The translations under genes and the position numbers were made by a program. Below the pieces are notes generated by a model. It had not been told where the DNA came from. It made no database searches and saw nothing but the letters and a program-made list of their open reading frames with translations. This document shows positions 1 to 64,000 of a DNA stretch of 64,000 nucleotides, in pieces (the first letter of the stretch is position 1; the number at the start of each line of letters is the position of its first letter). The stretch comes from Calliopum simillimum (lineage: Eukaryota > Arthropoda > Insecta > Diptera > Lauxaniidae): positions 53,501,061 to 53,565,060 of the forward strand of contig OX638369.1 of assembly GCA_951812925.1 (NCBI GenBank). Reading direction: 5' to 3'.

Positions 1-42
1 AATCCTGAGCTGCTTCTGTTGTCAATAACAAAATATCGTTAT

Positions 43-190
43 GGGGACTATGTCCGTTTTTTCCAGGGGATTATGTCCGAAACACTTGCGGACATAATCC
101 CCATTGAAAAAATGGGGATTATGTCCGAATAACTTGCGGACATAATCCCCGTATCGTGAATGGGGATTATGTCCGTGGGGATTATGTCAC
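43..190. repeat. Palindromic array of a 14-bp motif
   Basis: The 14-mer GGGGATTATGTCCG or a one- or two-base variant occurs seven times in 148 bp. Forward copies are at 43-56, 66-79, 114-127, 162-175 and 177-190, and reverse copies at 89-102 and 137-150. Neighbouring forward and reverse copies make two near-perfect hairpins of the form motif, ACTTG-type loop, reverse motif. Such arrays are usual in subterminal regions of foldback-type or other DNA transposons, but the element lies partly outside the window and I cannot name it. Confidence 0.85.
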
Positions 191-359
191 GGCACCCTTT
201 TTATCCACTGAAGTCTTCAAACGAAAAAGTATTTTTTTCTGACCTCAATCAAAAAATTGGTATGACAAATGCACTATCGGATTGAAGAAAATTTGACGAG
301 TTTTTCAAAAAAAATTAAAAAAGGGTATGTTAATAGGACTTTTTTCAAACTATAATGGC

Positions 360-656
360 CGCCAATGTTAAAAAATAGTTAAAATATCAAATTTAAAGTT
401 CCAGAACTTTGCGAAATCCTTTTCAGTCCTATAAAACATATACACTATCTGAAAGCCCTTACAGTAAGCTAAAACTTTGCCGTGGAAATATTTTCTCAAA
501 ACGTTAGGGAGATCTAAGAAAATTATTTTCCTGAAACAAGTCAGACAATCAGCTTAAATCCTATAACTCCTCAGGTGTACATTTTAGACCCCACCTCCAG
601 GTGTAGTTTTTTGTTAGCCTAGGCTTCTTCTATCACTTTTCAGAAGCTTCGTAATC
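360..656 (+). repeat. Dispersed repeat R, copy 1
   Basis: This stretch shares long blocks with 6908-7135 and, in reverse orientation, with 3130-3425. Examples are the blocks around TACATTTTAGACC and TTTTTTGTTAGCCT followed by a CTTCTATCAC block. The copy ends at GTAATC where a foldback element begins, and its expected tail (ACCCTGTATAT) resumes near 1148. No open frame or terminal structure identifies the family. Confidence 0.6.
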
Positions 657-1151
657 GGAAAATGTAAGATTTCTGGGACTATTCTGAACAACTTTTTTTA
701 GTTCTATTTTTTAAATTCGCAAAACGTGCGTAGATATAGCCATTGGAAGATCGGGATATAGCTTCATGAAACCGGTATAAGTTCGGAACCCCTACATGGA
801 TTTTACCAAATAAAGTAAATAAGTTTCAAATCCAAGTCATGAATTCCATAATTTATTATTTATATGGGGGTTAGTAAGAAATTTTTTGGAAAAGTTTTTA
901 AAAATTTCGACATATCTTGAAAATCATGTCTCGGATTTAAATTTTTTTGCATCAGTTTTGTAGCCAAATAAAGTACCTTTCATATGACACCGATACTTAT
1001 AAAATCCATTATAACGGTTTCATAAAGCTATATTCCAATGGCTATATCCCCATTTGTTTTGTGAATTTCGAAAAATGGAATTAAGAAAAGTAGTTCAGAA
1101 TACTTCCAGAAGTCTTACATTTTCCGGTGTTCTGCCGATTCCCGCCCACCC
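657..1151. mobile_element. Foldback element with arms of about 130 bp
   Basis: The left arm (657-790) and right arm (about 1000-1125) are inverted copies. Both read GGAAAATGTAAGA, a TATTCTGAAC block and a TATAGCCATTGGAA block, followed by a GAAACCGTTATA-type block. It interrupts repeat R. A shorter relative with the same ends lies at 46379-46609. No transposase is visible, so it is non-autonomous or internally deleted. The left tip appears lost compared with the relative. Confidence 0.6.
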
Positions 1152-1690
1152 TGTATATCGGTATGTAGCTAAATTTTTTCTCAAAAACGGGTAAAGCAAT
1201 TTGAATAAAACTTAGAGGGGTGATGCATATTAGTATGAAATGAAGATCGTGGCACCACCCTGTATTTTAAAATTGATTGAGTCATATCTCCTTAAGTGCC
1301 AATAGTTAATACCATCAAATGGACAAAAAATGGCGGCATTAATGGAGCCCCATACCCACTTTTTAACAACTAAAAATTTCAATTTGATATTGCTCTAAAA
1401 CAACTCTAACGATTTTAATGAAAATGTAGTAGGTTTGAAATCTGATAGCGTGGAAAAATATGTGATATGCCATTATATTGGAAAAATTCGATAATGGGCG
1501 TGGCACCACCCACAAAATTTCAATACGCTATAAAATGAAACCTGATAAAGCCATCTTTCTGAAATTTATTATAGGGAGCCTACTTGCTATAAGAGACCTC
1601 TGAACTTAAAGTTGGTGAAATATTACCAGTGGGAGTGGCGCCTCCTATGCAAGTTAAGTACGTTAAACGTGATGAATCGCAAACCTTAAG
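1152..1690. repeat. Degenerate GTGGCACCACC-type repeat
   Basis: The words GGCACCACCC, GGCGTGGCACCACCC and GTGGCGCCTCC recur here with spacings of roughly 130 to 250 bp between similar AT-rich filler. This style matches the tandem repeat at 62340-62700. No gene is seen. Confidence 0.35.
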
Positions 1691-3129
1691 GGATGGTTCG
1701 ATGAAATTCTTATCAGCAGACTTAATTTACTTGCGACGAATGTTAAACCTGTCAACAGGATAAAATCTCCATCCAAGGTCAATGCTACACGCCAGTGATG
1801 CCAACATAGTGAGTTAGTGCCGTGTTTTTCTCAACAAGAACACTGGAAGAATTGCTGTTCCCACTACTAACTAAGATCAAGGATCTAATTGCAAAGACAT
1901 TGTAAGCAAGGAGTATACAAATTTAATTTAACAAAACCACAAAAAAATTAAGAAGAAACTCCAATTTACAAAATTTTATGGATTTGAATAATTTGATCGT
2001 TAGCCACAATTGACTGACGTTGTTTAAATAAATTTTCATTGATGCAATTAAAGGTGTAAATAACACATTGTTAGCGGTGAAAAATCTGTTGCTACATTCA
2101 GTGCTCATAAACAGTCAATCATCATTAGAACTGAAAAAAAATGCACATAACCCTTTATCAATGCGCCGACAATGGCCAAAAGCAATCAAGACAAGTCATC
2201 ATTATCAACTTGGCTGCTGCTGGCTGTTTAAATCAGCACCGGACTTATCATCATCACCATCAAATTACATAATGAAGCGCATGATTACCAACAACTTAGA
2301 GGCGCCCCTTTGACAACACGCAAGAGTTGCACATGGACACACGAATGCGACGGCCAAGAATCCTTGATGTTGCAGCAGACAGACGTACGACTGTGTGTAT
2401 GTTGGTGCTCATGTTGTATTGACCTATGATTAAGTAAGGATCACACCTACTTTTCTGCTGCTGCTGTTGCTTCTTTTTCTTCGTCTTTTACCGTTCATGC
2501 TCTTGTACACAAATCAAATATTTAAATCCTTTTTAACCTTTTGTGTTAAATACCTACTTGACCGACCGAAACCAACACCTTTTCTTTTCGACCAAACATA
2601 ACTCTTTCGACTCTAAAAGAGTTTTCGAACATGACAGGATTCAATAATAAAAGAAATATTTATTTTTGGTTTTAACACCACATCACCATCTTTTGTCTAA
2701 AGCGGAAGAAGTTAAATAGTTTCTTGTTAAAGTGCCTCTTTAAGAAGGTTGTTAAAAAGTTCATTATATTCTATGCCCTTGGACATTCTGTTTTGTGTTT
2801 GTTGATGCTTTGGGTTGTGAAAGTTACCGTTTCGCTTTTAGCTATTGCCACCTGCCAAATGATTAATCATCTTTGATGGGTTTAGTTTTTCTTTTTTTAC
2901 TAAAAACCCTTTAATACTGAATGCTGCCATGACGACGACATTGTAATATATTGCACCTTAGGTAAGGATTGATGGACAAATTCCAGGTTTAAGGTCAAAA
3001 TAGTGTACTTGAAGGAGTTATTACGACTTAAGAAAATACTTTGTGAGTTCGTGCAATATTCTGTCAAGTAACTTTTCGTTTCTTTCAAAGGAAGCTCTTT
3101 AAAATATAATGAACTACAAGTGATTATAT
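1691..3129. other. No gene recognised
   Basis: Short open frames at 1923-2313 have no recognisable domain and no codon-bias signal visible by eye. The stretch from about 2060 to 2500 has more balanced composition and no match elsewhere in the window. It may be single-copy, possibly regulatory, but nothing specific can be named. Confidence 0.5.
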
Positions 3130-3425
3130 ATTTTAATGGATAGTACAGGATGTATTCTAAAGATTACAAAGCTTCCAGGAGGTGATAGAGGAGGCCTAGG
3201 CTAATAAAAATTGCACCTGTGGTGGTCTAAAATGTACATCTGAGGAGCTATACATAGGCTTAAAACTGATTTTCTGAATGGTTTAACGTAAAGATTTTTA
3301 TTGAATCAGCCTAGCCTTTTAGAGAAAATTTTTAGTATAAGAAACTTTTAGCTAATTGTATAAGCTTTCTAAGACTGTTTTTGGTTTGTTTGGTTTAAAA
3401 GGATTTCGCAAAGTTCTAGACATTT
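3130..3425 (-). repeat. Dispersed repeat R, copy 2 (reverse)
   Basis: Read on the minus strand this follows copy 1 and the copy at 6908-7135 block for block, including AAAGCTT, CAATTAGCTAAAAG, TACATTTTAGACCACC and GCCTAGGCCTCC. It directly precedes the DINE-1-like copy that starts at 3489. Confidence 0.55.
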
Positions 3426-3488
3426 AAATTTAATATTCTTAACTTTTTTTTCCTATTTTTTGACTTTGGTGGGCATTTTGATATGAAA

Positions 3489-5268
3489 CTAGTAAAGGTG
3501 TAACTTATGGCCTGGCCAAAAAGTAAATCCCCTGCATTGCAGTATTTTGAAAATTTTGCCCATATCGAAGGTGCCACGCCCTCTTGTCCGAGTTCACCCT
3601 GTTTTTGCTCAGAGCTTGCATTATAGTTCATATAGGGTCTGAGTGAAATTTGGTTTCCAGTATAGCGTCTTGAAGCTTTTGCTTAGATAGGAATTGACAC
3701 GCCCCACACTGCGTAGGCTAATGGGCAAAAATCAAAATTTTTTGTGACTCAAAACCTAAAAATATTGGTATCAGTCGACAGGTAATTGCATCAATAAAAA
3801 AAAACAAAATATGTAGGAGAACGACTCAGTTTTGGCTACGCTGTGACACTTCAAAGTTGAGATTTTTTTCAAAAAAAATCATGTTTTATTCAATTCGTTT
3901 TGGGTTCTCTTAAACAAATAATTATCAAAAATTTGTCTTTTGATTAAACTAAGCGAAGTAAAGATTTTTATTATAAATAATATTTGACTAAATAAATAAA
4001 AATAAAAAATTTTGGAAAATATATAATTTGATATATATTGTAGTGATTTTAATACATGATATTATCTAATGAAAAACTTCAAAAATTGACAAATTTCGAT
4101 GACAAAAAAAAACAAATCTTATAAAAATAAGTGCCGTTTTTTTTTTAATCTACTAGTACGGATTCTATAAAATCAAGAACTGCAAATAACTTTTCCTACT
4201 TCGTCCTACAAATATTTTTTTTCTTTTTTTAAAAAATGCTTAAAAGGAAAAATTTGCATGAAATATAAAATTTATGTTGAACATTTTTTTTTGTTTTTAT
4301 TAACACAAATGGTCTGAATAGTACAAAAAACATTATTTCTACTACGTATATTTCATTTGTTAACATTAAACAATACTTTTTCATCATCGTTATATATGGA
4401 GCTTAAGAAAATCGTCCTAAATACCTGGTTTTTAGCAAAACTTTAAAGTTCACAACAAATCTGAGATCATTTTTGAGCTCAGCGACCCCAAAATACTTAT
4501 AATACCAAATTTTATCGATATCTAACCACTCCTTCTATTTTTGACCATTCCTTGTATGGGCTCAACGCACTGTGCGCCCTCTTGTCCGAGTTCGTCTAGT
4601 TTTAGCTAAGAACGTGCGTTTATAGTCTTTCGGATTTGATTTGAAATTTAGCTGGATTATCTCAAAAAACTGTTTAAGTACAGCATTTTGAAAATTTTGC
4701 TTTTATGGGAGGTGCCACGCCCTCTTGTCCGAGTTCACTCAAATTTTGCTCAGGGCTTGCACCTATAATTTTTAGTGTCTGAGTAAAATTTAGTTCTATT
4801 ATCAAAAAAAAAAAAAAGCATTTTGAAGCTTTTGCTTATATGGGAGGTGCCACGCCCTCTTGTCCGAATTTGACTAGCTTTTTTTAAGCTTGCGCTTACA
4901 ATTCCTAGTATTTGCGTGTATTTTGATTGTATTGTCGTGAAAAATGCTCCTTAAGTTGCATTTTTAATATATTTTTTGTATGGGTGGTAGGCGTGTTCAT
5001 TGACCAATTTCGTTAATTCTCAATCCCACGAGCGAACTTTGACGACAAAGGCAGTGCATCAAATTTCATTGAATTATCTTGCTCAGTTTTACCAGAAAAT
5101 GTATTTCCACGCACACCCAGCCAGCCAGACAGACGGACATGGCTATATCGACTCAGGAGGTGACGCCGATCAAGAAAATACTTTTCCATATCTGCCACGC
5201 CTCCTTCTCTGCGTTACAAACGGAAGGAAAAAGTGAATATACCCTGCACCCAGGATATAAAAAGGTAT
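3489..5268 (-). mobile_element. DINE-1/INE-1-like Helentron, copy A (interrupted)
   Basis: The minus-strand head (near 5238-5268) has the TATA-CCC hairpin, followed inward by the reverse of CTTTGTCC..CCGTTTGTAACGCAGAGAAGGAGG, CTTGATC, CACCTCCTGAGTCGATAT, GCCATGTCCGTCTGTC and a short GGCTGGCTGG run. This order is that of the INE-1/DINE-1 family as I remember it. These are non-autonomous Helentrons that transpose by a rolling-circle-like process. Several internal blocks containing CCACGCCCTCTTGTCCGAG repeat at about 125-150 bp. The tail is ACTAGTAA. A CACAGTG-ended element (3705-4574) interrupts the copy. The family name comes from recall, not a search. Confidence 0.65.
3705..4574. mobile_element. 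Transib-like non-autonomous transposon, family A copy 1
   Basis: This is an 870-bp AT-rich element flanked by a perfect 5-bp duplication CGCCC (3700-3704 and 4575-4579). The termini are inverted: CACACTGCGTAGGC at the left and the reverse complement of CACAGTGCGTTGAGCC at the right. A second copy in opposite orientation lies at 60448-61328. The duplication falls inside the DINE-1 block CCACGCCCTCTTG, so the DINE copy is the older insertion. GC-rich 5-bp duplications and CACWRTG-type ends are the hallmark of the Transib superfamily. No transposase frame is present, and the superfamily call rests on ends and duplication only. Confidence 0.7.
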
Positions 5269-5318
5269 GTTAATATTGTTTTCTATTCTGAAATGGCAGC
5301 CAAAGTAAAAGATAACTA

Positions 5319-6074
5319 GTAAGGGTGTAAATTTGGCCTGGCTAAACATTAAATACCCTACACAACAGTATTTTTAAAATTTTGCTCATATGGGAGGTGC
5401 TACGCCCTCTTGTCAGAGTTCACCCAGTTTTTGTTCAGAGCTTGCATTTATAGTTTTTAGTGTCTGAGTGAAAAACGTTTTCAGTATAGTGTTTTGAAGC
5501 TTTTGCTTATATGAGAGGTGCCACGCCCTCTTGTCGGAGCTCGTCTAATTTTAGCTTAGAGCATGCATTTAGAGTCCTTAGTATTTGAGTGAATTTTAAT
5601 TTGATTATCTCAAAAAACTCTTTCAGTATACAATAGCATTTTGAAACTTTTGCTTATATGGGAGGTGCCACGCCCCCTTGTCCGATTTTATCCAATTTTT
5701 GTTGAGAGCTTTAATTTATGATTCTTAGTGTCTGAGTCAAATTTGGCCCGAATATCTCAAAAAACGCTTTGAGTATAGCGTTTTGAAGCTTTTGTTTATA
5801 TGGGAGGTGCCACGCCCTATTGTCCGAATTTTCTCAGTTTTTCTCAGGGCCTGCGCTTACAATTCTTAGTATTTATGAGTATTTTGGTTGCATTGATGGG
5901 AAAAATACTTCTGAAATTGCATTTTGAATATATTTTTTGTATGGGCGGTAGGCGTGTCCGTTGACCGATTTCGCTCATTTTCAATCCCCCAAGCTAGCTT
6001 TGAAGACGAAGGCAGTGTACTAAATTTCATTGAAATATCTTGCTCCGTTTTTCCAAAAAGCGTATTTCAACACA

Positions 6075-6109
<35 letters not shown>

Positions 6110-6246
6110 ACAGACGGACATGGCTATATCGACTGAGGAGGTGACGCTGATCAGGAATATATATACTTTTCTATATCTGCCACGCCTCCTTCTCTGCGTT
6201 ACAAACGGAAGGACAAAGTGAATATACCTTGGGTGTAGGGTATAAA
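5319..6246 (-). mobile_element. DINE-1/INE-1-like Helentron, copy B
   Basis: This reverse-oriented copy runs from the CTAGTAA tail at 5319 to the head hairpin TATACCTTGGGTGTAGGGTATA ending near 6246. It includes four internal blocks carrying CCACGCCC, a (CAGC)n core at about 6076-6110, and the ACGGACATGGCTATATCGAC and GTTACAAACGGAAGGAC blocks. It lies 50 bp from copy A in the same orientation and looks uninterrupted. Short open frames within it are fortuitous. Confidence 0.65.
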
Positions 6247-6604
6247 AAAAAAACTTAAAATTTCAACCTTAAAGGCTCAGAACTTTGAAAAACTTTCTCA
6301 AGCCCCATAAACTAAAACTAACTAAACTCTTAGAACTCGTAAGATTATAAGAATTTTTAAGTGTGTTACTTAATGACATTTATATATTGAAAATTAGTTT
6401 TTAATTGAACTTTTAGTCATTGCAAAGATCGATTTAAAGTTATTTGGGAGAACACGCTCTAATAAGGTAGCAAAACTTGCCACCGACCAATCGGTATTGA
6501 ATCTAATTCCAATGGAGTAGCTATACCATATTCATCAATTATGACATCACAAGGCTCACGTATTAACACACAAACAAAACTGGCAAAAGTCGGCTTCGCA
6601 GCCG

Positions 6605-6670
6605 GGCAAGGCTGGTGCGGTGGTAACGACTTGTGCTACCAACCGGGAGGTCCCTGGTTCAACTCCCGCC
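6605..6670 (+). ncRNA. tRNA-like Pol III promoter (SINE head)
   Basis: TGGTGCGGTGG at about 6614 resembles an A box (consensus TRGCNNAGYGG), and GGTTCAACTCC at about 6656 matches the B box (GGTTCGANTCC) with one mismatch. Spacing is as in a tRNA. It does not fold into a sound cloverleaf by eye, so it is tRNA-derived and not a functional tRNA. A run of five T at 6691 would be a weak terminator before the hammerhead. Confidence 0.5.
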
Positions 6671-6759
6671 CAGGCCAAAACACAAAAAAGTTTTTCAGCT
6701 TGCAATTTTTCAATTATAATTAATTTAGTGAAATAAATGTAATTATAATTACAACAAAA

Positions 6760-6806
6760 ATAGTCTGATGAGTCTTTGTGGCGAAAGACGAAACATATGT
6801 CACTAT
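6760..6806 (+). ncRNA. Type I hammerhead ribozyme
   Basis: All conserved core parts are present in order. Stem I 5' strand is ATAGT (6760-6764), then CTGATGA (6765-6771), stem II GTCTTT/AAAGAC (6772-6777 with 6784-6789, six pairs, loop GTGGCG), GAAA (6790-6793), a minimal stem III AC/GT around ATAT, and the cleavage triplet GTC (6799-6801). Stem I is closed by ACTAT (6802-6806), complementary to ATAGT. Self-cleavage would fall after C6801. The short stem III is like that of retroelement and satellite hammerheads, which often work best as dimers. The chance of this arrangement arising randomly is very small. Activity is untested. Confidence 0.88.
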
Positions 6807-6907
6807 AGCCGTGTTTTAATCCATTCCTTAATTTGCCATAACTATGTGTTAGAAAAATGCATTGATAGATTTATATGTAAATCGATCTTTGCAATGACTA
6901 AAAGTTC

Positions 6908-7135
6908 ACTCATACAATTAGCTAAAAGTTTTTCACAAAAAAGATCTCTCTATAACGTTAGGGTGACTCAAGAACATTTTTTTTTGTATAACAAGTCAGA
7001 AAATCAGCTTTTTGTCTATAACTGCTCAGAGGTACATTTTAGACCACCCCAAGGTGCAATTTTTTGTTAGTCTGGGCCTCTTCTATCGCCTCCCAGAGAC
7101 TTCGTAGCCTTCTGCAATGCACCCTGTATATGTAT
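6908..7135 (+). repeat. Dispersed repeat R, copy 3
   Basis: This shares the CAATTAGCTAAAAG, AACGTTAGGG, AAGTCAGA.AATCAGCTT, TACATTTTAGACCACC and TTTTTTGTTAGTCTGGGCCT blocks with copies 1 and 2 and ends in CACCCTGTATATG. Its 5' part probably lies at 6247-6400, across the inverted-repeat unit. Confidence 0.55.
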
Positions 7136-10100
7136 ATCGTAAAAACGATTCTTGACTTCGGAGACTTATACCACTTATGATCACACATGACGAAAATAGT
7201 CATATCTCTGAAACTATTGGCATAAAATATTCGCTTGATTTCAGCTCAAAGTTATAACTATTGTGTCTATTTAAAATCAAACGGAAATGAAAACGTCGCT
7301 TAAATTAACCAAAAAGAGTTAAAAGCAATGATTTAATAGCAGGTTTCACAAAGACCGTAAAGTAATTCAGAAAAATAAAAAAAAAAAATTATAAAAAAAT
7401 CTTGGCACTTTTTATTCCATTCGATTTCTTCTTCGACTCTTTGCGTTACGTTCTGCTCCAAAAGAGCTTTCAAGAAAACATGAACGTGGCGCTCTTTATG
7501 CCACAGCCCCACCATAGTATATTTTGGGATACTTTAATGACAGCTTATTACTTTATCAAGATTTATGACAATTAATAACAGGGATAAGGTTGGCAATGGC
7601 GGCGGCGACGGCGCACCAACAATGATGACGGCAAATGAAGCTGCTTGAAACAACAGTGTTTCCGCTATGTGAATGAGTGTTACTGCGGAGTCAGGTAACT
7701 TCAAACGTTTTGTAAGTGTTTCGATGTTAAGGTTTTTGAAGTCTGCGCTCTGATCTTAAATAAAAAAGCAAAAAACGGATTAAGTCAAAATCAATGAAGT
7801 TTCGTGAATTAAAAAAAAACAATATTGAAATTTTATGAGATCAAAGATGAAATCATTTGGAAATTTCATTTAGAGATATTTGGATTTAAGCAGCACTTTA
7901 TTGTTAAGGAACTTAAATAGTTAACATTTTATGTTAAAAATTTGATCAAGCAGTAAATGAGCGGATTTCTTTGCTTTAAAAAAGATTCATGAACTGATGA
8001 TCTTGAGTTTTATATTACAATCCGAGGTCACAAATTTCATATCATGTTTATAAGCACTTAAGAATGATTTGGCTAATATATGTACTCAAAATATTGCTTT
8101 TTGTATGCATATACTTCTGAATGTACCATTTAGTTCCAGGTATTCTTCTTCTAATAAAAAAACAATCGGTCATAGACGACAATTTTCGACGACAGTTTTG
8201 GTCATTTTTAAATCCAAACAAAGCCCTTTTATCGCCCAGTAACCTCATAAATTTGAATCTTGTGATATCATCTATAAAAGAAAAAAAAATAAAAAATAAA
8301 GTAAAAGTACTTAACCTAAAACATCTTAAAATTCAATTTGTTCCTCTTTTTAATACTGTGAAATAAATCTTTATTATGTCCTTTATCTACTCTCAGATCG
8401 TAGCGCTCACAAAAGATTATCTATCTATAGAATTTCCTCGATTCAAGTGGTGATGAGCCAACTCAGACTAAATCTTGAGCATTTTTACTCTCTAAATTCA
8501 ATCTGTGTTCAAAAGAGTACTTCTTAAATATTTCACCCAGAAATTAACCCTAAAAATATTAAAAAAATTCACACTCAACAATAGAAAATGGAAAAAAGAA
8601 AATTCCAAAAGTTTGAAATATTCCAAAATCTTTATATACAAAAATTCTTATGAGATTCGGTGCAGCGATAAGCCGAACCCTAAAAAAGGAACTAGAACCT
8701 TGAAGCTTTTTAATGAGGGGTGCCAAGCCCCTAAAGGGTTTATACAGTGTCACGTCTAAAGCAGTAAACCGACTATCATAAGATTCGGTATGAAGATAGA
8801 CTGAACCGTAAGGAAGGATACATTTTGTATACCCTTGTACTGGGTTGCCTTAACCATAAGATCTTTTTTGTTTTATTTTTGAAGTCAAAAATTTCAAAAA
8901 TGAAATTAATAATTTTCATTTAAAATTCCCACGATCTGGTATCCACATTGACTATAGTGTAACATTACACGAAAGCAAGGTTTTCTGCAATGTAAATTAC
9001 GATTATGGTCTAAGTAAAAATTATCGATAAGCTTAAAATTTTTCGATAGACACGTGAGGTACAATATTAGTTTCCGCTGGAGAAGTCACCTTTCTTTTCT
9101 GATCGAGAAATCCAACCTGCAACACGTATTCAAAATACGTCATTTATTCTTTTTATTTAAAATAAAGTTACACACAGTAAATTAAAGTTAAAAATAAAAT
9201 CAGTACATTTTTCAAATAATCGTGTGAACGATTTAAAAAAAATAAAAATCTATTATACTCGTATATGGTCGACACTTCGTCAAAGTGAGTAGCAGTCAAT
9301 TCGCTAAGCCCGAGAAAGAGTTAGAGTCATCGAAAAGAAAAAAAAGGCCTGAACTCCGGCAGAAGTCTTCAATAGTACAAAGACGACAAGTTTTCAGAAG
9401 ATCCACACTCCAAAATTGTACTTTTATTGAACGAAGCAGATTTTTCTTTAATACCAGTTCCGGCCAGGTTTACATAATATTATGCAGAAACCGTAATATA
9501 AAATTTAATATATATTTAATTTCATATAATTTCGTTCAGAAAACAAGATCATTCTCAATTATTTTAGAAAGAAAAAATATAATCGAGAAAAAAAAAATGC
9601 TAATGTATAAATAATTTTGCTCTTTAAATAAGAAATTTGCTACTCTTAAGTTCAAATCTAGTTAAAAATTAATTTTTTTTGTCCATGAACTCAAAGTAAA
9701 TTAAAGAAAAAAAAAAAATAAAATAGAAAGCATAAATTCATAAATTTTCGCTTTGATAGATTTTTCTCTTAAAAAAAATCAATCAAAAGAGTCATTCTGG
9801 AATTTAAAAAAAAAAAAAAAACAAAAAGAAAAATTCAGAAGAAAACAAAAAAACAAAATTACAGTTTGTCCCAAACTCAAATTTTGTCCCAAGATATATT
9901 TCTGTAATAAACATATATGAAACATAAAAGCAAAACAAAGCATGTAAATTGTCTCTTTGTTTTGTAAATTACAGAAATACCGCTTGAATTATTTGCTCTA
10001 GTTGTTAGTACCGGTTTGGCGATTAGCCGCGAGTAGTTAGTGGAAAAAAATTTTTGTACATTTTATACATTTTCATTGCTATAAGCATATATTTCAAACT

Positions 10101-11270
10101 CAATTCTTGTGAATTTTTTTTTTTTTTGTAAAGAAAAGTAAAATAAAAAAAAAAAAAAAATAATAATTTAAAGATTTCAATTGAAAAAAAAACTAAAGCT
10201 AAAAGTTATATATATTGTGCAAGACAATGTAAATTGAAGGAATTAAATGAAACATTATAAAATAATTACAAAAAACTTTTCATAGCGTCAGCTGCAGCAG
10301 TTCATCGAAGGCCTTCTATGGATTTGTTCCAGACAGATTAAAAAAAAAAAAAAAGTTGTAAGTGTTTTAATTTTCTACATTTTTTGTTGAATTTATATAA
10401 TTGGAATTATATATATATATACATATATATTTCATCAATCGATAGAAACGAATTTAAAACAAAATATATATATATATATATATATACATATACATAAAAA
10501 TATATATGTATGTATACATATAAAACATAAAAAAAAACTATAAACAGATTTAAACCAAAATTACTTTACTTATATAAAGAAAACAAAACTTACAACTACA
10601 ATAAAACATATGAATAAAGGGGTAAATTAGGGTTAAAACATAATTGCAACAAAATTGCTAGAACAAACTTTTCATTTATTTTAATTTTTTCTTGCTTTAT
10701 ATTGTTTTTTTTCCGTAAGAACAAATGTTTAATAATAAGAACTATTTTTAATTAATTTACTTTTAATAAAAATTATAATGAACTAAATTGAAGAAGATTT
10801 TGTGGTCCGAAATTATTTAGTTCGGTTGTGTGGGTGAAATAATGGGGTTTTTAGTACCAGCTTATAAAAACCAAAGGAAAAGGGTGGGTCCATGGTAGCC
10901 AAAATATCATTCAGCTACCACATATTTAGGTTTTTTGGTTTCATGACATACAAACAGGTGTGAAATAAAAATAGTTTTCCTTTATTTGTGAATCTGGTTC
11001 TGTATTTTTTTTCTTTTCGTGTGCACAAATTTTCTAGTTGGGACTACTAGACTGTGCAGTTGTTTGCGAGTCCTCTCAGCTATTATAGAAACGAACCTAC
11101 AACACTGAAGCTCCGGGATAAGCAAGGTGCACGCGGTAGTAGCTGAAGGATCATATAGTCAATTTTTCTTTATTGACGCTTGAAATTTCTACCCCTATTT
11201 ACACCAAGCAAACAACCACTGTGGCATTCTAAGATTTTTGGCCAGCAGGCGATTTACTGGTAGTTTCACA
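7136..11270. other. No gene; AT-rich, microsatellites
   Basis: No open frame here has a recognisable domain. Runs of A or T of 10-18 bases are common from 9.5 to 10.4 kb. (TA)n-type microsatellites lie at about 10409-10430 and 10466-10512. A loosely repeated GATTCGGT.....GATA..C.GAACC word occurs at about 8656 and 8781. Nothing else is supported. Confidence 0.5.
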
Positions 11271-11274
11271 ACAC

Positions 11275-12140
11275 CCTACACCCAAGGTATATTCACCGTG
11301 CTCTTCCGCTTGTAATGCAAAAAAGTATATGTACTTATATGAAGCAAAACACTCCAAGGGTACCAGCTGAAAATTTTTTTATCTCCAATTTCGCTCAAAT
11401 TTGGCGATATCGTAGATCCGATGTGCAAGAACAATACCTAATCCGAGAGGATTTGACCCAAGTAATATTTGTTGTTAAAATACAGGGTGTTAAAGTTGGC
11501 ATTTTTAGTCATTTTCATGAAAAAGTTTGTAAATTGATATATGTTAGTAACTGGTCCATATCATTTTAAGTGTTCTTTTTATAAAAAATATAACTTGGTG
11601 TAAAAAATTTTTTTTCACCAAAATTTTTTAAACTTAAAAATACTTTTGAATTTTTTTTTAAAAAACCCACCTTAAATTTTTTTCAAAAGGAATTTAAATT
11701 AAAGCATAATTTATAAACTTTGAAATGATGTATGACTCAAAATGGGATTCGGTCGCTAGATAAGAGTTTTTGGCTTTTGAACGCCCGCGGCAGGCTAAAC
11801 TCTTTGTTTACTCAAGAGGAAGGTATCTTACGAAAAAAGTGTACGAAGCATTAAATGCTTAGAATAGTTCAAGAAATACGTGTAAATTTTTTTAGTCAAA
11901 CATAATTTTAAAGTTTATAAATTATGCTTTAATTTAAAGTAGGTACTTCTGCCATATTGCCAAATTGGAGCGAAATCGGAGACAAACAAATTTTCAGCTG
12001 GTACGCTTGGCGTGTTTTGCTTCATATATTCTTGATCAGCGCCACCTTCCGTCTGTATTTCTTTCCATCTGGAAATATTTTTCTCGGGAAGACTAAGCAA
12101 GATAATGAAATTTGGTACAGTAGCACACGGTGCTCAAGAA
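11275..12140 (+). mobile_element. DINE-1-like fragment split by a TIR element
   Basis: The part 11275-11337 carries the DINE head (ACACCCAAGGTATATTCACC and the TTCCGCTTGTAATGC block). The part 12027-12140 resumes with ATTCTTGATCAGCG, a shortened core and GATAATGAAATTTGGTAC. The break coincides with the ends of the element at 11338-12026, so this DINE copy pre-dates that insertion. Confidence 0.55.
11338..12026. mobile_element. Long-TIR element, copy 1
   Basis: The 689-bp element has inverted ends of about 75-80 bp that begin TATGAAGCAAAACAC and continue through TACCAGCTGAAAATTT and a TCGCTC.AATTTGGC block. It is flanked by TA on both sides. Inside lies one copy of the arm seen doubled at 55413-57053 (the TTTTTGGCTTTTGAACGCCC block), so the second arm was lost here. 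A TA target suggests a Tc1/mariner-type mobiliser, but no transposase is present. Confidence 0.65.
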
Positions 12141-12150
12141 AATATCTTAA

Positions 12151-12904
12151 CCCTTTCCCAACTGCTCTTTAACCGCTGGAAAATTCGTAATGTTTTTTGC
12201 AGATTTGAGCCAAGCGATATAACATCAAATATTTTTTCAAAATTTAATTACCTCGGTAGCATTATTTTCCATTTTTAAGTACAAATTTTAAAACAATTTT
12301 ATGGATTTTATAGGTTTATGAGGGCTTCATGGTGGATTAAAAGAAAAGAAGCAGCAAACGCATAAATCCAAAGTGTTGGTTTGTATTCAAATTTAATTAC
12401 GAACAAAATGAGCTTTGTCCGATTAAAATAGGGTGATGTTCAACAAAATTAGATATGTTTACCTAGTTTGGCTGGACTATTTTTGTTTTAGAAAATAACA
12501 AAATTTAGTTCAAAATTCACCATGGATGAATTCTTTACAGTTTTTTTCTTTAATTTATATCGTCAGTATTTTATGTAATAAGAAGCAAAAGTAAATCTAA
12601 GCACTCTGTAGGAAAATTAACCGGTGAATCGAAAATTCCTTGACATTTCTAAAAAGCTGAAAGTCGGTTGCACTTGCAAATAAGACGCTTCATATTGCTT
12701 ATACTTAAAAAAAAAACACAATTTTTTGGATTTGGGATCACCCTCTGATCCTGAGGATATAAAGCTCAATTTTTCTAACACACTTGAATATCTATATCTA
12801 TTTTCTATCGACGAAGACCTGTTTGCCTCCAATCGCAAAGAAAATGTGGGACTGACATTGAAAAATTCAAATGGGACATACATGTTCGGTTGGTCGTAAA
12901 AGGG
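12151..12904. mobile_element. Candidate piggyBac-like element
   Basis: TTAA flanks both ends (12147-12150 and 12905-12908). The right terminus read inward is CCCTTTTACGACCAACC, sharing its first 12 bases with the left end of the MITE at 28267-28405. The left terminus CCCTTTCCCAACTGC is diverged. No transposase domain is recognised; the 88-codon minus-strand frame at 12617-12883 shows none. TTAA is frequent in AT-rich DNA, so the left boundary is tentative. Confidence 0.4.
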
Positions 12905-13339
12905 TTAATGGGACTACGTAGGATACCCTTTTGTTTTACTGAAATCAATTGTCCTAAGTCTCCTGAGAAAAATTATATTCTTTTTGAAATCAAAACTTTG
13001 TTATTTTTTATTTTTTTGGGCAAAATGGGTTAATAGATACTTTAAGCTTGGATATTAAATAATAAATCTTTTAATAGGAAAGTAAAATATGTAAGTCAAA
13101 GAATTACTACAGTAACCAGTTGAGATGTAGTAATCGATGCTGATTTCGGTCTCAAAATTGCTGTAACTCGTTTTGTTTTCGAGATATCCTAACTTAAAAG
13201 TGCTAAAAACAAGGTTTTTCGCTATTTTTGAAGCGGTTTATCAAGATTAGGTTATTTTAAGCTATAATGGTTAAAAGTTTCAGTTTTTTTCTTCAAAACT
13301 TATTTTTTATTATATCGATATCTCCTTTTTCTTCCAAAA

Positions 13340-13625
13340 TATTGTAAATTGAAATATATCAAAAACGTGTAAATGCATCGGAAATCTCGTAAACTCATAA
13401 TAGTTGTCAAAATCAATACGAACTTTGGCAGTTTTACGCGTTTATGAAGTTTTCGAGGCCTTTAAAAGTTTTCAGGAACACCCTAAGTGTAGAAGGCAAC
13501 ACTGTTCAAACTGTCAAACAGGCGATTTACGCACTTATTTACAATTTTGCAGAAAGGTCTGTTCCTGAAAACAAGCTCATAAACTTTACGATCTTACGCG
13601 TTTACACGATTTAAGTGATACCCTT
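13340..13625. repeat. Palindromic repeat, long form
   Basis: Blocks TCTCGTAAACTCATAAT, TTGTCAAAATCAATACGAA and GTTTTACGCGTTTATGAAG form an imperfect hairpin. A similar hairpin series follows before the end AAGTGATACCC. The shorter relative at 21495-21645 shares the CTCGTAAACTCATAA and TTGTCAA blocks in the same palindromic arrangement. Confidence 0.5.
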
Positions 13626-15594
13626 ATTATATTTTTAAGAGTAATAAATAGTAAATGTTTTCGTATATGAAAAAGTGTGTACAATATAAAATTTCTTTTA
13701 ATTCTCCCAAGCAATTTCTTCATTAGCCTTTTAAAAAAAAAGAAACATAATTTTTTATGAAATTTAATTTAAATGAATTTATCTTAGTAGAAGAAAATGA
13801 ATTCAGTGTTAATACATTTTGCTGTTGTTCATAAAAAACCAATCATGTCCTATACCACTTTAACATGTAGAGATATCAACCTACTTAATTTTTTTTTTAT
13901 TGTTGACCTCTCCTTTGAGGTCAATATATTGATACACCAATTCGTAACTACAGTAATAAAATATGATCCAAAAAAAAGGGATATAAAAAAATCCATTCCA
14001 CCTTAAGACCACAAAATCCAATAATAAAAATGTGTCCAAAATGTAATTTTCAATTTTACAACTCTTGCGCCCAAAAACATTGCAATTGGCCAAGTTAACA
14101 CCGACTGACCGACTTAACCGACACACACTTGTTAATTCATTTAGTGGTTTTCAATTTTATTTTATACGACGAGTAGGTAATTTTTTTCCGTATTGACATC
14201 CTTTTGAAGGAAAAAAAAAGAAAAAAAAAAAAAACAGCGAAGGAGAATATCCACATAAGTCAAAACATTTTAAAACCTACACGATTTTTGTGTGTTGCAC
14301 TCAATAATAAGACAAATCTTATTACATGGTTTTTGAAGTCTTTACCCTTAAGGAATTTGTTTTCTGCTTTTGTTGTGTGGTCATGGTGGCGGCATTATGG
14401 CAATGTTGCCAGATTTTTGCATTGCAGAAAATGCATTAGTAAGCTGACATAAAACTTACGAGTATGTTACTTTTGTTATTTAAAATTTTGTTCAGTCTTT
14501 TGTTTGTACAAAAAAGTAAGCCTTTACCGTGGCATATAATCACATTCCTCTATATGAGCCAAACAAATTGATTTCATTTAAACATTCCATCTTTAATATT
14601 AATTTTAAAACTATATGCGAAAATGTAAAAACACCCTGAAAGTGGCATGCCTTTACCGTGTATATATTTATTTTTTTTTGGAAAATGGATTCAAAATCTC
14701 CCAAACTTTCCAAGAGAAAAATAAATTTACATGCGAGCTACTCTACGAAACAACTAAATACATATTTAAAAATTTGTAATAAGCAATTCAGGATAGCCTA
14801 CAGTGAAAATAATAAGGAAATGTATGGAAAAGAATTGCTAAAATCTGGGTACACTTAACATTTTATAGTATTTTGTTGTCAAGTCTCTCTTCTTCTACGT
14901 GTTCGTCATCATAAAGGCGTTTCATTTAAAATGTCGTTAATAATTTGTTGCTCCGTTTCGGTAAAAAAAAAATAAATTTTTTTTTTATTATTTTGCACTG
15001 AACGCATTCCATAGTTTGATGTAAAGAACTCGTAAAAATATTTTATTACCAAGGATTTTGCAGTTTTCTTTAGAAAAAGTAATTTCACTGGACGGTTTGG
15101 ATTTTTTGGGTAATAACTTTCCGTACGCATATTGTTATTTTGGACTGACTGCGACTGATTGAAAACACTTTTTGGCGTAAAATCTTTTTGATTTGATGGC
15201 AGAAACTTTTGAAGGATTACTACGCTCTTGTCAGTGCTGTCGATTTTAATTGGTTCTTAAAATTAAACTTTCACCTGAAGTAATTAACTTGGAGAAAGTT
15301 GAAGCCAAAGATTTTTAAATGAAAAGCAATGTTATTTTTATCATTATATCTACTCGTATGAATCGATATTGGACAGCAATATATACATGCACTAGCTGTT
15401 TTACCCAACGTTGCTCGGTTTTTGTTTTATTTTTCACTGGGTTCACTACTTTATGGCACTTATTCCACAAATATTATTAACAAAAATATGTTTTTAAGCT
15501 AGAAACACTTAAAACTATTTTTATAAAATAATGATACAAAAACAGATGCTCCTATATATATATTTTTTTTTTTAATTCTATAAAATTGTTGCAT
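13626..15594. other. No gene recognised
   Basis: Several open frames of 60-80 codons have no recognisable domain. A sequence at about 15390-15420 (ACTAGCTGTTTTACCC then AACGTTGCTCGG) resembles a word often seen at the edges of insect transposable elements, but I cannot define an element. Confidence 0.4.
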
Positions 15595-16955
15595 TTAAAA
15601 TATCGGTAAAAGTCCAAAAATATCGGAAATCATCTGGAATAGCGATTGTAATCGAAAAGTATCGAAAAACATCTAAAAACTAAAAGTAGAAATGAGGAGT
15701 GAAGAAACATTTAATTTTTTTTTATATGCCCCAGTGTATATAGGTGCTTACATACCATGCCCATAGACAGCAGTTTAAATTTCCAAATGGTGAAATAAGA
15801 GTGATTTGGAAACAAAAGGGCTTATTTCCAAATATTTTTTACATTTTGCAATTACTACAAATATGTTAGAATAAAAATGTTAAGGGGATTAGAATCTTTG
15901 GTCAACGCACTATAACACTGGAGACATTAAAAAAAAAAGTTACTGTAAACAGCCCCTAGAAGTTTTATCTCATTACTGAAAATTTGTTTAACATGGTTTT
16001 ACTCCCTATTGAAAAATCACTCCTCAAATGTATCGAAAAATATTAAAATGCATTGAAGCAATCGGCAGTAGTCGAAAGGTATCGAAAAATATCCAATAGA
16101 TCGGTCAAATTCCAAAAGTATCGAAAAATATTGAAATACATTGAAGAAGTCGGTAAAAGTTCAAATATATCGAAAAACTTCTAAAATATCAGTAAGAGTC
16201 CGAAAGTATCGTAAAACATCTAAAGTATCAATAAAAGTCCAAAAGGATTGAAAAATATTGATACAGAGTAGAACGGGGTAATGTCGTGCAGGGGGTAATG
16301 TCGTGCACTGGCTGTTTTAGCCCAAGGAATTGAATGATTTACCAACTGTTCGTAAGGTAGGGACCTGCTGACCTACTGAGCTTCTGCATATAATACTAGC
16401 AATTTTCACCAGTTCGTCTCTACAGAGTAACCTTGTTTTCAAAAAGTACGCTTTCGGGACGATAAAAGTGTTTTTTCATCGGGTCAGAAAAATAATTTTC
16501 CTTGCGGGAAAATATACCAGGTGAGTGATTTCTGAAACGAAATATCCTGCCAAAGAAAAGAAGTATTTGATTTCCAAAAAAATGTTGGGCTTCACGAGTT
16601 ATCGAAGTTGACCTTTAAAACGACCATTGGGGTAATGTCGTGCACATTCACTTATACAAACACAATTTTTCGCTACACAAATGTTGTTACACATGGATGT
16701 AACCAATGAAATTATCTTTCGATCGGATGCTTACTCGTTGCATTCGCTTGAGATGTACGGCTTTACGAGCATGTCAAAGTTGAGTGCACGACATTGCCCC
16801 GTTCTACTCTACATCGAGGGAATCGGTAAAAGGCTTGAAGTATCGAAAAACAGCTAAAATATTGGTAGAAGTCCAAAAGTATCGAAATATGGATATCCAA
16901 AATATCGGTAAAATTTCAAAAATCTCAAAAAACATTGGAATACACTTCAGGTGTC
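15595..16955. repeat. Degenerate tandem repeat, TATCGAAAAA-rich
   Basis: A unit of roughly 45-60 bp built from AAAATATCGGTAAAAGTCC, AAAAGTATCGAAAAAC and AT.TAAAATA recurs in three blocks: about 15595-15690, 16025-16264 and 16811-16955. The second and third blocks are separated by the TIR element at 16265-16810 and were probably continuous before that insertion. It is diverged, satellite-like DNA. Confidence 0.6.
16265..16810. mobile_element. TIR element with AGAGTAGAACGGGG ends
   Basis: The 546-bp unit starts AGAGTAGAACGGGGTAATG and ends with the reverse complement of the same sequence carrying one change (GGGGCAATG). The subterminal word GGGTAATGTCGTGCA occurs at 16276, 16291 and 16630 and is reversed at the right end. 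It interrupts the TATCGAAAA repeat. No target duplication is clear and no transposase frame is visible, so the superfamily is unknown. Confidence 0.7.
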
Positions 16956-16959
16956 CCAG

Positions 16960-17300
16960 AAAACTATCAATTGAAGATGTTTTTTCTCTAATATGCTCAG
17001 ATATTCTTCGTTTCAACTATGAAGCCTATCAATTAAGGTATGTTGGTAGATGTTTTTCCTCTAGTATAACTAGAAATTCTTCGTTTTAACTATCAAGCCT
17101 TCGATTGATCTTCGGGAATCTACGGGTCATCCAGAAAACTATCAGTTAAAACTTGTTGATAGTCCTACAAAGATGTTTTTCCTCTATTATACCTATGTTC
17201 ATATTCTTCGTTTTGTCTTTGAAGCCTTTGGTTGACCTTCGCAAGCCCAAGGACTATTTCAAGCGCTTTCTACAAAAACGTCATAAGCCAAAAATTAAAA
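16960..17300. repeat. Three imperfect direct repeats
   Basis: The block AGATGTTTTTCCTCTA, a TTCTTCGTTTTAACTAT stretch and GAAGCCT occurs at about 16976, 17049 and 17170, with ACTATCAATT- and GATTGATCTTCG-like connectors. The spacing is irregular. The open frames here are not coding. Confidence 0.5.
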
Positions 17301-17419
17301 TGTTGAAAAAAATGTTTTTAAAAATAAGAAACTTTTGTGTTGATCTTGGCTGGAACTTTCACAGGCCACAACTCACTAGAAACTGAACCTACTTTGAGTA
17401 ATGATGCTCTTGTTACAAA

Positions 17420-17556
17420 CAGTGGCGGATCCAGAGGGGCGCGATCGCCCCCTCTCTCAAACCTAAATTATGTGTAAAGATTTTATAAACCTTCTGTTAT
17501 TATCTAAAAATGTAGTCAATCGGCCCCCCCTCTTGACAATGCTGGATCCGCCACTG
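17420..17556. mobile_element. hAT MITE, CAGTGGCGGATCC family, copy 1
   Basis: This is a 137-bp element with perfect 14-bp termini CAGTGGCGGATCCA in inverted orientation. The 8-bp flanks are GTTACAAA and GATACAAA (one mismatch), as expected of an aged hAT target duplication. A sibling at 55431-55598 has the same ends and shared interior (TAGTCAATCGGCC-type block). It is too short to code for protein. Confidence 0.88.
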
Positions 17557-17564
17557 GATACAAA

Positions 17565-19529
17565 GCTAATGTTTTACATGCGTCATAAGCAGAATTATGT
17601 CGTTTTTGCTGATAAGAATTACGAGTGTGATTAACTACTAAAATACCACCAACAGTGATACTTATTTCTTAAAATAGTACAGTTACATTGATATAAAGAA
17701 TCAAAAATAACGTCATAACTCAAAATGGGTCACTATTTTTCATAAAACATGAATTTCTGCGCACTTGCATATGTCGAAATGTTTTTATTTGAATTATGAC
17801 GGCCTCTCAGCAATCGACTCAATTTGAATTTTATTTTTAATTTTCAATTATTTTTCTTCAATAACAATTTATAAATCTGGCGAGATTTTGTGATCTTAAC
17901 CCGCATTTAAAAGAGATTTATTTAACTGCACAATATCAAAATCTCTAATTACAACGTCATTATTATCACAATCTTATCAAATTACATCAAAATATGGCAC
18001 ACTAACCAATTTTTTTAGTGTAATTGAAAGAAAGTGCATACGTATACCACTACCCTTGAAATCAAAGTTCCCTGTTTAAACCAATAGGACCGAATATTCC
18101 ATAACATTTGATACCTGATATCGGTTGATGATGATGAGATCTGATGATTGATTATTTAGCCACAAATTATAAATGACGTGGGTCATACCTACAAATAAAT
18201 GTTTAGCAGTAACAGCTAGCCAAATTATAATTAACCCTTAAGTGGACAGTCGGTCTTTTTCACGCAGATAAATAGCTATAAATTTTAAAATAAATCAAAA
18301 GTGAATATGAATATGTTGGGTTTAATTCGGTTTTTAGAGACTGCCAAGTTCGTTGCAAATATTTAATACCTTTCTCATCCACCACAGTGTTAAAGTATAC
18401 AAATTATGCGTAATGAATTTCTATATCAAACTCATACTCCCATAATTCACCATGTTTTTAAGTAACTGCAAAATAAAGGTAATGCACATGCCAATGCCTC
18501 CTTAAATAAACGTAACCCATGTTACAACATTTGACACATGCGCCTGCGTAGTGGTGGCACATGTCAAAAATTCCACTGCTCATTCATCGACGCATGCACT
18601 TAGTAACTCATATGGAAATAAATTTCAGGCGAAGTAACACCGACAGGGGTTGTTTTAGTGTCCAAGGTGTTGTTTTCGAAATGAAGGGTGCATTTTTTTA
18701 AGGGTTATTCTATGATAAAACACATAATAAAAGCGCAAGTGATCAAATTTTAACAGCTACTTGCTCTGGAGTGTATTTTCATATACTCTATATTAGACTG
18801 ATTCAAAGAAGAAATTCGATTTTTAGAAATTCCATTATTCTTTAGTTTCACGCATTTCTTTTTATTCTAGAATTCTTAAGCCCATTGTATCCGATTCTTT
18901 AGAAACAAAAACAAAAAAAAAAGAAAACCCATAAACGTACCAGATAATGGGTTAAGATGATTAGAAAATTGTGATTTCATTTTGACCGTCGGACAACAAA
19001 CTTCATCCAAACTTTCCAGTAGGGTGAAATTTTCAAAATACGTTTTTTGTGGGTATTTTAGCTAAAACACAATAAATGGTTGATTTTAGTTTCAATATAT
19101 AATTTTTTGTATACCTGGATTCAAGTCAAACAATTTGAGATATTGTACGACCCATTTCAAGCATTTTTAAGATTGTAATATCCCTGCAGGCAAACGGACT
19201 AGTTTAAGTGTAATTCATTAACTAGTCTTCCACCAACCAGTACTAGTCCAAGTTCAACCCTTTTTACATAGAAGCAAATATAATTTTTTTTTTTTATTAT
19301 TGAAGGGGGAATCTTCTAGAAGATACTGCTAAGCAGCATACACGATTGATATTAATATGCCGGCTCGCAAAACATATACAGAGTTCATACATGCAATGTA
19401 GATATATAAATAAGTTTGTATAGAAAATGTCTCAATTCTACACAAACAAATGTTTATAAATACATGTTCAGTATGCCTACGTAGTTAAACCCTAACTTTA
19501 TTTTGTGTCACTGCCCTTCTAGTGCCAAG
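17565..19529. other. No gene recognised
   Basis: AT-rich sequence without a convincing open frame. TTAACCC words at 18233 and 18951 (reverse) are not supported as transposon ends. Confidence 0.45.
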
Positions 19530-21035
19530 TGGTATCGCCAGTCAAGGCATTCAGACACTGTTCGAAAAGCACAGCAAACTCTTAACGAAGCTAGCCGGTG
19601 TGTTTCTACCATTGTTTTCATATACTATGTAAAACTAGTTGAAGAATACCATATTGGCGCTCCATACATCATAATTGAACTTGAAACTGAAGCCAATAGT
19701 TTCCTGGCTGCATACTTTGGCCCTCCAAAATTTGGCATTAGTCTGGCGACAGCCGATCTCATGCGTACAGGCTTGTTACCAGCTGCTCTCTTAATTAAGT
19801 CTGTGGTCCAGCAGGACTCTCAAGTACATAATTGTGGAACGTGACACTATAATAAGGCCCAAAACCCGAATTTCCTGCGATTCAACCTTTTTCCTACTAC
19901 TTAAAAGTACCGCTTCTGTTTTGTGCTCAGCCAGTTGCAAGCACATTGATTGTAGCCATGCTTGATATTTAGTATTATGGTGTTGCACTTTTCAGCAAGT
20001 TTTGTGGTGTGTTTAGCCACTGCTATAATTGCAATATCATCAGCATACTCAACAATGTTCACTCCGCTTGGTTTTTCAACCCCAAAAACCCCAATATACA
20101 TGCAATTCCATAGAGTGAGGCCCAGCACTGAACCTTGCGGCACTCCTGCTGTCACTGCGTAAGTTTTCGGGTCATCATCCAAATCATAAAAGAGGATCCT
20201 TTCCAAAAAGTAACTCTTCGAAATTCGTGTGGCATGTCTCATAATCCATTGGGTCCTTCAATGCAGTGTTCCAGTCTTGCGACAAAAATTTTTTCTAATA
20301 TTTTGCCTGCAATATAATAATGGCTCACCCTTTCTTGGTATAAGCACTAAGCGTTGTACCGTCCATGGTTTTGGGAAAACTCTTTCTCTAAGACAAGATG
20401 TGTATAATTCTGCAAATAGCTCCATTCCTTTTTGGATGATAAGCCTAAATGCAACGTTTGGTATACCGTCTACACCAGGTGATTTTTCAATTGTATACTG
20501 TTGGCGTCAGCAAGTACCTCACTTTCTGATACTAGCTCAACTTCTGAAGAGCTGTCCGGTTGTAACCAACTATCATTTTCGCGTTGCGGAAATAAAATAC
20601 ACACTATCTCACGCAGCAAGAGTTGGCAGCTTGGTGCTGGAGAAGGTGTGCCTTTCATCTTTGTTTTTGCTATTTGATATGCTCTACCCCACGAATTTCC
20701 TTCAATTTCATCCATAAGTTACTTATATAACTGTTCCTTACTTCTTTGTATTGATTTGCGAAGCTCCTTGCGCTTTTTCTTATAGATATACTGCTGTACT
20801 CTTCGTTGTCTATGACATTCCTCCCGAAGGCGCCTAATATCTTCGTTCCACCAAGGTGCTGATGCCTAATATCCCCTTTTCCCTCTGCATGGCATTGAAG
20901 CTTCACATACAGCTTTTATTGATAGCATCAGATTTCTAGCTTTATGCTCTAGCGATCTGCCTGCAAGCTGCATATCTTCGGCTAGGTATAGCAGCATCTC
21001 AGCATCAAGTTTGTTTTGGCACCAGGTTGTTGACT
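19530..21035 (-). pseudogene. R1-clade non-LTR retrotransposon, reverse transcriptase remnant
   Basis: Read from 21035 down, broken frames give, in order: a pre-RT region with APWWNEDIRRLREE and then EIEGNSWGRAYQIAK; RT motifs with AGVPQGSVLG; the catalytic box YADDIAI (near 20045); LAEHKTEAVLLSSRKK; and PNFGGPKYAARKLL with YGAPIW. These are diagnostic of R1-type elements, whose reverse transcriptase copies RNA at the nicked target. Several stops and frameshifts, including a stop after EQLYK, make it non-functional. The endonuclease part and the end of the element are not seen. The full protein would exceed 1000 residues, so this is a 5'-truncated copy. It lies outside rDNA. Confidence 0.85.
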
Positions 21036-21494
21036 GAAGACTTCTTAAGCAAATGATCTTTTTTGTGTGTTGATGTCCTACAAAATTTCAACTGACCTCT
21101 TTTGCATTATTTTTTCACCAGCTCGGGCTAGTTGTGGTATGGGAGTAGTCATTCAACAACTAGCCTTGAACCAGTTGTTTCGTATATGGTCTAATACAAG
21201 TATATATTGAAAACTCTGAACATTTTCAAATAATTTTTCAATACCAATTTTTATTTTCTAAATATAAATTAAATAAAATTGTTTATCATGTAATACATGT
21301 TTTACATAATATTATTTATCAATTATGTATGGCATTCTCCTTAGATACCTTTCGTTTTAGGTGCCTAAAACGTTTTACGCACTTGATTTTCGAGATCTGA
21401 GGAAGACAAAGCCGAACGAATTGCATCTGGAAGTAGAGATAGAAATTTATATAACAAAAGCTATAATTTTTTGAATATTATTTGATTTGAAATA

Positions 21495-21645
21495 ACAGTT
21501 AGGGTATTCCTTAAAACGTGTAGAAGCCTCGAAAACCTCGTAAACTCATAAAACTGTCAAAGTTCGTATTGATTTGACAACTATTAAGAGTTTACGAGGT
21601 TTTAAAGGCTTTTACACAATTTAAGTACTATTCTCAGTATTTTTC
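21495..21645. repeat. Palindromic repeat, short form
   Basis: The left half (TTCCTTAAAACGTGTAGAAG, CCTCGTAAACTCATAA, CTGTCAA) is mirrored by the right half (TTGACAACTATTAAGAG, TTTACGAGG, TTTTACACAATTTAAG). The whole 150 bp can fold into one hairpin. It is related to 13340-13625. Confidence 0.65.
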
Positions 21646-22102
21646 ATTTCATTTCATCTTATGTGATTTTTCCTAAAACGAATTTGAGTGATTTCAAAAT
21701 GACCTTCAAAAAATTGGAAAACATTTTCAGCTCATTTTTTAGTCTTTCAGTGTAGCTATTAGCTAACCATAAAATTTTTAAAATTCGTTTTTTTTTTTTT
21801 TTTTGAATCAGTCTACTCTAAATACGCTCATTCACGCATGCGTGTGGCAGATATCATTGATGTTCGTCGGAGCGCTGTTAATTGAATTGGTTGAGTGATG
21901 TACATACCAAGTGGGGATAGTTTTATTTGGTGTTATTGGATTGTCAGTACCACCTACTTAAGTACATCTGGTGAGTTAGAAAATACCATTTATGTGGATT
22001 TTCTTTTCATCTTAAACGGAGTAAGTATAGTATTCTTTCTAAAATTTTAAAGTGCAGGATTTTTTATACATAATAAAACTTTAAACTCCAATCTGGCACA
22101 TA

Positions 22103-22421
22103 TCGCCGGTGCTTACGAAGAGAATCTTCCAACCGAAAGTCGCGGCGAAGAAAATCTTTTTTTTGAAATTGCGGCGAAAAAAATCTTTTTTGTAATATGC
22201 GGACAAGAAAATCACTTTTTATAAAAGCGGCGAAGAAAATCACTTTTTTACAAAATGCGGTGAAGAAAATCTCTTTATTTAGTGAAAGTATTCACGAGTT
22301 ACGAAAATAAACATTTCACTTAAAATCGTAGCGCACAAAAAAGATATTTTTCGCCGCAGTTTGAAAAAAAGGATTTTCTTGTCCGCATTTTAAGAAGAAT
22401 AGTCTTCGTAAGCACCGGCGA
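22103..22421. mobile_element. MITE with TCGCCGGTGCTTACGAAGA ends and subterminal repeats
   Basis: A perfect 19-bp inverted end and TA on each side (22101-22102, 22422-22423) define a 319-bp element. Inside, the word GCGGCGAAGAAAATC (with variants) occurs five times directly at the left and twice inverted at the right, spaced about 28-33 bp. Repeated subterminal words of this type are usually transposase-binding sites. No transposase is encoded. TA suggests the Tc1/mariner group, but TA alone is weak evidence. Confidence 0.82.
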
Positions 22422-23058
22422 TATACTTATACAATATTTAGAATAATAAATAGCGCCAAGTTATATGAATAATTCATTTTCGAACAACAACAAAAAAAAA
22501 TATCGTACAATATATGGGTGGTCCAATTAACTACTTGTCCTGATTGTTTTGACTTCTCTTAACTCAAGTGTGCCAATTACTTTAGCAAGTGCTATCCGCC
22601 GCAGCAGTTTGGTCTATCAATGGTGGTAGAATGCTGTTGCAGTCGTAGCAAGAAAATTAAAAACTCCAAGAAACGATAAGATAAGTAAGTTGTTGCAACG
22701 ACGGGATACAAAAAAAAAAAAAAAACCAAAAAAAAAAAAATAAAAAAATACTTGGAAATTTTAAAACTCACAACGGGTGTTGTTGGTTACTCAGTGCAGA
22801 CTGTGGAATTGCCGTATGCAGGGACCACAAGGCGGTAGTTATTAGCCAAAGCAAGTGATCGGAGCAGCATCTTCTTTGTATTGCGCAAATTATGCAGGTA
22901 TTTTCAGGCACTTGTCACAAATTTATCTTTTTTTCAGCAAGTTGATATTTATAAGGGTATTTAGTCAATTCTGTATCTTTTTACTGAGGCTGTATGTACT
23001 TTTAGGAAAAACATTATTACATCAATGGTTAACATCTTCGAAATAGGGAAATCAACTA

Positions 23059-23558
23059 ACGAATAGCAACAGCAAAAGGCGCGTTTGCTCAACTGAACGA
23101 AATATGGTCTTCTTCAGTTGCGCATTTTTGATTCAAATGTGAAATCGGTTTTGTTATATGGGTGCGAAATATGGCTTGTGACTGAACAACTAACGAACAA
23201 GCTGCAAGTATTCGTCAACAAATGCTTAAGGCGTATACTAAAGATTTGGTGGCCTCGCATTATAGCAAATGCCGAGCTACATCAAAAATGCAATCAGAGG
23301 GCTATAGCAAACGAGGTCAAGCTGCGTAAATGGAGATGGATTGGTCACACTCCACGGAAACTACACAGCGAAGTTTGTCGCCAGGCTCTTGAGTGGAATC
23401 CACAAGGCAGTAGAGGACGTCGTAGAACCAAAACTAACTAGAAAAGGTCGCTGGAAAAGGAAATACAAGAATCGGGATAGTCGTGGCAAGAGATCAAAGT
23501 CATCGCAAGGGATCGCAACAAATGGAGACGTTTCATATTGGCCCTATGCTCCTCCTAG
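23059..23558 (+). pseudogene. RTE-type non-LTR retrotransposon, 3' reverse transcriptase fragment
   Basis: The 3' end of an RTE-type ORF can be followed. It starts with ATAKGAFAQLNEIWSSS, has a one-base frame change near 23117, continues with NVKSVLLYGCEIW (after the RT palm), KCLRRILKIWWP, KWRWIGHT and NPQGSRGRRR, and ends WQEIKVIARDRNKWRR. Two in-frame TAG codons (23439-23441 and after QESG) and the frameshift kill it. The real stop is at 23556-23558. Only about 165 codons of an element normally several times larger remain, as expected for 5' truncation. The upstream poly-A tracts at 22710-22750 are not part of it. Confidence 0.8.
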
Positions 23559-25091
23559 GATTTAAAGGAGAATACATTCATGCATACAATTTAATGACAC
23601 TCCGCAGTTTTTCATTTTTAATGACCAATTCACCGATTTCTGTAATTAAATTCGTGAACTTCTTATTTTCTTTTAAAATTACCTAATCAATAGACTGAAT
23701 AGTTGGTGAAGAATTTTGCACTAAAAACCAAAAAACAAACCTATTCCTTTGGCCACCTGCACATTATTCTGTTTTACTGACCAATAAAATTTCAAAGGAA
23801 ATTGCTGCATATTTCCTTTACTTCCTGAAGTCAACGCCGTTATCGTAAAGATATCAAATTAAAAGTTAGGTACCTCACTTTCATATTACGGACAGATGCA
23901 TGAAATGAAAATATTAACAAAGTACGGATCCAAATATCAGATGCTGGTCTCTACAAACAGACTCCAATGGATATGTAGCGGATACAAAAATATAACACTA
24001 AAATGTTCACGCAATGAACACCAAAATCCCCAAAGTAAAATGTGCATCATATCCTGTTCATCAAATGTATTAAATTTCATCAAAACGTTATTTTATTGAA
24101 AACTCGCAACTTAATCATAAAACCGTTGCATTAGTGGTCGGTCTTTCACCCAAAAATTAACTGTAAAATTGTAGATTTTTCAATTTGGGGATGAAATTTT
24201 TTGGTATTTACATTGAAATCAAAGTAGTAAGCCACACGCACTATTCACAGGGATAGTGGAGAACATCAAAAATAATAGACAAGGGCTCAATAAATTTGAA
24301 ACAGACAACTGCAATAACTTGCAGGATATCTACTCGTATGTAGGTATAAGTATAGTGCTTAGAAAGTGGAAGTAAGGCAGAAAAAAAAATTTATTTTTGT
24401 TTGATTTTCTATTCGTGGCGTAGGTGTACAGATGTACTACATCTCAAAGAAAACACAAAAAGGTGGTTTCATTATCGATCGTATCTATCCATGTATGTGT
24501 CTGTGATGATAGGGAGAAGTGTGCCATATGAAATTGTTGAAAGATTAGGTAGAGATTTGTTTGAAAAAATAGAAAAAAATCATAATTGCACCAGTGTAAA
24601 CTAACAATATGATTTTTCATGTGGCTTACATTACTTTAACTTAGTTCAATATGAGCTCTCGCTTTAATTACGAATCCTATCTGACTTGTTTGTTCATTCA
24701 ATCTCATTTTATTTTTCTGATGTAACTAATTTTCTGAAAAGAAAAACAAATGTTCATTTTACTTATCTGATAAAAGGAGGAAATTGTTGATCTAATGTGG
24801 AGAAAAGAAAATTACCTGTATCAAAATATATATATGGCGATGAAAACATACATAATTATTATGATGGTTCAATAAGATACAAAATGTTGTAGGTATACTA
24901 AAAAGTTTGAAGGAAACTGAAATATATTGGGTGTGTGCATTAATTTCCATCGTTTTTCAAAAGATGTCGCCATCAATACATGGTGACTTAAATTTTAGAT
25001 CAGAAACGTCATATCTGAAGCTTAGGCAACAACTCTGCATCATTAGATTTGAAAATTTGCATCTGCATCATGGATTTTACTGTGCTCCAAA
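23559..25091. other. No gene; possible mariner 5' end near 24928
   Basis: No recognisable coding sequence. TTGGGTGTGTGCATT at 24928 lies 164 bp before the mariner start codon and has the look and spacing of a mariner 5' terminal repeat, but I found no matching 3' repeat after 25742. Confidence 0.4.
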
Positions 25092-25742
25092 ATGTCCGAG
25101 TTCGTGCCGAAAAAGCAACATTTGCGGGAAGTTTTACTTTACTACTATATTTCAAAGAAAACAGCTGCCGAAAGTCATCGCATTCTTGTAAAAGTTTATG
25201 GAAACTATGCTCCAGCTGAATCAAGCTGTCGTGAGTGGTTTCGACGGTTTAAAAGTGGTGATTTTGATGTCGAAGACAAAGAACGTCCTGGTCAGGACCA
25301 GCTGGGTGTGATCCATTATGAGCTGTTGCCAGGTGGCCAAACCATTAATGCTCAACTCTATCGTCAACAATTGATCCAATTGAAGCAGAAAATCCAGGCA
25401 GAGCGGCCAACGTATGCCACCAGACACGAGTCAATCATTTTCCACCACGAAAACGCTCGGACACATATTGCTGCCCCAGTCAAAAATTACCTGGAAAACA
25501 ACGGATGGGAAATTTTGCCTCACCCGCCTTATAGCCCAGACCTTGCACCATCATACTACCATTTGCTCCGATCGATGCAGAATGCCCTATCAGGAATACG
25601 CTTCACTTAAGTTCAAGATATCGAAAATTGGCTCGATTCGTTTTTGGCCGCCAAGCCGGCGCAGTTTTTCTGAGATGGAATCCATAAATTGCCATAAAGA
25701 TGGGAAAAAGTAGTGACTAGCGATGGGCAATACTTTGAATAA
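25092..25742 (+). pseudogene. mariner transposase, internally deleted and catalytically dead
   Basis: The N-terminal helix-turn-helix region is intact (FVPKKQHLREVLLYYY through WFRRFKSGDFDVEDKERPGQ), then jumps near residue 67 to DQLGVIHYELLPGGQTINA. Roughly 130 residues that include the first catalytic Asp are missing. In the C-terminal half the second and third Asp of the D,D34D triad are replaced: HHENARTH has Glu for Asp, and PDLAPSYYH has Tyr for Asp, with exactly 34 residues between. After the first stop (25608-25610) the same frame continues as VQDIENWLDSFLAAKPAQFF to YFE at 25742 with two further stops. About 214 sense codons remain of about 345. Confidence 0.92.
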
Positions 25743-26545
25743 AATACATTGCACCATTTTCATTAAATAAATTCTATTTTAACTTTTTCCACGCTTAAAA
25801 TGGTATACCTTTGCACCTACAGCATCCATCGTTATGGAACTTGTTACATACATATGTACTATGTGTCGTTTATTGTAATAGTCGTGACAGTGCATTTCGG
25901 TGCAAAATAATGTTATAATATGAATTGGCTGGCATTTTGCTAGAATTGAATAAAGTTGGGCTCTGGTTTCACTGAAATCTACTCGAAGGTGTAGAATAGA
26001 TGACGTAAAGCTGAAAAAAATCATACGTATTTGATAAATAACCGATTATTGTGCAAATTGTGTGTATGACATTACTTTTGCCTTTGAATGGACTTGCACC
26101 ACTATTAAAATGAACAGCACATACATATGGGCATATCCGAAAATAATCTCCCCTTCTATGACCCAGGTTTAAAGAAAAAATTTTTTTTTCATATTCTATA
26201 ACCAAATGTGGTGGAATATATTCCTAAAAATGTAAAATTAAATTATCAATACGTTTATGTACAAGAAAATTTCGTCATGAGGTTGTGTGAGGAGGTAGTT
26301 TTGCCTGAAAATTTGGGAAAAATCGATATTTCCGTTAATATAAGGGAGAGCAAACACTTCAAAAATAGTAGATATGAGGCACCTCTCCGAATAATCTCAA
26401 GTAAAATTCAAAAAACTCGAATGTGGGACATGGCGACAGAATATGTTAAAAAGTCTAAATCGGTGATTACGGCCACATAAAAGGTCATAAAATTCTGAAA
26501 AAATTCAAGCAAAATCCTTGATAAAATCGCTTTTTGCACCCAAAA
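25743..26545. other. No gene recognised
   Basis: A 90-codon frame at 26208-26480 has protein-like composition but no family I recognise. The other frames are short and overlap on both strands. Confidence 0.4.
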
Positions 26546-26559
26546 CTTGGCGTTTTTCA

Positions 26560-27265
26560 TTTTTTACTCGTCATCTGGGCTTAAATTAAAAGAAAACACT
26601 AAAAGTCGATTTATTTTTCATCAAGGAATTTGCTTGAATTTTTTTACTCAAGAGGAAGGCGTCTTACGAAAAAAGTATACATGGCATAAAATGCTAAGAA
26701 TCATTCAAGGAATACGTGTAAATTTTTTGGGAATTTTTTATTTTTTTTTTTTGAAAGATTTTAAACGTAATTTTTATATATAGTTAAATTTAATAAAGGT
26801 CACTTATAATATTTATAAGGTTAAAAAAAATCGAATTTTTAAAAAGGCTAATTTTAGCGACCGAAAAAATTAATAAAAAACCGTAAAGAAAGACGCCCTA
26901 ATGAAGCAGTCAAAAAAACTGCGAAACGTCGGCAAATAAATAGAAAATTATTTTTTAAACTCAAAAAAAGTTTTTGAAACTGTTTTTTATTAATTTTTTC
27001 GGTCGCTAAAATTAGCCTTTTTAAAATTTCGTTTTTTCGTAATTTTTATATTTGATTATTATTTTGGGCTTTAGGACAAAAAATTAAAAAGAAATGTTTA
27101 AAATTTCTTCAATTTATTTTGTATTTTTTAATAAATTTTTTAGAAAAAAAAAAATTAAAAAAAATCACACGTATTCCTTGGACGATTCTAAGCTTTTTAT
27201 GCCATGTGCACTTTTTTTGTAAGATGCCTCCCTCTTGAGTAAAAAAAGCGTTTTACCTTCAATGG
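26560..27265. mobile_element. Foldback related to the long-TIR family
   Basis: Left arm blocks (ACTCAAGAGGAAGGCGTCTTAC, a GGCATAAAATGCTAAGAAT block, AAGGAATACGTGT) at 26645-26720 are mirrored at about 27165-27245. The same arm sequence occurs at 11810-11890 and 56020-56095. Between the arms sits a second, perfect 50-bp inverted repeat (about 26831-26880 and 26981-27030) around a hammerhead-like core. Confidence 0.6.
26895..26933 (+). ncRNA. Degenerate hammerhead-like motif
   Basis: The order is GCC (26895-26897), CTAATGA (26898-26904), hairpin GCAGT/ACTGC with an A-rich loop, GAAA (26923-26926), CGTC, GGC (26931-26933). GCC and GGC could pair as stem I around a cleavage triplet GTC. It departs from the consensus at one invariant base (CTAATGA for CTGATGA) and has essentially no stem III. 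Similar minimal motifs are known from Penelope-like elements. It would probably be inactive. Confidence 0.5.
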
Positions 27266-28262
27266 GGCTTCTAACCAGCTTTGTTCTAACTTTTTACTGA
27301 CTGACCGACAAAATTGTTTCTTATATGCATTATACAATCTGTATAACAATTTTCAGCCTTTAGAAATTAATTTGATCACCATCAAAATTATGACAAGCTT
27401 GAGACCATATATCAGCCGCCTGTTCTTCAGTTCACTTGACTGACCGACAGTTTTTTGGTGTACACAATTACTGCAACAAAACCAGCTTTTAGAAACGCAA
27501 GGTTGTTTTTAAGCGCTGGCTCTTAGACTATGAGGTCGATTATCAAATTACAAATACCAATAAAAGCGGTCTTACCGAACCTCTACCCCCTAAAAATTGA
27601 TAGTTGCGAAACTTTGAACTTCGATATCTATAACTCAGTCATTTTTTTGAATTTTCCAGTGATCGAGGTGTCATTTTATTCAAAATAATATTTTTTTTTC
27701 GAAAATGTAAAAAACCGTTTTTAGATTTTGTGAAAATAAGGTCCCTTTTCCAATACACCGTCACATGTATATAATAGCCTTAGTCTTGAACTTAAAAACA
27801 TTAGATAACTAAAAAAATTTCTAAAGGGTGTTAAACACGAAAAATTTCCAAACTTTATTCTAAACACTTAGGATTTTAAGTTGCTTAGTTTTGCATTGAT
27901 ACATCACTCTGCATCACCATTCTTCAAATGGTTTGTCCTGAAAATGGAATCTTCATAATTAATCCAATTTGCCAGTCTTTATATGTGTGGTTTTTTTAGG
28001 TTTATAAAAAAATCGGTAATAACCCTGAAATTTTAAATCACATGGTTGTTCGACTTTCATTGAATTCCATAAACTCATCTCTCAAAGGACAGTCGCATAA
28101 ATTTAGTCTGAAAAGGAGAAATCCCTTAGGTTAAACAGAGTTGTCATAGGAGCATAATTAGAAGCGCAGAAACGGAAGTAAAGCATCCAAAATAATAAAT
28201 TTTTTTTACGTACCTTTATCGAAAATAACAACCCATTTCATTTTAAATAATTTATTTTAAGC
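27266..28262. other. No gene recognised
   Basis: The word CTGACTGACCGACA occurs at about 27297 and 27435. No coding or element structure is seen. Confidence 0.4.
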
Positions 28263-28266
28263 TTAA

Positions 28267-28405
28267 CCCTTTTACGACTAAAGACAAGTATGTTTGCCAG
28301 AACCCCATTTGCTAGAATGAAAGTTTTATTAACCCCCATTACTTCGACTTTGTCGTATTATTATTTTGAAATTCTTTCGCGTATTTTGACATGGTCGTTA
28401 AAGGG
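28267..28405. mobile_element. piggyBac-like MITE
   Basis: The 139-bp element is flanked by TTAA (28263-28266 and 28406-28409). Its ends are CCCTTTTACGACTA and the reverse complement of CCCTTTAACGACCA, which agree at 12 of 14 positions. TTAA duplication with CCC-starting ends is the mark of the piggyBac superfamily. It has no coding capacity. Confidence 0.75.
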
Positions 28406-28409
28406 TTAA

Positions 28410-29374
28410 ATAATGAAATAAATTTTATAAATATTTAGTTTCTGATCTAATAATTGGAAGAACGATTTTGAAATTTTGCGTCTTATCTACGTCACTTTTT
28501 GTCTCAACTTTATCTCAAAATTATTAACATACATATGTACATCGTACGAATAAACCTTTCTTTAAAGTCGCATTACATTTTTTTTTTTGTCTGGCAATAC
28601 ATAAGTACTATTGTACCCATAGAAAGTATAAAGCGCACACCTGGACTCATTTGTTTTCGATAGTTTTCAAAGTCTGTCTCTAAGAAAAAAAAAAAAAAAC
28701 AAACAAAAATTTCAACGATCAGCGCAATAACACCGAATTCTACATACAAACATCGACGACTGACGACAGGAATATGAGTCAACAAACGAGACTGATTATA
28801 AAATACGTACGAGTTACTGTCTGTATGTAAGTAACTGACGATGTAAGTTATTTCCTTCGTTCTTTTATGAGCAGAGAAAATTTGTGTTAAAATTTACAAA
28901 TACACCACCACAATAAAGAGATACTTTTGATATCTGAGAGATACCCATTTATTAATGGAAGTCCAACATTGAAGAAAGAGCATGAAACAATGTTGAATTG
29001 AAACGCTGGAATTACATTGAAGAGAGAATGTATCACGATATCTGGAAGTGGTTGGAATGCCTGCTTGATATCAAGAGTTTGTTTCTAGCAGTGTATTGAA
29101 TACTCTTTTGAAATTGTGAGATGAATATTTATTTGTATCAATTAAGATGAGTAAAGTGCGCTTTAAATGAAAGAGCTTGAGGAAGTGCTTTTTTTTCTAT
29201 TTTTTCAAAAGTATACGCTCATTATTCTCAGCATAATTAAGGTATTATTATGTAGAAATAAGTTTTGAAACAGTTTTTTTCTATAGTTTCAATCTCAACA
29301 TTTTATTTTCAAATTTGAGTAAGTATGTATATGGGCAATTTTAATTTTTTCGAGAAAATTAGGATTTAAGTTTT
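28410..29374. other. No gene recognised
   Basis: Open frames are short and one overlaps a poly-A tract. Nothing further is supported. Confidence 0.4.
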
Positions 29375-29986
29375 TATACCCTTCACCCAGGGTATATTAA
29401 CTTTGTCCTTCCGTTTGTAACGCAGAGAAAGAGGCGTGGCAGATATAGAATAGTGTATCTATTCTTGATTAGCGTCACCTCCTGAGTCGATATAGCCATG
29501 TCCGTCTGTCTGGCTGGCTGGCTGTGCTTGGAAATATTTTTTACGGGAAAACTGACCATGATAATTCATTGAAATTTGGTGCGTTGACTTTGTCGTAAAA
29601 GCTAGCTCGTGGGAATGAAAATGAGCGAAATCAGTCAACGGACACGCCTACCGCCCATACAAAAAATATATTCAAAATGCTTTAGGAGTATTTTTTACAA
29701 CAATTCAACCAAAATACACTTAAATACTACGAATTATTAACGCAAGCTTTGAGCAAAAAATTAGCTGATTCGGACAAGAAGGCGTGGCACCTTTTATATA
29801 TGCAAAAGCTTTAAAATGCTATACCAAAAGCGTTTTTTGACATAATCAAAGGAAATTTTACACAGACACTAAGAGCTATAAATGCATGCTCTGAGCAAAA
29901 ATTGGATGAACTCGGACAAAAGGGCGTGGCAACTCCCATATAAGCAAAATTTTCAAAATACTGCAGTGTACACCTTTACTAGTTTT
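29375..29986 (+). mobile_element. DINE-1/INE-1-like Helentron, copy C
   Basis: A compact, well-preserved copy in forward orientation. It has the head hairpin TATACCCTTCACCCAGGGTATA, then CTTTGTCCTTCCGTTTGTAA, CTTGATTAGCGTCACC, CCTGAGTCGATATAGCC, ATGTCCGTCTGTC, a (CTGG)n core, the ACACGCCTACCGCCCATAC block, three GGCGTGGCA blocks and the tail near ACTAG. It is the best template for defining this family in the window. Confidence 0.7.
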
Positions 29987-30149
29987 TTTTAAATTTAATC
30001 GTTCGAGAATTTTTTTTTTTGTTTTTCCAAGGTGACACCTTCGTATTTGTAAATCATTTGCTAACTGGACAGCCCCTTTAAATTTACCTTAACAACAGCC
30101 TCTCTTTAAAAATACATATGTCAAACTATAGATTGGTCAGAATCTTTGT

Positions 30150-30475
30150 TCCGAGTTTGTCTAGATTTTGCTGAGAGCTTGTTTACTACTTAGTATTGTT
30201 GGCGTGTTCGTGAAACGATTTCGCTTATTTTCAATCCCACGGGCTACTATTATGACAAAGGTAGAGTGCCAAATTTCATAGAATTATCTTGCTAAGCTTT
30301 CCCGTGAAAAATATTTCGAAGAACTTGCAAGCAAGCAAGGCGGACAGACATATAAACGGAAGGTGACGCTGAACAATAATATATGTGTATACTTTTCTGT
30401 ACCTGTCACGTGTCCTCCTTTGCGTTACAAATGGAAAGACAAAGTGAATACACCCAACACCCAGAATATAAAAAA
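30150..30475 (-). mobile_element. DINE-1-like copy G (short, reverse)
   Basis: Reverse-oriented and shortened: TGGCGTGTTCGTGAAACG, CAATCCCACGGGCTA, AAATTTCATAGAATTATC, GGACAGACATA, GGTGACGCTGA and GCGTTACAAATGGAAAGAC. It ends in ACACCCAGAATATA. Divergence is higher than in copy C. Confidence 0.55.
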
Positions 30476-31080
30476 AAACTCCAAATTAAAAAAAAAGTTG
30501 CAATAGGGCAAATATATTTGAACTAAGTCACAAAAAATTCGATGTTTTTCAAAAAATTTAATTTTTGGAACAGATTTTTAGATATTTTGTTTTCAAATAT
30601 TTGTTGTAGGATAAAATTTAATATTTTTAATAAAATTTAAGAAAATTATGAAAATAATTCTACACTCAATATAGACATGGGAGGTACATTTTGAATTAGA
30701 AACTAGATTAATCAATATTGGTACTTGTTTTCCACTCATAGCTAAACCTTTTCAACATCATTTTGTCCTATTTCCAAATCAAAATAAATTTTTTTCCAAA
30801 TCAAGATAAATATTTTCCAATAAAACTGATATTTTTTCAAATCGCTTCAACAAACTCATCCACATTTTGAAAATGTTTGGTCGACACAATATCTGCTGTA
30901 CGAATAAGTACAGGCATCTAGAATTGAGGGGGTTAGAAACAAATTGGTACAACCCAACGGGAAAAGAAGTGGTTCGAAAGCCCTTCTGAAGTGCATCTTT
31001 TTCACCAATAAGCGCATCCGCTCCGTAAGAACTATTCTTTATTTTTAACATTGCATGTCATGGGTTGTAAGCGAGAAAAA
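30476..31080. other. No gene recognised
   Basis: The 90-codon minus frame at 30779-31051 has no recognisable domain. Confidence 0.4.
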
Positions 31081-31087
31081 GCTTACC

Positions 31088-31142
31088 GCAGCCGTACCAA
31101 AAAAGGGTTTTTGAAGCGCTTAATTGTAATGCTGCGGTAAGC
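31088..31142. repeat. 12-bp perfect hairpin GCTTACCGCAGC
   Basis: GCTTACCGCAGC and its exact reverse complement are separated by about 30 bases. The hairpin lies just downstream (minus strand) of the tRNA-like sequence at 31174-31262 and its poly-T, so it may be the body or tail of the same short element. Confidence 0.65.
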
Positions 31143-31173
31143 GTTTTTTCAATAAAATTAAAAAAAAAAAAAA

Positions 31174-31262
31174 CTGGCCGCACCAGGATTTGAACCCACG
31201 ACCGTCCGTGTGAAAGCTAGAAGCAGATTATTTTTACTTACATTTAGACCGCTGCACCAATG
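31174..31262 (-). ncRNA. tRNA-like sequence (SINE head)
   Basis: On the minus strand, TGGTGCAGCGGTCTAA resembles an A box and GGGTTCAAATCCTGG contains a B box with one mismatch (A for G after TTC). A run of at least 11 T follows. The T stem does not pair well and there is an extra insertion between the boxes, so it is tRNA-derived rather than a working tRNA. Confidence 0.55.
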
Positions 31263-31474
31263 CGCGATGATATGAAGGGGTATTAAATTTGTATTGTATA
31301 TTAAGCAAATTGATAAATGAATGCTCCTACAGCCTTATATAGAATCAATGTGCAATCAGTTTCAATACATTTAAGCAAAAGTAAATAAATAAGAGAAAGG
31401 AAAATAGAAAAGTGAAATAAAAAATGTTAAATAAACAACATTTAAATAAAAAAAAAAATAAAGCAAAAAAAAAA

Positions 31475-31516
31475 AATCACACGGACTAGATTCGAACCCA
31501 TGTTATTCTTACTGCA
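31475..31516 (-). ncRNA. Partial tRNA-like end with B box
   Basis: Minus strand GGGTTCGAATCTAGTCC, followed by TTTTTTTTT, has a near-consensus B box. No convincing A box lies upstream. Beside it is a 10-bp hairpin (AAGTGCTTCT/AGAAGCACTT at about 31539-31572). Confidence 0.4.
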
Positions 31517-31795
31517 GCCTTATAAAAAATCATTGTGAAAGTGCTTCTAAATTTCTATGGGGAGAAGCACTTTTGAACTGCTTGGATCAGAAGCTCTAAA
31601 AACCTACAGCATTTTACTAAATTTTGTTTTCCTTTTTTTTTTATAGGAAATACGAAGTAAAGTAATGGCAGCGTAACGACTAACAAAGCTTAAGAAATAA
31701 TTTAGTAAATATTGTATTCAATATTTTAAAATCATTTAAAAACAAAGTTGTACAAGTGCAGTAGGCTTTCATTATAATAACGGTGACCAACCGTA

Positions 31796-31875
31796 CTGTA
31801 TTATACAGAACAGTTCTGTATTTGAGGCCTCTGTTCTGTATTATACAGAACAGTTCTGTATTTGAGGCCTCTGTT
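31796..31875. repeat. Exact tandem duplication of 40 bp
   Basis: The unit 31796-31835 is repeated without a change at 31836-31875 and begins a third time. Each unit contains the palindrome CAGAACAGTTCTG. The lack of divergence means a recent event or an assembly effect. Confidence 0.9.
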
Positions 31876-32122
31876 CTGTATAATTTTTTAAACTAAGAAA
31901 TGTTCTGTATTTTAGGAGTTCTGTATTTGTTCAGTATTTTGCAAAATTGTTAGGTGGGTGGAGCGATTTCCACCAAAAAATCATGTATATTAAAAAAAAA
32001 GCAAAATCGCAATATGCACTCAAACATTAAATTTGAAATGAAAAAAGAGTTGTTGGTTACATTATTTACTTTAATGATAATTCAATAAAAAAAATATCAT
32101 TGGTTTTGTCAACTTTACGACG

Positions 32123-32888
32123 CAGTGTCGCGAGTGCGGCCAAAAGGTCAAAATTAAAGTCTTAGATATGAACCTAGAAATTAAAAAAAAAAAATAATAT
32201 ATCTTAATAGCATAGTTATACGAGCCCCGTAAACTTAGAGTTTTGTAAAGATAGAATAAATGCCACAAAAAAAAAAAATTTCGTTCCATGATTCTTAAAC
32301 CGAAAGCAGGCCTATGTTACTAAATACCTTAGTTAAATCCAACTTTTTCGGAATAAATGCCATTTTTCCTTTATAGCAGAGCAATTTTTGAGCTGATTTT
32401 TGTACTAACGTTTTGTTTACAGTTACTTTATTTGACATGTGTTTTTTTACCTTGTTTGAGAATTTTAAAGAAAAGTTTGGGAGACCATAAAAAAAGAATG
32501 ACGCAAAAGACCCTATTGCCTTTATTGGAAACAAAAGAGAAAAGTACAGTGTATAAGCAGACGAAAAAAAAGTGCCCCGATGTGCCCCAATTTTTTTTTT
32601 TCGGTAATTTTCTAAAGTGACCTCGATTAAAATTCAATAAAAAATTAATATCCTTAGGACAGTAAAATAAATATCTAAAAGGAAAAAATTGCTCCGGACT
32701 TGAGGCTTAACACAGTTCTTTATTGAAAAATAGTGACTTTACAAAAAAAAAATTAAAAAGAGGCGTATCATGCCCATTTTTTAAAATTTTGTTATTCTTA
32801 TCAAAAAACACCACTGAGCAAAATTTCATCAAAATCGGATAACGTGTACTAGTTTTGGCCGCTCTATATATGGGCTCGCGACACTGTG
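32123..32888. mobile_element. Transib-like non-autonomous transposon, family B copy 1
   Basis: A 766-bp element is flanked by the perfect duplication CGACG (32118-32122 and 32889-32893), the preferred CGNCG-type Transib target. The right end read inward is CACAGTGTCGCGAGCCC. The left end is CAGTGTCGCGAGTGC and lacks the first CA. Both continue into GCGGCCAAAA. Homologous sequence occurs at 39450-42825 (reverse) and 43810-44062. The open frames inside are low-complexity and unconvincing. Confidence 0.7.
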
Positions 32889-32893
32889 CGACG

Positions 32894-34504
32894 GTTGGTA
32901 TTGGGAAAATTTGGCCCAAACAAGGTACCGCGCAAAACCGGTCGCTTTAACCGGCGGTCGTTATAACCGACAAAATGTCAATAAGGTTTATGAAGAAACC
33001 AACCAAACAACTGAGAAATAATTGGTCGTTGAAAGCGGTTCAACGTTACAAGCGGAGTCGTTATAGGCGACTTTCACTGTACATAGAAATATTATAAAAA
33101 TTAATACAAATTTTTTTTTAAGTAGTAAAAATGCATTCCTTTGTTTTTTTTTTTTTTTTTGTGTTCTGTTTTTCAATTTCGAATTCATCGTAATTATAAT
33201 ACTAGTAACTTCTTAAAGCGGACCTATAGAAAATATTTAAGAAATACCTAAAGAGATAATTTTTCAAGGGTTCTTAAAATTGAGGTATTAAATTTTTTCC
33301 TATGCTTAGCAGCCCAAACTTTATTCCGTATTTACTACAAAAACAAAAAAAAAAAAATTAAAATTTGCTTTTTAACAAAACTTAAACTAAATGGTTATCT
33401 ACAGAGGCTTAACACCTTAAAAATTAGGTTGTTATTTTTTTCCTAAATAGAGTAAAGCTTTCTCTACCTAGTCGCATACTTAACTCAATTTTTCCTAATT
33501 TGTCACTTGCACCTCTTTGCTTCGTACCTTCTCAATTTAAGTGTATTTTTTGCAAAGTTAAATTTGAATTGTAACGGATTAAAAAAGCACATAAATTTTT
33601 CTAACATAAAATTTTAAGAAATATGTATTAAACTCTCTAACATTCTTCAGGAAATTTTTGTTTAGAATAATATTATTTCGCAGGATTTGCACAATATGTA
33701 GACAAATATGTATCATCGAACACTTGAAAAAAGTGCAGGCTTAAAGAGAACTGTTCTTTATAAATAAGGTTTCTAAACTCTCACAAGAAACTGATACAGT
33801 TAAAAATAACAAAAAAAAAAAAAAAAAAAATATATATTAAATTAACCATTTCTCTTTTAAATTATTTTAGTTCTAATTTTTTTTTTTTTTAACAAATAAA
33901 GTACCTACTTATGTACGAGTATATACAAAATGCACGTTAAACTCATACCGCTATCCACATCTGAAAGAAATCTATTTTTCAGCTTAAAAGAACTTTTCAT
34001 CATTTTTAAAATTTAAAATTTCTAAAAAGTCTTTATAATTCTTACTCTTTTTGACTATGCACCAGTCTAGAAGATACTTTGTCTAAGCATTTACCTTTAA
34101 ATATATAGTTAAAACAGACGCTATATTTGTGCTGAAAATTCCTTAACTGCAATAAAATTGCAAGTACCGGCGAACAAATGTGCACTACTTTCTTCTGAGC
34201 AAGCACACCATCACCACCACCTGTGCAAAACAGGACACTACACGATACGACAACGTGCATTGTTATTTTTAGTTCCGCACAGAAAGTTCAGTAGACGCAA
34301 AGGAGCAGGCATTCAGTCAATAGATCCTGATGTTGCGTGTTTTACTGTTTTTTTGTTGTAGGTGCAACCAAGATCGTATCCCCAGACAGAAGTCACAGAA
34401 AAAAAAAACAAAACAAAAAATCCAACAGAACGGAACAATATCGAAAAATTGTGCAAGATAAAAATAACTGGCAAAGAAACGAGACTGAGAAAATTATTAA
34501 ATAA
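32894..34504. other. No gene; distal upstream region of esg
   Basis: Homopolymer-rich sequence with no coding signal. A CACCTG E-box (34218-34223, in the context CACCACCTGTGC) is the sequence bound by Snail-family proteins and lies about 735 bp before the predicted esg start site. One E-box in this length is expected by chance. Confidence 0.4.
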
Positions 34505-34960
34505 ACCGAGAGAGCACACTCTGAGAGAGCAATAACAAAATAGAGCTAAATATAACTCAGATAATAAGATTTTTATATAAACAAAAGCCACAAGTGTAGC
34601 TTCATTTGTATTTTCAACGCAGCTGATTGGCGTAGCAACAATAAAAAATGACCACACACATACAAAGTGCATGAAATCACACACATAAACACACATACAC
34701 AAGCTGTTGCGTTTTAGCGAGACAACGGCACGCGTTACCTCAGACAGGATTAAACAGGTTTAAACATAACAACACTCAGCGACGGAACGATTGGTTGTAC
34801 GAAGAACATAACGAAAAACATAAACGGTACAGCGAGCGAGCAGACACATTTCAACCGTAGTGAGGGAGGAAGTCACACACAGAGCGGAGCGCGTAGATGA
34901 GAGTAGCGGAGAGTAGATGCTATAAATGGTAGCGCAAAGAGTTGCATTAGCACAGTTCTG
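34505..34960 (+). promoter_or_regulatory. Predicted esg promoter
   Basis: TATAAAT at 34921-34927 lies 33 bases before A34954 in CACAGTTC, a near-match to the insect initiator TCAGTT. Two GAGAGAG words (34508-34514 and 34523-34529) and further GAGAG-type words around 34898-34915 would bind GAGA factor, common in developmental promoters. No convincing downstream promoter element was seen. The predicted start is 315 bases before the esg ATG with no intervening splice signals needed. Confidence 0.6.
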
Positions 34961-35268
34961 CGTTGCTTCCGCTTGCGTACACAACTCGCTTTTAATTCAC
35001 GCTTGCTTTTGAACTTTTATTTAGTTTTTGTTTTTCTTTCGGTTGATTTTTTTTGTTTTAATATTTTGAGATACAAAAAAAAAAAAAACATGAAATGAAC
35101 AAACCGAAATAATCGAGAAAAATTGTGTAAAGTGAAAACAAAAAAAGGATAATAAGAAACTTTGTGCTCAATAAATAAAAAAAAAAAAAAATTGCAAGAG
35201 ACGAAAAAACTCTAGAAGAGTTTTAAAAAAATTAATTTAAAATTAAAAAAAAACTGTGTTCACCCACC
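34954..35268 (+). other. Predicted esg 5' UTR
   Basis: An A-rich leader with several poly-A runs ends at CACCCACCATG, which has A at -3, a good start context in insects. The start site is inferred from the TATA box. Confidence 0.5.
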
Positions 35269-37017
35269 ATGCATACGATCGAGGACATGCTTGTGGAGAA
35301 AAACTACCACAAATGTCCTTTGAAAAAACGCCCAGTAAATTATCAATTTAATGATCCTGTCGAGCATGCGCCATCCGTCGAAAGCAAAGAAAAACTCACC
35401 AACGATCAGCCAGAAAATCTCAGCCTTAAAAAGGATGCTAACGACAACACCAACATCACCACCACAAGCCCCGACAATAGCAACAACTCCGAGGATATCA
35501 ACGTCAGCGATTGTTGTGAGGATGAAGGTGTCGATGTTGATGATCATCGCACTGACGACGATGAAGATATGGATGGAGACATTGATTGCGATGATGACGA
35601 AGATGATGAAATGATCGATTGTGTTGATATTGATGATGCTGATATTGATGGCAATAGTACAACTACTCAAGCTGCTGCATTGGTTGCCGCTGCTGCTGCT
35701 GCCTCGGCTGCTTCAGCTGCGGCGGCCGCTAGTTTGGTTGTGCCAACACCCACCTATCCAAAATATGGCATACAGCCATGGAATTTTCATATGTCACCAT
35801 ATACAGCGGAATTCTATCGCACCATTAATAATCCACATCTTGCTGCTGCAACACAAATATCACCGCTGCGCGGTGATTTGCTATCACCCAGTTCACCATC
35901 CGATTCGATTGGTTCACTTTCACCACCACCGCCACATTATATGCATCATGGTCGTGCTAGTTCGGTGTCACCACCAATGCATGCCGAAATCATACATCGT
36001 CCTATCGGTGTCCGACAGCTGCCACCACAATCACCATCATCGCATCATCAACACCAACATCAACACCATCGTTTTATGCCTTATCCAACGCTACCGCCTG
36101 CTTATGCGCAGCATCATCATCATCCGCATCATTCCGCGCAGACGTCATTGTATCCTTTGAGCTATCATCCTGGTGCGCCACATCCAGCATTGGCGCCACA
36201 TCATCATGCACCAATATCACCCGCTTACTCTGACTCTTCATACTATTCGATGCGATCGTTGACGCCTGAATCGAATTGCTCATCTTTGCCGGAGGATCTT
36301 TCGCTGAAGCAACACCAACAGCCTGTTATAAGCGTCAAATCGAAATCAACACTTTCGACTGCTGTGCCATCGATGGATTCATCATCGACCAGCGTCATTA
36401 AAATGTGCAACACAGCGCCTACAGCAGCAGCATCCAACGGAGGGGGCTCCTCAAGCAATACATCAAGCTGCAAAAAGGATAAAAATTCACCGCCACGTTA
36501 TCAATGTCCTGATTGTCAAAAATCTTATTCGACTTTTTCGGGCCTAACAAAACATCAACAATTCCACTGTCCAGCCGCTGAGGGTAATCAAGTGAAGAAG
36601 TCCTTTAGCTGCAAAGATTGTGATAAAACCTACGTCTCACTGGGTGCTCTCAAAATGCACATACGCACGCATACGCTACCCTGTAAATGCAACATTTGCG
36701 GCAAGGCATTCTCACGTCCCTGGCTTTTGCAAGGGCACATACGCACGCATACGGGCGAGAAACCTTTTAGCTGCCAGCATTGTCATCGCGCTTTCGCCGA
36801 TCGTTCCAATTTACGCGCTCATCTGCAAACACACTCGGACATCAAAAAGTACTCGTGCACCAATTGCTCAAAGACATTTTCACGCATGTCACTGCTGACA
36901 AAGCATTCGGAAGGTGGTTGCCCTGGTGGCAATGGCAGCAGCAGCAGCGTTTCACCAATAGTTGGCAGCAACTCCAGCGACATGAGTAGCTACAGCGCTA
37001 TGTACGCTGAACATTAG
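35269..37017 (+). CDS. esg: Escargot, Snail-family zinc-finger transcription factor
   Basis: Nuclear DNA-binding repressor that recognises CAGGTG-type E-boxes. In Drosophila it maintains diploid imaginal cells and stem cells and acts in neural, tracheal and wing development. The 582-residue, single-exon protein starts with the conserved Esg box ([13 protein letters not shown], then [12 protein letters not shown], residues 1-27). It has two CtBP-type motifs, PENLSLK (48-54) and PEDLSLK (341-347), an acidic stretch (84-127), an Ala run (135-154), [13 protein letters not shown] (175-187), [10 protein letters not shown] (241-250) and His/Gln-rich segments (258-315). Five fingers follow: C413/C416/H429/H433, C448/C451/H464/H468, C474/C477/H490/H494, C502/C505/H518/H522 and a C2HC finger C530/C533/H546/C551. 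Finger sequences are almost those of Drosophila Esg, not Snail or Worniu. The Drosophila protein is about 470 residues, so the spacer has expanded here. No frameshift or stop is present. Minus-strand frames overlapping it are artefacts of CAT/GAT repeats. Confidence 0.98.
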
Positions 37018-37730
37018 CGGGAGTTACTGCGACGACGACGACGAGAATTCCTTCCGAGCTTGCCATTTGCACCACCAAAAATTAGTTCCTAGACAGTCAG
37101 CAGAGTAGTTTTGCACATCATCATCATCCTAAATGAGACAACAGCACCCACCTGATTTGGTAAGGGCGTTCACAATGAGTTAAAGTGCCACACGGTGCCA
37201 CAATAAAATTAATGATTCCTAGTCAGTCTTTATAAAAAAAAAAAAAAATTTATTTTTTTTTTTGAACTTTAATATTTTTTGTTTTAGTTTTATACCTTGC
37301 ATTATTTTTAGTTTTTTTATCCTTAAAATGGCTTTGAGTGCATGAAACGAAGTTTTTAATTTTTTTTTTATGTAAATTTTTTTGTTTTTAAAGTTTTTTT
37401 TTTTTTGGTTTTTGTAAAAATGACGTTGTACATTTTGTTTACTATTTTATTTAAGTTAAATGTAATTATTTTTTAAAGAAAAAAGCTGCAAAACAAACGA
37501 ACAAATGAAGACAATGTAACACTTAAGCAATCACTATTTTAATACATAGTACATAACAATTTAATATATACTATATATAAATGTAAAATGTATACTTTTA
37601 TATAAATATGTAAAAAGAGAATAATATTTTTCTAAGTGTATTTTTATACAGCCAATGTTTTTTACTTCATAAGGAAAATAATTTATTAAAAGAAAGGAAA
37701 AAAAAAAAAATCAAAAATCATTGAAATAAA
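37018..37730 (+). other. esg 3' UTR with candidate poly(A) signals
   Basis: U-rich sequence follows the TAG stop (37015-37017). AATAAA occurs at 37202-37207 and 37725-37730, so UTRs of about 200 or 730 bases are both possible. A CACCTG word lies at about 37149. Without transcript data the true end is not known. Confidence 0.5.
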
Positions 37731-38171
37731 AAATTATTGAATTTGAATACAAAATTAAATGTTTTACTTTTAAAAATTGGAAAAATATAATTTGAAATGG
37801 TAAGTATAAATATCTTGAACACAGAAGAAATTTTTTAGTCCAATGCTCCTTCGAACATCTAAAGCAAAAGCAGACAGAGAATAATGCTCGAAATAATAAG
37901 AATGTACAAAATTTTCATCTGAGCCATCAGAAAAGTAATGTTTTTTAATTATGATGTTTTATGGATTTTGTTTTAATATGTATATCCTGAAAAAATTTAT
38001 AAATTTTTTTTTTTTTTTTTTAAATAAGTTAAGTTAAATATTTGCACTTTCTCAGAAAAATTTTATTTTTGCAACAACCAGCCTAAATTTTCTTTTCTTT
38101 TAAAAATTAAGTATAGACCAGTGTATAAAATTGTTTTTTCCTTTTTTTTTTTTGGAAAGCAAAATATTTTA

Positions 38172-38840
38172 CTACCCAACACACAGAAACGTTTGGAAAA
38201 TAAATTATTATACGCTTATTGAAGCAAACATTGCGTTTGGAAATTAACTTGCTAAATGTTTGGAAACTCTTGAATTTTAATTATTTAATAATTGAAACTG
38301 GACCCTTCATAGCAAGCTTGTGAAAATCATTTGGAGCAAGCTTATTATAAATGTTTTTATACAATATTTTCCAAATTTTTTATTCAATATTTTAAAATTG
38401 TTTTTTTAACTTTTCAATTAACTTATTGTTAGTATTTATTAAGTTCATTAAAGAACATTTTCCAAACAATTTTATACTTAATTAAAAATAAAAAAAAAAA
38501 TTATGTTTGCTGAGAATCGAACCTATGACTTCCAAATTATGAGTTGACAATCTTATCAACTGACCTAAAGTTCCAGTTATGATTCAAATGCCTTATGTTT
38601 TACTTAGCTCGATTTGTCATTGAAAAAATAATATACATTTCGAATGTTTGGAAAGTGACTATTGAAACTTTTGGAAATAAACATTTTTATTATTGTTGAT
38701 TTTAATCTTGCAAATCAATTTTAAAAATAATAAAAAAATAATATTTTGCAAATGTTTGAAAATTGGTTATGAAAACATTTGAAAATTAACTTTTTCCAAG
38801 CTTAAAAATTGAAAAGGTTATAAAATTGTTTGTTTGGTAG
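38172..38840. repeat. Possible TIR unit rich in TTTGGAAA
   Basis: Ends CTACCCAACACACA and, inverted, CTACCAAACAAACA bound 669 bp in which TTTGGAAA or a one-base variant occurs about eight times. A tRNA-like sequence (38508-38585) lies in the middle. No target duplication is seen, so the boundaries are tentative. The stretches 37731-38171 and 38841-39449 around it hold nothing recognisable. Confidence 0.35.
38508..38585 (-). ncRNA. tRNA-like sequence (tRNA-Met-like)
   Basis: On the minus strand, TTTAGGTCAGTTGATAAG resembles an A box/D arm and CATAGGTTCGATTCT a B box/T loop, at normal spacing, with CTCATAA between them as in a CAT anticodon loop. Poly-T follows. The acceptor stem does not pair and the anticodon stem is weak, so it is a pseudo-tRNA or SINE head. 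Confidence 0.5.
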
Positions 38841-40017
38841 TTACACAAAAATCCAATTTATAATATATAGGTATAAAATAAATAAGGAAAAAACATTGGT
38901 ATTTTAAATCTAAAAAAAAAGGCAGCCCTTTATTGTTAATAGCTTTTGAGCCAATATCGATTACCCCAGTTTTGATTTCGGATGGGTTCCCGAAATCAGA
39001 GATATGCTGACATTTTTTTCATAATTTTTTTAAGTTGCTTGAATTCCAGTATCTTCCCCATTCAAGTGAAAAACACTAAGTCAGTTTTTTTGAAGTTTTG
39101 AGATATTTTGAGTTAGAAAAATTGAAACAGTAATTTTTAAATGGGATATGGAACAAAATTTTTACTTGAGACAAAGTTAAGAAAAACCCTCATAAGTTTG
39201 ATAAATCTTATTTGAATGTGATTTTAGTGATGGGGGTTAACTATTTTTAATATTAAGCTGTAATCTGCGTACTTAGAAAAAAAAAGACCAACCAGCGCCA
39301 TCGCCATAACGGCAAAAAAGAACAAAAAAAAAAAACAATTTTCGGACGAGCGACACATCATTTTGAAGACTATAATATTTTAGACCAGAAATACCAAATC
39401 ACTCAATACTAAGAAAAACTGACTAAGTGCCTTTTTATGAATAAATATTCGTGAGTCCATATATAAAGCGGCCCATATATAAAGCGGCCGAAACTCGTAA
39501 ACGTTATGTGATTATGAAAAAATTTTGCAAAGTGATGCTTTTTGTTAAGAATAAAAAAATTTTTAAGAAATGGGCGTGGTCCGCCCCTTTTAAGTCCTCC
39601 CAGTATAAAAATGTTAGTATCGGGTGATGCATTTAGAGGTTTTTATACAATTACGAAAAATAAAAATTAATCTTTTAAATGATTTTTGACCTTTTACGAT
39701 CGGATAAGAAACAAAAACCTAAACTATAGCAGTTATAAGTTAAAATTAAAGTGAAATATTTCAATTTGGAAAATACGCTCATTTTAGAAAGCGAATGAGA
39801 AGACTGCTACAAATATTTAATTTAAAAACTTTACAATTAAAAAGATTAAATTTTAAGCTTTAAAACGCTTTTTGATCTTTTCTCATAGGTTAAGAAACTC
39901 GAGTAAGGTAAATATCATGAGAATATAGAATCATTTTGACTTTTATAATTTTAGTAGCGATTTCTATTTTTGCACAGACATTTTCTTTATATACAAATTT
40001 TTGCTTCTACATCACAT

Positions 40018-40095
40018 GCGTAAGCAGCGCAGAGGTTATGTATCTGACTACCATACGTAAGGGCCAGAGTTCGTACCCCGGCGCCGATCAGTAAA
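40018..40095 (+). ncRNA. tRNA-like sequence (SINE head)
   Basis: AGCAGCGCAGAGGTTATG resembles an A box region and CCAGAGTTCGTACCCCGG a B box region, followed by poly-T after about 15 bases. It is probably a tRNA-derived short element inserted in the Transib-like copy. Confidence 0.45.
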
Positions 40096-40883
40096 TTTTT
40101 TTTTTTTTGAGCTTTACAAGTAAGGTAAATATCACGCCAATTTTTTCAAAAAAATTACTAGCAAACATACATTCTGAATTGACTAAAACAGTAAGGTGAA
40201 ATTTATTTCGGTGTAAAATTGTCACTATTCTGACTTGAAATTCTGGTAAAATTTATGAGAAATAAAGTAGCATGTACTATTTTTTTCTCCGTGCAGTGGA
40301 AAGTTTTTTTTTTTTTGTACAAAGAAAATTTCAAACTAACTATGTTGAAATAAACAACTGTGCCAAGATTCAAGTCTTCAGCAATTTTTTCCTTTTAGAT
40401 ATTTAATTTTACTGTACTAAGCATATTCATTTTAAAACGAAAATGGGGCACATTGGGACAACTCTTTTTTAAATTGGCATGTACATTGTACTTACCTCTT
40501 TTATTTTTAATCAAAACAACGAAATTTTTTTTATGTTCTCCCGAAATTTACTTTAGAATTCACAAATCAGCAAAAAAACATATGTCCAATAAAATAACAG
40601 TGAACAAAAGGTTAATACAAAAACCGGTTCAAACCAGGGATGATATTTGTAGTGGAATCGTACTTTTTTTGGTACTATTGACTTTACAAAAGTACTGAAG
40701 TACTTTCGCCTCGAAAAAGTCCTTTCGCAATTTTTTGTGTAATTAGTAAATAAACTGGCTGTAGCACTTCACAAAATACTTCACTGAGACATATAGGATT
40801 ATTGTAGGATGTATTTAAAAATGAACTAGGAGAAAAGATGTTTGGAAATATTTATATACAGAATTGCACATGGAATTTTATCA

Positions 40884-41013
40884 ATTGAGATTTCTTCTGC
40901 AAATGTGAAGAGAATATTTTCTGAATAAAACTTGATAAAAACTAGATGTCGAAATCGTTTGGCGGTATCAACGTGCTCAGCTCTGATATAAGCTAAAGAC
41001 TTAATTAAATTAA
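40884..41013 (+). pseudogene. hAT transposase C-terminal dimerisation fragment
   Basis: One frame reads IEISSANVKRIFSE, stop, NLIKTRCRNRLAVSTCSALI, stop, AKDLIKLR. This fits the hAT C-terminal family pattern (SSA..ER.FS, then T..R.RL, then A..L). Two stops in about 43 codons and loss of the rest of the roughly 600-residue protein show an inactive remnant. Orientation and position fit the hAT ends at 40635 and 42549. Confidence 0.82.
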
Positions 41014-41210
41014 GAAATTGTTGTCGATAAAAAAAGTTATAAAACTTTGATATTGGTACTGAGATTTTACAAACAAATTTACCAAATACTCAACCATTGG
41101 AAGAAGAATTATTAGAGTAATATTTAAGTACTTTTAACAAAACAATCAATGTCAAAATTAGACAGTTTTGCATGATTATAGTCGTAAATATAGAATTCGA
41201 ATATGCTTTT

Positions 41211-41427
41211 CGAGTTATGTTGTTTTGTCAAAAGCCCACAGATAGTAAACATAACTTTTTACATTTATTGATTTGGGTGCAGGATACTGTAGTGTTTAAA
41301 ATAAGGAGTTTTTCTATTCACGAAAGTGCTTTTTAAATTACAAAGATTACTCATATCCTCATGAATAATATTATTACTATTTGTAGGTATGTATTTCTGT
41401 GGACTTTTGACAAAACAACCTAACTCG
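41211..41427. repeat. Inverted-repeat unit inside the hAT element
   Basis: CGAGTTATGTTGTTTTGTC followed by AAAAGCCCACAGA (41211 onward) is mirrored at 41388-41427. Degenerate copies of the same word lie near 41690 (reverse) and 41978 (forward). The 50-base sequences just outside the two arms resemble each other in direct orientation, which could be a duplication of flanking DNA. Confidence 0.6.
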
Positions 41428-42881
41428 AATTAAGACAATTTTCCAGGATTTTAATCATAAATACAAAATTTAAATACGCTTCTTTTGGTGTAATCGTCAT
41501 ATCTCTATGACTTTTAGAAAATAAACCTATCTCGATGTTTTATTCCAAATTGCATTTGACAACAAACAACTTATCTCAAATAGGTTAAAAATTTCAAGCA
41601 TTTGCAATAACAAAAACTTGAACAAATATTTTTCACAAAAAAACTTGTGTCGACATAAGAAAAGGGTGTTTTTCTTCACAAAACATCTTAATTCGAGATA
41701 AGATACTTGTTAAATGGCAAAAAAAGTTTGACAAATAAGTTACTTTTCCTATAGAAAGAACTGAATTTCTTAAATAAAAAATATCTGACAAAAACATCTT
41801 ATTTCAATTTTATTAGAAACTATTGACCTTAGAACAAAAAAAGTGACTGGAAAATATTCGTGTAGTATTCATATATAATAAAAAACTTTTACATTTGTTC
41901 AAACTAGTACACAGAAAGAATTGAGAAGCATCAAAGTAGTTTTTTAGCCCTCCTGAAAAGTTGCCAATTTCGAGTTAGGTTGTTATGTCAAAATTCCACA
42001 GATTTATAAAAATGCATTTGTTTTGATATTTTATATATCAAAAATCATTTATGAATAATTGTCGGTAAACTAAAGCTGAATCCATAATTTTTTTTTCATA
42101 TTTTTATCGAAAATTCTCGATTCCCGAAATCTCAGTTCACGAAAGTGGATTTCTTGATTCACGATTTTGTGTTTCATTTACCCTTATTTTATTTATATTT
42201 GTTTGCAACGTTCGCCGAACTTCGACATCAAATATTTCAGTTTTTTTTTTTTTATAAAAATGAACTTTATTCAAGTAAATAACTTAAGTTTTTAGATTTT
42301 TTATATGTAATACAACTGAATTTAGACTAATTTAATTTGAAAAACAAACTGATTTTAAAAATAGCTATATAATAATTGAATAATAGAAATAAATCGAATA
42401 ATGCGCGGGTGAAGCGGATAACTTTACTGTGCGCAATGTTTCTTTTCTAAATTTGGCATTAACCCAAGGCTGCAAAAACAAAAAGTACCCAAAGTACTAT
42501 TGGCTTTTAAAAAAAAAGTACTATTGGAGAAGTGCGAATATCATGCCTGGTTCAAACACTTCTCTTTCTCATTTTAAAAATGATAGTTATTCCTAAAAAA
42601 GTTGGTTTAAACTAAGGTATTCTATAACACGATTGCCTTCAATTTTAGAATCATAGAACGATTTTTTATTTTGTAGCTTTACAAAAATCTTAGCTTACTC
42701 GTATGATTTTGCTTTTAAAATATATTAATTTTTTTTTCTATTAGTTACAGTATACTCAACAACATGCTTTCCTTGTTGAGATTATATTTTAGACTTTAGT
42801 ATGACCCTTTCGGCCGTAAATTATACTTTTTTCAAATGATTTGAAAAATAGCTTCCCAAATAAAATGTATTTATTTAATTT

Positions 42882-42979
42882 CCACCCCTAAAATAAATTT
42901 CGTGCGAAAATCTTTACAATTAAGGAACTTCCACCCCTAAAATAAATTTCGTGCGAAAATCTTTACAATTAAGGAACTT
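42882..42979. repeat. Exact tandem duplication of 49 bp
   Basis: The unit 42882-42930 (starting CCACCCCTAAAATAAATT) is repeated exactly at 42931-42979. It is recent or an assembly effect. Confidence 0.93.
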
Positions 42980-43379
42980 CATTTTAATTAAGAAAAAACA
43001 AAAAAGTGACCAAATCTGGATCAAAATTTTATTTCAAAATACATATGTAGATGTAAATATTTGCTGTAACAAAAATTATTTATTTGTTTTGAAAGCATTG
43101 GTTTCTAAGCGACTCAGTTGGTAAACAGCCATTCCATGCCTAGCGCAACAAGATCTGCCACACCCCTTACGATTTAGCTGAAATTTGGTACATGGTTTCG
43201 TTTCATGCCTAATTATTAAAAATGGCAGAATAAAAAATTTTGCGATTTTTTTTTGTGGCTTGTGGAGAAAAATTTACAAACCGGAAAAAAAATCAGTTTG
43301 AAATTATTTCATATTCGTTAGTATAAATGATCCCAGAAACCAAAATTTTAAATAAAAAGATTCTGTTATGCATAACTTG

Positions 43380-43808
43380 TCCGCCATTTTGGAAGCGGCA
43401 TTTTGTTTTACAAAAATTAATTTCATTTTATTAAGCAGCCATCTTAAAAACTCCAATAGTCTGACTTCTTGTTGATTAGTGTATGTCAATGTGGATCCGC
43501 TATTTTGTAATTCGAAAAATGAATTTCAGATTCATAAATATAAGCAACATTAGAAACTCCCATATGACGTTTTTAGTGGTACTAGATGCAGATAAGCTGT
43601 GTTTACTCCACCATTTTGGGTCCTTTTAATTTTTTTTGAAATTGGATTTCAGATTCGTAATCAGCATTATCAAAAACCCTTTATTACTGACTTTCGTGAG
43701 AATACATCCAGTTTAGCATTATTTTGTCCACCATTGTAGATCCGCCATTTTTTTTTTTGAAAAATGAATTTCGGATTTGTAATCAAGATAATTAAAAACT
43801 CCTTATTA
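43380..43808. repeat. Tandem repeat, about 125-bp unit, CCGCCATTTT
   Basis: Three to four diverged units each carry a C.CCATTTTGGATCCGCCATTT-like block, then AAAAATGAATTTCAGATTCG, TAATCA and a AAAAACTCC.TATTACTGACTTTC block. It abuts the partial Transib-like copy B3. Confidence 0.6.
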
Positions 43809-43809
43809 C

Positions 43810-44062
43810 CGACTTTCAGAATAAAAGGTCAAAAAGCGTTTAAAAGGTTAATATTTAATCTTTCTAATCGTATTAGAAACCTTCAAAAAATTTCCCGATA
43901 ATAACATTTTTATAGTAGGAGCAGGCCTAAAAAGGGGCAGACCACGCCCATTTTCTAAAATTTTCTTGATCTTTAGAAAAGGCATCACTATGCAAAATTT
44001 TATCAAAATCGGATAACGCTTACTAGTTTTGGCCACTCCATATATGGGCTCGCGTCACTGTG
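43810..44062 (+). mobile_element. Transib-like family B copy 3 (right end only)
   Basis: The segment matches copy 1's right end (ATCGGATAACGCTTACTAG, TTTTGGCC, ATATATGGGCTCGCGTCACTGTG) and, further in, copy 2's 39600-39740. The terminus CACAGTGACGCGAGCCC is intact at 44062. The left end is missing. Confidence 0.65.
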
Positions 44063-46290
44063 CCCCTGCTGCTAATTGCCCTTCCTTTACCATTCAAAAT
44101 TTCGAAGAAAGATGCAGTAGTTCCATTTAGTCTAAAAAGTGAAAACTTTCAAACAACGCATTCAATAGCAGTGATGATTTTAAATCCTCAGAAATGAAGT
44201 GATACCTGTAGTTTAAATTTATGTGCTTTTTGTCGGAATTTAATATGAAATTGCGTTTTTGTTATTAGTAACATTTACTTCTATCATTAAACATTTAATA
44301 AAAGGGTTATGTCAATAGCTAAATTATAGGGCAAAAGCTGAAAATTTTGAGCATCAATTAAAATCAGTTTGGCTTGATCGTAACATCGATTCAAACTTCA
44401 ATATCAATATGAACCACATTCAACCTTTTTGGTCCCCCTTTTTTTGTTGTTTGTAATCATACCCAATAGCTCTATGCGAATGAAATATGTACATATAAAA
44501 ACCCATATTCACATGTGTGTGTTTGTTTTTGTCTGTGGTTGCGTCTATAAATCATGGTTCATTTCCTATACGATCGATATGCGCGGTGATCATCTTGAAA
44601 ACTTATTAAAATTTTTTTTTATAAAACGACAAAACCAAATTGAACTAAAAACCAAAAAATCATATGAAGGCACCTAGAAAAAAAGACAGTCAAACTAAAG
44701 CAGAAGAAGAGAAGGTAGAGCAGTAGAAATAAAAACTAAAAAATGGGTGCGCTAAACTCATTATCGAAGTCAATTGATCGCGAGCAGCACATTTATTGAC
44801 TTTAAATTGATCGCGCACTACACATATGGACTAAAATACTAAAAAAAAAAAAATAAAATATACGAAAAACATCAGGCTGCTTACCTACTCAAGCTTTTGA
44901 AGCAAAAAAAAATCCCTCTCGCAAAAGGTAAACAGACCTCAACAACAACAAATAAGACCAAAAAGATGCACGACAATTTTTCGCCAAATTAGATCATCAG
45001 CCCGAAAAAAAAAGCTCACGTGTCTTTCAATGTGTTTGCGCACTGTAGCTGCTGTTGCAAAGAAAGTAGTGTAGGGGAGAGGGGTCCTCTTTGGCACAAT
45101 TGTAGGTATACCCCCGTCCACTTCGTTCTCCTCCTCCTCCTTTAGTATACTGAAAAGCGCAAAAATTAATATTCACGCATTTTACTGCACGGTTTTTTCG
45201 TTACTGCTGTCTGTCTCGCTTCGCTTTGTTTTCTCTCTCCGCGCTGCTGATCGCATTTTAGCGATCTCGCAATCGATTTCTAATGCGACTACGACGACGA
45301 CATCGTTACTTAAATGGTAACAAAAAGAGGGCTCGTTGTGCAAATTTACTAAAACGAATGAATATAAAAAGGGTCCCCTTAAGTCAATGGGATTTGGTTG
45401 GCGTTGTTGCTGTTGTTGGATTCAATTCAATTGGTTTTGCGCAAAATATCGCGCTTTTCAATATTTCGTGACAAACAAATGCGCACGTTATCGCGACAAT
45501 GATCGCGCGTTTCTCTTGCTCTCCGCAAAATGTGGCGGTACTCTCTCTTTTGTTCTTTTTTTTATATTTTTTACTAAAGTTTTTAATGTTTTCATATTTT
45601 TTTTTTTTTAATTTTTATTTTTTATTCCTTCCCGTTTGTTACAGTTCGGTTTGGAAAGTTTATTATTGGATTTTTTGTGTTGGTGTTGGTGTTCTGTTCA
45701 CTCTGTCTGTGTGTGTGTATGTTTGCAAAGTGTCAGTGTGTTTTGCGCGCCTCGTTTTTAAATTTGAAACTTAAAAGTTCATCGCAAAATAAAAGCAAAT
45801 ATCTGCATCTTTTATCTTTAAATATTCATTAGTTTTGATCTCTTTAGAGGCAGGTTTCTGAGATGTGGTGTACCTACATGAACCTACTACAAATGTGTTC
45901 GATCAATGTGTGTAGGCTTCTATTTTTGTGAAATGATCTTTTTATGAAATTTTTTAAGGTACATAAATTAACTCGATCAGTATCTTTTTTGTAAATCAGA
46001 GTCAGGTAAGTTTTGCTTCAGATTGACTTAAGGAATAAACCGAATTTTTGGATTAGCTATATTTATATATTTTTATTATTTCGAGATTTTAATTTTCTGA
46101 AAATATTTTAAATGTCGCTCACCGATCACATATGCAGTTATCAAGTTATCAGTTTTAATAGAAACCATGGAATTTTTAAGTTGTCTAAAAGAACTGGCAC
46201 ATTCCGAAAATATCAACCAGTTATACAGATCTACTTAGGTTAGGTTAGGGTGGCAGCAAAAACGCCACACATAGAGCACAAGTAGGGATG
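44063..46290. other. No gene recognised; non-repetitive region
   Basis: About 44.7-45.6 kb has more balanced base composition and lacks repeats seen elsewhere. TTGATCGCG-type words occur at about 44775, 44816, 45248 and 45499, with CT-rich GAGA-type runs at 45215-45240. It could be a regulatory region or first exon of an unannotated transcript. No conserved protein is encoded. Confidence 0.35.
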
Positions 46291-46378
46291 TAAATTTTGT
46301 GGCTATTACTGATTCCAGGATTTTCGAGATTTTGAAACGCAATCCCAGAATCCCGGGAAATTTGCTAAACGTGTATAC

Positions 46379-46609
46379 GGGATGGTTGGGAACCAGTTGA
46401 ACACAGGAAAATGTAAGATTCCTAGGACTATTCTGAACACCTTTTCTTAGATCCATTTTTAGAAATTCGCAAAATCAACGGATTTATTGGTGGTGTGAAA
46501 TACATGGCAGTAAGCTAAAAAAATTAAAAAAATATAACAAAGAAAAATTTTTCAGAATAGTCCCAGGAATCTTACATATTCCGGTGTTCTACCGATTCCC
46601 ATCCACCCA
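46379..46609. mobile_element. Foldback element, copy 2
   Basis: The left end GGGATGGTTGGGAACC and right end (inverted) GGGTGGATGGGAATCGG continue into matching GAACAC.GGAAAATGTAAG and GATTCC.GGGACTATTCTGAA blocks. It is the compact sibling of 657-1151 and supplies the outer ends missing there. Confidence 0.65.
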
Positions 46610-47692
46610 GTATATATACAAATGAAGGAAAGGTTGAATCGTGGCAATTAATTAAAAGCTTTTTGGAAACAATAGCATCGATCGCCTCCATTAAAAAATA
46701 AATCCACTTCCTTTATTTAAGCTTCAGACATGGTATAAATGGTTCTGTTCGCACTTTAGATAAAATTTGCAAAAGCTTTTCTTTTAAATTATTTGATGCT
46801 TCTGTTACTTGTTTTCGTCACTTTCAGACTAAGACCGTTCCTGTTCTAACCTGGACCAAAAGATTTCCAATCTATTTAAAATAACATTTAGGCGCAACGC
46901 TTGACAATATGGATAACTTGTTTTGTAAATATAATTTGAGTATACTAAAAAACCACTAAATTGACAAAATTTATTCTTTTAAAAAATCCCAAAAATCACG
47001 GGATCCATCGCGACTAATCCCGAGATTTTCGAGACTGGAAAAAGGCCAGGATCCCGGGACCCAGGGATATGCTCAATTAGACAATGAAAAGTCAAAACTC
47101 TGGTAAACAGACTCCACTCACTTCGAGTCAAGGGAAGTAAATATTTCAAATATTCTATATGAAACAAATTTCTGTTGTATTTTTATTATAAGTATTCTGT
47201 GCCCTTTTTCTTCCCTTCTTTTGATCAAAAATATTACTCAAATTTGGCATCAAAAACGTCATATGCACTGAATACAAAAAATCATACGCATTAAAATAAA
47301 AACGCTTTATATAAAAGAAACTTGATCCAACCCCATTTTCTGATTAAGTGTCATCTGGGTAAACGTGTAGTACATCAGTTAGATCGTCTTAATGTGAATT
47401 CCATAATTCTCTAAACGGAAATGTAGAAAGCTTGGGAACCATGTAATCAATAGTATTACTCTTGATATTACATACGTAATTGTGCCGGTAAGGTCAGAAT
47501 TTGAAACCCCCTGATCCTTTAGACCCAAGTATAGTTTGTATGCTGTGCTTAGCGCTGTCCACCAAATATATATTGCGTACGATACGATTGACCTAGCTTT
47601 TTCCGTGTGGATCCAGAGTGTGGTTTTAGGATCAAAGCCCCAAGTGATTCCATAGAATTTTCTGCAAGCAAAGAAAGCTCAGTGTGCCTGTT
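46610..47692. other. No gene recognised
   Basis: The block CCCGAGATTTTCGAGACTGG ... GGATCCCGGGA at about 47010-47070 resembles 46310-46360 (GATTTTCGAGAT ... AATCCCGGGA), so the two may be related repeat edges. Nothing else is seen. Confidence 0.4.
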
Positions 47693-48150
47693 TTATACGG
47701 TTTCTATTCACTTTGTTGTTCCGTTTGTAATGCAGAGAAGAAGCAGGTATGGAAAAGTATATATGTATATTCTTGATCAGCGGCACAGCGTCGATACAGC
47801 CATGTTCATCTGTCTGTCTGTCCGTTGAAATCATTTTAATATTTTTTCAGTGCAAGATAATTCGACGAAATTAAGTACACTGCCTCCGTCGTCAAAGCTA
47901 ACTTGACTTATTGAAAATGACGGAATCGGTCGACGAATACGCCTACCGCCTATACAATAAATATTTTCAAAATGCAACTTTAGGGGTATTTTTTACTACA
48001 ATGAAACCATAATACACATACTAAGGACGGTATGCGTAAGCTCTTAGCAAAAACTGTGTGAACTCGGACAAGAGGGCGTGGCACCTCCCATATAAGCAAA
48101 AGCTTCAAATTGCTATACGTTTTTTGAGTTAATCCAACCAAATTTCAATC
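47693..48150 (+). mobile_element. DINE-1-like copy D
   Basis: Forward copy with TTGTTCCGTTTGTAATGCAG, CTTGATCAGCG, GTCGATACAGCCATG, TCTGTCTGTCTGTCCG, ACGCCTACCGCC and GGGCGTGGCACCTCCC blocks. It is truncated after the first internal repeat. Confidence 0.6.
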
Positions 48151-48269
48151 AGAAACTGAGATAGGATCTGAGTTTGAAAATCTTATACAACAAGATCCAA
48201 AAAAACTGTTGTTTTATAATTTTAAATCATAGATCCTCACAATAACACTGACACGACGAACACAAACCT

Positions 48270-48745
48270 TTGTTAATGCTTACTTCATGTGAAAAAGAAC
48301 GAGTTATCCGAATTCGCTTAATTTTTTGTTCAGACCTCGCAAGTACCATCATTTCGTTGGTTTTGATGTTTTTGCTTGTGCAAGAATTGCCACGCTTTTC
48401 GGGTTTGGTCTTACTTATGTATGTTCAGAGCTTGCCCTTTCTATTGCTCTGATTTCAGTCAATATTAACCCAATATAATGATTTTGAATGTTCTTTTTTT
48501 TATCGAAGGCCTTAGCATATCCATGAAATGATTCATCGCTTACCTAACTTTGAGATCATTATGATTACCAAATGTCATCAAGCTATTATGTAATGTTTTT
48601 CTGTAATAGTGATTTCCACAGACACAAAGACATAACTATATATATTGACTAAAGATGTTACTGTGATCAAAATTATATACATCTACATACCTGTAAAGCC
48701 GCCTGCTATGCGTTACAAATGGAAAAACAAAGTGAATATGACCTT
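48270..48745 (-). mobile_element. DINE-1-like copy F, highly diverged
   Basis: Only the head region (minus strand of TGCGTTACAAATGGAAAAAC and CAAAGTGAATATGACC at 48705-48745) is clear. Upstream blocks are weak. The 60-codon frame at 48270-48452 within it is not a gene. Confidence 0.35.
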
Positions 48746-51329
48746 GTCGTGAAGTAGACTTACCCATCTAGAGTAAAAATATCAAAATTTGACTTGATCT
48801 TGACTTTGACTTGATGACCTCTACTGGGATTTGTGATGTCCTTGAGACACGGTTACAGAATTTACCTTCCAAATAATGCGCAATTCCTTTAAAACGAAGC
48901 AACAGCAATTTTTTTTCTATTAATCAACCTCAATACCATGTTTGCTTGAAACATCATAATTGTGTTCTAATTAAGTGACGTTCATTCTTCTTCCGCGAAA
49001 CCTCAAAAGTATTAATGTTTTCTCCTAATGATAAGCATTTTTTCATCTGCTTTTATTTTTGCACTAACAAGGTCTTGTATTATTACATATTTCTTTAAAG
49101 ACTTAACCTTAACAAGATTCAATGGTGTTTTCTCCATATATTTTTGCCATCATTAGTTTTATTGCTCTGCTGCTTCAATTTGTGGTTTTGATCAAAACTT
49201 TGCTGCCGGTCTTAGTTATAAGTAGTTACCGCGAAATTTTATACCGCATAATTTTTTAACACTTTAACGGAGTCAAAAGCTTCACATGTTCCCTTTTTTT
49301 TTTGTTGTCTTCGACACCAAAAGGTGTACGCACTTGTATGCCTTGAATTTCACTGTGCATTTTGGTTTTTGGTTTCAATATTTTTTTTATTGTCGAACAT
49401 TTGTTGCGTGGTATAATGATCTTGGGAAATTTTATACACTACACCAAACCATAATGAGGATGCTCCAATTTATACCTGTAGAAAGTGCCTCTTTATGAAA
49501 GCGCACTGCAGAAAAATATAAATGAGAAATGTTAGAGGAAAATATTGAAGAAACTAAAGGAAATAATAAAATTTTAATTTTCTCTCAGTGCACTTTTGCC
49601 AATTGCGCATTTGTGCAGCTTCATTTAACCGTTGACAATACGAAAAAGTGCTTCAACATTTAGCAAAAATTTTTCATTTCCTGGCGTAACACGGTAACGA
49701 AAATTTCTAATTTGTGCGTTCGCTGACAAAAAAAAAAAAAAACAATAGGACAATCCACCATCCGAGGTTTCTCCTGGTAGTGGCATATTAAAATGTACCA
49801 TACAGCACACAACGCCATGTGTGTGCGTGAGTTACTTCCAAGAGATAGCAGCCGGAACAGCAGCAGTTGCAATAAAAGCGCTTGCGGTAAAAATATTATT
49901 TTTCCCAATTAGCAGTGTTGTTGCTGGTGGCGGTTGTACCAACTGCATGTCACAGAGTATTTGGAGGTTGGAACCATGGAGCCAACCAACCATTGGAGAC
50001 ACACACAATGTCTCGCGTAAGATCATTAGAGAAGATGGTGTTATTATTTGCACGTTTTGTGTGAACAATTTTCCAACTGTTCACTTCGCTACCTACCAAG
50101 ATTAACATGTGTTGATAATCTCACCCAAAAGTGGATTTAAAATTGTAGTAGCTCTGGAGCAGTAGCAGCAATAACAATTGCAGCAGGAGTCGAGCGAATT
50201 AGTGCGCATGTTGGAGGAAAAAAGTGCGTTTATTGCGCGGCACGACACAAATGGAAATATGAAATAAAACTTGAAATATCAAATCGGTTTGCTAAATACA
50301 CTGTCGTATTTGTACGATTTTTGTGAGAAAATTTTTGTTCATTTACTTTTACTAGAATCGCCCAGTGGTCAAAAAACAAATGAATTAAATAATTTTGGTA
50401 CTTTTTGGACACTTTAGTGCTTTTATAAGCTATTTGGTACGAAATAGAAAAGCTCATTTATCATCCCTGGTAAAATATAAGCAAAATATAAACAAAACAA
50501 AAAACATGAAGTCAGTGCTATGCTTTTTGTCTTTCTCTTTGTGCTTTATCCTTTTTTCAGCTCTGTGTGACCGTGTATTTTGTTGTTGTTAATATTGAAA
50601 AACTTTCATTTTACCTGACTTAGAGTAAAAGTATTAACTTAATTTTAGCTTTGTGCACATCTACATACAAATACCTTTCTAATGGTGTATAATTTAAAAT
50701 CGTACATCATTTATAACATAGTAAAAAATGATGAATAAGTTTTTGTCTTGCGTATTTATATATTAACTAGACGTTTTATTTCTCCTTCTAAAAAGTTTTG
50801 TAGTTCTCTTTATATTAAGTTGCTTCCTCTGTTGACTGGATTAAATTTGTATGAAAAAAAATTTAAGTTACTTGGAATTTCGTTACCAAAAGAATCTTTT
50901 TGATAAAAATTAGAACCATATATAATTTGGTATACTCGGAAAACGTTTGATGGACCCTAAATCATTTTCAAATCCAAAAAGTGCTCCTAAATATGAGCCG
51001 GTTAATTCAAATCAGTAATTTCCCCGTAAGTTCTGTGATTTTGGTGATACTAACCATTCCGTTTCGTATCTAAATTATCCACCCTCAATGCACAATGTCT
51101 TCAAAACTAAAAAACTTACGGATAAATAAAGAGACAATTCGAATTTACCGGCTCAAAATCCATATAAAAATTTAAACAGCTTAAGTTTTGAAATTAATTT
51201 TTTCCCATATTCAGAAGCATTATTCTTTTAGATCCATCGTATCTTCAGTTAAGAGGTAAAACTCATTAAGTGCTTAGCAATTTCTATGAAATGGTCTCTG
51301 ATATGGACCAAAATTAAAATTGTGCTACA
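48746..51329. other. No gene recognised
   Basis: The part at about 49.6-50.2 kb has balanced composition and overlapping frames on both strands, with CAG/CTG-rich codons typical of regulatory or UTR sequence. No domain is recognisable. Confidence 0.4.
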
Positions 51330-52195
51330 CTCAGGGTAAACTCACTTTGTCCTTCCGTTTGTAACGCAGAGAAGTAGGCGTAGCAGATATAGAAAAGTAT
51401 ATATGGGCATTTCTCAGAAACTTTTAACCTATAGTTGTCGTCAAGTTTTGATGTCAAACGCGTAACGTGCTTGGTATTAATTCAGTAATAGTAATGATTT
51501 TTTTGTGAATATTGGCCCACGCACATATTGTTCAAACATTAACAAGTATGTGCATTAAATTTTTTTGTATTGTAGAAATATATGGAATTCGCGCCAATTC
51601 AGAGGTTGCACGTTACGCGTTTGACATCAAAACTTGACGACAACTATAGGTTAAAAGTTTCTGAGAAACGCCCATATATTCTTTGTCTATCTGTCCGTCT
51701 GGCTGGCCGGGTGTGCGTAGAAATACATTTTTTGGGAAAACGGAGCAAGATAATTCAATGAAATTTGGTGCAATGCCTCCGTCGTCAAAGTTAGCTAGTG
51801 GGATTGAAAAATACATGCGAGAATTATATTCAAAATGCAACTATAGAAGTATTTTTCACGACAATGCAATCAAAATACACATAAGTACAATGAATTGTAA
51901 GCGCGAGTTCTGAGGAAAATTGGGCAAATTCAGACAAGAGGGCGTGGCACCATCCATGTAAGAAAGGGCTTCAAACCGCTATACTGAAAGCATTTTTTGA
52001 GATAATCGAACTAAATTTTACTCAGATACTTAGAACTATAAATGCAAGCTGTGAGCAAAAACTGGGTGAACTCGGACAAGAGGGCGTGACACCTCCCATA
52101 TCAGCAAAATTTTCAAAATGCTGCAGTGTAGGGTATTTAATATTTGGCCAGGCCAAAGGTTGCACACTTACTAGCTTAAGTATCCTCACTAGTTT
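51330..52195 (+). mobile_element. DINE-1-like copy E, interrupted by a MITE
   Basis: Forward copy: CTTTGTCCTTCCGTTTGTAA, GCAGAGAAGTAGGCG, then a break at 51404-51674, then the TCTTTGTCTATCTGTCCG core, GATAATTCAATGAAATTTGG, two GGGCGTGGCACC-type blocks, and the tail GGCCTGGCC-type block and CTTACTAG (reverse of CTAGTAAG). It is older than the MITE inside it. Confidence 0.6.
51404..51674. mobile_element. MITE with 67-bp inverted ends
   Basis: Positions 51404-51470 and 51608-51674 are inverted copies with a single mismatch (TGGGCATTTCTCAG against TGGGCGTTTCTCAG). The 271-bp unit lies within the TATATATA stretch of DINE copy E. Removing it with one TA restores the usual GTATATATATTC, so a TA duplication is likely (Tc1/mariner-type). 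The near identity of the arms means recent activity or gene conversion. Confidence 0.9.
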
Positions 52196-54150
52196 AAGTA
52201 TTCTATTCTCAAAATGAGGCAGGTTCAAAAAGTTGGGCTGATTGCAATTTCCGACCAAGCTTTTCTGTCATTTTATTGCCTTCAATATGCAGGTAAGTCT
52301 AGGAACGTAACTAAGGTGAATATGAACACACGTCCAAAAAAGTAGCAAAGTTATGTTAAAGTAGTTTAAGGCTAGTAGTGCCACTTTGTTGTCAGAAATA
52401 ATACATACAGATGTTCCGTTTCCCCGGCAATCTTTTCTCAAATTCTTTGTATTTCCAGATATGTGTGTATTTTTTTGTGCTGTTCCAACCACTTCAGTAC
52501 TCTCTCCCCCAATCGTTTTAGAACCGTCTAAAAATGTTCAGAAATTAAGGTCATTCCTTTTTCAAAGCATTCTGTAAGATCAAATATGATATATATTCTC
52601 CGAAAGTCTTTTTTAAAACTTTTTTACTAAAAGATGACACGCACCTGCAAATCGTAACTCCGGCTCCGGCCACCCCCCTAGAGCAATAGATGCTCTGGCA
52701 CCCACCCAGTCCTAAAGTCCTAAAAGAGTTTGTTTCCCTCACAGAAATATATTTGATTGAACTTTCTAGAAAATATGTATATATATATGTATATAATCAT
52801 TTTGTTTTTCGGTGTAGTAACAAATAACGGGGTTGTAAAATTTTTCCAAAGTAATCCGAATCCGAGTTCAGAATTGGCGCAACAGCTAGGAATTTTGAGA
52901 TATTTGAATTTAAAGACAAGAACAATTACTATTTTGACTCATTTTGAGGTTAGAGGTAGACTACATCGTTCAGCACCCTTCAAGACCTCATTTTGAAGGA
53001 AACCAGTAGTATGTCGTAATGATCCGAGGAAAAAATTTAAAACAAATTAGTGCAATCTCAAAAATATAGTCAATATAGTCCTAGGTTCTCTGGAACGGGG
53101 ATTTATTTGTTGCTAACACCATAAAGCATTGTATAAAAACAGAAAATCGGGTGTTCTGCAAACAATCAATTAATTCCCGTTCGGAGAACTGTGAGTCATT
53201 TTTCTTATTTTTAACCTAAAACATATCAAAATCATGGCTAATTCGAATTCTATGCAGAAGTTAATTCGAAAATGATATTCAGCTGCCCATAAAAAAAGAA
53301 AAATAAAAAAATTTGTAACAAAGTACATGTAGTCAAATTTGTCTTTTAGAAATTTACAAGGTCATAGTTTTCATTCTAATCAGCTATTATTATCCTATCT
53401 TGATACTTTGCTCGAATTAAGATCCCGACAACGTCAGCATATTCTTTAACGATTTTTAAACTTTACCAGCAGCAGCTTGCTACAGAGTTTATAAGTTTTT
53501 AACAACACATACATTCTACGACTTCAGAAAATTTTGTGGTCCAGAATCATCTACAATCAAATGCCGCCAAGATCACGTCATCGTACAAATCATATGGTCA
53601 AAGTTAAAATGTATTTGGCGTTGCCAAATTAATGGAAATTGATACCCATTTTGAAAAAAGATTTCGACCACGCTCCAACTTTGTGTGGGAGGTAAACATG
53701 TTCGTTGATCCATTTTGTTCAAAACCATACTTTTCTTTGAGGTAAGCCTTAGAAACATTTGTATTTAATTTCAAGAGCCTAGCTCTATAATTACTATTTA
53801 TGGCTTACAAAGGGAACCACCTTGTACTGGTAACCGTTCTCAGTAGAAGCGATTTGGAGGGCTGTAGCCACTGCAATGGTTTAAAGAATAAGAGAAGAAT
53901 TGGCTTTATTTGATACTAAAATAACGAATTTCTGATTCTCCCTCAAAATACTTTTCATGAAAGTTTATGCAAATGGAGCTAACAGAAACTAAAAAATTTG
54001 TATACGCATTAAGTATTCAGTACATACTTAGGTGAACCTTGAAAAAATATTTTAACAGAAACACAATGTACTCTTATACCAAAAAATTTCCCATAAATAT
54101 TTTACGCAAAAGAAGGCACAATGAACTAAACAATACAAAATAGTAGGAGC

Positions 54151-54181
<31 letters not shown>

Positions 54182-55412
54182 TTTAAAGAAAGGAGCAACT
54201 CAAATTTCATGCACACAAAAATGAACCTGTTCGTTTGTTCTGATTTTTTAGACTTCCAAAGATTTTTTTTTTTTTTTTTGAGAACTATCTATGTATCTGT
54301 TGTCTATTCAAATTGTTTTTCATTCTCTTATTCACATTTTTGTGCGTGTTGGCTTACCTACTGAACGAAGTCTTCTTTAGACGACACAGATGCCTCACAC
54401 TGCCTTTGCAGCCTGACAGGATCAGTCGCCCTTTTGACATATAGAAATTCCCATAGGCATGTCGTATATTTGTTTGTTTCGTATTCTTATTCAAATTTAA
54501 TTCAATTCAACGAAACCTTAATTTGTTTTTGTTATCATGGGAAATACGAGTTGGGTGTATAGGTACCTACTTTGAATTTTAAATTTTGTTTCGTTTCTTT
54601 TACCCGGTTCCTGTTTGTTTGCGCGCAAGATCGGAAGTGAAACCGTTGTTCTTCCAACATTATATGATGCTGATGAGCAACAGGATATGCATATAATCAG
54701 GGATTCCTTTTCTTTTCTTAACAGCATTTTGATTAATGTAGCACACCTTGTTGATCATCATAATGATCAAGCCCATTGATCTGTATGTGTCCATTGTTTG
54801 GCGCAAAGGGCGCATCATACTTTATACTTGATCGTACGCAGGATAATGCATGATGTTGCTGTGTTTGAGGTTTAAGGTAAGGCGCGGTTTTCTTGTGTGA
54901 ATTTTGTGTTTTCAGTTACTAATTAATAAACATAAGCAAAAGTGGAGCATCATTGCCGCTGTTGTTGAAAATTTATTAATATTTTTAAATATTGGATTAG
55001 GTGTGGTTAGCATGGGATATTTGCTTTCGTAAATGTGGGGGAGATCTATGAAAATAATATCTATATGCTCACGTAGAATATTTAGAAAATAAGTAATATA
55101 GAACATCCGGTTTATAGCAGTTGTCAAAGATGTTTTTTAAATGTGTTAAAGGTAAAGTATTAAGTTATCAAAACATAATTTTTATAAAATATATTTTGTG
55201 GGAAAAAAAACCGTATCCCCTTTTTAAATTTGTAATTATTTAACTAAACGCTGCTGCATACAAAGTAATGTCATCATGTGAATGTGTGAAAGACGAATAA
55301 AGAATTAGTTGACTATAAGTCAACAGTTTTATGGCCGGTACCTTGAGGCACTCTAGAAGTGGGCAGACACAGTTTCATATTTTTGCAGAGGAGAAGATAG
55401 GGGTTAAGCGTA
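52196..55412. other. No gene recognised
   Basis: Open frames of 60-80 codons show no domains. Homopolymer runs occur at 54160-54180 and 54266-54280. Nothing further is supported. Confidence 0.45.
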
Positions 55413-57053
55413 TATGAAGCAAAACACGACCAGTGGCGGATCCAGCATTGTCAAGAGGGGAGGGAGGCCGATTGACTACATTTCTACATAATAACAGAAT
55501 GTTTTTAAAATCTTTACATATAATTTTATCAAAAACGTAGTCACTTGGCTTGAGAGGGTGGGCCGATCGTCCCCATCGCCCCCTTGGATCCGCCACCGAA
55601 CACGACAAGTGTGCCAACTGAATATTTTTTTGTCTCAGATTTCGCTCAAATTTCGCAATATGGTAGCTCCGGTGTGCAAAAACAATAATCCGGGAGGATT
55701 TGATCCTAATACCATTTGTTGTTTTAGCTTAGAACAAAGTTTGTAAATTGATATATCTAAGTAACTGTTCCCATTTATTTTTAAGTGTTCTTTTTGTAAA
55801 AAAATATAACTTGGTGAAAAAAATTTTTTTTAACAAAATTTTTTAAACATAAAAATACTTTTAAATTTTTGTTTTAAAAAACCCCCCTTAAAATTTTTTA
55901 AAAATACTTTAAACTAAAGCATAATTTATAAGCTTTAAAATGATGTATGACTCAAGATGATATTCGGTTGCTAGATGAGAGTTTTTGGCTTTTGAACGCC
56001 CGCGGCAGGCAGAACTTTTTGTTTACTCAAGAAGCATCTTACGAAAAAAGTGTACAAGGCATAAAATGCTTAGAATCGTCCAAAAAATACGTATGAAATT
56101 TTTGGAAATTTTTTGGAAAGTTACAGAAAATTTTTTTTTTTCTTTGAATAATTTTTGAAAAAAATTAGAAAACAAAAATAAAAAAAAATAATTCAAAAAA
56201 AAAAAAAGTTTAAAAAATTTCCAAAAAAATTCAAACGTATTTCTTGAACGATTCTAAGCATTTTATATATACTTGGAACACTTTTATTGTAAGATGCTTT
56301 CCTCTTGAGTAAACAAAAAGTTTTGCATGCCACGGGCGTTCAAACGCCAAAAACTCTCATCTAGCGACCGAATCCCATCTTGAGTCATACATCATTTTAA
56401 AGCTTAGAAATTATGCTACATTTTAAAGTACTTGTAAGAAAAATTTAAGGGGTTTTTTTTTAAAAAAAAATTCAAAAGTATTTTTGAGTGTAAAAAATTT
56501 GGTGAAAAAAAAATTTTTTCACCAAGTAATATTTTTTTATAAAGAGAAGACTTAAAAATGAATGGAACCACTTATTTATATATGAGCCGTTTATTTTGAA
56601 AGTGACCTAAGTTCATTTCGGGGCAAAAATAATGTCATTCACATTATGGGCCGTAATAATCGGTTTTTCGGTCCGATACTATTTTTTAAACATAACGCCA
56701 TCAATTTCATACAATGTGGTAAGCTCTCTAAAAAGACAGAATTTAATTTAATTTGTTCTGAACAAAATGCCAGCTAATTCATATTATGACATTCCTTTGC
56801 TTTAAAAATAAACGGCTCATATATCAATTTATTAACGTTGGTGTAAGGTATAAATTTTTAAAAAACCACCCTTTCCATGAAAGTGACTAAAAACGCCAAC
56901 TTCAACATCCTGTATTTTAACAACAAATGGTACTAGGACCAAATCCTACCGGATTATTGTTCTTGCACACCCGATCTACCATATTGCCAAATTTGAGCGA
57001 ATTTGGAGACAAAAAAATTTAAACCTGGTATACTTGACGTGTTTTGCTTCATA
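55413..57053. mobile_element. Long-TIR (palindromic) element, copy 2
   Basis: The 1641-bp element starts TATGAAGCAAAACACG and ends with its reverse complement, flanked by TA. The arms are nearly the whole length: the block series TTCGCTCAAATTT, CAATATGGTAG, GTGCAAAAACAATAATCC, ATACCATTTGTTGTT, AAATTGATATA, TTGGTGAAAAA, ATGATGTATGACTCAAGATG and GAGAGTTTTTGGC runs inward from both sides. The axis is near 56170 in a poly-A/poly-T region. A hAT MITE (55431-55598) sits 18 bp inside the left arm. Copy 1 at 11338-12026 has lost most of one arm. Confidence 0.75.
55431..55598. mobile_element. hAT MITE, CAGTGGCGGATCC family, copy 2
   Basis: The 168-bp element has ends CAGTGGCGGATCCA and, inverted, CGGTGGCGGATCCA, flanked by the perfect 8-bp duplication AACACGAC (55423-55430 and 55599-55606). 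The interior matches copy 1 at 17420-17556 in reverse arrangement. It is younger than the long-TIR element that contains it. Confidence 0.92.
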
Positions 57054-57135
57054 TATACTTTTCTATATCTGCCATGTCTCCTTCTCTGCGTTACAAACGG
57101 AAGGACAAAGTAAATATATCCTCGGTGTAGTGTAC
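57054..57135 (-). mobile_element. DINE-1-like head fragment
   Basis: The reverse block ATACTTTTCTATATCTGCCA, CTCCTTCTCTGCGTTACAA, ACGGAAGGACAAAGT directly abuts the end of the long-TIR element, as DINE sequence also flanks copy 1. Confidence 0.5.
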
Positions 57136-57144
57136 GGAAAAAGA

Positions 57145-57655
57145 TAAAACAAACCACACAACGCCCAAATTAAGTAGTATCGTGTAAATTTGGGGATAAT
57201 CATTTTGGAAACAACAATTTAGGCCGTTATTTCGTTTTAAAAAATAATTTGACATAATAAAGCTCAAAATCAAAAACGACATAACGCCCAATAACACCAA
57301 AAATTTATTTATATGAAAATAATTCTGGCGTTATTTCGTGTTTTGTTTTTTTGGAGTTTTTTTCTAAATGATTATCGCCCACATTTACATGAAAATAGTT
57401 TGGGCGTTATTTCATTTTTATTTTGGACGTTATTTTATTGGGCTTTATTTTCTAGAAAAAAATTAAATAACGCTCAAAAACGAAAAAAACGATCAAATTA
57501 TTTTCATATAAATAAATTTCCGGCATTATTTCCAAAATAATACCTAATCTCCCAAATTTATATGGAAATAATTTGGGCGGTATTTCGTTTTTATTTTTGG
57601 GTGTTATAATGTTTTTTTTTTTATTTTTTGGGCATTATTTCCTAACGTCGCATAT
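57145..57655. repeat. Inverted and direct repeats of a GGCGTTATTTCG unit
   Basis: The module TATGAAAATAATT, GGGCGTTATTTCG and TTTTTATTTTGG recurs forward at about 57311, 57390 and 57560 and reversed at about 57270 and 57460-57530. The whole stretch can fold into several alternative hairpins. The frames at 57313-57540 and 57573-57761 come from these repeats. Confidence 0.6.
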
Positions 57656-59726
57656 TCAATATACAAGCAGAATTTTGGAAAACCGCCATGGTTCGATTTT
57701 TCGTGCTGTGTATATCATGCAAACATATTTGGGTAACGGACTCGAGTTTATTAGATCGTAATTTTTCGAGTACGCCAAGTTCGTCAAATTTATAGATAGC
57801 ATAATGCTAATGATTAGGTACGATTTCATTTCGATTTTATACTTAGTAGTTTTTCTCAATGTCAGATAAAAGATTTTGGCCGATTTGATCTGTATTTAAC
57901 TAAAAGCAAGTCGGAATTCAAGATATAGTACAAAAAATTTAGGCTAAATTGACTAACTATATCATATAACTTTCATACAGCCGATTAGCTTGAAATGAAT
58001 CGTTTGTAATGCAAATATTTTTCTCAATGTATTTTTACCAAAACCAAATCTTTATGTATGAATTCTGTTTACTTCAGCAATTTTATTTGTTTAAAATGTA
58101 CCTGAAAATAGGACTAAATACAGAATGGGCAAGATAAAGCAAATCATATTGTGTCGTATACACCCTGTATGCAAGTATTTTCTCAGAGAATCAACAAAAT
58201 TTATTTTCATATTTGTATAATGTATCAGTATTATTTGAGCTATTGTGAAGTAAAGTTGTGCTTTTATTCTGCTTTTACTGTGCTGGGAATAAATGTGATT
58301 TTTTGGACAAAGTTCCTTTTTTCACAATAATTATTGTGTTTTTCTTCCGCTGACATATCGAAGGTTTAAACACATATTGAACGTTTCACAAGCGCAATGA
58401 TCTAAACAATTATAAAAACTGAAAATTCGACTAGATATAAGTGGATCTCACAAGAACGACGAAGTCGAAATCAAAATACTTTAAATGATAAATACTTTAT
58501 TCATATGATTTACATCGGATGCTCCAACTCGAAAACTAGTCTGAGCAGCATCTATCATCAAGTAAAGATGATCTTCTACGAGATTAAGAATTATATTTAT
58601 TAATATTTTTAAATCATACACAAGCACGCAGATTTTCCGCCAATTATTGCAATCGCCCATTTTATCTAAAAATCATTTAAACACATATATACTACTTTAA
58701 TTGCCATGTTTTACAACAAACCATTTTAATTATTTCAATAATCTTACGCTTTTTATGGAATACAACCCACGCAGTCGTAAAACTATACTCTTAATGGAAG
58801 AAAATTCCATTGCTTTCATTTAACTACAAAATTTATTTCCTCCTTCATCATATTAACAATGCATAATTTAATCCTAAGTATTGCCAAACATGCCAACCTA
58901 AGTATATTTTGATAGTCATATTTTAGTTGGGGAAAAAAGGAGCGACAAGCATTCAACTGGTAACTAGTAGTAAATTGATACCCAAGGGTATTGAAAATTG
59001 TCAAATGCAACTGCTGCAAAAAAATCTATGGTACAATATATTACCATTAAATCCTACTGAAAGCAAAACCCTAACGCTGCCATCATCTATCTGAATAACC
59101 CACAACAACAGCAGCAGTGGTTGGTATAAAAAATTCAAATTTATTATGATCCATAAATGTCATCTTGGTAGCAAAAACAACAAAAAATGTGGAAAAAAAT
59201 GACTCAGTTTATGCAGCAAAAGTCTATCGTTGGAGCACTTTATGCCATATTTGAATTTGATTTTGGTGAGTTTTTAGCAGTGATTGTGCACTTGATAATG
59301 TGCAGTTTTCCTTTTATTAATGTTATTTTAATTGTCATTTGTAGCTTAGAAATGATAAATGTTATAATCAATAAAAAAAAGTTAAATAGATTAAACACAT
59401 TAGAAAGCTGATGGAGGACTTAAGTAAATCACTAAAAATATTAAAAAAGACCAAATATATTGAAAACATTGAAAAATGTTGTAAAAGTCGAAAAAAATTT
59501 AATAGATTGAAAAAGCCGAACAATATTCAATAGATTGAACATAATGGATTTTGCATAAAATGGCGATAATGACCCTCAAATTTCTTGTTACCTACACACA
59601 AAAAAAAAAAACTATTGAAACTTTTATGTTTATGGGATGTTTTTACTATCGATTTAATGGTATGGCAGCATTGATCCAATAGCACGTCTTACTAACACGT
59701 TAATAGTTTTTACCTTTAAATTAATG
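57656..59726. other. No gene recognised
   Basis: AT-rich. A 74-codon frame at 59187-59411 encodes hydrophobic residues but has no family I recognise. A few TTGAAAA.ATTGAA words at 59460-59530 resemble the 16-kb repeat. Confidence 0.4.
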
Positions 59727-61944
59727 TGGGGACACCATTATTCCAATAGCCATAAATAGCCTCACGTCCATAATCGAGAAGGCTTTGGCGGACAAGAAAG
59801 TAGGCCTCTGTGCATCTATTGACACACACGGAGCCTTTGACAACACGTCTTTTGAGTCAATTTTGGAATCATTGATTAGAAAAGGAATACCCGAAATGAT
59901 CATTGATTGGGTCCTCAACATTCTGAAAAATAGGACAGTCATCTATGACGCGGTACAGAAGACTAACTGTGAGGACAACTAAAGGATGCCCCCAGGAAAG
60001 CGTACTGTCACCGCTCTTATGGATACTAGTCATCGACGAACTACTAGCAATTCTCGATGATCACAATTTCGAGGTCACTAAGGACGTGCCCGATGGTAGC
60101 TCTAGGCATGCTTATGGGACACACTCCTCTTCACCTTATGGTTAAGAAGGAAGTAGTCTGTGCGGCCCTCAGACTGCATCATTTAGAACAATTTAAAGAA
60201 GACAATCTAACAGGTCATGTCGAAATCCTGGATGTATTTTGGGACACATCGTGTCTTTCGGTCTCCGATAAGTTAGGTAAAAAGTTTGTTTTCTCTAGAA
60301 AATTCAAAGTGGTAATCAATTACATGTAAAACAGGGCTCACAGCCATGGTTCACTGATGGGTCGAAAATGGAAGATGGCAGCGCAGGAGCTGGAGTTGTG
60401 GGACCAAGATTCCAAAAAGCAATACAGCTTCCATTTTTCAGGCGGAGCACAGTGCGTTGAGCCCATACAAAAAATGGTCAAAAATAGAAGGAGTGGTTGG
60501 ATATCGATGAAATTTGGTACTTTAAATAATTTGGGGCTGCTAAGCTCAAAAATGATTTCAGATTTGTTGTAAACTTTATAATTTTGCTAAAAACCAGGTG
60601 TTTAGGACGATTTTCTTAAGCCCCATATGTAACGATTTTTTTATTTATCTTTAAAATATGTGTTTTTGTAATATACGTAGTAGAAATAATGTTTTATGGA
60701 CTTTTGAAACTATTTGTTTTAATAAAAACAAAAAAAAATTTTCAACATAAATTTTATATTTCATGTAAATTTTTCATTTTAAGCATTTAAAAAAAAAAAA
60801 AAAATTATTTGTAGGACGAAGTAGGAAAAGTTATTTGCAGTTCCTGGTTATATAGAATCCGTACTAAAAGATTAAAAAAAACGGCACTTATTTTCATAGG
60901 ATTTGCTTTTTTTTTTTTTTCATTGAAATTTGTCAATTTCTGAAGTTTTTCATTTGATAATATCATATATTTAAACCACTACAATATACAATATATTAAA
61001 TTATATTGTATATTTTCAAAAATTTTTTAATTCTATTTATTTACCTAAATATTATTTATAATAAAAAACTTTACTTCGTTTAGTTTAATGAAAACACAAA
61101 TTTTTGATAATTATTTGTTTAAGAGAACCCAAAACGAATTGAAGAAAACATAATTTTTTTTGAAAAATATCTCAACTTTGAAGTGTCACAGCGTAGCCAA
61201 AACTGAGTTTTTCCCCTAAATATTTTGGTTTTATTTTATTAATACAATTACCTGTCGATTGATACCAATATTGTAAGGTTTTCAGTCACAAAAAATTTTG
61301 ATTTTTGTCTATGGGCCAACGCAGTGTGCGGAGGTCCACGCTTTAAAGTTGTACGCCAGAGAATGTCTAAGAAGGGGCGCTTCCGGCACCGACACACACA
61401 TTTATTCGGACAGTTTAGAAACTCTAAAATCACTAATGGCTTTTTCAATGCACTCAAAGCTTGTCTAGGAGTGTTTTGAATTTCTTCAAGCCCTATCCAG
61501 GAGGAATGAAGTAACTCTAGTTTGGATACCAGGGCAGACTGCTTGGCCAAGAGAGGCGCACTCAATACTTTCATAGGCCCGGAACCCTTCTGCGGAGTAA
61601 ACAACAGTTTTAAAAATAACTTAATACGGAAATGGGAAAAGAAAAGCCTCTCCGATCACTGGAGAGCCCAGGAAGGTATGCGACAGGCGAAGAGGCTGAT
61701 CGATCCAAGACGAATTAAGGTAGAAAAGATATAAAACGTACAGTAAAAAAATGAGAGGTCACTGTAAACTCAATTATCATCTAAAAAAGATGGGTTTGGT
61801 AGACGATGATTCCTGTAAACTCTGCTTAGAGGACTCGGAAACAGCGGAGCATGTGTATGTACTTGCCCCACTACGGTGAGACGCAGAGTAAGATACCTAG
61901 TTGCCGAGATTTTAAATCCAAATGACATAGGTAAACTTAATGCC
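59727..61944 (+). pseudogene. RNase-H-bearing non-LTR retrotransposon remnant
   Basis: Frames give, in order: DTHGAFDNTSFESILESLIR (RT), KGIPEMIIDWVLN, TTKGCPQESVLSPLLW, a degraded YADD region after HNFEV, then a deletion to LHHLEQFKEDNLTGH; FTDGSKMEDGS (first RNase H motif); FQAEVHALKLYARECLRRG, spanning an inserted element; SDSLETLKSL; VTLVWIPG; and a C-terminal zinc-knuckle-like stretch CKLCLEDSETAEHV. RT plus RNase H places it among I-group elements (I, LOA, Outcast-like). Frameshifts and stops are many. The 881-bp element at 60448-61328 splits the RNase H domain. Confidence 0.8.
60448..61328. mobile_element. Transib-like non-autonomous transposon, family A copy 2
   Basis: The 881-bp element, reverse-oriented to copy 1 at 3705-4574, is flanked by the perfect duplication CGGAG (60443-60447 and 61329-61333). 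The ends are CACAGTGCGTTGAGCC and, inverted, CACACTGCGTTGGCC. Removing it with one CGGAG restores the RNase H frame locally (FQAE followed by VHA), which fixes the boundaries exactly. It is AT-rich and non-coding. Confidence 0.8.
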
Positions 61945-62339
61945 ACGGCACACAATGGGAGGGTTTGTATGGAAGGGCGGTCATATATAGTAATAATAGA
62001 GCTAGGCTATTGAGATTTGGTACAGATGTTTTTTACATTAAAATAATAAAAATCTGTGCATATGAACAAAATCCACCGACGGACACGCCTACCTCCCATA
62101 CAAAGTTGGGGCGTGGTCCGAATTTTTTTTCAAAATGGGTATCAATTTTCAATAACTTGACCCCGCTAATTTCAAAAATGTTAAAAATTTTGCGCTATCT
62201 TTTATAGTTTTCAAGTTATGAGGAATAAACGAAAATCTACTTTATAAAAACTAGATTTTGTTTGTTTGTGTATTTGTCCCTTATTAACTCGGAAACTAAG
62301 TAACCGATTTTAAAGAAGTTTTTATATTATGCTAGTACA
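61945..62339. repeat. Mixed repeat edge
   Basis: A GGACACGCCTACCTCCCATAC block and GGGGCGTGGTCCG resemble DINE-like and family-B words. ACTAGATTTTGTTTGTTTG then TTGTCCCTTATTAACTCGG is a pattern common in insect repeats. No boundaries can be fixed. Confidence 0.35.
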
Positions 62340-62700
62340 AAAAAAGGCTAAGCAATATACTAAAAAAGTGGGCGGTGCCACGCCCCCCAAAAAATTGACT
62401 AATCATATCACCGATACTCTTTGACGCAGATAAATGAGATTTGGTGAATGTGTAAAAATCATCAGGACAAATAATATCCATTAGACAAATGGGCGGTACC
62501 ACGTCTTCAAAAAAAAAAGTCATCATATTTCTGAAAATATTTGCCGAAGATAGATATTATTTGGTACATATTAAAAGACCATCAGAACAAATAATCCGCA
62601 CTAGAAAAATGGGCAGTGCCACGCCTACCAAAAAAATAACTTATCAATATCTCCGAAAATACGTTAATCCAGATATGCATTTTTTTTTATTTTTGTTGTT
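62340..62700. repeat. Tandem repeat, about 120-bp unit
   Basis: Three units each hold TGGGCGGTGCCACGCC (or a variant), ATCATATCTCCGAAAATA-like and GCAGATAAATGAGATTTGG-like blocks, and ATCAGGACAAATAAT, starting near 62368, 62488 and 62609. Units differ by about 20 percent, so the array is old. Confidence 0.65.
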
Positions 62701-63355
62701 TTGAACAGATAATGATTTACATTAGGCAAAATGCATAGGTAAAAAAAACATAGTCATAGAAATTTTTCGATTTTGGCTTTTTTTAATTTCATTTTCTACT
62801 GTACTATATTAAAAAATAGCTATTTTTTTTTTTAAAACAATTATGTATTAGAAAAAAAAAAAAAAAATATTATTGTTTTTACTATTTGTAAAAATTTGAC
62901 TGGGAAATCTTTCGTGTGGATTGCAATGCATTGTGTGATAGATGCGTACTTTAGCCATCAGCACCACAACCAATATTATAACGAAGTTGACAGAAAGTCA
63001 ATTTGATTTTATATGACCTACCAAATTATCCAACAACAAACAAAAGTTACCAAAAAAAAAAAAATAAAAAATTTAGCTTATAATTAAAGTATTGAGTCGG
63101 AATTTTTGTATGATTTCTGTTAGAAATCATCATTTATTACTAAATTCAATATGCTCTTGGCTTATTTTAAGAAAGGATGAGTCCCAAAGGGGACTAAAAG
63201 GAGGAAATATACCCCTTACCTGTCACCCTTCTCTTAAAAATTTTTTTTTTTGGAATTTAAGAAGACTGTAAGCTTGAAATTGCTAAATATATTGTAAAAC
63301 GTTGCAGAATGTAAAGAAATAAAAATATTTTTTTTTCTCAAAAACTGCTACAGGA
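62701..63355. other. No gene recognised
   Basis: Poly-A/T-rich. A short AGGAGG and GGGGACT-containing stretch at 63180-63230 has no clear meaning. Confidence 0.4.
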
Positions 63356-64000
63356 AAAAATTCATAGAAAAAAAAGTTCTCAAAAAAGGCAGTAGGGACT
63401 TTGCATTTCGATTAAGCATACTTGGTCACATATTATATCGGTAAATAATGAAAATCAGAAAATGTGTTTTTTTTTTTTTTAATGTCAAAGTTTGTACAAT
63501 TTATCGATTTTGGCTTTTTGAGCTTAAATTTTCGAAAATTCACCATAATTCACCTATCATACATAAAAACTCAAACAAATGTTTTTTTAAAAGCTAAATG
63601 CTTGTACTTTATGACAAAATGCTATCTTGATATATTTCGATGCAAACGAATTAAAAATAGCGTTCCAAAAAAGTCAACTTATTTTGTCCCGTCAAAAACC
63701 ACAATATGAAAAAGTTTATAAAAAAAAAAGTTCTCAAAAAAGGCAGTAGGGACTTTGCATATCGATTAAGCATACTTGGCCACATATTATATTGAAAAAT
63801 AATGAAAATCAGAAAATGTGTTTTTTTTTTTTAATGTCAAAGTTTGCAATTTTTCCATTTTTACCATTTTTTTTTAAATATTTGAAAAACCACTATAACT
63901 CACATAAAATCGGCAAACAAAAAAAAAAAATATTTTTAACAAAGTAGGAACAATATACTTTCTAACGATATGCTACATTAGTGGATCGGGCTTAAAACAA
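63356..64000. repeat. Direct repeat, about 354-bp unit, running off the window
   Basis: The block starting at about 63375 (AAGTTCTCAAAAAAGGCAG, TAGGGACTTTGCAT, CGATTAAGCATACTTGG, CACATATTATAT, AATGAAAATCAGAAAATGTG) recurs at about 63729 with few changes. It is probably part of a longer array or satellite beyond 64000. Confidence 0.8.

Follow-up and report, generated by a model that had tools for sequence, protein, structure and literature searches.

Introduction

The locus examined here raises a double question, namely whether a hammerhead motif in the genome of the fly Calliopum simillimum is a genuine self-cleaving RNA and, if so, what kind of repeat carries and moves it. The motif lies in the window, by which we mean the whole stretch of 64,000 nucleotides that was analysed. 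Animal non-LTR retrozymes had insects among the hosts named in 2020, with TSDs of more than 4 bp, according to the accessible part of the source (PMC7229834), and the available portion of a review of the same year presents animal retrozymes as devoid of promoters and of a motif revealing their driver (PMC7761336). We estimate at roughly 0.68 the probability that the motif belongs to a retrozyme-like SINE of C. simillimum, non-coding and 541 bp long, whose movement depends on a Penelope-type enzyme. What the sequence itself shows is the anatomy of the ribozyme, the repeated copies, the covariation between the two families, the phase of the units, the TSD-like repeats and two clusters of ends. 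If true, the carriage of such a SINE by Penelope-type copying would identify the driver still lacking for animal retrozymes.

Anatomy of the hammerhead and chance expectation

All the hammerhead elements named by the sequence-only reading were found in place by inspection at positions 6760-6806 (Table 1), and the pairing layout bears out both the type I assignment and the minimal stem III that it had proposed. The conserved core CUGANGA, GAAA and NUH is present around three helices, stem III counting two pairs, and hammerhead chemistry places the expected cut 3' of the GUC triplet. Beyond 6760/6806, stem I extends through a 1-nt spacer, the GCCG and an outer stem of 4+4 pairs with a single mismatch (C6752 x U6816). 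A kissing contact is predicted between this GCCG of the stem I internal loop and the UGGC of loop II, with 96.1% of the cells paired in alignment A1 and 93.8% in alignment A3. This contact goes beyond the earlier claims, as do the rival assignment to type III, the head resembling a tRNA and the 541-bp host retroelement with its head-to-head and tandem copies.

Table 1. Coordinates of the features discussed in the text (window positions)
Feature	Position	Strand	Description
Whole window copy	6349..6908	+	Inverted tail, body and truncated tail (head-to-head); from alignment to the genomic unit of L015
Inverted copy of the element's 3' tail	6349..6436	-	Accounts for the perfect 31-nt inverted repeat 6406-6436/6878-6908
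tRNA-like head	6606..6678	+	A-box-like TGGTGCGGTGG 6613-6623, B-box-like GGTTCAACTCC 6656-6666
Outer stem I, 5' strand	6748..6756	+	6753-6756 pairs with 6812-6815; 6748-6751 pairs with 6817-6820
Type I hammerhead ribozyme	6760..6806	+	Inner stem I, CUGAUGA, stem II, GAAA, minimal stem III, GUC
Inner stem I AUAGU/ACUAU	6760-6764/6802-6806	+	5 bp
CUGAUGA core	6765-6771	+	
Stem II GUCUUU/AAAGAC	6772-6777/6784-6789	+	6 bp
Loop II GUGGCG	6778..6783	+	UGGC 6779-6782 able to pair with GCCG 6808-6811
GAAA	6790-6793	+	
Stem III		+	Two pairs, A6793-U6800 and C6794-G6799; loop AUAU
GUC triplet	6799-6801	+	
Predicted cleavage after C6801	6801..6801	+	GUC|A; from hammerhead chemistry and sequence
Internal-loop GCCG and outer stem I, 3' strand	6807..6820	+	GCCG 6808-6811; outer stem 6812-6815 and 6817-6820
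Truncated 3' tail, direct orientation	6878..6908	+	
Older unrelated repeat beside the element	6909..7128	+	Other copies 3144-3364 (minus) and 460-653 (plus)

A descriptor scan of both window strands returned this site only. Against a null of first-order Markov DNA with the composition and dinucleotide statistics of the window, a loose descriptor matched 40 times in 1.61 Gb of simulated DNA on one strand (0.003 expected per 64 kb, both strands), and a strict descriptor (stem I of at least 5, stem II of at least 6) matched once in 1.61 Gb (0.00008 expected per 64 kb, both strands). The rarity of the strict form and the covariation between families make a chance resemblance practically negligible; in its favour speak the sub-threshold Rfam scores and the folding of the 47 nt alone, which is no better than that of shuffles (z 0.02).

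The Rfam-level score to which the sequence-only reading had looked did not materialise: no Rfam family reached its cut-off in the window, the best being RF00008 with 32.4 vs 48.5 bits. Five loci tested among the relatives were all under the cut-off as well (RF00163, 21.5-21.7 vs 34), and an Rfam type I search of the genome yielded 0 among the 73 scored of 75,100 candidates, 14 control genomes likewise giving 0. Such a cut-off is an annotation threshold that lies outside the biological definition of a hammerhead. The weak fold and the low scores probably result from the two-pair stem III and the AU-rich stem I. Since the loci of the relatives also fall short, we take the Rfam models as too strict for this form; with a sub-cut-off score and a shuffle-level fold, the ribozyme would thus be missed by routine annotation. 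We conclude that the motif looks like a genuine type I hammerhead, and the ribozyme is presumably functional.

As a separate observation, a translation made by eye shows a short reading frame that starts at the AUG of CUGAUGA (from window position 6768, near unit 337) and runs across the ribozyme. The reading frame of anole Penelope likewise starts at stem II (PMC11167929), and the frame seen here is possibly a trace of Penelope ancestry.

Type I versus type III

The RF00008 match, which is the top Rfam match and spans positions 6734-6799, raises the alternative of a type III hammerhead with an open stem III (6734-6740/6793-6799) and a cut after A6741, all the more as type III motifs are published for other dipterans in the accessible text of PMC7936874. 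This reading is very unlikely in our view. It requires a G6739-C6794 pair, whereas position 6739 is an A in 77 of the 85 aligned rows, a gap in 7 and a G in a single one, which is the window copy itself. RF00008 reaches just 24-28 bits in the other copies matched, and both families retain the cut triplet of the type I form together with the GCC and most of stem I. The type III reading was rejected because G6739 occurs in the window copy alone among the 85 rows, so that the closed stem I and paired open stem III of a type III hammerhead do not hold across copies, and because both families preserve what marks a type I hammerhead.

Copies in the genome and their conservation

The proposal that the type I hammerhead sits in a dispersed repeat is confirmed. 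Queried with the ribozyme, the 690-Mb genome, in which the window occupies C2:53501061-53565060, gave at least 41 matches with the best 40 of 58 candidates scored, i.e. at least 40 of useful length (89-100% identity) and a further one of 25 nt. A query with the ribozyme-free body met 2001 candidates and gave at least 46 matches (best 40 of 2001 scored). Among the 30 body-query loci fetched, 28 align across the ribozyme region, so the ribozyme is a part of the element and not a search artefact. Four of the 37 family-1 alignments there have the ribozyme partly or wholly deleted (one each in L046, L055, L064 and L067).

Over all fetched loci, the intact descriptor is satisfied by 34 of the 81 ribozyme sites of family 1, and 27 are identical over 42 nt. 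The 81 sites are what remains of 86 model matches once three that belong to family 2 and two partial, weak matches are removed; body-query loci alone give 11/36 and 8/36, respectively. Substitutions relative to the family majority, counted on 58 alignments from 29 body-query loci (alignments of at least 60 nt and at least 76% identity only), amount to 2.40% in the ribozyme (68/2834), 4.41% in the body (449/10188) and 3.67% in the tail (215/5857). Gaps are commoner in the ribozyme (4.93%, vs 1.55% in the body and 3.05% in the tail). The effect is mild and does not support the idea that inserted ribozymes are under strong purifying selection; the copies, by these counts, mostly drift once inserted.

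These figures bear on the view that the retroelement is real and its ribozyme a relic devoid of current activity or role, which would be compatible with the best explanation of the origin of the copies. The limited share of sites passing the intact descriptor, in the whole set as in the body-query loci, speaks for a relic, as do the only mildly higher conservation of the ribozyme over its flanks and the fact that insertion by anole Penelope needs no cleavage (PMC11167929). We consider it unlikely, however, as the 27 sites identical over 42 nt include some in copies that are 85-89% identical overall (e.g. L041), and as a compensatory change is seen in family 2.

A second family and covariation

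A related element, referred to as family 2, lies close to two family-1 copies in L058 and L061. It shares the loop GUGGCG and GAAACAUAUGU with family 1 but has a stem II GGUUAC/GUAACC and a stem I GGU/ACC. It is located at L058:160-944 and L061:155-237 and has its own tRNA-like head. As two cases of family 2 turned up fortuitously beside copies in the 69 fetched loci, it may be common.

Covarying copies, whose absence was to refute the earlier reading, are found: the copies are many and five pairs are changed on both sides in the second family, but none of the 25 pairs is so changed within family 1, because its copies are too alike. In alignment A3, whose 12 rows were hand-picked and from which the first stem II pair was omitted (misaligned in family 2), the five doubly changed pairs between families are reached by 2 of 500 shuffles and the 10 cells by 0 of 500, further pair types not being unusual (110/500 shuffles). 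When partners are slid, pairing falls from 93.8% to at most 55.3%. The covariation is one split between the families, not many independent events. Within family 2, the outermost pair of the inner stem I is lost (U x U), the outer stem is out of register and the core contains one or two extra bases ahead of stem II, so that this family may be a variant or partly decayed. Rfam gave no hammerhead match on the family-2 loci at E up to 0.5.

Structure of the element

The unit, defined from a tandem array at L015, is 541 bp long, starts with AAAGTTATTTGG, ends with AAAAAATTCTT and repeats in phase; the array has inverted units at its left, and a 15-bp repeat (AAAGAAAGCATAATT) is found around the whole. 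The GC content of the unit is 0.327. Neither of its strands holds a reading frame for RT + GIY-YIG, the longest stretch without a stop being 107 codons, and the element would therefore be at most a non-autonomous Penelope passenger. The boxes of the tRNA-like head, which we take to resemble the A/B-box consensus, stand at unit 182 and 225, and no tRNA was called in this head by ARAGORN or Rfam. T runs at unit 260 and 275 precede the ribozyme and could end Pol III transcripts before it is reached. Finally, the tail contains an AC-rich hairpin (UUAAGU-AACAC-ACUUAA) located between two clusters of ends, and the same hairpin or a close variant is predicted in 40 of the 49 aligned tails, the folds having been counted manually.

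Judged by its alignment to the unit (L001 1112-1199 minus for unit 541-447, and 1199-1671 plus for unit 1-482; a looser alignment puts the right end at about 6918), the window copy is a truncated head-to-head insertion with a ribozyme that is intact in sequence. No TSD is evident for this copy. Its perfect 31-nt inverted repeat could evoke a DNA transposon (MITE) with terminal inverted repeats, in which the hammerhead would be incidental. Such an origin is highly improbable, since the inverted repeat results from a tail that was duplicated and inverted, with no DNA transposase required, whereas other copies have a direct, tandem or single tail and a variable 5' truncation. Fixed terminal inverted repeats do not recur across copies and the DNA-transposon reading was rejected. 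The unrelated repeat beside the element is old and dispersed, with about 75% identity between copies.

Insertion ends and the probable driver

Copies of the retrozyme-like SINE occur single, tandem or head-to-head. In L003, L015, L050, L052, L056, L057, L059 and L062 the tandem pieces follow one another in phase (541->1), the exceptions to phase being L063 and an internal duplication in L015. In-phase multimers combined with free 5' truncation imply that the template ran past one unit, as a circle or a multimer.

Ends and TSDs were counted on the largest group of pieces per locus in 66 loci, i.e. the 69 minus L028, L040 and L047, which are repeats of others; in L017, L030, L036 and L037 this group differs from the one with the query match. 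The right edge of L066 is the end of the fetched stretch, and this edge was dropped from the end counts, which leaves 65 loci seen whole. Template 3' ends are found on both outer edges in 33/65 loci and on one edge in 32/65 (34/66 and 32/66, respectively, with L066 included). The 3' ends (n=99) comprise 32 at unit 536-541, 48 at 481-520 and 19 in neither cluster, all ends being BLAST-defined, the 481-520 cluster being broad and partly set by BLAST clipping, and the cut-offs having been picked post hoc. The two edges of a copy tend to differ: among the 33 double-ended copies, 20 pair an end at 535 or beyond with an end at 470-520, 4 have both ends at 470-520, 9 have other combinations and none has both at 535 or beyond. 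For this last class, 3.9 are expected by shuffling (p 0.002, or p 0.003 with L066), a p value of 0.002 that is unchanged at cut-offs 530, 535 and 538, for classes that were set after viewing the data.

TSD-like shared words of at least 10 nt are present in 13/66 loci vs 1.84% of mismatched flanks, and those of at least 12 nt in 10/66 loci vs 0.44%. The words are 10-19 bp long; in L019, L034 and L064, which count among the 13 positives, the word consists of an A/T run or extends into the end of the element itself. By this shared-word measure, 53/66 loci have no TSD. Among 32 outer 5' ends, none falls at the cut site (unit 371) and one falls at 364. Two single cases were noticed besides: one inner junction of L059 begins at unit 371, and one arm at L043:1408 stops at unit 368, at a distance of two bases from the expected cut.

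The same ribozyme SINE might alternatively be moved by a LINE, e.g. of Jockey or RTE type, its head-to-head copies being produced by twin priming. tRNA-like heads are typical of LINE-dependent SINEs, the 10-19-bp TSD-like words are compatible with such a driver, and the junctions are A-rich, 12 of the 14 right edges located at unit 541 having AAA next to them. This alternative is nevertheless doubtful, as LINE twin priming leaves the template 3' end on one side only whereas both outer edges are template 3' ends in the 33 loci counted above. Moreover, a tail bounded by two sites and folding into an AC-rich hairpin is what has been reported as the signature of Penelope (PMC11167929). The signature of the insertion ends points to Penelope-type copying, and the question of the driver can be tested in one genome.

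With a Penelope-type enzyme as the mover of the SINE, the genomic copies would be transcribed and the hammerhead would cut the multimeric transcripts after GUC into unit-length RNA, to be ligated into circles or to stay multimeric. A Penelope-type reverse transcriptase/endonuclease would nick AT-rich DNA on both strands, and each nick would prime inward copying that begins at either of two start sites within the RNA (around unit 481-520 and at 541). Short TSDs and truncated 5' ends would be expected to follow, along with head-to-head copies and tandem multimers. In this scheme transcription, cleavage, circularity and Penelope as the driver are what we infer from the features of the copies. Its most detailed version, in which a self-cleaving SINE with tRNA-type boxes is copied by a Penelope-type RT that primes both strands on one multimeric or circular RNA, with the edges using different start sites, is tentative and we would give it less than even odds.

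When the Penelope enzyme of the anole was purified, it cut both strands of AT-rich DNA and extended both, with synthesis starting at two positions inside the RNA on either side of an optional 30-40-bp 'tail' with an AC-rich stem-loop (PMC11167929). The enzyme has no start-site difference between strands and inserts RNA in vitro without ribozyme cleavage (PMC11167929). As cleavage is dispensable for this insertion, the ribozyme may serve trimming or circle-making and not insertion itself.

Comparison with known systems

The element resembles the animal non-LTR retrozymes of Cervera & de la Pena 2020 (PMC7229834), which in the accessible part of that paper are non-coding, multi-copy, tandem-capable and low in GC, with a type I hammerhead. 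What defines a retrozyme, a type I hammerhead in a non-coding, tandem-capable repeat with TSDs, is found here. In contrast to the retrozymes described there, the element has a tRNA-like head, head-to-head copies and the end signature, and its unit of 541 bp exceeds the reported range of about 170-400 nt (PMC7229834, same portion); for this length we call it retrozyme-like and do not file it as a member.

Anole PAc Penelope shares with the element a hammerhead in the RNA, tandem units and AT-rich targets, and its two internal start sites, its 30-40-bp tail and the extension of both strands resemble the end clusters reported above (PMC11167929). Unlike Penelope-like elements, the element has no RT/GIY-YIG frame, and its two edges favour different sites. 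Besides, Penelope hammerheads are described as minimal, without helix III or loop-loop contacts, in the available portion of PMC7761336, whereas a kissing contact is predicted here. A SINE-like repeat with a type I hammerhead is also known as SMalpha in Schistosoma, where the host is different and no tail signature appears in the accessible description, the likeness being one of description and not of sequence (PMC8490949).

Delta-virus-like hammerheads of toad and termite agents combine a 5-bp first stem I, a GCCR internal loop, a 6-bp stem II and a YGGC loop, according to the part of PMC7936874 available. The same portion reports a similar architecture in Drosophila pseudoobscura and more fly cases in Rhagoletis, Musca and Hermetia (PMC7936874). 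The 6-bp stem II, the YGGC loop and the GCCR after the 5-bp stem I on the cleaved strand are common to these hammerheads and to ours. They are, however, of type III, with a closed stem I and an open stem III, whereas the present one is of type I with a minimal stem III (PMC7936874, accessible text). Likewise, the genomic hammerheads of termites are reported in that text as isolated motifs, whereas the present one resides within a defined element (PMC7936874). The kissing-loop design is shared with delta-virus-like agents and bears on the origin of their ribozymes. If the most detailed version of the Penelope scheme holds true, the ribozyme would be a type I permutation of the delta-virus-like architecture and a candidate cellular source of the ribozymes of such agents. 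A search of viral contigs for the same core-loop pattern gave 0.

A literature search that left subscription papers largely outside returned no earlier description of the element; dipteran hammerhead work was announced as 'in preparation' in the available part of PMC7936874 and may have appeared since. Four features were not seen in the literature examined and are apparently new: the presence of this anatomy in a fly, the head resembling a tRNA, the signature of two end sites and a delta-like hammerhead of type I.

Other features of the window

Unclassified dispersed repeats are dense in the window, as exemplified by 3702-4578 and 60444-61331, which are 86% identical over 900 bp. Positions 25053-25607 (+) hold a Mariner/Mos1-type transposase fragment (HTH_48, 70.2 bits; Transposase_1, 43 bits). 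Finally, a zinc-finger reading frame of the Escargot/Snail family occupies positions 35266-37014 (+) and is 67% identical to its counterpart in Stomoxys and 66% to that in Musca vetustissima, in agreement with the assignment of the DNA to a fly.
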